A DNA stretch of 47,631 bases from IMG/VR virus record IMGVR_UViG_3300032285_005160, positions 1 to 47,631 of that record, one strand, 5' to 3'. Of this stretch, positions 1 through 47,631 are shown one piece after another (position 1 is the first letter of the stretch; every line of letters starts with the position of its first letter). Position numbers and translations under genes: made by a program. The notes below the pieces were generated by a model that had not been told where the DNA came from, searched no databases, and saw only the letters and a list, made by a program, of their open reading frames with translations. Origin of the DNA: a virus.

Positions 1-262
1 CCTTTAGTTCTTGGAATTGTTCTTTTGTTATTTTTTGTTTTAATTCTTTATTTAAAAACTGATAATTTAAATCTTTATTTAAAGCAGGAGCGATAGCCAT
101 TAAAAGAGCAATTCCTCCAGCAGTTAAAAGACTGATTATTTTATTATTATCATCTTTAAAAATTTGTTTTATCGTTTCTATAAAACTTTCATCATAAATA
201 GTAAAATCTTCATGATACTTATTATTTTGTACTATTTCTAAATATAAATTAAAATTTCCCAT
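1..262 (-). CDS. Tagged small protein with one membrane segment (3' end outside window)
   Basis: Eighty-seven codons are visible, starting at the ATG complementary to 260-262; the stop lies beyond base 1. The protein starts MGNFNLYLEIVQNN, sharing F4, Y7, L8 and E9 with several other small proteins of this window and resembling the T4 internal-protein capsid-targeting sequence (IPIII starts MKTYQEFIAEA, from memory). Residues about 45-61 (IISLLTAGGIALLMAIA) form a single hydrophobic segment, so the mature protein may be membrane-interacting. No Shine-Dalgarno is seen; a CATAAATA element ends 8 nt before the ATG. Function unknown. The tag is seen directly; packaging into the head is an inference. 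Confidence 0.75.
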   Translation of the reverse strand, partial: MGNFNLYLEIVQNNKYHEDFTIYDESFIETIKQIFKDDNNKIISLLTAGGIALLMAIAPALNKDLNYQFLNKELKQKITKEQFQELK

Positions 263-270
263 AATAAATA

Positions 271-278
271 TATTTATG
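271..278 (-). promoter_or_regulatory. Late-promoter-like CATAAATA
   Basis: Reads CATAAATA on the minus strand, one base from the T4 late consensus TATAAATA, 8 nt upstream of the ATG at 262. It lies in a 50-nt divergent gap with no GC-rich sequence. If active it would give an almost leaderless mRNA. The window encodes a gp55-like sigma factor that could recognise it. The surrounding sequence is A/T-only, so chance occurrence is possible. Confidence 0.35.
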
Positions 279-312
279 AATAATTATTTTTGTTTTTAAA
301 TAAAAATAATAT

Positions 313-1050
313 ATGTCATCTTTTGTACAAAAATTAAAAAAGATTATTATTGAAACTTCTCAAAATCAAAATGAAAATGAAATCATAGTTTATTTAGATA
401 TGGATGGTGTATTAGCTGATTTTCATGGAATGAAAGTTAAAATTATTAATGAATTATATCGTGATGATTTTTTAAAAATAGTTGAAAAGTCTAATCTAAA
501 TGAAAAAGAAAAACAAACTTTTTTAGATGAACTTTCTTTAAGTGGAAGAGATTCATCACTTTTAGATAGTAAAGGTAATTATAAAGTCTCTAAAACTAAA
601 ATTAAATCAGCTGAATCTTTATTCTGGAAAATAATTAATAAAATTAATTTTTTTGAAAATTTGGAACCATTACATGATAATCAATTAATTAAAAAAATTT
701 CTGGTTTAAAAAGTCAATATAATTTTAAATTAGGTATTTTAGGATCTACTGGTAGTCAAGAAAGTTATCATAATTTTAAACAACAAAAAATAAATTGGTT
801 AAAATATCAAGAAATATATAATTTATTAGATGAAAAATACGTTAAATTTGTGCCAGGAAAAAAATATAAATCAAATTTTGCTTATTATAATACTATTTTA
901 ATTGATGATACACCAATAAATTGTCAAAATTTTAGAAATTCTGGTGGAAATTCTATTTTATTTCTTAATATTAATGATACTCTAAATAAATTAGAAAATA
1001 TTTTAAAAGAAATTACTCTTCATCATTCTCATCAAAAAGCGAATTCATAG
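313..1050 (+). CDS. HAD-family 5'(3')-deoxyribonucleotidase-like phosphatase
   Basis: A HAD-superfamily hydrolase, most like 5'(3')-deoxyribonucleotidases that dephosphorylate (d)NMPs. The nucleophile motif is YLDMDGVLADF with D29 and D31; a motif II Ser/Thr follows in LGILGSTGS (about 140-148), a Lys-rich segment near 180, and motif IV is LIDDT near 196-200. The 24 residues before the first strand (MSSFVQKLKKIIIE...) carry F4 and L8 and faintly resemble the tag of its neighbours. In a phage it would adjust nucleotide pools or remove a competing nucleotide; substrate cannot be read from sequence. No Shine-Dalgarno precedes the start. The last 13 codons overlap the end of the convergent gene at 1013-1222. 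Confidence 0.75.
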   Translation: MSSFVQKLKKIIIETSQNQNENEIIVYLDMDGVLADFHGMKVKIINELYRDDFLKIVEKSNLNEKEKQTFLDELSLSGRDSSLLDSKGNYKVSKTKIKSAESLFWKIINKINFFENLEPLHDNQLIKKISGLKSQYNFKLGILGSTGSQESYHNFKQQKINWLKYQEIYNLLDEKYVKFVPGKKYKSNFAYYNTILIDDTPINCQNFRNSGGNSILFLNINDTLNKLENILKEITLHHSHQKANS

Positions 1051-1222
1051 AACATAATAAATCATCAATGTCAACACCATATCCTTCACAAACTTGTTCA
1101 ATAGTCTCTATTTCATTTACAGAGCAATGAGCACAACCACCAATGTGGTAGGCTGATAAAACCATTCCTACTTCTGGATGAATATCTAAAGCTTCACCTA
1201 TTGTCATTTCTTTAATAAACAT
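1013..1222 (-). CDS. DUF1858 / redox-disulfide domain protein
   Basis: Sixty-nine residues forming essentially one DUF1858 domain (the family found beside hybrid-cluster proteins and at the N-terminus of ScdA/RIC repair proteins). Typical elements are MTIGEALDIHPEVGMVL, a CxxC in GGCAHCS (about 29-34), then an acidic helix ending GVDIDDLL. AGGAG lies at good distance upstream of the ATG on the minus strand. The family is thought to carry a redox-active disulfide; its role in phages is not known to me. It overlaps the 3' end of the convergent HAD gene by 38 bp and sits alone between plus-strand genes, as an acquired cargo gene would. Confidence 0.8.
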   Translation of the reverse strand: MFIKEMTIGEALDIHPEVGMVLSAYHIGGCAHCSVNEIETIEQVCEGYGVDIDDLLCSMNSLFDENDEE

Positions 1223-1282
1223 AATTATCTCCTTTTTATTTATTTTTCTATTTTATCGCAAAAAAATTTATATAATTTTTAT

Positions 1283-1633
1283 ATGGAAGATATTAGTTTA
1301 TTAGACTTACATGGTGTGGATCGCAAATATTCTTTTGAAATTATTTCAAAAACAGCTAAAAAAGGTAAAAATGAATTCACTCAAAAATGGGTGGTCTTTC
1401 ATACTATCGGTGAAGATGATCTGAGATTTATAGAAGATATAGGTGAAGAAATTTGTAAAAAGAAAAATTTACCACTAACTACTACTCGTTTTTTTGAAAA
1501 AAATCCCGAAAATAAATTGTGGGAAATAGAAATGAAATGGGATAGTGGGAGATTTAGAGGAACTTGCTTTATCGAATTAGAAAATGATCCAACAGTTGAA
1601 AAAAATATAGAAAAAGAAAAAGAAGAAGCCTAA
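1283..1633 (+). CDS. Hypothetical protein, 116 residues
   Basis: Not recognised. The protein is mixed alpha/beta in character, with an aromatic and charged centre (KWVVFHTIGEDDLRF, about 36-50; LWEIEMKWDSGRFRGTCF, about 79-96) and a Lys/Glu tail. No signal peptide or membrane segment. The start has no Shine-Dalgarno; instead TATAAT (1271-1276) ends 6 nt before the ATG, so transcription from that -10 would start at or next to the start codon. The gene precedes a capsid-tag protein (gap 29 nt) and may be cotranscribed with it. Confidence 0.6.
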   Translation: MEDISLLDLHGVDRKYSFEIISKTAKKGKNEFTQKWVVFHTIGEDDLRFIEDIGEEICKKKNLPLTTTRFFEKNPENKLWEIEMKWDSGRFRGTCFIELENDPTVEKNIEKEKEEA

Positions 1634-1662
1634 ATATATTAAATATCTAGGAGGACATAAAA

Positions 1663-2133
1663 ATGTCACAATTTAGTAAATACCTTGAAATAGTTCAAGA
1701 AGGAAAAGATCATAGTTATAATGAAATGTTTGGAATTAAAAAAGAATTAAATAATAATCATTTAAAATTATTAGAAAAACTTAAAGATAATTTTGATTTT
1801 AATAAAAGTGGTAAACAAACTCTAATTATAAAAGGAAAAACTAATTTTACATCAACTTTTGGTTTTAATTCAGAAATGATTGCTAAACTTTGTGAAGAGA
1901 TAGGTAAAGTAATTGGAACTAATTTTTCTTTTGAAAAACAAGAAAATGGCGAAACTCATATTACTATTCAAGATGTATCTAATTTAAGAACTTATTTACA
2001 TGAAAAAGCAAAAGAAATCTCCGACTTATCTGGTAAAATGTTATATAATCACGATGCTATAGAAAAAGCTATGGCAAGTGAAAATATTAAAAGTCCAAGA
2101 TATAAAATTTTATTTTTACATAGATTTCTTTAA
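1663..2133 (+). CDS. Putative internal head protein with capsid-targeting-like N-terminus
   Basis: The N-terminus MSQFSKYLEIVQEGKD has F4, Y7, L8, E9 and a possible prohead-protease site V-Q-E|G at residue 13/14, matching the layout of T4 capsid-targeting sequences (short amphipathic helix, then (I/L)-x-E cleavage by gp21). The remaining 140 residues are Lys/Glu-rich and soluble, with no recognised domain. The start is well supported: TAGGAGGACAT precedes ATG at 1663. The leader contains CTAAATATATTA (1630-1641), similar to the element before other tagged genes. Packaging and injection with DNA would follow from the tag; the function after injection is unknown. Confidence 0.7.
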   Translation: MSQFSKYLEIVQEGKDHSYNEMFGIKKELNNNHLKLLEKLKDNFDFNKSGKQTLIIKGKTNFTSTFGFNSEMIAKLCEEIGKVIGTNFSFEKQENGETHITIQDVSNLRTYLHEKAKEISDLSGKMLYNHDAIEKAMASENIKSPRYKILFLHRFL

Positions 2134-2159
2134 TAAATAAATTAATATATAAACATTAA

Positions 2160-2206
2160 TTACCTAATAACAATATAATATAGTATATTAAAAGGTTATT
2201 AGGTAA
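2160..2206 (+). promoter_or_regulatory. Inverted repeat covering the ribosome-binding site of the glycosyltransferase operon
   Basis: A perfect 12-bp inverted repeat (TTACCTAATAAC 2160-2171; GTTATTAGGTAA 2195-2206) with an inner 6-bp stem (AATATA 2172-2177; TATATT 2184-2189) forms a long hairpin with a 5-nt bulge. The right arm contains AGGT, the only Shine-Dalgarno of the ATG at 2209, so the folded RNA would hide the start site of the first gene of the operon. As DNA it could equally be an operator for a dimeric repressor. Confidence 0.6.
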
Positions 2207-2208
2207 AT

Positions 2209-3504
2209 ATGAAAGATCAAGATTTAACTGTTATGTTAGGGATCTTTGGATCTATGATGATGTTTAGTAGTCGAGATCAAGGGTCAAATGGACAAAGTGA
2301 TTATTATAAAACATTACTTTGGTTATTAAAATTAAAATCTGTTAAAAGAATCGTTTTAATTTCTTCTTCTGAAAAAGATATGAAGAAAAATAAAGAGCAT
2401 GTTCTTTCGATAGATCCAGAAAGAAAAATAGTATTAGCACAAGATTTTGGATATAAAGCTCCTATAGATCCAAAGGAAAGGTTTGATAAGCCAGAGCATT
2501 TCCAATTAGTTATGGATTCTTATGATAAGATTAATAATGGATTAAATAGTAAAGGAATTGAGATTGATCTTGGTTTTTTCTTTATGAGTCAAGGTTCTAA
2601 TTCCAGCGTTTGTATTCCTTATTATTTACCCAAGTTAAGAAATCCAAGTGAAATTACAATTCCAAGAGCTATGAATGTAAGATATACTGCTCCTCTTTGT
2701 ACATATATTTCTCGTTCTAAAGCTTTTCCATATTTTGTTATTTGTACTGATCCAAGACATTTTCGTCATCAAATATATCCAAGAGAGTTATGTAATCCAC
2801 CTGTAAGGTTTCTTTCTCAAGCGAATGCAACTCATGTTTGGAAAAGAATTGCTCAATTTGGTCCACCTCCAGTTCAAGTAATAGAGGATTGGGAAAGTAC
2901 TTACGATGGTATAGAAAAAATAGATTTAATTGATGTTAAATTAGATAATGATTTTAAAAGAGAAAAAACAATTAAATTTTCTGTAATATCAGCTCAATTA
3001 GATTCTGATAATTTACCACCAGAAGAAGATTTTAGGTATATGCAATTAAGAAAATGGGTTTTAGATCCAGACATTAATAAAGAGAATGCAATTTATGGAT
3101 ATTGGCATTCTTCAAGAGTTCAAGGAGATTCTCGTTTTAAAGGTTTTGTTAAAAGTACTGAAGATCTTTATAATATTATGAGTAATACTAGATATACAAT
3201 CGTAATGCCAACTAATTTTGGTTGGGCAACAAGTAAACCTTGGATTGTTGCTAGTAGGGGTACAATACCATTTATTCCAGATACTTATGATGTTCAAAAG
3301 AATCAACCTATACCATCATTTTTAAGAGTTAGTTCTCCACAAGAAATGTATCAAAAAATGGATCAATTAGAGGCTAATCCAGAAATGAGATATAAAATAT
3401 TAGAAGAACTATATAATGAAATGTCTGATGGTCCAGATGGATCATTTATGACAAAAGTTGTTAATGGTTATTTATCAGCATCTAAATGGCAGGTTAGAGT
3501 ATGA
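2209..3504 (+). CDS. Putative GT-B-like glycosyltransferase
   Basis: 431 residues, first gene of a coupled operon. The C-terminal third carries a pattern seen in GT-B and exostosin-type transferases: LYNIMSNTRYTIVMPTN, then a Gly/Trp loop and WIVASRGTIPFIPDTYD (about 332-363), where the sugar-nucleotide is normally bound. The N-terminal half has a Rossmann-like strand (RIVLISSSEKD). The C-terminal arrangement recurs in the gene at 5932-7041, suggesting a shared fold. No membrane segment, so cytoplasmic. The ATG overlaps the 2160-2206 hairpin's Shine-Dalgarno. It ends in a 4-bp ATGA overlap with the next glycosyltransferase. Donor and acceptor unknown. Confidence 0.55.
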   Translation: MKDQDLTVMLGIFGSMMMFSSRDQGSNGQSDYYKTLLWLLKLKSVKRIVLISSSEKDMKKNKEHVLSIDPERKIVLAQDFGYKAPIDPKERFDKPEHFQLVMDSYDKINNGLNSKGIEIDLGFFFMSQGSNSSVCIPYYLPKLRNPSEITIPRAMNVRYTAPLCTYISRSKAFPYFVICTDPRHFRHQIYPRELCNPPVRFLSQANATHVWKRIAQFGPPPVQVIEDWESTYDGIEKIDLIDVKLDNDFKREKTIKFSVISAQLDSDNLPPEEDFRYMQLRKWVLDPDINKENAIYGYWHSSRVQGDSRFKGFVKSTEDLYNIMSNTRYTIVMPTNFGWATSKPWIVASRGTIPFIPDTYDVQKNQPIPSFLRVSSPQEMYQKMDQLEANPEMRYKILEELYNEMSDGPDGSFMTKVVNGYLSASKWQVRV

Positions 3505-4460
3505 TTAATAAAGTTATAGTTACAACCACAATTAATCCTCCTACTGAGGCTTTAGTTAAATTTGCAGAAATGGACGGATGGGATTTAGTTATAGTTTGTG
3601 ATCTTAAAACTCCATTAGATGAACATCATGCTAAATTTAATGGAATGAATCATGTTAAGATTTTATCAGCTGTAACTCAAACTAATTTAAATCCTAGATT
3701 ATCTAGTGCTTTAGAGTGGAATAATATTCAAAGAAGAAATTTTGGTTTTTGGTATGTTTATCAGCATGAAAAGAGATATGATATTATTGCTACAGTAGAT
3801 GATGATAATATACCTAATAGCGATTGGGGAAAAGATCTTTTAATTGGAAAAAAGATTACAGTAGATAGATATGAAACTAATGATTCTTTTTTCGATCCTA
3901 TTTTCGTTTATACTGAAGGATTAGAAAGAACTTGGCATCGGGGATTTCCAGAACAATTATTAAATCAAAGAAAAATAAAATTTTTAGATCAAATGATTAC
4001 TACTCCTTTAGTTCAAGCTGATTTTTGGAGTGGTGATCCAGATATATCAGCAATATGTCGAATGAGTCTCTCTCCAAATTGGGATTATACTAAATATACT
4101 CAATATTATAGTGGTCCTTTTACTACAACGCAATTAACTCCATTTAATTCTCAAAATACTTTTTTACATAGAAGTCTTTTGCCTCATTATATGATGTTAT
4201 GTGATGTTGGTAGATATGATGATATATGGGGAGCTTATTTATTACAAAGAAATGTTGATTTAAAAAATAAAATAGTTTTTAATAAAATTACTGTTCAACA
4301 AGATAGAAATGAACATGATTTAGTTAAAGATTTAAAAAATGAAGTTTGGGGATATGAAAATACAATTAAATTAAAAAGTCAACAAATTTACGATTTATTA
4401 CCTCAAATTACTAAATTAAAATATGAAATCTATTATAGTGAGATGAAAAAATATGAATAA
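3501..4460 (+). CDS. STELLO/DUF288-like GT-A glycosyltransferase
   Basis: The N-terminal 110 residues match the STELLO/DUF288 pattern: a first strand VIVTTTINPPT, WDLVIVCDLKTP (27-38), the RRNFGFWYVYQH segment (78-89) and then ATVDDDNIP with the acidic triad at 100-102 that coordinates metal and UDP/GDP-sugar in GT-A enzymes. A second conserved stretch, LVQADFWSGDPD, follows near 172-183, again as in that family. About 319 residues, soluble. It starts in an ATGA overlap with the preceding transferase and overlaps the next gene by 8 bp, so all are made together. Acceptor unknown; candidates are phage DNA, a virion protein or a host glycan. Confidence 0.7.
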   Translation: MINKVIVTTTINPPTEALVKFAEMDGWDLVIVCDLKTPLDEHHAKFNGMNHVKILSAVTQTNLNPRLSSALEWNNIQRRNFGFWYVYQHEKRYDIIATVDDDNIPNSDWGKDLLIGKKITVDRYETNDSFFDPIFVYTEGLERTWHRGFPEQLLNQRKIKFLDQMITTPLVQADFWSGDPDISAICRMSLSPNWDYTKYTQYYSGPFTTTQLTPFNSQNTFLHRSLLPHYMMLCDVGRYDDIWGAYLLQRNVDLKNKIVFNKITVQQDRNEHDLVKDLKNEVWGYENTIKLKSQQIYDLLPQITKLKYEIYYSEMKKYE

Positions 4461-4788
4461 AGAAAAAGCAAAAATACTTTTAAGATTATATAAAGAAGAT
4501 TTAATATCAGCTGATGAATTTATGATATTATTTGAAGAAACTCCAAGTAATATAAATACCGGTGGTTATACTTATCCTTATACTATAACTACAAGCACTC
4601 CTGATCCAAATTTTCATATATATTATCCTAGTTCTTATAGTGGTAACATTAATTCTTCAAATGGTGTTGTTAATAATTTAATAAATACACCTAATTATTC
4701 AAATAAAGATCCAAGAACAACTATTAGCAATAATTTACATAAAGCTTTTTTTGATCCAGAGGCTCCTAAAATTGAAAAACAAAGATAA
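4453..4788 (+). CDS. Small protein with SHOCT-like N-terminal helix pair
   Basis: 111 residues. Residues 3-29 (KEKAKILLRLYKEDLISADE..) have the SHOCT-like spacing: a short helix, an LI turn, then acidic EF and a second helix. The rest is Ser/Thr/Asn/Tyr/Pro-rich and probably disordered (GGYTYPYTITTSTPDP). The same helix pair is found in the next small gene, so the two are paralogues in their structured part. SHOCT modules are usually oligomerisation or binding tags at protein ends, so an adaptor role for the flanking transferases is possible. Coupled to both neighbours by overlaps. Confidence 0.6.
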   Translation: MNKEKAKILLRLYKEDLISADEFMILFEETPSNINTGGYTYPYTITTSTPDPNFHIYYPSSYSGNINSSNGVVNNLINTPNYSNKDPRTTISNNLHKAFFDPEAPKIEKQR

Positions 4789-4930
4789 AAAAAAATTACT
4801 AATAAAACTACTGAAAGAAGAAAAAATTTCAGAAGATGAATTTTTATTGCTATTAGATGAAGAAGAAGATAAACATAATTCTAAAAAAAAGAATATAATA
4901 AAACATGAAGACGGTTTTTACGAAACATAA
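4772..4930 (+). CDS. 52-residue SHOCT-like paralogue with TTG start
   Basis: An open frame from TTG 4772 to TAA 4928-4930, 52 codons, preceded by AGAGG (4758-4762) at 9 nt spacing. No in-frame ATG exists near the start. Its product KKKLLIKLLKEEKISEDEF... aligns residue for residue with the N-terminal helix pair of the gene just upstream, which supports that it is translated. It overlaps that gene by 17 bp and is followed after 9 nt by the epimerase gene with its own AGGAG (4930-4934). It then ends in a Lys-rich, His-containing tail. Function unknown. Confidence 0.6.
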   Translation: MKNKDKKKLLIKLLKEEKISEDEFLLLLDEEEDKHNSKKKNIIKHEDGFYET

Positions 4931-4939
4931 GGAGAAGAA

Positions 4940-5932
4940 ATGAAAGTATCAGTTACAGGAGCAGGTGGATTTATAGGCGGACATCTCGTAAAGAGTTGTT
5001 TAGATTTAGGTTATGAAGTTAAAGCTTACGATAAAAAACCTAAAAATGAATGGTATCAAAGATTTAAAAAAGCTGATAATTATTACGGTAAAAAAGGAGA
5101 TATGACTAATCCTCAGATTACTGATTCAGTAACACAAGGGGTTAATATTATTTATAACCTAGCTGAGGACATGGGTGGAATAGGTTATTGTCATAATAAT
5201 CATTTAATGACTGGTTTATCTGGTAAGATTCATATTAATTTGATTGAAAGTATTTTAAAAAGTGAAACAAAGCCGCATGTATTTTATTCGTCTTCAGCCT
5301 GTGTTTATAACGATTCTCTTCAAAGTGATGATTCTCAAGATACGATGTTAAAAGAAAGTGACGCGTGGCCAGCACATCCAGATTTACTTTATGGTTTAAA
5401 TAAATTATATTGTGAAGAGCTTTATCGTTATCTAAATAAAGAATTTGGAATTCCAGTTACTATTGCTCGTTTTCATAATGTATATGGTCCTCATGGATCT
5501 TGGAAAGATGGAAGAGAAAAAGCTCCAGCCGCCTCGATAAGAAAAGTATTAGAATATGTTAGTATGAAAAGTGATCATATAGAAATATGGGGAGATGGAA
5601 AACAAAGAAGATCTTTTGTATATATAGACGATGTTATTATTGGAGTACATAAGTTAGTAAATAATAAGATTCAAGGTCCAGTTAATTTAGGTTCTAGTCA
5701 AGGAGTTACCATTCAATATTTACATGATTTAGTTATGAAAATATCTGATACGGAAATTATTGATTCAACTTATGAATATAAATTAAATGCTCCTCAAGGC
5801 GTTAAAAGTCGTAATAGTGATAATACATTAATTAAACAATTAATTGATTGGGAACCTTCTATTAAATTAGAAGATGGAATGAAAAAGACTTTTAAATGGA
5901 TTGAGAAAGAATTTAATAAGGAAAATAAGTAA
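4940..5932 (+). CDS. GDP-mannose 3,5-epimerase-like sugar-nucleotide enzyme
   Basis: An extended short-chain dehydrogenase of 330 residues. Visible are the NAD-binding GAGGFIGG (7-14), the GME-like NLAEDMGGIGY segment (73-83), a Ser-Ser-Ala-Cys catalytic stretch (117-121), the YxxxK pair Y151/K155 in YGLNK, RFHNVYGPHG (about 177-186) and REKAPAASIRK, followed by GDGKQRRSFVYIDD. This ordered set is characteristic of GDP-D-mannose 3,5-epimerase, which makes GDP-L-galactose or GDP-L-gulose. It would supply an unusual donor to the three transferases in the same operon. Strong AAGGAG at the start; stop overlaps the next ATG (TAATG). Confidence 0.8.
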   Translation: MKVSVTGAGGFIGGHLVKSCLDLGYEVKAYDKKPKNEWYQRFKKADNYYGKKGDMTNPQITDSVTQGVNIIYNLAEDMGGIGYCHNNHLMTGLSGKIHINLIESILKSETKPHVFYSSSACVYNDSLQSDDSQDTMLKESDAWPAHPDLLYGLNKLYCEELYRYLNKEFGIPVTIARFHNVYGPHGSWKDGREKAPAASIRKVLEYVSMKSDHIEIWGDGKQRRSFVYIDDVIIGVHKLVNNKIQGPVNLGSSQGVTIQYLHDLVMKISDTEIIDSTYEYKLNAPQGVKSRNSDNTLIKQLIDWEPSIKLEDGMKKTFKWIEKEFNKENK

Positions 5933-7041
5933 TGAAATTTGTAAAAAAAACAAGTTTTGATGATAATAAAAAAACAATAGTAGTTGGTTTTGGGGCATTT
6001 CTTAATTTAAGAAATGCTTCTAAACATTCATATATTACATATACATATTGGTTAACTAAATTTAAAGATCAATATAATTTAGCGATAATTACTGACTCAG
6101 AAACAGAAAAGCACGTTAGAAATCATGATACATATTTAAATGGTATTTTTGATGCATTCATTATGAATGGAGTAAAAAAATTTACTACTTGGGAAGAATT
6201 TATTTCTGAAACAAAAAAAGGTTATGATGAATTAAAAGAACAGATTAATCCGATTTCTTTTGTAGAAGTATTCGGTGCAATGAATTCTCTTTTTAAATAT
6301 TATAAAAAAAATGGTTTAGATAAAGCAATAAAACATAATAGATATATAGGATTTATTAGTTCTCAAAAAGTAATTCAAAAATTTCTAAATCACTATTCTT
6401 TTGTTTCTACTTTTAATATACCTTGGAATCATTTTTTACATGATCCACAAGAAAGTAATCATAAAGATGTTGAGTTATTAAATGGAATAGATTATCGTAG
6501 ATTTTATATTTATGATTCTAAGATATTTAAAACAAAAGGTCATTCATTTTTAAAGATTTATCATACTGATCACTTAGAAGCAAAAGAAAATAAAGCATAT
6601 GATTGGTGTATAGGTTTTACTTGTTTAACTCCTGATAGAAAACCAATCCAAAGATTATATGATAAATTTTATACGCTAGAAAATAGTAATATTTTTCTTC
6701 AGGATAGATATAAAGATATTCATACTAATGTTACTAAAGAACAGTATATAGATTATTTAAAAAAATCAAAATATACAGTTATTTTACCTTGTTATGATAA
6801 ACAAGCTTTTCCACCTAGATTTTTAGAAGGATTAGCTCGAGGTGTAATACCATATATTCATAAAGATGTTTATACTGAGGAAGGAATAGAAGATAAAAAC
6901 ATTTTAAATGATCTTTTGATTGATGATTCGTTTGATATATCTAATAAACCATGTGATGATATTTTTTTAAAAAAATTAATTGATAAATATGTAATTTCTT
7001 CGGAAGAAGAAATAAAATTATCTATAAAGGAAATATTATAA
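5932..7041 (+). CDS. Putative exostosin/GT-B-like glycosyltransferase
   Basis: 369 residues. The C-terminal part contains YLKKSKYTVILPCYD followed by FPPRFLEGLARGVIPYIHKD (about 281-315), the pattern by which GT-B/exostosin and GT10-type enzymes bind a nucleotide sugar, similar to the C-terminus of the gene at 2209-3504. The centre has an aromatic HTDHLEAKENKAYDW stretch. No signal or membrane segment. It overlaps the epimerase stop and the methyltransferase start by one base each (TAATG), so it is made in fixed ratio with both. Acceptor unknown; its position directly before a DNA methyltransferase is notable. Confidence 0.6.
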   Translation: MKFVKKTSFDDNKKTIVVGFGAFLNLRNASKHSYITYTYWLTKFKDQYNLAIITDSETEKHVRNHDTYLNGIFDAFIMNGVKKFTTWEEFISETKKGYDELKEQINPISFVEVFGAMNSLFKYYKKNGLDKAIKHNRYIGFISSQKVIQKFLNHYSFVSTFNIPWNHFLHDPQESNHKDVELLNGIDYRRFYIYDSKIFKTKGHSFLKIYHTDHLEAKENKAYDWCIGFTCLTPDRKPIQRLYDKFYTLENSNIFLQDRYKDIHTNVTKEQYIDYLKKSKYTVILPCYDKQAFPPRFLEGLARGVIPYIHKDVYTEEGIEDKNILNDLLIDDSFDISNKPCDDIFLKKLIDKYVISSEEEIKLSIKEIL

Positions 7042-8240
7042 TGAAACATGGCGTAATAATACCACTTATAGGTGGAATGGCAATTGGAGCATCTAGAGCT
7101 CTAGAAGAACAACCTAGTTGGGCTGTATCTTGGAATGATTTTGCCACTAATGAAGAAAATTTCAAAGAATATTATAAAGGAGTTCCTTTTAGAACTCTAG
7201 ATAATGAAAATATAGATAATATATCTTTAAAAGATGATATATTTAAAAATACAATGATTGTTAGTGCTGTACCTCCATGTGCTGGATTATCTCGTCTTAA
7301 TCCAACTATTGGTAATCATACTGCTAATGAAGAAAAAGATTATAAGTCTAATAAATGGATGTATATGGCTAGTTCTTTAATTTTAAGAGAAATTAGACCA
7401 AAAGTCATGATATTTGAAAATGCACCAGGACTTATGCAAAATTTTGGCAGATGGGTTCGAGAACAAGCAATCAATATAGGAAAAAAACATGGATACAGTA
7501 CTTCTTTTGTATATACAGGCTCAACCTTACATGGTTTACCTCAAAATCGTAAAAGATCTTTTGCATTTTTTTGGGATTCACAATATGCTCCTAACTTTAA
7601 TTGGTATAATAAACCACATTTATCTCCTGAAGAATATTTAAAAAAAGAATTTAAAAATTATAAAGATACTCCAGAACATAAAATATCAGTTGTTAAAGAA
7701 GAATTTAAAGATACTGTTTATTATGATTTCTATTCAGATAAATATGGTAAAGATTGGCGTGATGTTATGAAATCTAAATCTTCAAAAGAAAAAGTTATTT
7801 CTATGGAATACTTTTTATTTGAACAGAATTTACAAGATGAATTTATTGAAAAATATAAATCTAATCCTAAACATCAAAAAGAAGTAAAACATATAGAATG
7901 GGCTAAATATAAAAAATCAATCGGAAAAGGTTGGTGGAATTCTTCTTCTCATTTTTATTGTAATAATGAAGCTTATAATGCTATTACTATGAGAGCTCCT
8001 AATATGCTTCATCCAACTGAAGATCGTCATTTAACTATTCGTGAACATATGTATTTAATGGGTTTACCTCATGATTTTCATTTACAAAATACTTATTATA
8101 ATGCTATTTTTCAAAATGTTCCTGTTAATACTGCTGCTGATTGGACATCCTTTGCACGTGATTTCGTAGAAGGAAAAACAACTTCTAGTGGAAGCCAAGT
8201 TGTATATGGTGATAATTTTAAACAAAAACAGTGGACATAA
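7041..8240 (+). CDS. Cytosine-C5 DNA methyltransferase, divergent
   Basis: A 399-residue C5-MTase. Motif I is IIPLIGGMAIGASRALE; motif IV is SAVPPCAGLSRLN with nucleophile C80, differing from the usual PPCQGFS; motif VI is ENA at 126-128; motif VIII is LPQNRKRSFAFFW (Q168); motif IX/X is seen as HLTIREHMYLMGLPHDF and NVPVNTAADW near the end. It methylates C5 of cytosine from S-adenosylmethionine in a recognition site that cannot be read. As last gene of the sugar operon it could create the base on which further modification is built, or protect against restriction. No cognate restriction endonuclease gene is seen in the operon. Confidence 0.82.
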   Translation: MKHGVIIPLIGGMAIGASRALEEQPSWAVSWNDFATNEENFKEYYKGVPFRTLDNENIDNISLKDDIFKNTMIVSAVPPCAGLSRLNPTIGNHTANEEKDYKSNKWMYMASSLILREIRPKVMIFENAPGLMQNFGRWVREQAINIGKKHGYSTSFVYTGSTLHGLPQNRKRSFAFFWDSQYAPNFNWYNKPHLSPEEYLKKEFKNYKDTPEHKISVVKEEFKDTVYYDFYSDKYGKDWRDVMKSKSSKEKVISMEYFLFEQNLQDEFIEKYKSNPKHQKEVKHIEWAKYKKSIGKGWWNSSSHFYCNNEAYNAITMRAPNMLHPTEDRHLTIREHMYLMGLPHDFHLQNTYYNAIFQNVPVNTAADWTSFARDFVEGKTTSSGSQVVYGDNFKQKQWT

Positions 8241-8265
8241 AAAAAAAATAAAAATAAATTAAAAA

Positions 8266-8277
8266 CATAAATATATA
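8266..8277 (+). promoter_or_regulatory. Late-promoter-like CATAAATATATA
   Basis: CATAAATATATA, also found at 18149-18160 and, as CATAAATATAT, before the minus-strand gene at 1-262. It lies in a 65-nt A/T-only gap after the methyltransferase and 28 nt before the ATG at 8306, with GAGGTAA between. Spacing suits a start of transcription near 8283 and a short leader carrying the Shine-Dalgarno. One base from T4 TATAAATA. Confidence 0.4.
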
Positions 8278-8305
8278 TTATAAATTTATGAGGTAAATTA
8301 AAAAA

Positions 8306-8728
8306 ATGAAAAATTTTCAATATTATTTAGAAATGGTAAATAGAAATATCATTAACGAAGCTGAAATGATGAAAGCTGAAGAAGCATATGATATGTTATT
8401 AAAAGAAATCCCTGCTAATGCTTCAAAACAACAAATAAAAAATATTCTTGAAGATCCTAATTTAGGTTTTTATGAACTTCTTTTTTCTATAGTTAAAGAT
8501 CCTGAATATACATATTTATGTGCTCAGAATATTATTAAATGTAGATGGGATGATGAAGATATAAAAAATGTCATTCCTGTTCGAGAAAAGAAGACTCCTA
8601 ATGAAAAAAACGTTATTGATGATGCTCTTAATATTTTAGCAAAAAGTCCTAAATATAAAGAATTACATGATGATTTATTAACACAAGAGCAGATAAAAGA
8701 AGCAAAAAAAAGAAATCCAAGATTATAA
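8306..8728 (+). CDS. Putative internal head protein with capsid-targeting-like N-terminus
   Basis: MKNFQYYLEMVNRNIINEAE has F4, Y7, L8, E9 and an I-N-E|A site at residues 16-19 that fits the T4 gp21 prohead-protease rule ((I/L)-x-E followed by a small residue). The 140-residue protein is otherwise helical and charged, with no known domain. GAGGTAAATT precedes the start. It is followed after 7 nt by an exported nuclease. If the tag works as in T4, the protein would be packaged in the head and processed; this is inference. Confidence 0.7.
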   Translation: MKNFQYYLEMVNRNIINEAEMMKAEEAYDMLLKEIPANASKQQIKNILEDPNLGFYELLFSIVKDPEYTYLCAQNIIKCRWDDEDIKNVIPVREKKTPNEKNVIDDALNILAKSPKYKELHDDLLTQEQIKEAKKRNPRL

Positions 8729-8735
8729 AAAATAA

Positions 8736-9275
8736 ATGATAAAAAAAATAATTTTAATTTTAATTCTCTCTTGTTCAGTTTTATTTGGACAAGAGAAATA
8801 TTCTCGTGATAAATTTGGTACTGGATGGAATACTTTTAAAGGTTGTATTACTGTTCGCGAACATGTTTTGATTATTAATACTAAAGATATAATTACGATG
8901 GATTCTAAAAACTGTACTTTATTAAGTGGCGAGTGGTATTCTATTTGGGAAAATAAACATTTTACTGATCCGCGTGATATGGATATAGATCACACTGTTC
9001 CCTTAAAATGGGCTTATCAACATGGAGCTGATAAATGGACCCCTAAACAAAGAAATGATTATGCTAATAATTATGTTGATCAATATCATTTAGTTCCATT
9101 ATCTGCTCATAGTAATCGTTCTAAAAGTGACAAAGGTCCAGATGAGTGGATGCCTTCTTATAATCGTTGTTTATATATTAAAACTTTTACTAATATAGTA
9201 TCAAAATATAAATTAACTCTTAGTTCTTTAGAAAAAAATAATTTTAACAATATACAAAAAAAAGAGTGTAAATGA
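8736..9275 (+). CDS. Exported HNH nuclease (DUF1524/GmrSD-C-like)
   Basis: Starts with a signal peptide (MIKKIILILILSCSVLFGQ, 19 residues; a lipobox at C13 is possible but weak). The rest fits secreted HNH nucleases of the DUF1524 type: YSRDKFGTGW, TVREHVLI, then DMDIDHTVPLKWA with D85-H86 as the HNH core, WTPKQRNDYANN, and SAHSNRSKSDKGPDEWMPSYNRC with N127 as second metal ligand. Four cysteines after the signal (about 37, 60, 145, 178) could form disulfides, as expected outside the cytoplasm. A periplasmic nuclease made by a phage could cut incoming rival DNA or extracellular DNA. Weak ribosome-binding site; it follows the tagged gene by 7 nt. Confidence 0.78.
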   Translation: MIKKIILILILSCSVLFGQEKYSRDKFGTGWNTFKGCITVREHVLIINTKDIITMDSKNCTLLSGEWYSIWENKHFTDPRDMDIDHTVPLKWAYQHGADKWTPKQRNDYANNYVDQYHLVPLSAHSNRSKSDKGPDEWMPSYNRCLYIKTFTNIVSKYKLTLSSLEKNNFNNIQKKECK

Positions 9276-9304
9276 TTTTTTTTTAAAAAAAATAAAAAAA
9301 AATC
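9274..9304. repeat. A/T-only inverted repeat between nuclease and tagged gene
   Basis: GA followed by nine T (9274-9284) and nine A followed by TC (9294-9304) form a perfect 11-bp inverted repeat with a 9-nt loop. It starts in the stop codon of the nuclease gene. It could act as a weak transcript end in either direction, but it lacks a G+C stem. Confidence 0.35.
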
Positions 9305-9340
9305 GTAAAAATATTTTTATATATAAGAGGGAAAGACAAT

Positions 9341-9565
9341 ATGCTAGAATTTAAAAAATATTTAAAACAAATTAAGAATGATTATACAGAATCTGAAATC
9401 AATCAAATTGAAAATCAATTTCTTCAAAAAGAACAAGAGTATCTTTTAGCAGAAGAATCTTTTTATCAAGAAAAACAAAAATTTGATAAAATTAAAGATA
9501 AATTTTTAAAAGAAAAAAGAAATTTTAATGAATTTATTAATAATGTAAGAGTTATTTCTGAATAA
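9341..9565 (+). CDS. Short coiled-coil protein with capsid-tag-like start
   Basis: 74 residues, starting MLEFKKYLKQIKND with F4, Y7 and L8 in the same register as the capsid-tag group but with Lys in place of E9 and no clear cleavage site. The remainder is one long Glu/Lys/Gln-rich helix with heptad spacing (NQIENQFLQKEQEYLLAEES..), probably a coiled coil. ATATAAGAGGGAAAGACAAT precedes the ATG, giving a good Shine-Dalgarno. It lies just upstream of the speD-like pair. Function unknown. Confidence 0.6.
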   Translation: MLEFKKYLKQIKNDYTESEINQIENQFLQKEQEYLLAEESFYQEKQKFDKIKDKFLKEKRNFNEFINNVRVISE

Positions 9566-9598
9566 ATAGTTTTTTAATCAGGGGGAAAATGAAAAGGA

Positions 9599-9967
9599 TT
9601 GGAAAAGGAAGAGTACTTTGCTGAAGGCGAGCACGTCATTGCTGATTTATGGGATTGTGAGAATAACATTCTTAATGATTCTGAAAAAATAAAAGAACTA
9701 TTAAAATTGGCCTCCATTGAAAGTGGAGCCACCCCACTTAAATATTTAGATCATAAATTTGAACCACAAGGATTAACTGGAATTTGGATTTTATCAGAAT
9801 CTCATTGTTCAGTTCATACATATCCAGAAATAGGATATGGTCATTTTGATATTTTTACTTGCGGAAATCAATGTAAACCAATTAACGGTATTTATTTATT
9901 AGTAAAAATATTAAAACCAAAAACTAAAAAAATAATAACAATGAGTAGAGGAAAAATTAATGAATAA
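9599..9967 (+). CDS. speD: S-adenosylmethionine decarboxylase-like proenzyme (pyruvoyl), first of two
   Basis: A 122-residue prokaryotic-type SpeD. GEHVIADLWDC (10-20) is the family's first strand. The self-cleavage site is LSESHCSVHTYPE with E67|S68, S68 becoming the pyruvoyl group; H73 and C88 (DIFTCG) are the other catalytic residues. SpeD removes CO2 from S-adenosylmethionine for spermidine synthesis; some homologues have been reported to act on arginine or ornithine. The open frame starts at TTG 9599; a better-placed ATG (9589, behind GGGGG) is out of frame, so the true start is uncertain. It overlaps the second speD-like gene by 8 bp. Confidence 0.85.
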   Translation: MEKEEYFAEGEHVIADLWDCENNILNDSEKIKELLKLASIESGATPLKYLDHKFEPQGLTGIWILSESHCSVHTYPEIGYGHFDIFTCGNQCKPINGIYLLVKILKPKTKKIITMSRGKINE

Positions 9968-10331
9968 TAGAGCTTGGGGATTGTCATGCGCTTTTGATTT
10001 TAACGGAGCGAATAAGCAAAAAATTAGTGATCCATCTACTGTAAAACAATTTATTAAAGAATTATGTGATGCAATTAAAATGAAAATGTATGGTGAAACT
10101 TGGATTGAAAAGTTTGCTTCTCATGATGAAAAATTATTTGGTATTACAGTTTTACAAGCGATAGAAACGAGCTCTATAACAGCTCATTTTGCTGAAAATA
10201 TAGGAGAAATATATTTAGATGTTTTTTCTTGTGCTGAGTATGATCCAGAAGTTGTTTTAAAATTTACTGAAAATTTCTTTTCTTGTAAAGGTAAAATAAT
10301 TAATAACTCTGAACGAGGTGTTTCTTTTTAA
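9960..10331 (+). CDS. Second, divergent SpeD-family pyruvoyl decarboxylase
   Basis: 123 residues. WGLSCAFDFNGANK and the C-terminal half align with SpeD: QAIETSSITAHFAENIGEIY, then LDVFSCAEYD. Against the upstream enzyme, the pyruvoyl serine is S71, the histidine H76 and the cysteine C91, all kept, but the residue before the serine is Thr70 instead of Glu. An active autoprocessing enzyme is therefore likely, with altered substrate choice possible: SpeD homologues turned into arginine or ornithine decarboxylases are known. Translationally coupled to the first gene (ATG within its last codons). Together the two could give a two-step polyamine route. Confidence 0.75.
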   Translation: MNNRAWGLSCAFDFNGANKQKISDPSTVKQFIKELCDAIKMKMYGETWIEKFASHDEKLFGITVLQAIETSSITAHFAENIGEIYLDVFSCAEYDPEVVLKFTENFFSCKGKIINNSERGVSF

Positions 10332-10334
10332 AAA

Positions 10335-10919
10335 ATGTGTTTAAACGATCAAATAGAAGAGATAATTGTTTTAATAAAAGATTTTAAAGGAGATTCATTA
10401 ATTATGAATTTTTTAAAATCTTGGGAAAATAATTTATCTCTAATAAAAAATAAAATAAAAAAAGATGAATTATCAAAAGAAGATAACCAAGAAATACAAA
10501 AAATAAGTTCAGAAATTATTAATTCATTAATTTTAAAATGGTCTATTCCTCATGAAAAATTAGAAAAACTTTTAAACATTTTATCATATAAAAATCATGT
10601 AATTGAAAGAATTCAATATAATGAAAAAAAAATAGATGAAACATCTATAATAGAAGAAATAAATAGTATAGTAAAAACATTAAAAAAATATAATAACAAT
10701 AAATTAGTAATAGAATTTATTGATTTTTGGAATGAAAATTCAGTTTTTATAAAAAAGAAAATACAAAAAGATGAATTATCTATTGATGATATAAAAGAAA
10801 TAAAAAATATTATTAACGAAGTTATAGATTCATTATCTTTTTATTTTATTATTCCTCATAAAGAATTAGAAAAATTATTAAATATTTTAAAGATTAAAAA
10901 TAATTTACTTAGAAAATAA
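10335..10919 (+). CDS. Helical protein made of two tandem repeats
   Basis: 194 residues consisting of two copies of an about 80-residue unit (about 9-87 and 110-190). Corresponding stretches include KKDELSKEDNQEIQKI against QKDELSIDDIKEIKNI, and IPHEKLEKLLNIL against IPHKELEKLLNIL. Each copy is Lys/Ile/Asn-rich and predicted helical. No known domain recognised. It begins 3 nt after the second speD-like gene, without a clear Shine-Dalgarno, and its stop codon abuts the stop of the convergent terminase gene with no base between. Confidence 0.65.
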   Translation: MCLNDQIEEIIVLIKDFKGDSLIMNFLKSWENNLSLIKNKIKKDELSKEDNQEIQKISSEIINSLILKWSIPHEKLEKLLNILSYKNHVIERIQYNEKKIDETSIIEEINSIVKTLKKYNNNKLVIEFIDFWNENSVFIKKKIQKDELSIDDIKEIKNIINEVIDSLSFYFIIPHKELEKLLNILKIKNNLLRK

Positions 10920-12746
10920 TTACATATCATGAAACTCTTTCCATTCTCGAAGAGATTCAGGATCAACAGAATAACCAGCCATTAAATTTTTAAGTTCCCT
11001 TTCCCTAGATGGATCAGTACTAAAAATATCGTTTCCAAAATGATTACTTCTTATTAATTCAGCTTCATATTCAACTCTTTGCATGAATTCATCTCCGTAA
11101 TCTGACATGTTTTGAGTATTGAAAAATATTTCTCTTAAAAAAGAAAATTGAGCGAGAGACATAACTAAGTCATCATGATTACCTTGACTAGCACCTAATT
11201 TACCATTATCTAAAAAAGCAAAAGTTCTAATTTCATTAATAGTTCTTATAGAATTAATTTTTATTTCTTTATTTGTTAAAGCACTTTGAAGATTTGCTAA
11301 CATACTTCCTCTGTTTCCACTAGTAACTGGAAATCCTTCTATGTATGTGCTTTTTGCTCTTCTATGTAAATAGAAGTTTTCATATTTTAGTGTTTCGTAA
11401 AAATAAGAACAAAGTGGAGCTCCAAGTGAGTTTCTTTCTATAGATAATTTAGCATTATTGTAATATTCTGCTAATGTTTTAATTATCATTTTAAAATCTT
11501 CGAGTGAAACCTTATTGGAATAAAATTCAGCAACCTGTTCGTAAGTTTCTAAATCAATTACTTGAATAGCACTATAGTCATTACCAACACCTGCAGCAAC
11601 GTCAGCTGTAATTCCATATTCTTTTTTCTCTAAAGGATTCATCCAAACCCATAAACTTTTTATATAACCGATAGAAGGATCAAAGTTTTCTTTGGCTTTA
11701 ACTAATGAGTCAATATTTTTAGCATATCCTTCCTCATCCACATCTTCTGGTTTTAAAAAATCAGTTCTCATTGGTTTAGTTGGATTTAATTCAGCAATAA
11801 CATATTCTGGAAAAAATGAATTATCCATCGATGAATTCATTCGTCCTTCGATTTCTACAGCATATTTTTTTGGACCAAGAGTTTCTAACATACTCTTTCG
11901 CCAATTTTTATCATTATATTCTGGAATATCTTCTGTAAAAACTGAAAGAATTTTAAAATCAGATTCACCGTGTAATGAATTTTTATATAATCTTACATAT
12001 TCATTATTATCACTTTCAACTAAAGGAAATGTTGAAATAATAAATAATTGAGATGGAATAGAAGCATTAGTAAAAGGAGTTAAAAATCCCATAGAAAGAG
12101 AAGGAACTGCGGCTGAAAGTATTTTATCAGCATTATTAAGAAAAGCAAACTCATCTAGAATAACTGAGGTTGATGAACGTCCTCTAAGGGCATCAGGAGT
12201 TCCTGGTAAAGCTGTAAATTTACTATTATTTTTAAATTTAATACTTGTTTTCGCTCCTTCTAATAAAGGTGTTTTTAACCAAGCAGGTAAATTATTATAC
12301 ATAAAAGTAACTCTACTAAGTACATCAGTAGATTCTCTAGATCCTAATGAAAGTATAAAAGAATTAGTATTTCCATAAAAAAGAGCACGCCATAAAAAAT
12401 AAGTAGAAACAAAGGTTGTTGCTCCAATTTGACGTACTTTCTTAGAAATAAAACGAGTTCCAGTTAAGAATTTAACAGCAGCGATTTTCTGCCAATTATA
12501 CATTGATTCTGACATAGAAACTTTTCCTCTCGTTGGATGAGGAACATAACCAAAAGCACGAGTAAAAAATAAAAAAGCACTTTTATCATCTATATTAGTA
12601 CATTCTTTAACTACAGCCTTTACTGTACTCATGTGAGGATTTTCTAAATCACCTAATTGCTGTAATTTATAATCAATATTTTTACACATTTTTTCAGATA
12701 ATAATAAATCTGAATTATACTGTTCTCTAAATAATTCTTCTTCCAT
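10920..12746 (-). CDS. Large terminase subunit (T4 gp17-like)
   Basis: 608 residues; packages DNA into the prohead and cuts concatemers. The ATPase has a Walker A-like VRQIGATTF (104-112), Walker B VILDEF (195-200) and a coupling segment IISTFP (236-241). The nuclease domain has D382 in ITADVAAGVGNDYS, E437 in IERN and D525/D526 in GNHDD, the acid triad of gp17. The P-loop lacks the usual GK(T/S) lysine, having Ala, so an arginine or lysine earlier in the loop must serve, as in lambda-type terminases. Its start overlaps the stop of the upstream gene by one base (TAATG). Lacks inteins or introns. Confidence 0.9.
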   Translation of the reverse strand: MEEELFREQYNSDLLLSEKMCKNIDYKLQQLGDLENPHMSTVKAVVKECTNIDDKSAFLFFTRAFGYVPHPTRGKVSMSESMYNWQKIAAVKFLTGTRFISKKVRQIGATTFVSTYFLWRALFYGNTNSFILSLGSRESTDVLSRVTFMYNNLPAWLKTPLLEGAKTSIKFKNNSKFTALPGTPDALRGRSSTSVILDEFAFLNNADKILSAAVPSLSMGFLTPFTNASIPSQLFIISTFPLVESDNNEYVRLYKNSLHGESDFKILSVFTEDIPEYNDKNWRKSMLETLGPKKYAVEIEGRMNSSMDNSFFPEYVIAELNPTKPMRTDFLKPEDVDEEGYAKNIDSLVKAKENFDPSIGYIKSLWVWMNPLEKKEYGITADVAAGVGNDYSAIQVIDLETYEQVAEFYSNKVSLEDFKMIIKTLAEYYNNAKLSIERNSLGAPLCSYFYETLKYENFYLHRRAKSTYIEGFPVTSGNRGSMLANLQSALTNKEIKINSIRTINEIRTFAFLDNGKLGASQGNHDDLVMSLAQFSFLREIFFNTQNMSDYGDEFMQRVEYEAELIRSNHFGNDIFSTDPSRERELKNLMAGYSVDPESLREWKEFHDM

Positions 12747-13111
12747 TATTTAAAATCATCTATGTTAATAGGTTTCATAATCATCCCAGCACTTTCTTTT
12801 GCAGCATCAAGTGTCATTTTAGCTGTTAATATTTTAGTTAGTGTATTAATAGGATGTTCAAGAGCTCTAGAACTATCAATAACTAATTTCATAGAATCAT
12901 TAGTTGCTTTTTCTAAAACTCCATCTTCACTAATAGTAGAATCTTCTTCGTGATGATTTTCCATTAATCCTTTAAAATAATTATGATTATCTAAAGCTTT
13001 TTGTCGAGTCTCTTCAAAAACACGAAGAGTCTGTTCTAATAAATCAGCAAGACGATTAAGTACTACAGCTATATCAGCTTCTTCGTGTTTTTTTATTTCA
13101 TTTGGTTTCAT
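12746..13111 (-). CDS. Candidate small terminase subunit
   Basis: 121 residues, almost wholly helical, with a long amphipathic N-terminal helix pair (DIAVVLNRLADLLEQTLRVF) suited to oligomer formation. No convincing DNA-binding helix-turn-helix can be read. The call rests on its place directly upstream of the large terminase with a one-base stop/start overlap, and on its size. T4 gp16 is 164 residues and also mostly helical. It overlaps the preceding gene by 4 bp. It could instead be an unrelated packaging or head accessory protein. Confidence 0.45.
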   Translation of the reverse strand: MKPNEIKKHEEADIAVVLNRLADLLEQTLRVFEETRQKALDNHNYFKGLMENHHEEDSTISEDGVLEKATNDSMKLVIDSSRALEHPINTLTKILTAKMTLDAAKESAGMIMKPINIDDFK

Positions 13112-13767
13112 TTTATTTTTCTACTCATTAAACCTTTTTCAGTTGCCTCTATATTCCAATCATAATACCAATCATTAAAAATAAAAATAGAACCTAATAA
13201 TCTAAAAGGAGAATTTTTAATGTACTTTTTTCTTAAATTAATAAATCTATTGATTTTATTTACTTGATTTTTAGATTTATTAATTTGATAATCAATAACA
13301 GTTAATTTTCCTTTAAAATAATTAGTTTCTAAATAATATTCTATTGAGCCTAAATGCCATGATATTTTTATTATAAAAGGAAGTTCTAATGGCTTATCTT
13401 TTTGATCTAAAACCTTATCTTTCATTTTGTTTTCTATTTTACGTTTTATATATCTTAAAATAGATAATACGTTGCTGTTTTTTATTTCTATAAATTCTTT
13501 ATCAGTTTCAAACTGTTGTTGTCCTTCTTCTTTAGGTAAATTAACAAAATCATTATCTTTGATTTCTTCAAATTTTTGAGATTCATTTAAACCTAAATCG
13601 CTATATCCAAAAGTAATAGAAATATTTTTAATATCTTTAATTATCGAATATGTTCTAACAATTTCTCGTATATTTTTAATATCTTCTAATTCTTCTTTTT
13701 CATCAACGATTTTATCTTGTTCGAAAATATTCATTAATATTTTATATAAATTATCTTTTTTAGCCAT
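13108..13767 (-). CDS. Hypothetical protein in terminase operon
   Basis: 219 residues, Lys/Ile/Asn/Glu-rich, not recognised. The C-terminal part has an aromatic cluster (SWHLGSIEYYLETNYFKG, about 136-153; FNDWYYDWNIEATEKG, about 197-212) suggesting a folded beta-containing domain, while the first 60 residues are helical. It lies between the gp55-like sigma factor (gap 3 nt) and the small terminase candidate (4-bp overlap), so it is made with late-transcription and packaging proteins. In T4 late genes are also helped by a co-activator (gp33), but no resemblance is seen. Confidence 0.55.
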   Translation of the reverse strand: MAKKDNLYKILMNIFEQDKIVDEKEELEDIKNIREIVRTYSIIKDIKNISITFGYSDLGLNESQKFEEIKDNDFVNLPKEEGQQQFETDKEFIEIKNSNVLSILRYIKRKIENKMKDKVLDQKDKPLELPFIIKISWHLGSIEYYLETNYFKGKLTVIDYQINKSKNQVNKINRFINLRKKYIKNSPFRLLGSIFIFNDWYYDWNIEATEKGLMSRKIK

Positions 13768-13770
13768 ATA

Positions 13771-14448
13771 TTATTTTTTGGATTCCTCTTCTATCTGGTT
13801 TATTATTTTTTTAATACTTTGAATCTTTTTAAGATTAGCAAAAAAAGCATGACATAACGATGGTGAAAAGGTATAAGTAGAAGCATATTCAATAAAATTT
13901 TTCTTAATAAATTTTTTTCCGTTATTTATCTTCCAATATTCTATAAACACTTTACTTAGTTTTTCCATTTTAGATTTTCCTAAGAAAAAGACTTCTATTT
14001 CATCGAAAATATATTGCATTAAAAAGAAATTATCATTATATTCTAAATAAGAAAAATCATTATTATTAATAATTTTTTCAAAATCAAGATCAGAGATACG
14101 ATTATTTTTTTTAGATTGATTAATTGTATGCCATGTTAAATTCTTTTTTACAACAGTAGTAATAAAATTAAAAATAGAACCTCGTTCTGGAACCCATTGC
14201 TGTTTAATTATACTTTTATAAACCTCAATTCTTCCAACTTGAAAAAGATCTTCTGGATCTCCAAAAGAATATAATTTAAATTTTGGTGAAAAAATAACTC
14301 CATTAATTATTCTATCTATATACTTAACATAAAATTTAGACATAGTTCTTTCAGCTTTACGATTCATATTTTTTCCGCATTCACTTTCTTTAAGAAACAG
14401 ATATAAGAGATCCTCCATTTCTTGCCTTCCTTTTTTATCTATATACAT
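13771..14448 (-). CDS. Late-transcription sigma factor (T4 gp55-like)
   Basis: 225 residues. The core GDPEDLFQVGRIEVYKSIIK (63-82) followed by WVPERGSIFNFITTVVKKNL (85-104) matches sigma region 2: the acidic DLxQxG helix that contacts RNA polymerase beta' and the 'P..GS.F..F' helix that opens and reads the -10. T4 gp55 (185 residues) has the same short sigma-70-like layout and reads TATAAATA. No region 4 is obvious, again like gp55. Several TATAAATA or CATAAATA elements occur in this window. The listed ATG has TGGAG at 8 nt; a second in-frame ATG at 14418 has GGAAGG and could be the true start. Confidence 0.75.
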   Translation of the reverse strand: MYIDKKGRQEMEDLLYLFLKESECGKNMNRKAERTMSKFYVKYIDRIINGVIFSPKFKLYSFGDPEDLFQVGRIEVYKSIIKQQWVPERGSIFNFITTVVKKNLTWHTINQSKKNNRISDLDFEKIINNNDFSYLEYNDNFFLMQYIFDEIEVFFLGKSKMEKLSKVFIEYWKINNGKKFIKKNFIEYASTYTFSPSLCHAFFANLKKIQSIKKIINQIEEESKK

Positions 14449-14453
14449 TATAA

Positions 14454-15371
14454 TTACTCCATTTCTTCTTGGAATTGTTCTAAATATCCAGAAGAATTTT
14501 TTCCTCCGTATTTTTTCTTTATTACATCAGTCATTTGTTTAACTAATATATCCCATATACTTAAAGGTGTTGATAATAATTCAGAATATGTAAGCATTTT
14601 AAAAGATGATAATTGTACTAATGATTCTAATAATTCAGAATCAAAAGAAGAAGCATCTTTTTCAAAAAAATAAAATGATGAACGATATGGGTCACTAATA
14701 AAAGCTTTATTATTAGTTCCACACTTTTTACATTCATAAAAAAAAGAAGAATCTAGTCCCCAAGATTCTTCTCTTAAATCATCAAATATTTTAATTATGT
14801 TATCTAATCCTATTTCTAAAAAAGCATCCTCTAAATAAGAATTATCATAAGTTTCTGTGTTATTATAAATAATTTTTGTACACTGTGGTTTTAAAAAATT
14901 AATTACATTATTTATGTTACTTTTTTCATTTTCAAAATTGATTATTCCACTAATAATATTATCTTCAAATAAACGATTTCTAAAAAAAAAGTTAAAATCT
15001 TTAACTAAAAAATTTCTATCTAAAAAGTCCTCTTCTTTAGCATACTTAGTTTTAAATTTAGATAAATTAATTTTAATGTTTACTTTATCATTACAATTAT
15101 AACAAACATTTGGAACTTTTAATTCATCAGTTTTATTCAACATAGTTAAATATAAAAAATATATATATTGAATATCTTTATAAAATAATTTTTTAGGTTC
15201 ATCTATATTCGTATATTTTTTAATTAAAGCATATGCTAATTCTGTTTCAGAAGAATTTAAAAAAGATCCTCTCAATTGAATTAAAAAAGAAACATCTATT
15301 TCTTTAATTTCTATAATAGAATTATAAACTACATTATTAGAAGGTAATAAAATTGGTTTATAAAAATTCAT
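14454..15371 (-). CDS. Baseplate hub assembly protein, gp26/gp51-like (copy 2)
   Basis: 305 residues. The layout is that of the T4 gp26-type family: an N-terminal strand pair (NVVYNSIIEIKEIDVSFLIQL), a helical segment with YKDIQYIYFLYL, then a cysteine pair in PNVCYNCNDKVNIKINLSKF (about 101-120), where a zinc finger is followed by the I-x-I strand. A second pair, CKKC, lies near 209-212. The gene directly upstream has the same plan, so the two are old duplicates. Such proteins help assemble the hub or load the tail spike and are not always in the virion. One-base overlap with the upstream gene's stop. Confidence 0.65.
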   Translation of the reverse strand: MNFYKPILLPSNNVVYNSIIEIKEIDVSFLIQLRGSFLNSSETELAYALIKKYTNIDEPKKLFYKDIQYIYFLYLTMLNKTDELKVPNVCYNCNDKVNIKINLSKFKTKYAKEEDFLDRNFLVKDFNFFFRNRLFEDNIISGIINFENEKSNINNVINFLKPQCTKIIYNNTETYDNSYLEDAFLEIGLDNIIKIFDDLREESWGLDSSFFYECKKCGTNNKAFISDPYRSSFYFFEKDASSFDSELLESLVQLSSFKMLTYSELLSTPLSIWDILVKQMTDVIKKKYGGKNSSGYLEQFQEEME

Positions 15372-16264
15372 TATCTTTTAGAAATTGATGTCATTAACCT
15401 TAAATATATATCTTCAATTTTTAAACTTACTTTTTCACCTTTCATACAGCAATTAGGATTAGTACATTTGTTATCAACAATATATTCTAATGAACTACCA
15501 TAAATATTAATCTTATTTAAAGAATCACTAATTGCTTGTTTATCTTCAAGAGAAAGCCATTTCATCATTTCTTTCCATTCTTCCTTAGGGACGTCAATTC
15601 CATTTTCATCTCTAAGAAATATAATTAATCCAGAAATAACTTCACTAATATCTCTATTATAAATATTTTCTTCATCTTTAACTTTAGGTATATTGAAACA
15701 TAACTCATATTTTTTATCAAATGAATTTAAATTGATTTTGAAAGGTAATTGAATTTCATCAGATACAACTATTGGATTTAAATCTTTTAAGAAATTAATA
15801 TTTATTGGATATTCATCTCTACAGTTTTTACAATCAATAAGATCGTTTATTTGAATCTTATCACCATATGAAATACCTAGAATAAAAGAAAAAACATGTA
15901 ATTTATCAATTAAAGGCATTTCAATTGTTGGAACATTACTTTTTACTGCTGTTTCAAAAATTGAGTTAATTACTTTATTTAATGATGCTGAATCTTTTAT
16001 TTCAGTTAATCTTGCTTCTTCTTCAGTATTTAATCTTCGAACATAAATAAAACCATCTTGAATGTAATGTTTATTAGATATTAATTCACACTTTATAGGT
16101 TCTGGTTCAAATTTAGATTTTTTAGGTTTTAATTCGTTAATGTAAGATGTAAAAGATGATTTCTTTTCTTCTTTTTTTATTTTACTTGAACTATCATTTA
16201 ATTCAACAGTATCTTTATTTAAAAGTCTCTGTAATTCTTCTTGAGAAGGATTTCTTATTGCCAT
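15371..16264 (-). CDS. Baseplate hub assembly protein, gp26/gp51-like (copy 1)
   Basis: About 297 residues. After a Lys/Ser-rich linker come FIYVRRLNTEEEARL, a helix, VFSFILGISYGDKIQINDL and a cysteine pair in IDCKNCRDEYPININ, the order seen in the gp26-type baseplate assembly family and in the next gene. A further cysteine group (CTNPNCC) is near the C-terminus. An in-frame GTG at 16270 lies inside the Shine-Dalgarno; the ATG at 16264, 5 nt after AGGAG, is the better start. A TATAAATA element precedes it. First gene of the block that also encodes the sigma factor and terminase. Confidence 0.65.
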   Translation of the reverse strand: MAIRNPSQEELQRLLNKDTVELNDSSSKIKKEEKKSSFTSYINELKPKKSKFEPEPIKCELISNKHYIQDGFIYVRRLNTEEEARLTEIKDSASLNKVINSIFETAVKSNVPTIEMPLIDKLHVFSFILGISYGDKIQINDLIDCKNCRDEYPININFLKDLNPIVVSDEIQLPFKINLNSFDKKYELCFNIPKVKDEENIYNRDISEVISGLIIFLRDENGIDVPKEEWKEMMKWLSLEDKQAISDSLNKINIYGSSLEYIVDNKCTNPNCCMKGEKVSLKIEDIYLRLMTSISKR

Positions 16265-16278
16265 GTTCACTCCTTATA

Positions 16279-16286
16279 TATTTATA
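16279..16286 (-). promoter_or_regulatory. Exact T4-type late promoter element TATAAATA
   Basis: TATAAATA on the minus strand, 15 nt before the ATG at 16264, inside a 50-nt gap that also has TATAATAATA just upstream (about 16296-16287). The AGGAG follows closely (16275-16271), so a start from TATAAATA itself would leave a very short leader; the upstream TATAAT would suit better. Either fits transcription of the assembly/sigma/terminase block. Confidence 0.5.
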
Positions 16287-16320
16287 TTATTATATAAAAA
16301 GCGAATGATTTTTTTTTATT

Positions 16321-16713
16321 TTACATAAAAATTTTCCAATTCTGTTCAGAAACCCCTAATACTAAATTATCCTTATGTAAGTATCTCCAAGTTTCATTAG
16401 TTGCATCTAATAAAAAAAGATTATCACAAATACTTTGTTTAAAGAAAACCAATAAATCCTGCATAGAAGCTAATTTAATTGAAACATCATCTCCTTCTAC
16501 ACTATCATCATCTTCTCTAAATGATTTATTATCTTTAATATATGGATTAATATAATAATGATCTCCTTCTCTCATTAAAAGAATAGCTTTTTCCATGTCA
16601 TAATGAGACAAGACTTCTTTCATACGATCAAAATCATTTCCCTCATGACAGTATATTATTTCAATACTGCCATCTAAATATTCTATTCCTATTACACCTT
16701 TTTCTTTATTCAT
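16321..16713 (-). CDS. Small conserved phage protein (CH-W/G-type ligand pocket), unknown function
   Basis: 130 residues. The first half, GVIGIEYLDGSIEIIYCHEGNDFDRMKEVLSHYD, resembles a common phage family in which a strand pair ends in YCHWDG and is followed by a helix containing L..HY; function of that family is unknown. The middle is acidic (REDDDSVEGDD). The C-terminus has a Trp-rich stretch. No membrane segment. It follows the exonuclease gene with an 8-bp overlap and ends 50 nt before the next block, so it belongs to the early unit starting near 17918. Confidence 0.55.
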   Translation of the reverse strand: MNKEKGVIGIEYLDGSIEIIYCHEGNDFDRMKEVLSHYDMEKAILLMREGDHYYINPYIKDNKSFREDDDSVEGDDVSIKLASMQDLLVFFKQSICDNLFLLDATNETWRYLHKDNLVLGVSEQNWKIFM

Positions 16714-17506
16714 TTTTTAATTTTTTAATTGAATTGGATTTAAAAAATTTTATCGAAGTTTTATTAAACATTTCATTAATTTTATTTTCATCATAAAAAG
16801 AATTAAATATAGGATCTAATTTATCTAAATTGACTAATTCAAACATTTTTTTATTATTTTTAATTAACTCAGAATTTTCATTAAAAATCTGTAAAGACTT
16901 TTCTTTCATATTTCCAGTATTTATATATTCTATTATATCTTTTTTTCTAAAACGATAAATACCCTTAACGTTGTCACTACCATCACCTACTACTGATTTA
17001 TAAAGAACAAAATTATCACGACTAAATTTAAAACCATATAAATTCTCAAATTCATTTAATCCAATTAATTCTCCATCTAAATCATTTAGAAAATAAACAT
17101 GATCGTTAATACACTGTAATAAATCTTTATCCTTAGAATATATTATAACATCTTTAAATTTAAGACTTAAAGTATAAACTAAATCATCACCCTCCATGTC
17201 AGGAACTTTATACTGTTTAACTCCGATACTATCTAATGTTTCTTGAACTAATTTAAAATCTTGATATGGATTATTTTCTGGATCATATACTCTATTACTT
17301 TTATAATCTGAATTTATGTCTTTTCTAAAAGACCTTGAATCCCAAGTTACGTGAATATCATTAGTATTAAATCTTTCACTGAGTTTTAATATATCCTTTA
17401 AAAAACCAAAACTTGTTCCAGTCATATAATTTTCATTTTTAAAATTTTTAAAAATATAGAAATTTTTATGTAAAACATAATTTCCATCAATTATAATTGT
17501 TTTCAT
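16706..17506 (-). CDS. 5'-3' exonuclease / RNase H, FEN family
   Basis: 266 residues. Conserved acids appear in order: IDGNYVLHKNF (D7), TWDSRSFRKDINSDYKSNR with the arginine/lysine clamp (about 54-72), MEGDDLVYTL (about 103-112), IYSKDKDLLQ (about 121-130) and VGDGSDNVKGI (about 168-178), the H3TH region that binds DNA. This is the phage FEN/T4 RNase H/T5 exonuclease fold, removing RNA primers and flaps and processing 5' ends during replication. Its partner ligase is encoded nearby at 19172-21007 and both are preceded by the same early-type promoter. Start overlaps the upstream stop by one base (TAATG). Confidence 0.85.
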   Translation of the reverse strand: MKTIIIDGNYVLHKNFYIFKNFKNENYMTGTSFGFLKDILKLSERFNTNDIHVTWDSRSFRKDINSDYKSNRVYDPENNPYQDFKLVQETLDSIGVKQYKVPDMEGDDLVYTLSLKFKDVIIYSKDKDLLQCINDHVYFLNDLDGELIGLNEFENLYGFKFSRDNFVLYKSVVGDGSDNVKGIYRFRKKDIIEYINTGNMKEKSLQIFNENSELIKNNKKMFELVNLDKLDPIFNSFYDENKINEMFNKTSIKFFKSNSIKKLKNE

Positions 17507-17862
17507 TAATAATCCTTTTTATTCCTTTTTAATTCTTCTAAAATATCATCTTTGTACAATTTAAATGCATCTAATAAAGTTTGAAATACTTCTTCTGCTT
17601 TTTTATCTTTTTCACTTAAATTAAATTCATTTTCAATCATTTTAGTGACTATTAAAGTTAAAAAATGTTCTAATAAAACAAAATTAGTTATAGATACATC
17701 TACTATATGTCCAACAGAATCCCACGACCTATTCTTAAATTCTTCAATACGAGAAATAAATTGTCTGATATTTTCATCATATTTTTCTTGATTTCCCTCT
17801 AAACCTAGAGATTCAAAATTATCATTATCCATATTATATATTTTATTTATTTTATAAAACAT
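17506..17862 (-). CDS. Hypothetical helical protein upstream of the exonuclease
   Basis: 118 residues from the first ATG; the first ten codons are A/T-only (FYKINKIYN), so the second ATG at 17832, giving MDNDNFESLGLEGNQ, is probably the real start. Neither has a Shine-Dalgarno. The body is two or three charged helices (ENIRQFISRIEEFKN; KDKKAEEVFQTLLDAF) without a known domain. It is first in the early unit with the FEN nuclease, joined to it by a one-base overlap, and lies 56 nt after the predicted transcript start, behind a four-codon reading frame. Confidence 0.6.
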   Translation of the reverse strand: MFYKINKIYNMDNDNFESLGLEGNQEKYDENIRQFISRIEEFKNRSWDSVGHIVDVSITNFVLLEHFLTLIVTKMIENEFNLSEKDKKAEEVFQTLLDAFKLYKDDILEELKRNKKDY

Positions 17863-17888
17863 ATATCGTTAATTTTGAATCTAATTAA

Positions 17889-17903
17889 TTAAAATATTTT
17901 CAT
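17889..17903 (-). promoter_or_regulatory. Four-codon leader reading frame (M-K-I-F) with strong Shine-Dalgarno
   Basis: ATG AAA ATA TTT TAA on the minus strand, 7 nt after AGGAG (17915-17911), the only good ribosome-binding site in the leader of the unit that begins at 17862. The stop lies 26 nt before that gene. It may load ribosomes or modulate the downstream leaderless-type start, or be a vestige. Confidence 0.35.
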
Positions 17904-17924
17904 TTTTATACTCCTATAAATACT

Positions 17925-17953
17925 ATAATATACAATTTATAAGATGTATAATC
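17925..17953 (-). promoter_or_regulatory. Early-type promoter D (FEN unit)
   Basis: GATTAT (17953-17948), 17 nt, TATTAT (17930-17925) on the minus strand, followed by AACATG-free leader and AGGAG. The block TTTTTTAT-G(A)TTATACATCTTA is shared with the ligase promoter almost base for base. Predicted start of transcription near 17918. Confidence 0.7.
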
Positions 17954-17975
17954 ATAAAAAATATAATAGAATTAG

Positions 17976-18002
17976 AAAAAAACCTTTCTTATAAAAGAAA
18001 GG
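17976..18002 (-). terminator. Rho-independent terminator
   Basis: On the minus strand CCTTTCTT (18002-17995), loop TTAT, AAGAAAGG (17990-17983), then seven T (17982-17976): an 8-bp stem with a U tract. It lies between two minus-strand promoters, so it ends the transcript from the upstream one before the FEN unit begins. Confidence 0.75.
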
Positions 18003-18076
18003 AACCATTAAATTTAGATTTTTAAAGTTATATCGAGAGAATAATTGAATAGATGATTACTTTTTTTCTCTATATA
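17976..18076 (-). ncRNA. Candidate terminated small RNA of about 100 nt
   Basis: Bounded by the promoter at 18083-18111 and the terminator at 17976-18002, in the 313-nt gap between divergent genes. The 5' half can pair AGAGAA (18071-18066) with TTCTCT (18041-18036); the 3' half is the terminator hairpin. No Shine-Dalgarno-led reading frame lies inside; an ATG near its 3' end would run through the terminator. The rest of the gap (18112-18175) holds the start signals of the gene at 18176. Could be a regulatory RNA or a leader with attenuation for the FEN unit. Confidence 0.5.
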
Positions 18077-18082
18077 CTCAAT

Positions 18083-18111
18083 ATAATATTTTATCTGATA
18101 AGTGTATAAAC
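18083..18111 (-). promoter_or_regulatory. Early-type promoter B (small RNA)
   Basis: GTTTAT (18111-18106), 17 nt, TATTAT (18088-18083) on the minus strand, after a T-rich TTTTTTTAG. The stretch AGGTTTATACACTTA is identical to that of the promoter at 22463. GTTTA-type -35 boxes with an upstream T/A block resemble T4 early promoters. Predicted start near 18076. Confidence 0.7.
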
Positions 18112-18148
18112 CTAAAAAAATTAAATACAATAAATTTAGATAAGGCAT

Positions 18149-18160
18149 CATAAATATATA
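18149..18160 (+). promoter_or_regulatory. Late-promoter-like CATAAATATATA
   Basis: Identical 12 bases to 8266-8277. It lies 15 nt before the ATG at 18176, with AGAAGG (18165-18170) in between. Orientation and spacing suit transcription of the acidic-protein gene. Confidence 0.4.
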
Positions 18161-18175
18161 AACAAGAAGGTCAAT

Positions 18176-18589
18176 ATGGATGAAGAATTTTTAAACAATT
18201 TTTTAAATGATATATTTAGCAATAATGATTTAATTAAATTAAGTGATTTACAATCTATGATAAATTTTTGTCGAGAAAATTATGATAATTGGAAAGATAT
18301 AAAATTAGAATATTCTGTTCAAATAGATAAAGATTCTGAATTACAATTTGACATAACGAATTTTAATTTAACTGAAAATGTACTTTTTTTAGAAAGCAGA
18401 GATGATAATGATATTTTAACTTTAAAAGATTTTGATGAATTTTTAGATAATATGAAAAAAGATAAAGATGATTGGGGAAACATTATTATCATGTGTGATA
18501 ATGAAGTAGAAATTGGTGATGAAATAAATCAATTCCCAATCTCTACTTTTGTAGATGAAAAAGATTTTGTTTTTTGTTTTATTTTATAA
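18176..18589 (+). CDS. Strongly acidic small protein
   Basis: 137 residues with about 34 Asp/Glu against about 11 Lys/Arg (net about -23). Acids are spread over the whole length with regular hydrophobics between, e.g. LESRDDNDILTLKDFDEF (about 72-89) and CDNEVEIGDEINQF. No known domain, signal or membrane segment. Such charge is typical of DNA-mimic inhibitors and of some T4 prohead core proteins; either is only a guess. AGAAGG precedes the ATG at 6 nt. It is separated from the next plus gene by 61 A/T-only bases. Confidence 0.65.
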   Translation: MDEEFLNNFLNDIFSNNDLIKLSDLQSMINFCRENYDNWKDIKLEYSVQIDKDSELQFDITNFNLTENVLFLESRDDNDILTLKDFDEFLDNMKKDKDDWGNIIIMCDNEVEIGDEINQFPISTFVDEKDFVFCFIL

Positions 18590-18650
18590 ATTTAAATATT
18601 ATTTTTAATAATTTTTTTATTTTTATAAAAAATATATATTAGAGGTAATT

Positions 18651-19124
18651 ATGAAAAGTTTTAAAAAATATCTTGAAATAATTCAAGAATCAAATCTTAG
18701 TTCTATTTATGTAGATAAAAAAATAGATGATTTTGAAGGATCAGTAAAATTAATGTCAGGATCGTATCGTACATATTCTTCACTTACTGATGCAGTAGAA
18801 GTAGCAATTGCAGGAGAAAGTTCTTCTAAAGAAATAAACCTTTATTCAGATGAAAAAGTAAAATTTTTATTTTATAAAAATAATTACTTTTTTGTTGTTA
18901 ATGAAAGTTTTACTGGAGAAGACCCAGAAAATAATATTTATTTTTTTATATATAAAGAAAAAGAAAAAGAGCTATATTATAATTGGGCGGAACATTTTCA
19001 TACTCAATCAGATAGAATAGAAGAAGTAATTAATCAATCTAAAATAGAATTTGTTAATGATGAAAAAACAAAAATAATAAGGATAATAGAAAAACTCAAA
19101 AAAATTACATGTTATACTTCTTAA
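18651..19124 (+). CDS. Putative internal head protein with capsid-targeting-like N-terminus
   Basis: MKSFKKYLEIIQESNLSS carries F4, Y7, L8, E9 and an I-Q-E|S site (11-14) that satisfies the T4 prohead-protease rule. It is almost the same tag as the gene at 1663. The rest (157 residues in all) is a mixed alpha/beta domain with an aromatic centre (KFLFYKNNYFFVVNESF; NIYFFIYKEKEKELYYNW) that is not recognised. AGAGGTAATT precedes the ATG, after AATATATATT. A hairpin terminator follows 8 nt after the stop. Cargo protein of the head by analogy; activity unknown. Confidence 0.7.
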   Translation: MKSFKKYLEIIQESNLSSIYVDKKIDDFEGSVKLMSGSYRTYSSLTDAVEVAIAGESSSKEINLYSDEKVKFLFYKNNYFFVVNESFTGEDPENNIYFFIYKEKEKELYYNWAEHFHTQSDRIEEVINQSKIEFVNDEKTKIIRIIEKLKKITCYTS

Positions 19125-19131
19125 TGAATTA

Positions 19132-19170
19132 ATAAAGGTAATTTTTAATTACCTTTATATGTATTTTTTT
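19132..19170 (+). terminator. Rho-independent terminator between convergent genes
   Basis: ATAAAGGTAAT (19132-19142) and ATTACCTTTAT (19148-19158) form a perfect 11-bp stem with a 5-nt loop; after ATGTA comes a run of ten T (19164-19173). It ends transcription of the tagged gene before the ligase coding region, which starts its stop codon at 19172. Confidence 0.8.
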
Positions 19171-19171
19171 T

Positions 19172-21007
19172 TTAAAACTGAAATTCACTATATTTTACTA
19201 ATTGAATCCCTTTATTTTTTGCTTTAGTTAATTTACTAGAATTATCATCAGGATCATCACATAAAAGAATTTTTACCGAATCATTAATAGAATCAACCCA
19301 AAAATAATTTTGAGATTCGTTGATTTTTTTAATTAATTCGTTTCGAGTGAAAGGTCCTTTACCAGTTGCACACACACCAATTTTATTTGCAGAATTCATT
19401 TTTTTCTCCTCACTAAAATTAATAGATTTTACTAATGAATTAAATAATTCCATATTAGCTGAATCCATTTTCCATTCTAATATTTTCTCGCCTGTAACAT
19501 ATTCAAATTTTTTCCAATTTAAAAAATCTTGAACAGTAAATATTCCTAATTTTTGAAAGACTTTCTTTCCTACCATTGGTATTCCAAGTGAACTTAAAAA
19601 ATCTAATTGAGACATAGAAGATGTTCTTTTAATCTCGTTAAGAATATTATAGATTTTCTTATCACCTAAACCATGAATGCCAATAAGAGAATCATAAGTT
19701 AATTTATACAAATCCTCTATCGAATTTAAAATTCCTTTTTCGTGTAAAGTTCTAATTGTAGCACGAGAGAAAAACTCAATTCCAATTTTTTGTACCCAAA
19801 ATAAAATTTGCTCGATTATTCTTTCACTACAATCAGGATTCTTACAATAAATATGTACTCCATCTAATTTCAAATCAGAAAAAGATCCACAAGAACATCT
19901 AATATTTTGTATTGGAGTATATTCTATATTCTTTTTACAATCAATAATTTTTGGAATTACATCGTTTGCGCGTTGAACAAAAATAGAATCACCAATACTT
20001 AATTTTAAATCAACTATTTGTTTATAATTATTAAGTGTAGCACGAGTTATTTGTGCTCCTCCTATATTTATAGGATCAAAAATACCAACAGGAACTAAAC
20101 GACCATGTCTTGAAGTATTCCATTCAATACTTTGTAGTGTTGTCCAAGCTCCTTGAGAAGGGAATTTCCAAGCTATATTCCATTGAGGATGATGTTCGTT
20201 ATCATCTTCTAAATTTCTTTGAATTGAAATAGAATTAATTATAATTACTATACCATCTATTTCATATTCAACTTCATCTCTCCAATTAATAGCATCTTCT
20301 AAATACCTTTTAAGTTCACTATAATCTTCACATATAACTGTTTTTAGAGAATCAAAACCATACTGAGATAAAGTTTTGATTTTATCCATTTCTAATCCAT
20401 TTTCAAATTTTTCTCCTTCTAAACCATAAGTTATAAAAGAAAGATATTTAGCTTCAGTTAACATATCCTTACGATTAATAATTCCACTAGCAAGATTTCT
20501 AAGTGGTGAATTTGGATAGATAGTTGTTAGAGGTGAATCTTTTTTAATTACAAATTCTCCTCTTACATATACGGTGCTTTTTTCTGGTATTTCTTTTGGA
20601 ATATTAATATAAGAAATAAGATGAGAAACATCTTGTCCTTCTAATCCATCTCCTCTCGTGGCTAAATAAACAATTTTACCATTTTCATATTTAGCGCTTC
20701 CAGAAAGTCCATCAATTTTATGCATAACAGCTAAAGGAGTATCTAATTGAATTTTATTTCTTTGATACCACAATCTAAAATCATTTTCACTATTAGCTTT
20801 TTGTAGTGATCTCATTCGATAATAATGAGATATTTTTTTAGAATGTGGAGAAGATATTCCAACCATATTAAAATACTTACTTTTAGGATTTAAAATTCTT
20901 AATTTATTTTCTAAAAAATCAAAATCAGAATCAGTCATAAAAGGTTCGCTATTATAATAAGCATCCTTAGCAGCAATCAATTGTTCTGTTATTTCTTGCT
21001 CTGTCAT
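19172..21007 (-). CDS. ligA: NAD-dependent DNA ligase
   Basis: 611 residues, about 60 shorter than bacterial LigA but with all parts: domain Ia (DAYYNSEPFMTDSDFD, 15-30), the adenylation lysine K97 in KIDG, ATRGDGLEGQDVS, EIDGIVI, OB fold (HGRLVPVGIFDP), four zinc cysteines (RCSCGS... YCKNPDCS), helix-hairpin-helix repeats (LIGIHGLGDKKI; LSSLGIPMVGKKV) and a C-terminal BRCT domain (KIGVCATGKGPFTRNEL). It seals nicks using NAD+. T4 itself uses an ATP ligase, so this phage has replaced that function. Preceded by AGGAG and an early-type promoter at 21031-21059. Confidence 0.95.
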   Translation of the reverse strand: MTEQEITEQLIAAKDAYYNSEPFMTDSDFDFLENKLRILNPKSKYFNMVGISSPHSKKISHYYRMRSLQKANSENDFRLWYQRNKIQLDTPLAVMHKIDGLSGSAKYENGKIVYLATRGDGLEGQDVSHLISYINIPKEIPEKSTVYVRGEFVIKKDSPLTTIYPNSPLRNLASGIINRKDMLTEAKYLSFITYGLEGEKFENGLEMDKIKTLSQYGFDSLKTVICEDYSELKRYLEDAINWRDEVEYEIDGIVIIINSISIQRNLEDDNEHHPQWNIAWKFPSQGAWTTLQSIEWNTSRHGRLVPVGIFDPINIGGAQITRATLNNYKQIVDLKLSIGDSIFVQRANDVIPKIIDCKKNIEYTPIQNIRCSCGSFSDLKLDGVHIYCKNPDCSERIIEQILFWVQKIGIEFFSRATIRTLHEKGILNSIEDLYKLTYDSLIGIHGLGDKKIYNILNEIKRTSSMSQLDFLSSLGIPMVGKKVFQKLGIFTVQDFLNWKKFEYVTGEKILEWKMDSANMELFNSLVKSINFSEEKKMNSANKIGVCATGKGPFTRNELIKKINESQNYFWVDSINDSVKILLCDDPDDNSSKLTKAKNKGIQLVKYSEFQF

Positions 21008-21030
21008 ATTTACTTTCTCCTATTTTAATA

Positions 21031-21059
21031 ATAATTTATTAATAATAAGATGTATAAAC
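21031..21059 (-). promoter_or_regulatory. Early-type promoter C (ligase)
   Basis: GTTTAT (21059-21054), 17 nt, AATTAT (21036-21031) on the minus strand, after TATTTTTTAT. Predicted start near 21024, 3 nt before AGGAG (21021-21017). It shares TATTTTTTAT-GNTTATACATCTTAT with the promoter at 17953. Confidence 0.7.
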
Positions 21060-21106
21060 ATAAAAAATAAAATAATTATAATAGGTAAACATTAAAAATA
21101 AATTAT

Positions 21107-22462
21107 ATGAAATATATTGATAAAATATTTTTAAGTTATAATTCTTTTTTAAAAATGAAAGATGAGTTTAAAAAAATAGAAGTTAAATACATGTACATAT
21201 CATCAATGGATATAGATAAAAATAAAGAACCAGATGAATTAATAAAAGAATATAATGATATCATTAACTCAGATTTTATTTCTTCTAATGTAATTCAAGA
21301 TGCTTTATCGTCTAAATTTAGTTATGTTTTCGATAAAGTAATAAAAAAAATCACTGATAATATAGACTCATATTCGTTAGAATATATAACTAATATAATT
21401 CCTAAAAATTCTAAATTTGGAATTGATTTTTTAATTTCTTTATCTGAAAAACATAAAAACGATACTCTTGAAAAAAGATTAGATATTCATGAAAAAATAA
21501 AAAACGTTTTTAAAGATTATTATAAACAATTATTTTATGATAATAATGAACATCTATTGTATAATTATATAAAAACAATAAACATTGATGATGAAGAAAT
21601 TATACAACATATTATTAATAATGATTATTTAAGTTATGCAGTTAGTCTTTTTAAAATTTTTAAAAAAGATAGATCAGTTGAATTAGAAAATAAACTTTTA
21701 AATCATTTAATTAAAAATAATAAAGTCGATCCTGATAATTTAAATTATTGTATATCTTATGCTATAAATGTTTTTAAAAACCCATGGATGGAATTTGAAA
21801 AAAAAATAACAGAAAATGAGTTTTATAATTATAATTATTATGATTGGCTTATTGAATATATTTCTCATTATAACAGAAAATTAGATTCATTTAATGAAAA
21901 AATATTAAATCGTGAAGATATTTACGAGCCGTACAATTTAATTTACGTAATAGAATATTTTAGTAAAATAAAAAATACATTAAATGAGAAAATAATTTCT
22001 AAATTAGAAAAAATTATTTTAAATGATAAATATAATGATGCACTTGAAAGAAACATTTATTTATATAGTAAAAAATTCTTAAAAAGAAGATGGACTGAAC
22101 AAGAAGATAAATTTTTTAATTATGATAATTATAATATGACTGTTCAAAAAGGTAATAAAGTAATTTCAAAAGATAAACAAAAATTAGAATATTTAATTGC
22201 ATATATTAAAGATTTTAAAATTAGAGATATTGAATTAGATAAAAAATTTATGGATATTATTAAAAAAGATTATATGTTGTCATATAAATTTGCATTTGCT
22301 ATTAAAAAAGCTGTTCCAGAATTAGAACCTTCTATTGCAAGAGGAAACAATACGAGTTTTAATTATGCAACTAAAATTTTAAACGCTCGTTTTCCTTTGG
22401 GAGAAAAATCTATTCTTAAAAGTAGAAAAGCAAATCAATATAAACTCATATTTAAATTATAG
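21107..22462 (+). CDS. Helical-repeat protein of a common phage family
   Basis: 451 residues built from degenerate helical repeats of 30-40 residues. The family signature (Y-A, about ten residues, an R/W-hydrophobic turn, then E in a following helix) is clearest at the end: FNYATKILNARFPLGEKSIL and YSKKFLKRRWTEQEDKFF, and weaker at ISYAINVFKNPWMEFEKKI. In other phages such proteins are unannotated; the fold suggests a protein-binding scaffold. No signal peptide. The start has no Shine-Dalgarno (AAATTATATG). It is divergent from the ligase and followed by a promoter that begins one base after its stop codon. Confidence 0.6.
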   Translation: MKYIDKIFLSYNSFLKMKDEFKKIEVKYMYISSMDIDKNKEPDELIKEYNDIINSDFISSNVIQDALSSKFSYVFDKVIKKITDNIDSYSLEYITNIIPKNSKFGIDFLISLSEKHKNDTLEKRLDIHEKIKNVFKDYYKQLFYDNNEHLLYNYIKTINIDDEEIIQHIINNDYLSYAVSLFKIFKKDRSVELENKLLNHLIKNNKVDPDNLNYCISYAINVFKNPWMEFEKKITENEFYNYNYYDWLIEYISHYNRKLDSFNEKILNREDIYEPYNLIYVIEYFSKIKNTLNEKIISKLEKIILNDKYNDALERNIYLYSKKFLKRRWTEQEDKFFNYDNYNMTVQKGNKVISKDKQKLEYLIAYIKDFKIRDIELDKKFMDIIKKDYMLSYKFAFAIKKAVPELEPSIARGNNTSFNYATKILNARFPLGEKSILKSRKANQYKLIFKL

Positions 22463-22492
22463 GTTTATACACTTACTATTTTTTACTATATA
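22463..22492 (+). promoter_or_regulatory. Early-type promoter A
   Basis: GTTTAT (22463-22468), 18 nt, TATATA (22487-22492) on the plus strand. AGGTTTATACACTTA is identical to the minus-strand promoter at 18111. Predicted start near 22499, just before AAAGGAG (22501-22507) and the ATG at 22518. Confidence 0.7.
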
Positions 22493-22517
22493 CTTATATA
22501 AAAGGAGAGTATATAGT

Positions 22518-22787
22518 ATGACTAAAGAAGAAATTCTAAGAGTAGTATCAGATAAATCAAGAAATTATCAAGTTAAATTCACTAAAAGTAATGGTGATGA
22601 AAGATTTATGAGATTCACTCTTAATCCAGAATTAATTGGTGATTTAAACATGACTCCAAAAGGAAATGGAACACCACATAATGATGATATTTTAAAAGTT
22701 GTAGAATTATGTGATAATGGTGAAGTTCAATGGAGATCATTTAGATTAGATTCAGTAATTTCTATTGAGGAATACAATCCAGAGTAA
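22518..22787 (+). CDS. SH3-like beta-barrel protein (WYL_2/DUF2693-like)
   Basis: 89 residues. The pattern VKFTKSNGDERFMRFTLNPEL, a short loop, then VQWRSFRLDSVISI is that of the small phage DUF2693/WYL_2 Sm-like barrels. These are common in T4-like genomes and of unknown function, possibly nucleic-acid or ligand binding. Strong AAAGGAG 10 nt before the ATG, own early-type promoter, and a terminator whose stem includes the stop codon: a single-gene transcript that is probably abundant early. Confidence 0.7.
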   Translation: MTKEEILRVVSDKSRNYQVKFTKSNGDERFMRFTLNPELIGDLNMTPKGNGTPHNDDILKVVELCDNGEVQWRSFRLDSVISIEEYNPE

Positions 22788-22802
22788 TCTGGATTGTTTT
22801 TT
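22774..22802 (+). terminator. Rho-independent terminator overlapping a stop codon
   Basis: ACAATCCAGA (22774-22783) and TCTGGATTGT (22788-22797) form a perfect 10-bp stem with a 4-nt loop that contains part of the TAA stop (22785-22787); a T run follows (22797-22802). The minus-strand virion operon ends at 22801, so it also separates two convergent units. Confidence 0.85.
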
Positions 22803-25800
22803 AATTAAAAAACTTATTGAGAAAATCAATCCCTTTTTCTTCATTACTATTTTTTAGGTCTTGATACATATCCTTCTTATCTTCTTTAAATTCTTCGGCT
22901 GCTTCATTAAAATAAGAAGAAAAATTAAATTCACTCCCAGTAGGCGATATGATTCCTGCTCCTAAAAGACCTCCTAATATAATTTGCCTTTTTTCTTCAT
23001 TCGGGAATCCTTCTGCGTTTTCTAATTGATTAATAATATCAGGTACACCATTATTTGATTTAATAACTAAATATGAAATATTAATATCTAATATTGCATC
23101 TATTGCATTAATAATATCCTCAATCATTTGAATCATTTCTTCTATTTCTTTAATAAAACTTTCTATAGGGTCAATTAATTTTTGAAATTTTTCTGAAAGA
23201 TTAAAGGTACTCTGCTTTTTATTAAGTTTCTTTATTTTATTTAAAAAACCTTTTGCTAAAGAAAATAATCCTGGAGCTAAAGATCCAAGAGATACTCCTA
23301 GAAAATCAGGGTAAGATCCTCTAGAACCACTAAATCTACCACCTCTTTCCTCTACTATCTCATCAACCATTGTACTTTCATCCCACCATTCAGCTAAACC
23401 ATCGAATGGATTAATATCATTAAGGTAACCACCCATTTTATTCATGATAACATCTTTTCCTGATTCTAAACCTCTGTCAACTATATCACCTACACCAGAA
23501 GGAGGAGTATAATCATTTTGTATTTCTAATTCTCCTTCAATCCATTTAATAATATTTGATAATTTTAGAAAATTTGGTGGATCAAAATAATAATTTCTAT
23601 AAACAGCGTATTTTTCTGTTTCAATTTCTTTATTTACTTCTTTTAATTCTTCGTCTTTTTTGTTTATTTTATTTTCTAATTCATTAAATTGTTTTTTCTT
23701 TATATCATATTCTTTCGCTTTTTGTTGTTGTATTTCTGAAGTTTGTGCTTTTTTAAATTCATTTAAAAGATTATCGGCGTCTTTTTGTAATGATAATTTA
23801 TCATTCATTAAACTATTAATTTCATCTGATATTCCTTGAGCTTTTTCATTTAATTTTTTTAATTTTTTATTTCTTCTATCATTACCATCATCGCCAATTC
23901 TTGTTTTTTGTAATCCAGCATTTTTTTTGTCAGTTCCTGCTGCCCAAATATAATCCATAGCTCTATCAATAGGTTTAAGAATGTTTAATAACGATTTTAA
24001 AAAACCTTCCCATCCAGCAATTAAATCTTCAGGTGCTGGTAAACAAATTGCTATAACTACAACCATACTTTGACTTCCAGTTGTCCATTTCGGAATTCCA
24101 GGTCTAATTACACTAGGAGAATTAGAAAAAATAAAAGGATTTCCTGCTTTATCTCTGAAAGTAGTTTCTTGTTTACCTTCAGCATTAACCACCGTTCTCA
24201 ATCCAATTTCTGGTAGATCACCTTCATCTAATAATCCAGACGTTATTAATTGTATAAATTCTTGATATGTTGTACTACGATATGGAAGCCAAGGTATTCC
24301 ATTTGCCCAACGTTTACCTCTACCTTCTTCTCCAACTCTATTTGCTTGTTTTTCTATATCTCTTTGAAACATAATAGAATTTGCTTGTTTTAATTCTTTT
24401 AATTCTTTTAGAAAAGTATTATTAACAGTTATATTTGGTTCATTTGGAAAAGGACTAATTATAGTTGGATAACCTATTAATTTAGTGCTAAAATCTTTAA
24501 ACCAATTACTTTTAGTTGGATCAACCATAAAATAATCAATTATAGGAAACCAATATACTCCAGTGCTAGCAATATTATCTACAACTTTTTCTACTTGTGT
24601 AATGACTTGATTTAATAATGCTCCTAATATATCTTCACCTAATTCAATTAAATCACTTAGTATTTCTATGAAAGCTTTTACTGCTTCTAAAATTGATTTT
24701 ACTTTTTTAAGAGATGATTTTATTTTATCTAATTGTGATTTAAATTTATTAAACTTTTTCAATCCAAATACATCTTTTAAACCACCTTTTTTCCATTGTG
24801 CTGGTCTAGCTGATATGGTATCTATAGGACCTTGTTTTAAAAAATTTGATCTAGGATCGCTTATTAAATCTTTATCAAAAGTATAATTATCTTTAAATTC
24901 ATTTAATAAATCATTAACGTAACTTTTCATTTTTTTGTTTACATTAACACCTAAATCGAATTGATCTTCTTCTTCGTTAAAAATATCTTGAGTTATTAAT
25001 TTTGTTAATGCATAAGAATTTAAAACATTAAATATTTTTTGATTTAAGGAAGTAAATGAATCATAATATTTTTTCTCATATCCAGTATCAGTTATTTTAA
25101 TTGGATCAATTCCAGTTAATGTTTGATTTGATAAAAACCAATTAAAATTAGAATTAATATTATAAAATTTATAAGATATTTTTGAACCTGTAAACATTGG
25201 TTCACTTGAAAATTTCATTTTATAAGATATAGACACTGCTCCATTAGCATCTATACTATTAGTTTGATTAGATGATATTATTAAATTATTATTAAAATAT
25301 GGATTAGATAAATATAAATGTTCTAATAACTTTTTTGGATTACTATATGTAATGCTACTTTGATTAAAAGTACCTTTTCCAATATAAAAATTATTAAATG
25401 ACATTTTAAAAGAATCAACATATTGTAATAATATAATTCTAAATTTATATGCTGTACTATTATTAGCAGTAAATGAATCTGAATAATTATTTTTTTTATT
25501 AAATGTACCATCAAGTTTTTTTAATGTTTTTAAAACTATTTCTCTTCCAGATTCAAAATAAGAAATTTCAATATTTATTTGAGATGATAAGAAATTTTTA
25601 CTTAAAACAGTATAATCAAATTGTACATTAAGTGATTGATTTTTATCTGAATCATTAATATAAAAATAAGTATATAATGTAGTTCCACTAGCATTAAATT
25701 GTTTTTTATTTAAAATAAAATCATTATTTGTGACATCTCTATAAAATAATATGTTTGATGAATATGTATCTGGAGAATAACTAAGACCAGTACCAGTAAC

Positions 25801-27105
25801 ATCAGTTAATAAAAAACCTTGATTAAAAAATACCGTACCTACTCCTGAAACTTGTGTAGATAATATCCATCCATTAGTTAATGGATTATTAATAGCTGTT
25901 GGAAAAGAAATATAATTTGTCTTAAAACAATTATCACTAATTTTAAAATCAACATTTGTATAAGTATCAGTTCCAGAATTTATTTGTAATGAAAATAATG
26001 TAGAATTGTTTTTATTAATAGTAAATTCCTGAAAAATATTTTCAATATTAATTCCTTCAGCAATTGATAAAAAAGTAAAATTTTTATTTTGACTTGATAA
26101 TCCATTGTAAGGATATAATCTTATTATTTTAGATGTTTTATCAACTGATATTATTTTTGATTTAGTATAAGCATTATTAGAATTATAATAAATTAAACTA
26201 TGATCACTCCAATAATCTAATTCAGAATCATTTACCAAAGAATCTATTTTAATCTTTTTTATTCCATCGGTATCAATAACTTCTGATCCTTGAAAAGTAT
26301 AATTTGTTACGTAATTTGATTTAGAATCATAATTTGATGATTCTGAATATAAGATTGATTCTAATGTTGAACTAATAGTATTTTTAATATAAAAAAGTTG
26401 TACATTTTGGTTTATAAAGTCAAATGTTTTATTTTTTAAGTCTAAAAATAAAGTTCTCCAATCTTTATCGCTATTATACGCTACAGGATTATTAATATTA
26501 ACTGAATTAATTGCTATTGATTTATCAACAACGGAAGGATCATTAAAAAATTCTCCTTTTTGTTTTGATGTTTCTTCTAACATGGAATTTACATTTTGAT
26601 AATTAATTAAACTTGTTTGAATATCAAATTTAAAATACGATCTATAATCATTTAAACCAACAATTAACGAAGCAAATAAGGCGTCAAGAGATTCTTTTGA
26701 TTTAGTTAAATAAAATTCGCTATCATTTTGTAAATATTGACCTAATAAATTAGAAAGATTATTAAAAAGAGAATCAAAAATAAATTTAGATTGAGAATCA
26801 TAAGCTACGTCGCTTAATAACGAAACATTAGTTATATGATTTGAAGATAAATCGACTTTAATTCTTAATAAATAAGCAAAAAATACTGTTCTAAAATTTG
26901 TAATAATAACATTTAAATTTTTAGATAATTGTACTGCTGGAATAATTTTTTGATCAGCATCTTTAATATATAAATCAATAGTATATAATATTTCTAGAAT
27001 TTTTCTAGGATATGAATATGATAAATTAGGTAAAACAGTATAACTGTAAATATGTCTAATACTATTAGTGTATAATTCTCTTGAAACTTCGTTTATTGAG
27101 CTCAT
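22801..27105 (-). CDS. 1434-residue putative tail/baseplate structural protein
   Basis: Not recognised. Residues 1-650 are Ser/Asn/Tyr-rich beta-type sequence as in tail fibres or baseplate arms; about 770-850 are Lys-rich helices (KFKSQLDKIKSSLKKVKSIL); about 900-1060 hold a more conserved-looking globular part (WANGIPWLPYRSTTYQEF; VVVIAICLPAPEDLIAGWEG); 1095-1170 are a long coiled coil (EKAQGISDEINSLMNDKL); the end has Gly-rich SGSRGSYPDFLGVSLGSLAPG and amphipathic helices. Last gene of the portal-to-spike operon, ended by the 22774 terminator. The position suggests a baseplate or tail-fibre-attachment protein. No catalytic motif seen. Confidence 0.6.
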   Translation of the reverse strand: MSSINEVSRELYTNSIRHIYSYTVLPNLSYSYPRKILEILYTIDLYIKDADQKIIPAVQLSKNLNVIITNFRTVFFAYLLRIKVDLSSNHITNVSLLSDVAYDSQSKFIFDSLFNNLSNLLGQYLQNDSEFYLTKSKESLDALFASLIVGLNDYRSYFKFDIQTSLINYQNVNSMLEETSKQKGEFFNDPSVVDKSIAINSVNINNPVAYNSDKDWRTLFLDLKNKTFDFINQNVQLFYIKNTISSTLESILYSESSNYDSKSNYVTNYTFQGSEVIDTDGIKKIKIDSLVNDSELDYWSDHSLIYYNSNNAYTKSKIISVDKTSKIIRLYPYNGLSSQNKNFTFLSIAEGINIENIFQEFTINKNNSTLFSLQINSGTDTYTNVDFKISDNCFKTNYISFPTAINNPLTNGWILSTQVSGVGTVFFNQGFLLTDVTGTGLSYSPDTYSSNILFYRDVTNNDFILNKKQFNASGTTLYTYFYINDSDKNQSLNVQFDYTVLSKNFLSSQINIEISYFESGREIVLKTLKKLDGTFNKKNNYSDSFTANNSTAYKFRIILLQYVDSFKMSFNNFYIGKGTFNQSSITYSNPKKLLEHLYLSNPYFNNNLIISSNQTNSIDANGAVSISYKMKFSSEPMFTGSKISYKFYNINSNFNWFLSNQTLTGIDPIKITDTGYEKKYYDSFTSLNQKIFNVLNSYALTKLITQDIFNEEEDQFDLGVNVNKKMKSYVNDLLNEFKDNYTFDKDLISDPRSNFLKQGPIDTISARPAQWKKGGLKDVFGLKKFNKFKSQLDKIKSSLKKVKSILEAVKAFIEILSDLIELGEDILGALLNQVITQVEKVVDNIASTGVYWFPIIDYFMVDPTKSNWFKDFSTKLIGYPTIISPFPNEPNITVNNTFLKELKELKQANSIMFQRDIEKQANRVGEEGRGKRWANGIPWLPYRSTTYQEFIQLITSGLLDEGDLPEIGLRTVVNAEGKQETTFRDKAGNPFIFSNSPSVIRPGIPKWTTGSQSMVVVIAICLPAPEDLIAGWEGFLKSLLNILKPIDRAMDYIWAAGTDKKNAGLQKTRIGDDGNDRRNKKLKKLNEKAQGISDEINSLMNDKLSLQKDADNLLNEFKKAQTSEIQQQKAKEYDIKKKQFNELENKINKKDEELKEVNKEIETEKYAVYRNYYFDPPNFLKLSNIIKWIEGELEIQNDYTPPSGVGDIVDRGLESGKDVIMNKMGGYLNDINPFDGLAEWWDESTMVDEIVEERGGRFSGSRGSYPDFLGVSLGSLAPGLFSLAKGFLNKIKKLNKKQSTFNLSEKFQKLIDPIESFIKEIEEMIQMIEDIINAIDAILDINISYLVIKSNNGVPDIINQLENAEGFPNEEKRQIILGGLLGAGIISPTGSEFNFSSYFNEAAEEFKEDKKDMYQDLKNSNEEKGIDFLNKFFN

Positions 27106-27108
27106 TAA

Positions 27109-27309
27109 TTAATCTCTATTTTCTTCCCTTTCTTTTTCCAAATTAGATATTCTATGTTTATGAATTAAATAAGGTAATTCCTCTTTTAAATCAATTAATT
27201 CTTCTAATTGCTCTTCTAATTTTTTTTCTAACACCATTTTTAATTTAATTAAAGTAGATTTAGTATTAATTAATTCTTCTTTATTTATAACATCTTTATA
27301 TTCACTCAT
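27109..27309 (-). CDS. Small coiled-coil protein
   Basis: 66 residues, nearly one helix with leucines at heptad spacing (IKLKMVLEKKLEEQLEELI) and a charged tail. No known family. It overlaps the stop region of the upstream zinc-type protein by 4 bp and lies 3 nt before the 1434-residue gene, so it is coexpressed with the baseplate proteins. It may be an assembly chaperone; nothing in the sequence proves this. Confidence 0.55.
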   Translation of the reverse strand: MSEYKDVINKEELINTKSTLIKLKMVLEKKLEEQLEELIDLKEELPYLIHKHRISNLEKEREENRD

Positions 27310-27611
27310 TTTTTACTCCTAAATAATGATAATGTTTCAATTAAATCTTCTACTTTATCTTTAACAAAAGATATATAACATTCTTCACAAAAAGATTTTG
27401 ATATCATAGTTTTTTCATCAGATATTAATGTAATTCTTCTTTCGCGATTTTCTAAATCTTCTGTCATAATGTCTTCATATTCTATAAAAGAATCATTTTC
27501 ATAAAAAAACTCACGTTTTTTAATCATGATTGGTGATTCAGTTTCTGGATTCATCATGATAGAAACTTTTGGTTTTAATTTAACTTCTTTATCACAACAC
27601 ATACATTTCAT
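27306..27611 (-). CDS. Small four-cysteine (probable zinc-binding) protein
   Basis: 101 residues. An N-terminal KCMCCDKEV and a later SFCEECYISF (about 73-82) give the C-x-C-C/C-x-x-C arrangement of a treble-clef or ribbon-type zinc site with a long insertion between. The insertion is acidic and beta-type. No similarity to gp26-type proteins is evident. It lies between the spike-adjacent protein and the coiled-coil protein in the virion operon. Likely an assembly factor rather than part of the particle, by position only. Confidence 0.5.
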   Translation of the reverse strand: MKCMCCDKEVKLKPKVSIMMNPETESPIMIKKREFFYENDSFIEYEDIMTEDLENRERRITLISDEKTMISKSFCEECYISFVKDKVEDLIETLSLFRSKK

Positions 27612-27614
27612 ATT

Positions 27615-28235
27615 TTAATTCTCACTTAATGGTCCTGTAATTGAAAAAGATTGAGGTCCTATACCAGCAGGTGGAGGAAGAGTACTATCTGTTCCACTAA
27701 TAGTAACAAACGTTCCAGTAGTAAATGCTTTTTTAATTGCATTAGCAAATTTATTTGCTTTAAGTAAAATTAAAAGACCTAAAGAAAGATCACTTGGCGT
27801 TTCATCTAAAAAAATACTTGTAAAATCACTTTGAAGAAGAGTTAATAATGTAGGAGCAGTAATTTGAGCTACTGCTGGAGTTCCAGGAGGAGTTAGTATT
27901 CCTCCTAATGGTAACATAACAGATCCTGGATCAATAACTATTGCTAATGTATATAATTGAACAGCTGTAGCATATTGTAAAGCTGATTTTTGAGCATCTA
28001 TTGAAGCTGTTCCAGTTCCAGGGATACTAGCAACCGCAACTATTGGAGCAACCATAAGTATTTTATTAGTACTTTTAACTTTTCTTTTTCCTGGGTCATA
28101 TAATTCTTTGACATAATTATCTACTGCAGTAGCAAATGAATTAGCATGATTTTGCATATCTATAACCGCTGAACCGCTACCGCCTTCAGCTGATAGAACA
28201 TCTACAAAATCTAAAATTAAACCAGCAAATGACAT
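27615..28235 (-). CDS. Spike-adjacent hypothetical structural protein
   Basis: 206 residues, rich in Ala, Gly, Pro, Thr and Ile, poor in charge, and unlike its Lys-rich neighbours. It has hydrophobic runs (ILMVAPIVAVASIPG, about 59-73; LGLLILLKANKFANAI) but no clear transmembrane helix. It contains DVLSAEGGSGSAVID near the N-terminus and ends with a Pro-rich PPPAGIGPQSF segment. It directly follows the spike gene, where T4-, P2- and Mu-type phages often encode a spike partner or a tip protein. It has no PAAR signature. Function open. Confidence 0.5.
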   Translation of the reverse strand: MSFAGLILDFVDVLSAEGGSGSAVIDMQNHANSFATAVDNYVKELYDPGKRKVKSTNKILMVAPIVAVASIPGTGTASIDAQKSALQYATAVQLYTLAIVIDPGSVMLPLGGILTPPGTPAVAQITAPTLLTLLQSDFTSIFLDETPSDLSLGLLILLKANKFANAIKKAFTTGTFVTISGTDSTLPPPAGIGPQSFSITGPLSEN

Positions 28236-28278
28236 CTTTTATTTATTCCTTTTTAAAAAATTATATATAACCATAATT

Positions 28279-29613
28279 TTATCCTGGTAAAGGTGGAGTA
28301 GGTCCTCCAGGTATTGAAGTTGCATGTTTATGATTTTTAAGTGAAATAGATGTAGGTCCAGCTTTAACATCACCTAAACTAACTGTAACTCCATCACTAC
28401 CTTTTACTGTAACATTACCAGTAATTTCAACTTCTCCATCTAATATTATTTTGCCACCTGTTGCTTTAGAAGCTGATTTTAACGTCAATTTTCCACTTGC
28501 TATTTCAAAACTTGCTGATCCAGTAGTTCCAGTATTTTCAAATTTTATCGAACTACTTCCATGAGTAAAAGTTGAACTACCAATAACCCCTTTAACTTTT
28601 AATTCAGCATTACTTCCTTCTAATAATAATTCGGTTTGTAGTCCAGGAAAATTACCAACTTTAACACTTAATGATCCTCCTCCTAATTTTAAAGAGTCAG
28701 AAAGTGTAGTTCCTATTTTCACTTCTAATGCACTTTGATCAAATATAAACTGAGAAAGATAGAGAGGCCCTACTCCTATTTTAAATGATACTTCAGCGCC
28801 TGATATATTAGTTAAATTTATTTTAAAATCTCCAGTTCCTAATCTAATTCCATAAGAACCACTAATAACATTCCAATCTACTGTATATTTTTTTCCTTTT
28901 ATTTTTCCATTACCAGCCTCAAAACTATAACTTCCAAAAATGTCTAATGCTTCTAAACCTATTCTTCTATGTATAGAATTAACAACCGAAAAATCAGCAT
29001 CTTTTTTAGTTCCTTCGTAATAAGAAAAACCTTTACCTTGAAGATAAAATTGACCACTATTAGAAAAAAAATTAAAACCATTAGAAGCTGAAAAATTAAA
29101 AACACCGCTTCTAATTAAAATACCATTTTTAGCTGCATCTGTTGATAATGAAAAGAATGAATTAGAACCATCAATTATAAAATCATTACCTATAGAAATA
29201 TTAATTTTTTTAGAATCAAATTTAAGATAAGATAACCCAGCATAACTATGAAAAATATCATTCTTTCCAAGTGGACCAATTCCACTTCTATCAGATCCAC
29301 TTCCTACTAAAGATATTTCACCTGGATCAGGCGCAAATCCACCTCTTGAAATTGCTGAATCATAAGTTTGACCAACAATAAAAACCTTATCAAAATTAGA
29401 ATCTTTAATTAAACATACAACTCTAGATCCAACTAAATATGTATATGAATTATATCCAAAACTAAAAATTGGTATTCCAGTTGCTTCTTCTAATTCTTGA
29501 TGATAATTTTCTAATTTTACCCTATAACTTATTATTTCCTTGTTTCTTTTTTCAAAAGAAGTGATTATACCAAAATCAACTTTAACTTCTAAATTTAAAA
29601 ACCCATCAGCCAT
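28279..29613 (-). CDS. Baseplate central spike (gpV/gp5-like) with H-x-H apex
   Basis: 444 residues. The N-terminal OB fold is visible (FGIITSFEKRNKEIISYRVKL; VGSRVVCLIKDSNFDKVFIVGQ), then a Gly/Ser-rich linker, then a long beta-structured shaft of short irregular repeats (LKLGGGSLSVKVGNF; GGKIILDGEVEITGNVTVKG). It ends LKNHKHATSIPGGPTPPLPG: the H-x-H metal-binding tip seen in P2 gpV and phi92 spikes. There is no lysozyme domain, so it is the P2/Mu form rather than T4 gp5. It pierces the outer membrane on contraction, which supports a Gram-negative host. Confidence 0.85.
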   Translation of the reverse strand: MADGFLNLEVKVDFGIITSFEKRNKEIISYRVKLENYHQELEEATGIPIFSFGYNSYTYLVGSRVVCLIKDSNFDKVFIVGQTYDSAISRGGFAPDPGEISLVGSGSDRSGIGPLGKNDIFHSYAGLSYLKFDSKKINISIGNDFIIDGSNSFFSLSTDAAKNGILIRSGVFNFSASNGFNFFSNSGQFYLQGKGFSYYEGTKKDADFSVVNSIHRRIGLEALDIFGSYSFEAGNGKIKGKKYTVDWNVISGSYGIRLGTGDFKINLTNISGAEVSFKIGVGPLYLSQFIFDQSALEVKIGTTLSDSLKLGGGSLSVKVGNFPGLQTELLLEGSNAELKVKGVIGSSTFTHGSSSIKFENTGTTGSASFEIASGKLTLKSASKATGGKIILDGEVEITGNVTVKGSDGVTVSLGDVKAGPTSISLKNHKHATSIPGGPTPPLPG

Positions 29614-29635
29614 TTACTTATTATATAATAAAAAA

Positions 29636-29971
29636 TTAATAATTTTGTGTTTGATATGAAATATAATCAACTTCTATTCCAATAGAACCTAAGCCTTTAG
29701 TTCCTAAATAATAAATTTCTCTTCCTAAGTAATAATCACTAAAAGAATAAAAATTATTTATGTCATCTAATATCCAACTTAAATTAGGATCACCAAATAA
29801 ACGAAATGATACTTTATCTGGACGATATTGTTCATTACTTAGGATTGTTGCTTTTAACATAGATTTTTTTAATGGTAATTGTGGTGGATATGATATTGAT
29901 GAATATGATATCGTATTTAAATTTTCATTATTAGTAGTAATAATATTAGCATAATTAAAATAATTATTCAT
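29636..29971 (-). CDS. Baseplate wedge protein gp53-like
   Basis: 111 residues. The core YRPDKVSFRLFGDPNLSWIL followed by DDINNFYSFSDYYLGREIYY has the gp53 signature: RPD, the (F/Y)GDP-L-W motif, an N-x-x strand, then G-(K/R) before the final strand. In T4 gp53 joins neighbouring baseplate wedges; in contractile systems the gp53-like LysM-type domain caps the inner ring. The N-terminal 40 residues are Asn/Ser/Tyr-rich. Its start overlaps the previous gene by 4 bp, and it precedes the spike, as in related hub clusters. Confidence 0.7.
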   Translation of the reverse strand: MNNYFNYANIITTNNENLNTISYSSISYPPQLPLKKSMLKATILSNEQYRPDKVSFRLFGDPNLSWILDDINNFYSFSDYYLGREIYYLGTKGLGSIGIEVDYISYQTQNY

Positions 29972-30705
29972 GACATTCTATACCTTTTAAATTTTCTATA
30001 TGAATATACTTTTCTTGGAAAATTAATTCTTCCTGTTGTAAAATCATAATCAAGAGCTTGATTAATAATTGAATCACTTCCAATTGCTTGATAAAGTGGA
30101 TGATAAGACGAACACTCAACAGTAATATTTCTTCTCATTGGCGTTAAATCTCGTGTACTATAAGGCGGTAAATGTTGAACATTAACACTAGTAACTATAA
30201 CAGGAAAATCAATAAAAATAGCACCTATATTTAATAAACAATAACGAGGAGGAGAAAATTTACCGTCATATTGAGGATAAACAAGTGATTCAAATTTAGC
30301 ACTAATCCTAGCAATCTGCTCTATTGTCCATGGACTTTTTATTGGACCAAAATTCTCAGATCCCTGAAAAGGGGTATTCGATAACCTCTCAGTTCCATCA
30401 GCATAATATACTAAATTAAGAGTAAATTTAATATCACTACTATTAGTATAAATTTTTATAGGTTCATATCTTCCTAAAATTTGTGTTTCTTCATAATTAG
30501 CAGTTTTTTGTAAATTTGGTAATTCTCCACCTTCTCCTAAATATTGAAAAGGTATATGACTTCTTCTTAATCCATAAGCTTTACCTCTTAAAGTACGATC
30601 TTGCATAATTAAACCGAATTTCCAAGCATTCATAGGCTGAACTCTAAACTCGCCAGGTCTTGCTCCTCTAAAAAATATCCTCATGTCTTGATTTCTAGAA
30701 CTCAT
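29968..30705 (-). CDS. Putative tube-initiator / hub-associated baseplate protein
   Basis: 245 residues. The last half alternates short beta strands: KIYTNSSDIKFTLNLVYYADG, a helix (IEQIARISAKFESLVYPQYD), PRYCLLNIGAIFIDFPVIVT, SVNVQHLPPYSTRD and RRNITVECSSYHPL. This 'P.v...G....G.v..v.v.w..P' pattern is that of tail-tube-cap and hub-adaptor folds (T4 gp48/gp54 and similar). It lies between the tape measure and gp53, the usual place. The specific orthology cannot be settled from the sequence alone. Confidence 0.5.
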   Translation of the reverse strand: MSSRNQDMRIFFRGARPGEFRVQPMNAWKFGLIMQDRTLRGKAYGLRRSHIPFQYLGEGGELPNLQKTANYEETQILGRYEPIKIYTNSSDIKFTLNLVYYADGTERLSNTPFQGSENFGPIKSPWTIEQIARISAKFESLVYPQYDGKFSPPRYCLLNIGAIFIDFPVIVTSVNVQHLPPYSTRDLTPMRRNITVECSSYHPLYQAIGSDSIINQALDYDFTTGRINFPRKVYSYRKFKRYRMS

Positions 30706-30731
30706 ACTATATTCCTTTTTTAATTAAAAAA

Positions 30732-33700
30732 TTATCCATTAAGTGAAAAATTTGCTGCAATACCCTCTACGTTTACTGTACGAGTTATATCACTTGCAGC
30801 TGTAACATCTTTTTTATTTTTAGCAAAATCTAAATGATCTTGAGCAATTTTATTAGTTTTTTTCTGTTCATCTAGTTGTTTTCTTAATATATCATCAGTC
30901 TCAGCTTTATTTACTTTTTCTAAAATATCTTTAAGGTTTACTTCTGAATCGTATTTTTGCTTTTTAAGATAATCTTTCCATTTATCTTCATCTGCAAATT
31001 TTCCTAATAAATTTTCATCATACCCTTCAGCGAATTTTTCACCAAATAATGATCTTCCAATTCCAATTGCACTACTAGTTGTTAATCCAGGTATGCTTGA
31101 ATAAATTTCTAAAAAAGTTATTTTTAATTGATTAAAAACCTCAGATAAAATTTGACCTATTTTATTAAAATCGCCTAATTTAAACGCTTTTACTATTCCA
31201 CCAAAAGTATCACCTATGTTAGTTATTTCTTGTCCAGCAAATCTCATTCTCTCATTAATTTTTTCTTTTGTTTGCTCTAAATTTTCACCAACAAGTTTAT
31301 TTACTTTTGCTTCAGCTTCAACAATTCCCATTTTATCATCTGTATATTTTTTTACTAATGCATTTCTTTTAATTTCAATTTCTTCTATATTATTAGAAAG
31401 CATAGTTAATGCTAATCTTTCTTTTAGATAAGCTTCTTCATCTTTTCCATAAACTCCTTTAGAAAAATCTTCATAGCCTTTTTTATCAACTATATTTGTA
31501 GTTCCTATTAATGATTTTGCATATGCTTCTTCTTGTAATTTTTGAAATTCTTGAAAAGTATTAGCTGACATAGCTGATACTCCTGTTAATGTTCTAGTAT
31601 CCTTTCCACCAAACATCGCACCATAAGATTCAAACTCTTGAGTCTTTGATTGAACAGATTCTTTCACTAAATCTCTTGTTTCTTGACTATAAAGTCCTTC
31701 AAAATTTTCTTTTTTTTCTTTCATTTTTTTATTTTCATGAAGATTATCTGAAGTCAATTTTGCAGCCAAAGCTAAAGCAGCTGTTATACCCGAAGTGATA
31801 CCTGCGACAACACCTACGGGCGCACCTAAAATAGTACCTGTAGCTGCTAATCCAAAAACGCCAGAAGCGAAAGAAGCAGTACCCAAAGCTGCTCCAGCAC
31901 CCTCAAAAAATTTACTCGCTCCTGTTTTATCTGATGTAAAAAAATCATACCAATCTAAACCAGAAAGAACAGCGCCAACTGGTAATAAGACTTTTTTTGC
32001 AACATTTTTTGTTAATTCTTTAGAAAGAGTTGCTTTAAAAGCACCACCGGCTGCAGCTGTTTCTAATGCTGTATTAGTTGAATTATATAATAATTTACCT
32101 CCAGTTACTGCTAAACCACCTCCTGCCATAAAAGCTCTTTCACCACGTTCTTTAAGTATGTTAGAAGAAGATTCAGATTCTATTCTTGACATGCCTTCTT
32201 TAGTGGTAAAATTTGCTAAATTTTCGAATTCTTTAGTTGATTTTGATCCGAAAATATATTTAAAAAGTAATGATCCTAATCCAATTCCACCTAAAGCTAA
32301 TAAAACACTACCAAACATAGATTGAAAACCACTCGGTGCCATCCTAGTTCCCATAACTTTTCTCATTTCATCACTATATTCACCTAAACTAACATCGATT
32401 AATCTTTTATTTTTAGGAGCAAAGAAGCCAATTGCTTTATTGAATAAGCCTCCAATAAAAGTTATTGCTTTCCAACCTGTTAATAATAAATAAATTTTAC
32501 TTATATAAGATAATAAATTTGAACTCATTTCAAAAAAGTTATCTCCACGCGCTTGATTATAAGCTGCTATTTCTTCTTTAGAAGCTCCTTCACCAGGAGG
32601 AGTAATAGTTTTATTTCCTAATTCAAAAAATGGTAAAAAATTTAATATTGATGTTAAAAAATCTGGAAACATTTTAATAGCAGGAAGTATAAAATCTTCA
32701 ACCATTTTACTGACATAAGGCATTGCTATTAATAAAGCATTAGTTACTTCATCAATTATAGGAGTCATTGCTGCAAAAATACTACCAATAGTTTGAGCAA
32801 TTTTTGGTAAAGTTTCAAAAAATCTATTTAAATATCCACTACTTAAAAATTGCATAACTGGAGCTAAAACTTTAAGTTTTAAACCTAACATCATGTCATC
32901 AAATTTTGCTGCTTCTGCAGCCATTCTTTGTTTTTTAGCCTCTAATGCTTCTTTATCTTTATTTTCTTTTTCGTAATCAGCTAGTATCTGTTCAATTTCA
33001 CTTTTTGTTTTTCCAGCCATTTGTTGGACTATTTGCATATCTAATCCAATAGTTTTAGCAAATTGAATTCTAGCAAAAGGATTTTGTATATTAGCAATTT
33101 CACCTGCTAGTTGAGGTAAATTTTGCATAGTTTTATCTAATAATTTCTGCTGACCATTAGCGTCATTTAAATATCCAGCATATTCAGAAGCACTAATACC
33201 TAATTTTCCAAATAAGAAAGCATTCTTTTCAAAATTTTCTGGATCTAAAAGACCTTCAATAAATCCACCTGCTTTTTCAGCACTAATTCCCATTGCTTGG
33301 AATGTTTTTGATGCTCCACCAATTGATTTAGTTAGATTATGAACTGATTGAGTAGAAGGTTTACCAGCGATGAAACCAGTAGTTTGAAGAACCTTATTTA
33401 CAGTTCCCATAACTTTCTCTAATTGTGCTCCACGAATTTCAGTTCCTATTAATGCAGATGTTATATTTTCTAAACCTTCACTTGGTATACCATAATTAAA
33501 AGCTAATTCTCCAGTAAAACCAGCCCAAGTACTTGCAGCGATACCAGTTGCTGCTTGTAAATTACCACTTAAAATCCCAAGAGATTTTATTTGTGAATTA
33601 ACTATAATACCTTGATCAGCTAAAGTTTTTATAACTCCTTGAGCAGTTCCAGATGCAATAGCACTTCCACCAGCAACTTCATACACTAAACTCACTGCTT

Positions 33701-34388
33701 TAGAAGCATCTCCAGAAGCATCACTTAAAGCAGCTAAATCATGTCTCATTTGCTGAAAGAATTTCATTAATTCAAACGATTCTTTCATTGCTGCTCCAAA
33801 TCCAAAAAACTTTAAAGGATTAAAAGAAAACGAACTCATGAATTCAAGTGCGAAAGGTTTTAAATTAACTGCTTCTACAGCTAATTGCATTCCCATAGCA
33901 TGAATACCATCTAATATTTTTTTTATTACATCGTGAACACTATCACCAACTTTTTTTATTATTGAAAAAGTTTTTTCTAATTTACTAGAATCATTACCAT
34001 CAGGTAGTTTAAAACTTTGAATGGATTGAAATCCTTTATTAACGCCATCCATTTGTGAATTAATATTATTAAACATTTGACCTAATCTATTAAGAGAATC
34101 ATTCATTCTTGATAAATTAGCATTAGAACTATCTATGGTACTTAAAAAATTACGATTGACATCAACAACTTTACTTATGTTATTTGTTAATGTAGAATAA
34201 TTAGTAGCCATTTTCTGTATGCCTTCATTAGCAACAGTTTCTAATTTATTCTGTTCAGTTAAAGCTTCATTTTTTCTTTTAAATGATTGATATAATTTAT
34301 CAACATTATCAGACAAAATTTGAGCATGTTTAGCAATTTTATCTAAATTACTATTTAATACGAATGTTATTTCTTCTTTATTAGCCAT
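30732..34388 (-). CDS. Tail tape measure protein
   Basis: 1218 residues. The first 160 are coiled-coil helices (NKLETVANEGIQKMATNYS...), followed by an Ala/Gly/Ser-rich centre with repeated hydrophobic helices (VKEL-type; LAFNYGIPSEGLENITSALI; GIGLGSLLFKYIFG; VGVVAGITSGITAALALA), as in phage tape measures, which coil inside the tail tube and set its length. At about 0.15 nm per residue this predicts a tail near 180 nm, long for a myovirus. No peptidase or lytic domain was recognised. Lies between hub-like and tube-cap-like genes; overlaps the hub gene by 8 bp. Confidence 0.85.
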   Translation of the reverse strand: MANKEEITFVLNSNLDKIAKHAQILSDNVDKLYQSFKRKNEALTEQNKLETVANEGIQKMATNYSTLTNNISKVVDVNRNFLSTIDSSNANLSRMNDSLNRLGQMFNNINSQMDGVNKGFQSIQSFKLPDGNDSSKLEKTFSIIKKVGDSVHDVIKKILDGIHAMGMQLAVEAVNLKPFALEFMSSFSFNPLKFFGFGAAMKESFELMKFFQQMRHDLAALSDASGDASKAVSLVYEVAGGSAIASGTAQGVIKTLADQGIIVNSQIKSLGILSGNLQAATGIAASTWAGFTGELAFNYGIPSEGLENITSALIGTEIRGAQLEKVMGTVNKVLQTTGFIAGKPSTQSVHNLTKSIGGASKTFQAMGISAEKAGGFIEGLLDPENFEKNAFLFGKLGISASEYAGYLNDANGQQKLLDKTMQNLPQLAGEIANIQNPFARIQFAKTIGLDMQIVQQMAGKTKSEIEQILADYEKENKDKEALEAKKQRMAAEAAKFDDMMLGLKLKVLAPVMQFLSSGYLNRFFETLPKIAQTIGSIFAAMTPIIDEVTNALLIAMPYVSKMVEDFILPAIKMFPDFLTSILNFLPFFELGNKTITPPGEGASKEEIAAYNQARGDNFFEMSSNLLSYISKIYLLLTGWKAITFIGGLFNKAIGFFAPKNKRLIDVSLGEYSDEMRKVMGTRMAPSGFQSMFGSVLLALGGIGLGSLLFKYIFGSKSTKEFENLANFTTKEGMSRIESESSSNILKERGERAFMAGGGLAVTGGKLLYNSTNTALETAAAGGAFKATLSKELTKNVAKKVLLPVGAVLSGLDWYDFFTSDKTGASKFFEGAGAALGTASFASGVFGLAATGTILGAPVGVVAGITSGITAALALAAKLTSDNLHENKKMKEKKENFEGLYSQETRDLVKESVQSKTQEFESYGAMFGGKDTRTLTGVSAMSANTFQEFQKLQEEAYAKSLIGTTNIVDKKGYEDFSKGVYGKDEEAYLKERLALTMLSNNIEEIEIKRNALVKKYTDDKMGIVEAEAKVNKLVGENLEQTKEKINERMRFAGQEITNIGDTFGGIVKAFKLGDFNKIGQILSEVFNQLKITFLEIYSSIPGLTTSSAIGIGRSLFGEKFAEGYDENLLGKFADEDKWKDYLKKQKYDSEVNLKDILEKVNKAETDDILRKQLDEQKKTNKIAQDHLDFAKNKKDVTAASDITRTVNVEGIAANFSLNG

Positions 34389-37122
34389 TATTTACAACGC
34401 CTTGCTGTTTAGAATCAGGTGTTTCAGCTTTTTCATCTTTTTTACTAGTGAATGGAGAATCATATCTTAAAGTTAAAGTAGTTGTAAAAGATCCACTTTC
34501 ACTAATTTCATGTTTTATTTTATTAACAGAATATAAACCAGTTAATAAAACATTAATAGTACCATCATAGTTATTAACATTTAAAAAAACATGTAACATT
34601 TGTCCAAAATCATAAGAAAAAGCTGGTTCACCTAATATTTTTAATTCAGCTTCAAAATTTAAACTCATTTTATTTAAATGTTTATTATATTCATTAGCAT
34701 TAAAAATATAATTTTCATAATCAATACTATTACCATCACCAATAAAAACATTACTATTCTTTTTTAGAATATTTAAAAGTGTACTATAATGATATCCATT
34801 TTTCCAAGTAGTTAAATATCCTTCTAAATCTGTTTTAAAATCAGCAATAACATCTTTATCTTTTTTTTCACTAGAATCTAAACTAGAATTCTTTTTTGAA
34901 ACTATCCTGTTAATAACATTAGCATGTTGAAAATAAATATTATTAAAACCCTGAACAGTAAAAACATTTTCACTGTTCTTATTTTCAATAGTAAGAGTAA
35001 TTTTTTCTTTTTTTGTTATAAATTCTCCTAATTTATTTATGATGCTTATTAATTGTTTTTGATTTTCTTCTTTAGCTTTTTGAGTTTCATCTAAAAAAGA
35101 AACGCCAACTCTTTCACTTTTAAAAGTAAAAGCACCATTATTATAAATAACATCCTCAGTTTTTGTTAAATTAGTTACTAACATTTCCTTAAAAGGTAAT
35201 TTTGGTTTAAAATAAATAACATCTGCATATGATTCTTTTGACATATCCTCTGAACCAGAATTAAAATTTTGATATTGTAATCTATTATCAGGAGTTATTT
35301 TTGGAAATACTGTATATGTTTGAGCAATAACCTTTTCCTTAAAATTATCATCAGTTAAAAATTGTGATCCAGATGTAACTATTATATAAATAAAATCTGT
35401 ATTTTGTTTTTCTATGAATTCTATAAAACCATTTATTTTTTCTACTCCAGCTTGATTCTTTTTTTCTTCATATACTTTAAGTAATACTTTAAATTTTTTA
35501 ATTAGATTTTCTTTAACGCCCATTTTTATACCAGTAGAGCCATCAACAGTTAAATCACCAACATCCTTTACATATTTTCTAACATTTAAATATAATTGAG
35601 ATGTTAAAATTTTATTATTTGTTTTTCCAGAATTTATCTTAACGAATGTACCTATTCTATTTAATAATTGTTCCCAATTATCATCTTGTTTAACTTTAAA
35701 TTCTTTTGTAATATAACTAATTTCTTTATCTTTGCTTATTTTACTTGTTCCTAATTCAACATCACGCGAACAATAATCATATGCATTTATTGTATCACCA
35801 CTGTTATTTAAAAATACTCCTTCATTAAATCCAATTATTTTACTTTCATCATAATATCTTAATATATAAATTGGAATATCTTTTGATAAACTTTTAATAG
35901 TAGTAACAAATTGATTTAATACATAACTAAAAATTACATATGGATGAAATGTAGAATTTTCTAAAAATTTATTAAATTTAGTTTTTATAATTGAGACATC
36001 TTTTTTAGAAAAATCTAATTTATTAAAAAAAGATTTTGTATTTGAAATAGGTTTGCCTTTATCAACTTGATAAGTATTACTATTTGAAATTAAAAAATCC
36101 TTTTTATTAATATTTATAGCAGAAACATTAGAATTTATTTTTAAAAAAGTATTTATAATAGTTACAATCCCATCAAGTTCTTGTGTTTGAAATCCAGAAA
36201 ATTTCTCTTTTAAAACTTGTTGTAATTTATCTTTATTTTGATCAAAATAATACCAATACTGTATTAATCTTAATGATGAAGTTGGCTGTGAGCCTAAAAT
36301 AACAAATGGTTTATATTGAGATTGAGCTAAAGCAGTATTTTCATATACTCCTGTTGTATCTTGTATTGCTGTTATTGTTATTTCTTGTTTATATTTATCA
36401 TCAAATTCAAGTTGTATATCTTGAATTAAAAATGATGAATATTGATTTTTTGATAATAATAAATTTTCTAATTCTTTTTTTAATTTATTTCTTCCTTTTG
36501 GAGCCCATCCAAACTCAATACTTAATCTTGGAACACCATCAATATTTTGCGATGATCCCATAGCATAAAATGTTGATATCAAAAGAGTTCCTACTGTTCC
36601 ACTTCCATCCTCTATTTTTATTGTAAGTTTACCAGTAACTCCAGATGCAGATGCTCCTTCAAATTCTAAGTCCATACTTTTTAACATATTATAAGGAATG
36701 TCAAAAAACTTTTTTTGATAATTTTCTTTTTGTAATGAACTTGAAGTTTCATTATAAAGCTTACTATCTATAAAACATTTTATATATGGCGATAAAAAAT
36801 TATATCCATAATAACTTTTTATAAATAAAGGTTTATTTTTCTGTTGACCTAATATTTTTTCTTTATTTACAGCTCCATTTTCATATTGAAGTTTTTGATC
36901 ATCAATTGAAATCTTATCAGCAGATTTTTTAGGGGGACCTTTTTCTGGTCCTTTACTTGTAACTGTTGTGTTTATGTTATCCGTTTTTGATTTATTTGTT
37001 TCTCCAAAATATAGATTTTTTAATTCTTCTTTGGTTAAAATATTGGTGGTACTAATTGTAGTTGGTGAAAAAGAAGAATTAGTATTTGTACTTTGATTAG
37101 TATTTCTCGAATAAAGTGGCAT
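34381..37122 (-). CDS. Baseplate hub protein, gp27/gpD-like
   Basis: 913 residues. After an N/S/T-rich disordered start (1-60), the region about 140-260 has hub-type strands (GVTGKLTIKIEDGSGTVGTL; RLSIEFGWAPKGRNKL). The C-terminus (about 850-895) has the family's end: FGQMLHVFLNVNNYDGT, VLLTGLYSVNKIKHEI, then SGSFTTTLTLRYD. Those are the features of late-control gene D/T4 gp27 hubs, to which the spike attaches. It is about twice the size of T4 gp27 (391), with a long central insertion. It precedes the tape measure. Confidence 0.65.
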   Translation of the reverse strand: MPLYSRNTNQSTNTNSSFSPTTISTTNILTKEELKNLYFGETNKSKTDNINTTVTSKGPEKGPPKKSADKISIDDQKLQYENGAVNKEKILGQQKNKPLFIKSYYGYNFLSPYIKCFIDSKLYNETSSSLQKENYQKKFFDIPYNMLKSMDLEFEGASASGVTGKLTIKIEDGSGTVGTLLISTFYAMGSSQNIDGVPRLSIEFGWAPKGRNKLKKELENLLLSKNQYSSFLIQDIQLEFDDKYKQEITITAIQDTTGVYENTALAQSQYKPFVILGSQPTSSLRLIQYWYYFDQNKDKLQQVLKEKFSGFQTQELDGIVTIINTFLKINSNVSAININKKDFLISNSNTYQVDKGKPISNTKSFFNKLDFSKKDVSIIKTKFNKFLENSTFHPYVIFSYVLNQFVTTIKSLSKDIPIYILRYYDESKIIGFNEGVFLNNSGDTINAYDYCSRDVELGTSKISKDKEISYITKEFKVKQDDNWEQLLNRIGTFVKINSGKTNNKILTSQLYLNVRKYVKDVGDLTVDGSTGIKMGVKENLIKKFKVLLKVYEEKKNQAGVEKINGFIEFIEKQNTDFIYIIVTSGSQFLTDDNFKEKVIAQTYTVFPKITPDNRLQYQNFNSGSEDMSKESYADVIYFKPKLPFKEMLVTNLTKTEDVIYNNGAFTFKSERVGVSFLDETQKAKEENQKQLISIINKLGEFITKKEKITLTIENKNSENVFTVQGFNNIYFQHANVINRIVSKKNSSLDSSEKKDKDVIADFKTDLEGYLTTWKNGYHYSTLLNILKKNSNVFIGDGNSIDYENYIFNANEYNKHLNKMSLNFEAELKILGEPAFSYDFGQMLHVFLNVNNYDGTINVLLTGLYSVNKIKHEISESGSFTTTLTLRYDSPFTSKKDEKAETPDSKQQGVVNNG

Positions 37123-37127
37123 ATTAA

Positions 37128-37739
37128 TTAATCCTCATCATAGATAGAGAAGAAGTCATTTTCTTTGCCTTGAACTATTGGGTTCATAGGTTCATCTGAA
37201 TCTGGTTCTATCATTCTCTTACGGTTATCTTCAACTCTAACTTTAATTTCTTCTTGAGGATTATAAAGTGCTGGTTTTGCTGGTGGTGTATATTTGGTGC
37301 GAGATTCATTATTAAAATTTCTTAATAATGGATCAAATTGTGATTGATTATAAATTAGTTTATTAAAATAACTTTTTTCATATTCAGTGTATATATCTGG
37401 AGGAACTATTCCAGTGTTAACGAGTGAGAATCCTAAAACATTAGATGTTACATATGTACGGTATGTTTTTCTGATTATATCTGGAAAATATTTTTTAAGG
37501 ATAGCATATAGAACTCTACCAGTATATTTTTCAACTCCTTTTATTGTTTTCATTCTTTTTACGAATGTTACAAATTTTCTAATCTCTAGAATAGACATAG
37601 ATTTAGAGTTAATATTTAGTGCATGAATTTTATTTGGTCCACTATAAAGGATGAAAGATATAGGTCTTTCTTGTGTTTTCCATGTTCTGTAAATCAAACG
37701 ATAAACTCCCCCGGTTCTGAGTAATTTATTTTTTATCAT
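37128..37739 (-). CDS. Hypothetical protein between portal unit and hub
   Basis: 203 residues, not recognised with confidence. The first half has an aromatic basic start (GGVYRLIYRTWKTQERPISF), then NKIHALNINSKSM and a basic region ending KKYFPDIIRKTYRTY; the C-terminal 60 residues are Pro/acid-rich. Its 'vY-y-W ... P-L/F ... G-N/lNiN' plan loosely recalls a T4-like family of head-tail proteins, too faint for a name. It starts without a Shine-Dalgarno (AAAAGTATG) and ends 5 nt before the hub gene. A plus-strand endonuclease gene lies just upstream on its right. Confidence 0.5.
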   Translation of the reverse strand: MIKNKLLRTGGVYRLIYRTWKTQERPISFILYSGPNKIHALNINSKSMSILEIRKFVTFVKRMKTIKGVEKYTGRVLYAILKKYFPDIIRKTYRTYVTSNVLGFSLVNTGIVPPDIYTEYEKSYFNKLIYNQSQFDPLLRNFNNESRTKYTPPAKPALYNPQEEIKVRVEDNRKRMIEPDSDEPMNPIVQGKENDFFSIYDED

Positions 37740-37792
37740 ACTTTTTATTTTTCAATGTAAAGATAATAAAAGTTTTATTTTAATTTTATATA

Positions 37793-38323
37793 ATGAAAAG
37801 AAAAAAAATTACTAAAAAACAAAAAGTTAAAAAAATTTTGAAAAGTTTTGAGTGGAAAAATGGCACTCATCGCGAAAGTAAACCAGAAAAATCAATTAAA
37901 GAAATTTTAATTTCTCTTAATATTCCTTTTAAGCAAGAGTATCGTTTATCTCATCGAAATAAGATTAAGTCTTATGATTTTTATATTTATGAGTATAAGA
38001 TGGGTATTGAGCAATTAAACTGGCAATTATTGTTAGAAGTTCATGGAGATTATTTTCATTCATTGGATTTTTTTGAGGGTATAAAAAAGCGTCATAAATT
38101 AAATAAAATGCAAAAGAAAAACTTAAGAAATGATATTTTAAAAAGAAAGATTTCTAAGTTGAATAATATTCCTATTATTTATATATGGGAAAATGAAATT
38201 AAAAATAACATTACTGAGGTTAAAGAAAAAATAAAAAGGTCGATAGAACATATAAGAAATAATCCTAAAGACCTTTATATACCAGAAGAAATAGTTAAAG
38301 ACTATTATGCAAATTTAATTTAA
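37793..38323 (+). CDS. Vsr-like endonuclease, possible free-standing homing endonuclease
   Basis: 176 residues. After a very basic start (MKRKKITKKQKVKKI), a helix with E33 (SKPEKSIKEIL), then a PD-(D/E)xK/Vsr-type core: YDFYIYEYK (D), LLLEVHGDYFH with E-x-H-x-D and a final H, and a basic helix NDILKRKISKLNNIPIIYIWENEI. Such E-D-H-D arrangements occur in the I-Bth0305I-like homing endonucleases and in phage DUF559-type nucleases. It is the only plus-strand gene in an otherwise minus-strand virion operon, with its stop codon touching that of its neighbour and A/T-only sequence before its start. It may therefore be a mobile insertion. Confidence 0.7.
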   Translation: MKRKKITKKQKVKKILKSFEWKNGTHRESKPEKSIKEILISLNIPFKQEYRLSHRNKIKSYDFYIYEYKMGIEQLNWQLLLEVHGDYFHSLDFFEGIKKRHKLNKMQKKNLRNDILKRKISKLNNIPIIYIWENEIKNNITEVKEKIKRSIEHIRNNPKDLYIPEEIVKDYYANLI

Positions 38324-38662
38324 TTACGCTACTTCTTTTTTCAATTTTAATACATTCTTAAGATTTACTAATGCAGAATTTAATGATGTTCTTAAAGTTT
38401 TAAAGTTGATTTCATCGTTAGTTTTTAATTCATTAATTATTTCAGATGGTAAAGAGTTACCTTCAAAAAGTAATTTATTAATTATATCTTCATTTTCTTT
38501 AATGTCAATACCTTCACCAATTAAAAAACCCAAAATAAAAGTATTTTCAGGATTAACTCCGTCAATTTTTTGTAAATCACTAGAAAAACCTTCCATATAA
38601 AAATCTATAGTATTAGTGGCATCTTCTTTAGATCTTTGTACATATTCTAAAAAATCTCTCAT
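38324..38662 (-). CDS. Small protein downstream of the portal, weak head-tag match
   Basis: 112 residues. The start MRDFLEYVQRSKED has F4 and Y7 in the register of the head-tag group, with V8; no clean cleavage site. Three or four helices follow (NTFILGFLIGEGIDIKENEDI). It lies just after the portal, where T4 has the prohead-core genes 67 and 68, so a core or scaffold role is possible but not shown. AAGGAGAATT precedes the ATG. Its stop codon abuts that of the plus-strand endonuclease. Confidence 0.55.
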   Translation of the reverse strand: MRDFLEYVQRSKEDATNTIDFYMEGFSSDLQKIDGVNPENTFILGFLIGEGIDIKENEDIINKLLFEGNSLPSEIINELKTNDEINFKTLRTSLNSALVNLKNVLKLKKEVA

Positions 38663-38715
38663 TTTTTTAATTCTCCTTATTTATTTTATTTTTACTTATA
38701 TGTTATAATAATTAT

Positions 38716-40956
38716 TTATTTTTCTTCAAAATAAGTTTGTTTTTCTTGAATTTTTTCAATTCCAGCAAATTCAGAACTCATTTTTAAATAATCTTCAGTA
38801 TAAATTGGTACAGTATATTTAGGATTATTTTTAATTTCATTCTTAAAAATTTCAATTTCATCTTCTTCAGAAAAATCCTCATCAAATTTCTCTAATCTCT
38901 TTTTAGTGAAATTACGAGCTCTATTTAATGCTTGTTCAAAAATCATTTGTTTTTTCTTTTTACTCTTAGGACTAAATGAACTAAATATATCTTCTACATC
39001 TTTTCCAGTTTTATCAGAAACATCCTTTTCTTTTTTACGTTTCTTAAATATATCATTAACATCTTGTCCAGTTTGATCAGAAACATCCATTTCAGGTGTA
39101 CTAAATATATCTTCAGCATCTTGTCCAGTCTGATCAGAAACATCTTTTTCTTTTTTAATTTTCTTAAATATATCATTAACATCTTTTCCAGTTTCATCAG
39201 AAACATCTAACTCTTCTGATTCTTCACCAGACTCTTCTTCAGGAGTTTCTTCAGATTCTTCTTCTGTTTCTTCTTCTGGCTCCTCTTCAGTTTTTTCTTC
39301 TGATTCGGCTGGTTCCATATCTGAGAAAGCATTTTCTGCTTCTGCTGGAATATTTCCTTCTTCGTCAGATTCTCCTTCCTCGCCTTCTTCACCTTCTTCA
39401 TTAGTTTCTGTTTTTAATTGATCTATGATTAAAAAATCAGCTGGACGTTTATCTTCATCAACAAATGCAAATGGATTTTTACTTTGTTCTTGAGCAACAT
39501 TTTGAATCATTAATTTTAAAATCTGATCGTAATTAAGTCCTAATACTTCTTGATAAATTTGAAAATCATTATAGAATACTTTTTCACTATTCATAGATTT
39601 AATAGAAGAAATTAAGTTCCACTTATTTGATTCTGTTTCTAACTTTTCTCTAACATCCACATTACTAGGGTTATTCATAGTAATTAAAAGATCTTCATAA
39701 TCTTTCTTAGAAATATTTTTAAGTTTTAATTCAATGTATGCTAATTTATAAAGGTTATAAATAAAAAATTTCTGAATTCTTCTTATTCTTTTTGCAAACT
39801 GAATACTTTTGTTAGAAAGATTAGTATTAGCGTTACTAAAGGTATCATCAAAAAGATACTGACGAGGAATGCCTAAACCAGGGAAAATTCTATCACGAAT
39901 AAATTCTAAATCCTGTAATTGACCTGGATCATTCATTTGAGGTAAAGATTCTATACTGCTTCTTTCTTCATCTTTTCTAAAAGGAACGATTAAATCTTCA
40001 CTCGCACCAAAGAAGTCAATATTTGTATCTAATTTATTACCATTACTTTTATCTAGGATTGATTTTCTTTTTAATCCTTTAACGATTTCACGAGCCATAG
40101 CGATACCTTTTTCGCCTTGTGCTTGTCCAACGTTAACATAATAAATTCTTCTTTCAGGTGCTCTTGAAATTCTAGCAAGAAGTAAGCTCTGTTCCATTAA
40201 TCGCAATTCTTCTAAAGGTGTAATGACTGAATCTAAAATACTTTTTCCATAAGGAGCAAAATCACTATTTGAAACTCTCCAGTGTAAAATTCTAAATGGA
40301 TCTATTTCTATATGTTCTGTTTTATTTACTTGGGCATAATCAAAAGAATAGTATGAATCTCTTTTATCTCGAGATTTTTTACTTTTTCTTACAAAGAAAT
40401 TTCTTAAAACTCCATTTTCCTCATATCTACCAATGTATTCACGAGGAATCATATTAATAGAGTGTATGCTTTTTCCATTTTTAGAATAGATGACTTCGTA
40501 AAATTCATCACCATATCCACACATTCCTTTAATAATATCAAAACCTTTATCTTCTATTCCAATTCTATCAAAAAGATCGTTAACTATTTTTTGAACTTTA
40601 GATGAAGAACAAAATACATTAATTATATTACCTTTATCATCTTGAGTGGCTGTTTCAGAAGCATATATATCAAGTGCTCCATCAATCTCTGGCATTCTTA
40701 ATGCTAGAAAATATCTTTCGTATCTATCATCTCTTTCAAATGTATTTATAATATTATTTAAATGTTTAGATAAATCTCTTCCTATTGAAGTTGATTGTAT
40801 ATCATTAAAAACAGATGTAAGAGGTATTAGAGATTCATCTTTAAAATCTTTCCAATCTGGAGAACCAATGATCTCCGAATCGGTTTCATTTTTCATGATT
40901 CTGTTTCTAATTTCTTTAAAAGTGTTAGAAACTAAATTTTTATTTTTTTCAGCCAT
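38716..40956 (-). CDS. Portal protein with acidic, repetitive C-terminal extension
   Basis: 746 residues, against 524 for T4 gp20. The portal core is in 60-470: RYFLALRMPEIDGALDIYAS, KGMCGYGDEFYEVIYSKNG, MIPREYIGRYEENG, FRILHWRVSNSDFAPYG, RISRAPERRIYYVNVGQ and GQLQDLEFIRDRIFPGLGIP, in the same order as gp20. From about 520 a Glu-rich stretch is followed by four DVSD-x-TG-x-D-x-x-DIF repeats (about 584-658) and a basic/acidic tail. It forms the dodecameric DNA channel and starts head assembly. It begins without a Shine-Dalgarno (AACTATATG), first gene of the minus virion operon. Confidence 0.88.
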   Translation of the reverse strand: MAEKNKNLVSNTFKEIRNRIMKNETDSEIIGSPDWKDFKDESLIPLTSVFNDIQSTSIGRDLSKHLNNIINTFERDDRYERYFLALRMPEIDGALDIYASETATQDDKGNIINVFCSSSKVQKIVNDLFDRIGIEDKGFDIIKGMCGYGDEFYEVIYSKNGKSIHSINMIPREYIGRYEENGVLRNFFVRKSKKSRDKRDSYYSFDYAQVNKTEHIEIDPFRILHWRVSNSDFAPYGKSILDSVITPLEELRLMEQSLLLARISRAPERRIYYVNVGQAQGEKGIAMAREIVKGLKRKSILDKSNGNKLDTNIDFFGASEDLIVPFRKDEERSSIESLPQMNDPGQLQDLEFIRDRIFPGLGIPRQYLFDDTFSNANTNLSNKSIQFAKRIRRIQKFFIYNLYKLAYIELKLKNISKKDYEDLLITMNNPSNVDVREKLETESNKWNLISSIKSMNSEKVFYNDFQIYQEVLGLNYDQILKLMIQNVAQEQSKNPFAFVDEDKRPADFLIIDQLKTETNEEGEEGEEGESDEEGNIPAEAENAFSDMEPAESEEKTEEEPEEETEEESEETPEEESGEESEELDVSDETGKDVNDIFKKIKKEKDVSDQTGQDAEDIFSTPEMDVSDQTGQDVNDIFKKRKKEKDVSDKTGKDVEDIFSSFSPKSKKKKQMIFEQALNRARNFTKKRLEKFDEDFSEEDEIEIFKNEIKNNPKYTVPIYTEDYLKMSSEFAGIEKIQEKQTYFEEK
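38983..39210 (-). repeat. Four coding repeats in the portal gene
   Basis: Four units beginning AAATATATC on the plus strand at 38983, 39046, 39103 and 39166 (periods 63, 57, 63 nt), each with CCAGT(T/C)T-ATCAGAAACATC. They encode DVSD-x-TG-(K/Q)-D-x-x-DIF followed by a Lys-rich or Thr/Pro spacer. The near-identity at DNA level suggests recent expansion. Probably disordered and acidic, on the internal side of the portal. Confidence 0.9.
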
Positions 40957-41091
40957 ATAGTTATTTTATTTGTTTTTATTTAAAAAATTTCAAAAAAAGC
41001 ATAAAAATAAAAGTATTTTTTATGCATAAATAAAATGATAAAAAATAAAAAATAAAAATTTAATTTATAAAATAAAAAAAATATATATTAT
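40957..41091. promoter_or_regulatory. Divergent regulatory gap between portal and gp25 operons
   Basis: 135 nt, nearly all A/T. It contains an inverted repeat GCATAAAAA (40999-41007)/TTTTTATGC (41017-41025) with a 9-nt loop, then CATAAATA (41023-41030), one base from the T4 late consensus, and an A/T run ending ATATATATTAT directly before ATG 41092. On the minus side AACTAT precedes the portal ATG. No Shine-Dalgarno on either side. It must contain the late promoters of both virion operons. Confidence 0.5.
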
Positions 41092-41454
41092 ATGCAAGGA
41101 TTAAGTTTAAATAACGATAATTATTCAGTTACTAATGGTGTAAATTATATTAGATCCAGATTAGAAAGATTATTATTTATTCCTGAGGGAGAAATATTAG
41201 GAAATCCTGATTATGGATCTCGATTAGATGAATTTTTTCATGAACCATTAGATGATACAAGCGCTGATGATATTATCAACGAAATTGTCTTTTTAATGCA
41301 AGAAAGAGAACCTGATTTAGAATTAGAAGATATTTCAGTTAATATTTTAAATGATGATTCAGGAGCAAATGGTCTATTAATATCAATGACAGTATATAAC
41401 TTAATTGACCAAGAAACAGAAATTATAGAATTTTTTAAAATTATTGAGGTATGA
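41092..41454 (+). CDS. Baseplate wedge gp25/gpW-like
   Basis: 120 residues. The gpW/gp25 signature is visible: VNYIRSRLERLLFIPEGEIL, NPDYGSRLDEFFHEPLDD (about 40-57), then a helix and a strand REPDLELEDISVNIL. It is the short sheath-initiator-linked wedge protein of contractile tails, related to a lysozyme-like fold without activity. First gene of the plus operon, beginning with TATTATATG and no Shine-Dalgarno. Order gp25, gp6/J, gpI follows, as in P2. Confidence 0.85.
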   Translation: MQGLSLNNDNYSVTNGVNYIRSRLERLLFIPEGEILGNPDYGSRLDEFFHEPLDDTSADDIINEIVFLMQEREPDLELEDISVNILNDDSGANGLLISMTVYNLIDQETEIIEFFKIIEV

Positions 41455-41457
41455 TTT

Positions 41458-44358
41458 GTGGCTAATTATTTAAAACCTCTTACAAGTATAAAAAGTCCAG
41501 ACTTAATATCATTTGATCGTGATTCATTAGTTCAGGAAATAATTGAAAGAATACAAGCAGATCCAAATTGGAATTCAGTTTGGGATGGTGAATTATTACA
41601 CAATTTTGCATATTTTATAATAAATACATTTAGTTATTTATTTTCTAAAAATGCTGAGGCAGCAAATAGAGCTTTAAGAGAAGCATTTATAACTGAAGCA
41701 AAAGATCCATTATCAATTATAAATTATTTATCTAATTTTTCTTTAAATTTAAAACAAAATACTGCAGCAATGGTAGAAGTAACAGTAACTCCAAATGCTG
41801 GAGGATCTTTTACTAATGAATTTTCTTTAGATCCAGGATTTTCATTATTAGCAAATAGTATTAATGGGACATCTGTAAATTATGAATTATATAATTTAGA
41901 GATTGATGATAATGGTAACTATACTGGAAAAATAGACTATCGTTCTAAATTGCTAATTCAGGCTAGTAATTTTACTAAAGTTTATGCTTTTTCTGGAACT
42001 ACAATTTCTACTACATTTAGTATAGATTCAGCAACGCAAAGTGAAAAATTTATTTATAATATTGATAATATTGACATTATTGAAAACTCTATAAGAATTT
42101 TTTATGAATATGATAGTTTAAATGAAGTTGAATTAATTGAAACTGATTCTTTTATTATTACACCTAAAATCATTGGACCATTTACATCAGAATTAGGTGG
42201 TGTTCCACATTATAAAATTAAATATAATAGTGATGGTAGTGCTCAAATAATTTTTGGATCTAGAGAATTTGGAGGATCTTTTCCACCACTTGGTTCAATT
42301 AATTTAACTTTAATTTATCGAATTGGTGGTGGATCAATAACTAATATCTATAGAGGAGCAATTAATTCAGTTATTAATTTACCTGTAGATAATTTACCAA
42401 AAAATGATTATAATGCTATCGATGTTTTATTTTATAATTATTTAGCAGGTGGAGGTGGAGGAGATAGAGAAGATATAAATGAATCACAATTTTATGCTCC
42501 TTATCGAATTGGTAGAGGAAGATCAATTATAGATGATACTGACGCTCTTAATGAACTTAGAAATACTGTTATTAAACACAAAACTGTAAGTCCTAAATAT
42601 AATGGAACAAATGTTCCATTATTACACTATCATAATTATATTGTTCCTATTAGAAATTTTTCTGCATTTAAATTTCCAGTACCAAACAGTACTGATACAT
42701 ATTTAAGCTATAAAGAAATATTTGAATTAGAATTAAATAAATTTTTAAATTTAGATGGAATTCATGATGGAGCTGAAAACGACATTATAATATCTTTTTT
42801 TACTACCTCTAATTTTTCTTTTCCCGTTCCTTATAAACCACTTCTTAATGGTAGTTTATATGTTTCAGCTTATGATTCTAGAGGAAACGAGATTGATCGT
42901 TTAATTTGGGGTGGTAATTATAGCGGTCAAATAAATTTACCTGATACTGCTAATATTTATGCTGAAATAACATCTAGTTCAGCAATTGGTACTTTAGGTC
43001 TCGATCAAAGAAGAGCTATTTATTTTAAAATTGATGATTTAGAAGGTAATTATGATTTACCAGATGGCAATACATGTTTTAGAATACTATTATCTGCAAA
43101 TACATATGATTTAGATCAAACCACTTCAAAAGCTCTTTCATTAGCAAATGAAATAAATTTAAAAATAAGATCTGCTGATCCTTATTTTTCTTCTTTTTCA
43201 TCTAATACTCCATTTTGTTATATAAATGATGATAAAAAATTAGTCATTAGATCTTTAAGTTTTGGTGTTAATTCAAGCATACAGTTATATAATTTTACTG
43301 ATGATTCAGTTTTAGATTTATTAAAATTATCTGCTGAAAAAGTAGATGCATCTCCACAAAATAGACAAGTATTTTTAGAAACATCAACATATAATTTTGA
43401 AACTCAAGAGGTTAATATTAAATTAAATAGTACTTATTGGAATCAAGAAAAAAATTATAGTAATCTTATAACTAGTTGGGAAAATGTTGAAATCGCTACT
43501 GGTCCGGTTATTGTATTATCTTTAAAAGACGAAAATAATAATCCTATTTATCTACAACCTGGATCTAATTTAGTAATAAAATCATTTAATCCTGGTTTTA
43601 CAGATCAAGTTGATACACTTACTTTTTATAATGTTTCTCCTACTTCAATTAATTATGGAACATCTGATACAGCTGATGTATTTGATGATACATTGACTAA
43701 TACATGTTATTATAATTATTCTACTGGAGAAATTTTAATTAAATTAATTGATTCTAATGGAGATCAAGGTGCTTATTCATTTCCATTATCTGATGATGGA
43801 ATAACTGAATTATATAATAGTTCCTCAATATTTAATATATCATATCAAAAAAAGACATATAATTTTATTACAGTATCTATGATTCCTAATCCTTATTTTG
43901 CTGAAAGTGAAGCCCAAAGTTTTATTTTAAAATTGAAAGCAAAAGAAAAGAAAATGATAGGAATAGAACCTTTATTGAAAAAGGTTGTTTTTAAACCATT
44001 ATTATTAGAAGTTGAAGTAACTCCTAGTAAAGGTTATTCTCGTGAACAAGCAATTCAAGATACATTACAATATGCTTATAATAATTTTTCTTATTCAACT
44101 ATGATTCCAGAAATAACAATAGGTAGTGGTTTTAATCTTAAAACTATAGAAACATATTTAAATAATAAATTAATATTACCTTCTATTGAAAGATCAAGAA
44201 TAACTATCCCCAATGATGATATTAGTGATACTACTGAAAATAAATATTATTTTATTTTAGATGAAAATTTCATTTCAAGAATAAAATCATTAGAAACAAC
44301 TTATACCCAATTATCTGGATTATCTAATTCTTATAAATTAAGAGTTAAAATTGCATGA
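41458..44358 (+). CDS. Baseplate wedge gp6/gpJ-like
   Basis: 966 residues, much longer than P2 gpJ (302) and T4 gp6 (660). The N-terminal helical part matches the family (FDRDSLVQEIIERIQADPNW; FSKNAEAANRALREAFITEA), as does the C-terminal J domain (EVEVTPSKGYSREQAIQDTL; YNNFSYSTMIPEITIGSGF). The extra central region is beta-rich, rich in Asn/Ser/Asp. It forms the wedge ring that changes shape at contraction. GTG start with GAGGT at 7 nt. ATGA overlap with the next gene. Confidence 0.8.
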   Translation: MANYLKPLTSIKSPDLISFDRDSLVQEIIERIQADPNWNSVWDGELLHNFAYFIINTFSYLFSKNAEAANRALREAFITEAKDPLSIINYLSNFSLNLKQNTAAMVEVTVTPNAGGSFTNEFSLDPGFSLLANSINGTSVNYELYNLEIDDNGNYTGKIDYRSKLLIQASNFTKVYAFSGTTISTTFSIDSATQSEKFIYNIDNIDIIENSIRIFYEYDSLNEVELIETDSFIITPKIIGPFTSELGGVPHYKIKYNSDGSAQIIFGSREFGGSFPPLGSINLTLIYRIGGGSITNIYRGAINSVINLPVDNLPKNDYNAIDVLFYNYLAGGGGGDREDINESQFYAPYRIGRGRSIIDDTDALNELRNTVIKHKTVSPKYNGTNVPLLHYHNYIVPIRNFSAFKFPVPNSTDTYLSYKEIFELELNKFLNLDGIHDGAENDIIISFFTTSNFSFPVPYKPLLNGSLYVSAYDSRGNEIDRLIWGGNYSGQINLPDTANIYAEITSSSAIGTLGLDQRRAIYFKIDDLEGNYDLPDGNTCFRILLSANTYDLDQTTSKALSLANEINLKIRSADPYFSSFSSNTPFCYINDDKKLVIRSLSFGVNSSIQLYNFTDDSVLDLLKLSAEKVDASPQNRQVFLETSTYNFETQEVNIKLNSTYWNQEKNYSNLITSWENVEIATGPVIVLSLKDENNNPIYLQPGSNLVIKSFNPGFTDQVDTLTFYNVSPTSINYGTSDTADVFDDTLTNTCYYNYSTGEILIKLIDSNGDQGAYSFPLSDDGITELYNSSSIFNISYQKKTYNFITVSMIPNPYFAESEAQSFILKLKAKEKKMIGIEPLLKKVVFKPLLLEVEVTPSKGYSREQAIQDTLQYAYNNFSYSTMIPEITIGSGFNLKTIETYLNNKLILPSIERSRITIPNDDISDTTENKYYFILDENFISRIKSLETTYTQLSGLSNSYKLRVKIA

Positions 44359-45752
44359 AAATATTAAGAATAAAATTAGTTCATCAAAAGGATTTTAATA
44401 ATTATTTACAAAATGAAGAAGAAATTATTTTATCAGTAATTGCTGAAACTAGTGATTTAGGAGATGTTAATATTACTGGTGATGATAGTTTAAATGTATT
44501 TTCTTTAGATCAAGATAATTTTTATCTTATTCCGGATTCTAATAATGGAACTCGCGTTAAATTTTTACCTAAGGCAGAAGGTAGTGGGGTCATTAAAGCT
44601 ATATACAGTTATAACGGTGAAAAATTTTATACCTCTAAACAGTTTTTATGTCATAAATCTTTTTTTAAAGATAACTATTTAACATATTTAGTTCCAACAT
44701 TAGATGCTCAAAATATTGAGTCTAATCAATTCTTAAAAAGTATATTTGATACTTTAATGGAAATGTTAGATATTTTATATGCTTATAATGAAGATTTAAA
44801 AATTATTTCTAATTTTAAATATGGTAAAAGTAAGTTTATTTCATTATTAGCACAAAATGTTGGTTTTGAAAGAATTGATTTCACTCAATTTAATACTAAA
44901 TATGAATTTACTAATAATGAAACTTTTAGAGAAATAATTTCTAATATTTTTGATTTATTATCAGTAAGGGGAACTCATTTAGCATATGAACTTTTTTTTA
45001 ATGCTTTAGGTTATAATATTACGATGCAAGAATTTTGGTATGATAGTGATGGAAATTTAATCGAAATAAATTCAGAAGATGAATCACTATCTACTTTTTT
45101 TGCTTATGGAACTGGTGGGGAATTATTAGATAATCCTCCTTTACCAAGATTAGACCCAAGAAAATATAATCCTATTTTATCTAATGATAATAATTCTTTC
45201 TCTTCTCCTTATATTAGAATTTTAAATTCTGATGGAACAATATCGTTTCAAAAAAATGATGATATAATAATAAATAAAAAAAATAATAGTATAACACAAA
45301 ATGTTTTTGTTAATAATAAAAGTAATTATGTAAGATTAATTTTAAATAATTCAATCAATGATGATTATTTTGAATCTCCTGGTGATTTTTCGCCAGAAAA
45401 GAGAAAAATTATTAAAACATATCTAGAGTTTTTAAGGCCATCCCATATACAATATATTACTGAATTATTAGGTAAAAGTTTTCCAGATGATATTTTTGAT
45501 AACTTTGCTCAATTAAATGATGATGAGTTTTATCATGCAATAATGATAGAATTTAAAAAAGATTTAATAGATTCAATTGAAAATACATATTCTGAAGATT
45601 TAATTGATAATTTTAATGTAGGTAGTGTGAAAAATATTATAGATGATTTTTATTATAATAAAAAATGGGATACACTTTTAAAATATGATAATCAAAACAC
45701 TTTTGATTATAAAAATGTTGTAGAAGAAGAATTTAAGGTGGATGTAATTTAA
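44355..45752 (+). CDS. Baseplate protein, gpI-like
   Basis: 465 residues. The centre matches tail protein I: a helix with LKSIFDTLMEMLDILY, ISLLAQNVGFERIDF, then ISNIFDLLSVRGTHLAYELF and NALGYNITMQEFWY, i.e. the 'R-x-x-L... GT-x-x-A' motif by which gpI wraps the hub. N-terminal 130 residues are a beta domain like an Ig or attachment domain; the C-terminus is Asp/Asn/Lys-rich. It follows gpJ in the P2 order and is coupled at both ends (ATGA; TAATG). Confidence 0.65.
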   Translation: MKILRIKLVHQKDFNNYLQNEEEIILSVIAETSDLGDVNITGDDSLNVFSLDQDNFYLIPDSNNGTRVKFLPKAEGSGVIKAIYSYNGEKFYTSKQFLCHKSFFKDNYLTYLVPTLDAQNIESNQFLKSIFDTLMEMLDILYAYNEDLKIISNFKYGKSKFISLLAQNVGFERIDFTQFNTKYEFTNNETFREIISNIFDLLSVRGTHLAYELFFNALGYNITMQEFWYDSDGNLIEINSEDESLSTFFAYGTGGELLDNPPLPRLDPRKYNPILSNDNNSFSSPYIRILNSDGTISFQKNDDIIINKKNNSITQNVFVNNKSNYVRLILNNSINDDYFESPGDFSPEKRKIIKTYLEFLRPSHIQYITELLGKSFPDDIFDNFAQLNDDEFYHAIMIEFKKDLIDSIENTYSEDLIDNFNVGSVKNIIDDFYYNKKWDTLLKYDNQNTFDYKNVVEEEFKVDVI

Positions 45753-46969
45753 TGAATTTATTTAAAAAAATTTGGACAAAAAACTTTCTTAAAGCAAAAG
45801 AACCAATAGACAAATTTAGTGAAGATATTGGTGGTCTTAGAGGTGAATTTAGTTGGATAAAATATAAAGATGGAAAAAAAATAGATACCTTTACTTATCA
45901 TAATGATATTACTGATTTATCTAAAAGTACTGTTATTAGACTATTATCTCAAGGGACTTCAGCTTGGAATGGATTAATAGATCCAACACAATATAAAATT
46001 TCTAAAATGAGATTTGGAAATGCTCCTTGGGGTAATCACAATAGTGATTTATCTTTATGCTATTATGATTTATCTGAGTCAGTATATAGAAATAATTTAA
46101 CTAATCCTGCTAATGCTGAATATTCACCAGCAGGCGGAAGATATTTAGAAGGAAGCAGTAGTACACCTACAGGTGTAATTAATAGTGGTTCTAATAGTTC
46201 TATTTCATTAACAAAAGATTCTGATTATTGGTCTAACTGGGGACAAAATGCCTTAATTATAGTAAATATCACTTCAAATTTTTTTAGTACTCCTGGAAAC
46301 ACAATTCAACTTATTGAAAAACGTCCACCTTCTCACAAAACATTATTAGTTGAATTATTAAATATATCTGGAACAGTTATTGCATCATTAACATTTAATT
46401 CAATCTATTCTCGTGATACTGATGGAAATGAACCAACTGGTATAAATACTGGCTCAGATTATTTATTTTCTTCTGGTCACAAACTTTATTATGATTATAC
46501 AACGTCAACTTGGAAAATACAGTTTAAATTAGGAGGAGGAGTTATTTCTAATGCTACATCCGTTAGAATTTCTTTTAAAACTGGGGCATATAATATAGTA
46601 AATTCAATAGTGCCAAAAGTTGGATATAATCTTGGTTCAGGAACAGCTACAGATAGATTTCCTCTTTCTGGTGGAATTGATTATTATTCAATTTCTAATT
46701 TAGCATATTCAGACTCCGTTGGTTCATCTTCTGTTGATGATTATAAAGTTACATTTAGCATACCTATGGCACAAAGTGAAGGAAATGGGGTTTCTGGAAT
46801 CGGATCGCCGGTTCTTTATACAGAAGCATTTTTATTTAATGCTAAAGATGATTTATTTTCAATTATTAGATTTCCTCCGGAAATTACTCAAGGAATATCA
46901 AAAGTTGGATTTTCTAAAAATAATGAAGTTGCTTATTTTATTTCTTGGACTATAAAAAGCATTTTATAA
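45752..46969 (+). CDS. Putative tail-fibre or baseplate-peripheral structural protein
   Basis: 405 residues. The N-terminus is helical (MNLFKKIWTKNFLKAKEP) and the rest is Ser/Gly/Asn/Thr-rich beta sequence. The end, SPVLYTEAFLFNAKDDLFSI, followed by IRFPPEI and CFISWTI-like AYFISWTIKSIL, is shared by many unannotated structural proteins of phages, where it forms a terminal beta domain. Position after gpI corresponds to P2 H (fibre) or T4 gp10-type arms. No chaperone-like gene follows directly. Confidence 0.55.
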   Translation: MNLFKKIWTKNFLKAKEPIDKFSEDIGGLRGEFSWIKYKDGKKIDTFTYHNDITDLSKSTVIRLLSQGTSAWNGLIDPTQYKISKMRFGNAPWGNHNSDLSLCYYDLSESVYRNNLTNPANAEYSPAGGRYLEGSSSTPTGVINSGSNSSISLTKDSDYWSNWGQNALIIVNITSNFFSTPGNTIQLIEKRPPSHKTLLVELLNISGTVIASLTFNSIYSRDTDGNEPTGINTGSDYLFSSGHKLYYDYTTSTWKIQFKLGGGVISNATSVRISFKTGAYNIVNSIVPKVGYNLGSGTATDRFPLSGGIDYYSISNLAYSDSVGSSSVDDYKVTFSIPMAQSEGNGVSGIGSPVLYTEAFLFNAKDDLFSIIRFPPEITQGISKVGFSKNNEVAYFISWTIKSIL

Positions 46970-47013
46970 AAAATAAAAAATAAAATAAATAAAATAATAA
47001 AAATATAAATTAT

Positions 47014-47631
47014 ATGAGCCTTCTAAGAAAAAAATATTTTTCTCTTCAAACTAATACTTTTATAGATATTCCTACTGATGCTAATAATACATTTAATTCT
47101 TCAGATGTATTAAATGTTTATAATAATGAAACAATCAGATTAGTAAAATATGGTTCTGAAATTAATTCTGGACAAATAGATGAGTTAATTTCAGATTTAG
47201 TATTTAATGATAAATTATTATTAGATAATTTTCAAAAATTAAACTCATTAATTTCTAATGGAACATTTTATTCAATTGGAGATGATTTTGAAATTTATGA
47301 TATACAAAAAATAGATTTATTCGATGGAACATACATTCAATCCTTTGGTATAAAAAGTGGTCAGATCAAATATAATGATGAAATAATTTTCTTAGAACCA
47401 GCAAAAAACTATAAAACAATTGCTTCTTCAGGAAGCGCTAATATAATAAATGTAAATAATATAGATAATTTATCAAAGGGATCAGTAGTATTTGGATCAG
47501 AATTTCAATCTGGAACAACTATTCAGGATTTTATTGAAGGAACAACACAAATAATATTATCTAAAAATCTGAATACACCTATACTTCCAGATTCATTAGT
47601 TTTATTTATGGATATTCCTACTTTTACAGTA
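47014..47631 (+). CDS. Virion structural protein, 3' end outside window
   Basis: 206 codons without a stop. It starts MSLLRKKYFSLQTNTF after ATATAAATTAT with no Shine-Dalgarno. The visible part is Asn/Ser/Ile/Asp-rich beta sequence (GSEINSGQIDELISDL; FGIKSGQIKYNDEIIFLEP), typical of long tail fibres or baseplate-arm proteins. Located after the gpI-like and fibre-like genes of the plus operon. Own upstream TATA-like element, 44 nt gap. Length and function cannot be judged from the fragment. Confidence 0.55.
   Translation, partial: MSLLRKKYFSLQTNTFIDIPTDANNTFNSSDVLNVYNNETIRLVKYGSEINSGQIDELISDLVFNDKLLLDNFQKLNSLISNGTFYSIGDDFEIYDIQKIDLFDGTYIQSFGIKSGQIKYNDEIIFLEPAKNYKTIASSGSANIINVNNIDNLSKGSVVFGSEFQSGTTIQDFIEGTTQIILSKNLNTPILPDSLVLFMDIPTFTV

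What the first reader, a model, noticed from the sequence alone, without database searches (positions are those of the whole stretch)
2209..8240. Coupled operon of three glycosyltransferases, an epimerase and a C5 methyltransferase
Seven genes joined by 1-17 bp overlaps or gaps of 9 nt end in a cytosine-C5 methyltransferase. The tight coupling of a sugar-nucleotide enzyme, three transferases and a DNA methyltransferase suggests one pathway. A possible pathway is sugar modification built on cytosine; in other phages C5-methylation followed by oxidation and glycosylation is known. No dioxygenase is in the window. A surface-glycan role is the alternative.
Basis: partly seen in the sequence, partly recalled or inferred. 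Interest (0 to 1): 0.75.

Follow-up and report, generated by a model that had tools for sequence, protein, structure and literature searches.

The report
Phage operon for sugar-decorated 5-hydroxymethylcytosine
This set of virus genes most likely puts an unusual sugar on the virus's own hydroxymethylated cytosines, and its last gene is a 'DNA methyltransferase' of a phage clade whose usual cofactor site is rebuilt and which almost always travels with enzymes that make and glycosylate hydroxymethylcytosine.

Summary
The seven coupled ORFs are real. Two of the three 'glycosyltransferases' stand. GTa (2209-3504) models best on T4 beta-glucosyltransferase; GTc (5932-7041) is GT47-like. The third (3501-4460) is a GT75 NDP-pyranose mutase of the MtdL type, and the 'epimerase' is a GDP-mannose 3,5-epimerase. 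Together these two predict a GDP-L-galactofuranose donor. The C5-MTase-fold protein belongs to a phage clade linked to 5-hydroxymethylcytosine (hmC) DNA. Searching independently with GTa, 75 of 77 new viral loci carry the MTase, 51 of them within 17 bp. With another hmC-DNA glycosyltransferase family as query, 21 of 24 do. Every aligned thymidylate-synthase homologue in these loci has the Asp of dCMP hydroxymethylase, except a second, Asn-type copy (true ThyA) in two records that also carry an Asp-type one. In Pseudoalteromonas phage XG4 a T4 gp42-like dCMP hydroxymethylase opens the same operon. No TET was found. So DNA modification is well supported, but hmC comes from dCMP hydroxymethylase, not 5mC oxidation. 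The clade keeps catalytic Cys/Glu/Arg but has lost the AdoMet motif FxGxGG (0 of 86) for PL[I/V]GG, suggesting a SAM-independent or re-purposed role on hmC (inferred). A surface-glycan role is not excluded for the donor genes.

The parts
2209..3504 (+). GTa: GT-B glycosyltransferase, T4 BGT-like fold; predicted DNA-hmC glycosyltransferase
   Evidence: AF2 model pLDDT 79.9; best PDB fold match T4 beta-glucosyltransferase 1qkj, E 2.5e-6; 75 of 77 independently found homologue loci carry the MTase
3501..4460 (+). GT75 NDP-pyranose mutase-like protein (MtdL type), predicted NDP-furanose maker
   Evidence: phmmer to MtdL structures 7yua/7xpr E 1.1e-16; DDD, Arg159, Asp195, Ser228, Gln229, Arg257, Asp260 equivalents conserved (residues from PMC9937993)
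4453..4788 (+). small protein of unknown function (111 aa)
   Evidence: conserved N-terminus in G001/G002; no family match
4751..4930 (+). small ORF (59 aa), resembles the N-terminus of the preceding ORF by eye
4940..5932 (+). GDP-mannose 3,5-epimerase-like enzyme (sugar-donor supply)
   Evidence: phmmer to 2c59 E 2.5e-74, next family (UDP-glucuronate decarboxylase) E 4e-25
5932..7041 (+). GTc: GT47/GT-B-like glycosyltransferase
   Evidence: weak Exostosin_GT47 match of homologues; homologue sits between GTa and MTase in phage XG4; AF2 model poor
7041..8240 (+). C5-MTase-fold protein of the PL[I/V]GG clade; catalytic C80, E126, R170, R172; predicted to act on hmC DNA
   Evidence: PF00145 7.5e-22; clade alignment; motif control; linkage to hmC genes

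Best explanation
The operon is a phage DNA-hypermodification cassette built on 5-hydroxymethylcytosine. Proposed pathway: (1) an Asp-type thymidylate-synthase homologue (dCMP hydroxymethylase, elsewhere in the genome) makes 5hm-dCMP, which replication puts into DNA (inferred from relatives; the window is a fragment). (2) The 4940-5932 epimerase turns GDP-mannose into GDP-L-galactose (or gulose), and the 3501-4460 mutase into the furanose form (inferred from homology). (3) GTa, perhaps with GTc, transfers the sugar(s) to hmC in DNA (fold and context; not assayed). (4) The C5-MTase-fold protein works on the same base. It keeps the Cys/Glu/Arg chemistry of C5 MTases but has a rebuilt AdoMet site, so it most likely uses covalent catalysis on hmC-bearing cytosine (installing, exchanging or removing a 5-substituent, or priming the base for GTa) rather than plain 5mC formation. 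Steps 1-3 about 0.75 jointly as DNA modification; the specific L-galactofuranose donor about 0.35; step 4 chemistry about 0.4.
For: XG4 operon: T4 gp42-like dCMP hydroxymethylase (E 5.6e-62, Asp179 kept), HAD, NTase-kinase, GTa, GTc, MTase in a row. Enterococcus phage Planchet: pyrimidine hydroxymethylase, NTase-kinase, GTa homologue. G001 has its own Asp-type HMase (best PDB hit MilA CMP hydroxymethylase) plus ThyX, DNMK-like kinase, dUTPase and dCMP deaminase. All TS homologues aligned in MTase or GTa loci are Asp-type, apart from an Asn-type second copy in L060's record and in G006, each beside an Asp-type one. GTa best fold = T4 BGT. Where GTa is absent, T4 Agt (PF11440, E 3.1e-63) or T2 beta-glucosyl-hmC-alpha-GT/TAGT (PF20691) sits directly before the MTase. 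GTa as query: 75/77 loci have the MTase; TAGT as query: 21/24. Dcm control: 28/28 DLFAGIGG, no TS nearby; clade 0/86 FxGxG, 83/86 PL[I/V]GG.
Against: No HMase in the window or G002 (fragments), and in G001 it lies about 75 kb from the operon. T4 glucosylates hmC without any C5-MTase, so the role of this one is not forced by the pathway. Loss of the AdoMet motif is sequence inference; AdoMet binding is not excluded. The GME and GT75 genes also occur in cyanophage heptose/GT clusters with no known DNA role. The mutase lacks the MtdL Asp87 and Mn ligand His287 equivalents (Ile, Gln). GTc model was too poor to test. I know of no nucleoside data for any of the phages that carry this MTase clade.
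Confidence: 0.72

Rival explanations
1. DNA hypermodification as above, but the MTase is an ordinary AdoMet-dependent C5-MTase with a drifted motif I that methylates cytosines escaping hydroxymethylation, protecting them from host or phage nucleases.
For: Fold and catalytic residues intact; the AdoMet adenine-binding Asp region is partly conserved; PMC8056088 suggests C5-MTases could protect T4-like phages that lack modified bases from DenA.
Against: FxGxGG lost in 86 of 86 members, motif II acid not conserved; near-obligate pairing with an hmC-DNA glycosyltransferase.
Confidence: 0.3
2. 5mC-first route: the C5-MTase makes 5mC, a dioxygenase outside the window oxidises it to hmC, then GTs glycosylate it.
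For: Known for MT/TET phages (own knowledge); PF20691 'TET-associated GT' occurs next to the clade in some lineages.
Against: No Tet_JBP match in the 8 and 29 records searched, including the 290-kb G001 (control weak); Asp-type HMases are there instead.
Confidence: 0.07
3. Surface or virion glycan pathway: GME, GT75 and GTs build a polysaccharide or lipid/capsid sugar; the MTase is a bystander.
For: Cyanophages S-T4 and Sf-CH5 carry GME and GT75 homologues in a heptose/GT cluster without hmC genes in the stretch read; G001 has rmlA/rmlB/rmlC-like genes nearby.
Against: GTa folds like T4 BGT and occurs with the MTase in 75/77 loci, mostly abutting.
Confidence: 0.12
4. The MTase is another CmoX (carboxy-SAM cytosine carboxymethyltransferase).
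For: Phage C5-MTase relative used as a hypermodification handle (PMC12783734).
Against: CmoX needs Arg350 at the HhaI Asn304 position; the clade has Asn (27/28); SPPC motif absent in the window protein (VPPC).
Confidence: 0.03

Closest known systems
T4/T2/RB69-type hmC glycosylation (dCMP hydroxymethylase gp42 plus BGT/AGT/beta-alpha-GT or arabinosyl genes)
   Same: Asp-type HMase, DNA-hmC glycosyltransferases, HAD and NTase-kinase sugar genes like RB69 p051-p053 in relatives
   Different: Adds a C5-MTase-fold protein coupled to the GT; GTa unrelated in sequence to RB69 ORF003c; window lineage uses GME + GT75 donor genes
Phage MT/TET/GT hypermodification clusters
   Same: C5-MTase homologue plus cytosine-directed GTs; PF20691 GT in some lineages
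   Different: No TET found; hmC from dCMP hydroxymethylase; MTase motif I rebuilt
CmoX/CmoA/CmoY (5-carboxymethylcytosine, Synechococcus phage S-B43; PMC12783734)
   Same: C5-MTase fold re-purposed in phage DNA hypermodification
   Different: No Arg350 equivalent, different motif I, GT rather than amide ligase partner; CmoA was not searched for
A201A antibiotic sugar pathway (MtdL GDP-L-galactose mutase; PMC9937993)
   Same: GT75 mutase acting on GDP-L-galactose; a GME supplies that sugar (own knowledge)
   Different: In a phage operon with DNA-modification genes; two MtdL active-site residues differ

Membership tests
dCMP-hydroxymethylase-based hmC DNA modification | Asp-type TS homologue with catalytic Cys | tested here: met
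   In relatives (G001, XG4, tens of viral contigs), not in the window itself, which is a fragment
dCMP-hydroxymethylase-based hmC DNA modification | DNA-hmC glycosyltransferase | tested here: inconclusive
   GTa best fold T4 BGT, no detectable sequence similarity to PDB chains; activity not testable
dCMP-hydroxymethylase-based hmC DNA modification | hmC nucleoside in DNA | not testable with these tools
   needs LC-MS
Canonical AdoMet-dependent C5-MTase | PC, EN(V), QxRxR catalytic motifs | tested here: met
   Cys 28/28, Glu 28/28, Arg 28/28
Canonical AdoMet-dependent C5-MTase | AdoMet motif I FxGxGG | tested here: not met
   0 of 86 clade members; 28 of 28 Dcm-type controls
MT/TET/GT cluster | TET/JBP dioxygenase | tested here: inconclusive
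   no match, but the control of the search was weak
CmoX | Arg at the HhaI Asn304 position and SPPC | tested here: not met
   Asn in 27/28; window VPPC
GT75 NDP-pyranose mutase | autoglycosylated Arg, catalytic Asps, DDD | tested here: met
   R147, D181, D241, D100-D102 aligned to MtdL R159, D195, D260, D109-D111
GT75 NDP-pyranose mutase | MtdL Asp87 and Mn ligand His287 | tested here: not met
   Ile76 and Gln267 in the window protein
GDP-mannose 3,5-epimerase | full-length similarity with SSAC, YGLxK and REKAPAA blocks | tested here: met
   E 2.5e-74 to 2c59

The most novel reading that the evidence does not exclude
A widespread phage clade of C5-methyltransferase-fold proteins has given up AdoMet methylation and acts on 5-hydroxymethylcytosine in DNA by covalent catalysis (nucleophile coupling, exchange or removal of the 5-substituent), as the shared core next to interchangeable hmC glycosyltransferases; in the window lineage the final sugar would be L-galactofuranose.
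Probability: 0.35. Interest if true: 0.88.

Novelty: new variant of a known kind. Interest (0 to 1): 0.74.

Why it matters
If right, a C5-MTase fold has a second natural life on hmC, in a module found in well over a hundred viral contigs here and in one cultured phage (Pseudoalteromonas phage XG4), so it can be tested directly. It would add a new step to phage cytosine hypermodification and possibly a furanose sugar on DNA, with uses in restriction evasion studies and DNA labelling enzymes.

Tried and rejected
Decarboxylated-AdoMet donor from the two SpeD-like genes downstream (9599-10331): SpeD is confined to the window's close relatives plus one weak match to the second copy, so rejected as the clade's cofactor source. 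CmoX membership: residue test failed. Homology of GTa, GTc or the MTase to RB69 ORF003c: none. U32-type hydroxylation of cytosine as in RB69 p050: no homologue in the MTase loci fetched by then. GTc structure: pLDDT 52, not used for fold search. Dcm as control family is narrow. The L048 GTa/MTase chimeric ORF was not counted as a fusion (possible assembly artefact). The library search found no paper describing this pairing, but subscription papers are mostly missing. Family 24 was first taken for a kinase; it matches only the helical domain of 5-hmdU kinases, and no P-loop was seen by eye in the two members read.

Full report
Observation. The window is a 47.6-kb viral fragment. The gene set is conserved in a 290-kb contig (G001) and partly in a 77-kb contig (G002).

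What the genes are. The last gene is a PF00145 C5-MTase homologue. The epimerase matches GDP-mannose 3,5-epimerase at E 2.5e-74, far above other epimerases. The 3501-4460 gene matches the GT75 NDP-pyranose mutase MtdL at E 1.1e-16, with the nucleophilic Arg, the general-base Asp and the DDD motif aligned; MtdL makes GDP-L-galactofuranose (PMC9937993). Two MtdL residues (Asp87, His287) are not kept. So GDP-mannose -> GDP-L-galactose -> furanose is the natural donor hypothesis (inference). GTa has almost no family signal, but its AlphaFold model (pLDDT 79.9) matches T4 beta-glucosyltransferase best among PDB chains (E 2.5e-6, probability 1.00, target TM 0.5-0.6; other GT-B enzymes follow closely). 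GTc homologues show weak GT47 similarity.

Context elsewhere. Pseudoalteromonas phage XG4 has, in one run, a T4 gp42-like dCMP hydroxymethylase (E 5.6e-62, Asp179 kept), a HAD phosphatase, a nucleotidyltransferase-kinase, GTa, GTc and the MTase. Enterococcus phage Planchet has pyrimidine hydroxymethylase, HAD, nucleotidyltransferase-kinase and a GTa homologue, without the MTase. G001 carries its own Asp-type TS homologue, closest to MilA CMP hydroxymethylase in the PDB, beside a separate ThyX, a DNMK-like kinase, dUTPase and dCMP deaminase; it lies about 75 kb from the operon.

Linkage at scale. A profile scan for the MTase gave 80 viral loci. Among 33 MTase clusters at 70% identity, 18 have a TS homologue in the fetched stretch, 13 GTa, 11 the nucleotidyltransferase-kinase and 11 the HAD; where GTa is missing, T4-type AGT (8 clusters, four of which look like one group with broken frames) or PF20691 GTs similar to T2 beta-glucosyl-hmC-alpha-GT occur, often touching the MTase. 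Two unbiased checks used the glycosyltransferases as queries: PF20691-type query, 21 of 24 new loci have the MTase, and TS homologues read there were Cys/Asp in 17 of 17; GTa query, 75 of 77 new loci have the MTase, 51 within 17 bp or overlapping, and 53 of 54 TS homologues show Asp, the other being truncated at that column. The Asn-type (true ThyA) copies seen (in L060's record and in G006) accompany an Asp-type one.

The MTase clade. Across 28 representatives the catalytic Cys, Glu and Arg are invariant, while FxGxGG is replaced by (I/V)PL(I/V)GG, the motif II acid is not conserved, and motif X reads QNVP. FxGxG: 0 of 86 long members against DLFAGIGG in 28 of 28 Dcm-type controls, which also show no TS nearby. 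A genome-collection scan found one relative, on a contig binned with a Microbacteriaceae MAG and encoding a cyanophage-like MTase, so the clade looks phage-specific. It is not CmoX: the Arg350 position is Asn (PMC12783734).

Mechanism. dCMP hydroxymethylase makes hmC at the nucleotide level; GTs decorate it in DNA. A C5-MTase is then unneeded for hmC, and T4 lacks one (own knowledge), so its near-obligate presence here is the puzzle. The conserved Cys/Glu/Arg with a rebuilt cofactor pocket fits covalent catalysis on hmC. C5 MTases are known to act on hmC without AdoMet in vitro (dehydroxymethylation, thiol coupling; own knowledge, the papers were not held in the library). This step is inferred and carries about 0.4.

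Limits. No HMase in the window fragment; TET absence rests on a search with a weak control; donor genes also appear in cyanophage sugar clusters with no known DNA link; no chemistry measured. Neighbouring counts come from gene calling by script and BLAST/HMM cut-offs, and related contigs are not independent.

Noticed in passing
L123:2493-3662 (phage RB69 p050): RB69 p050, beside its dCMP-hydroxymethylase-like gene, is a Peptidase_U32 homologue (PF01136). U32 protein TrhP makes 5-hydroxyuridine in tRNA, so p050 may explain the C5-O (hydroxy, not hydroxymethyl) sugar linkage reported for arabinosyl-hydroxy-cytosine and for phage Thanatos, whose authors had no hypothesis for it (PMC12838424); whether Thanatos has such a gene was not checked.
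   Followed up: partly
L084:4735-8068, L087, L040:4500-6963, L046:6558-7601, L034:5870-7015: Some MTase lineages carry a protein with the helical domain of 5-hmdU DNA kinases (PF18723), and L084 also a myo-inositol-1-phosphate synthase (similar-looking genes in L040 and L087), suggesting other, perhaps inositol-based, cytosine decorations.
   Followed up: partly
9599-10331: Two adjacent genes, an AdoMet decarboxylase and a second protein that looks SpeD-like, downstream of the operon, conserved in G001 and G002.
   Followed up: partly
8736-9275: HNH-type nuclease with a GmrSD_C/GH-E match and a likely signal peptide right after the operon region, conserved in both relatives.
   Followed up: no
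L032:9968-12404 and L043:5951-8321: Tandem duplicated MTase-clade genes.
   Followed up: no
L026:5114-5956 (cyanophage S-TIM54): Gene annotated ThyA next to an MTase-clade gene has the dCMP-type Asp, so this cyanophage may have modified cytosine.
   Followed up: partly
313-1050: HAD 5'-nucleotidase-like gene (PF06941) upstream, with a homologue at the same place in G001.
   Followed up: no
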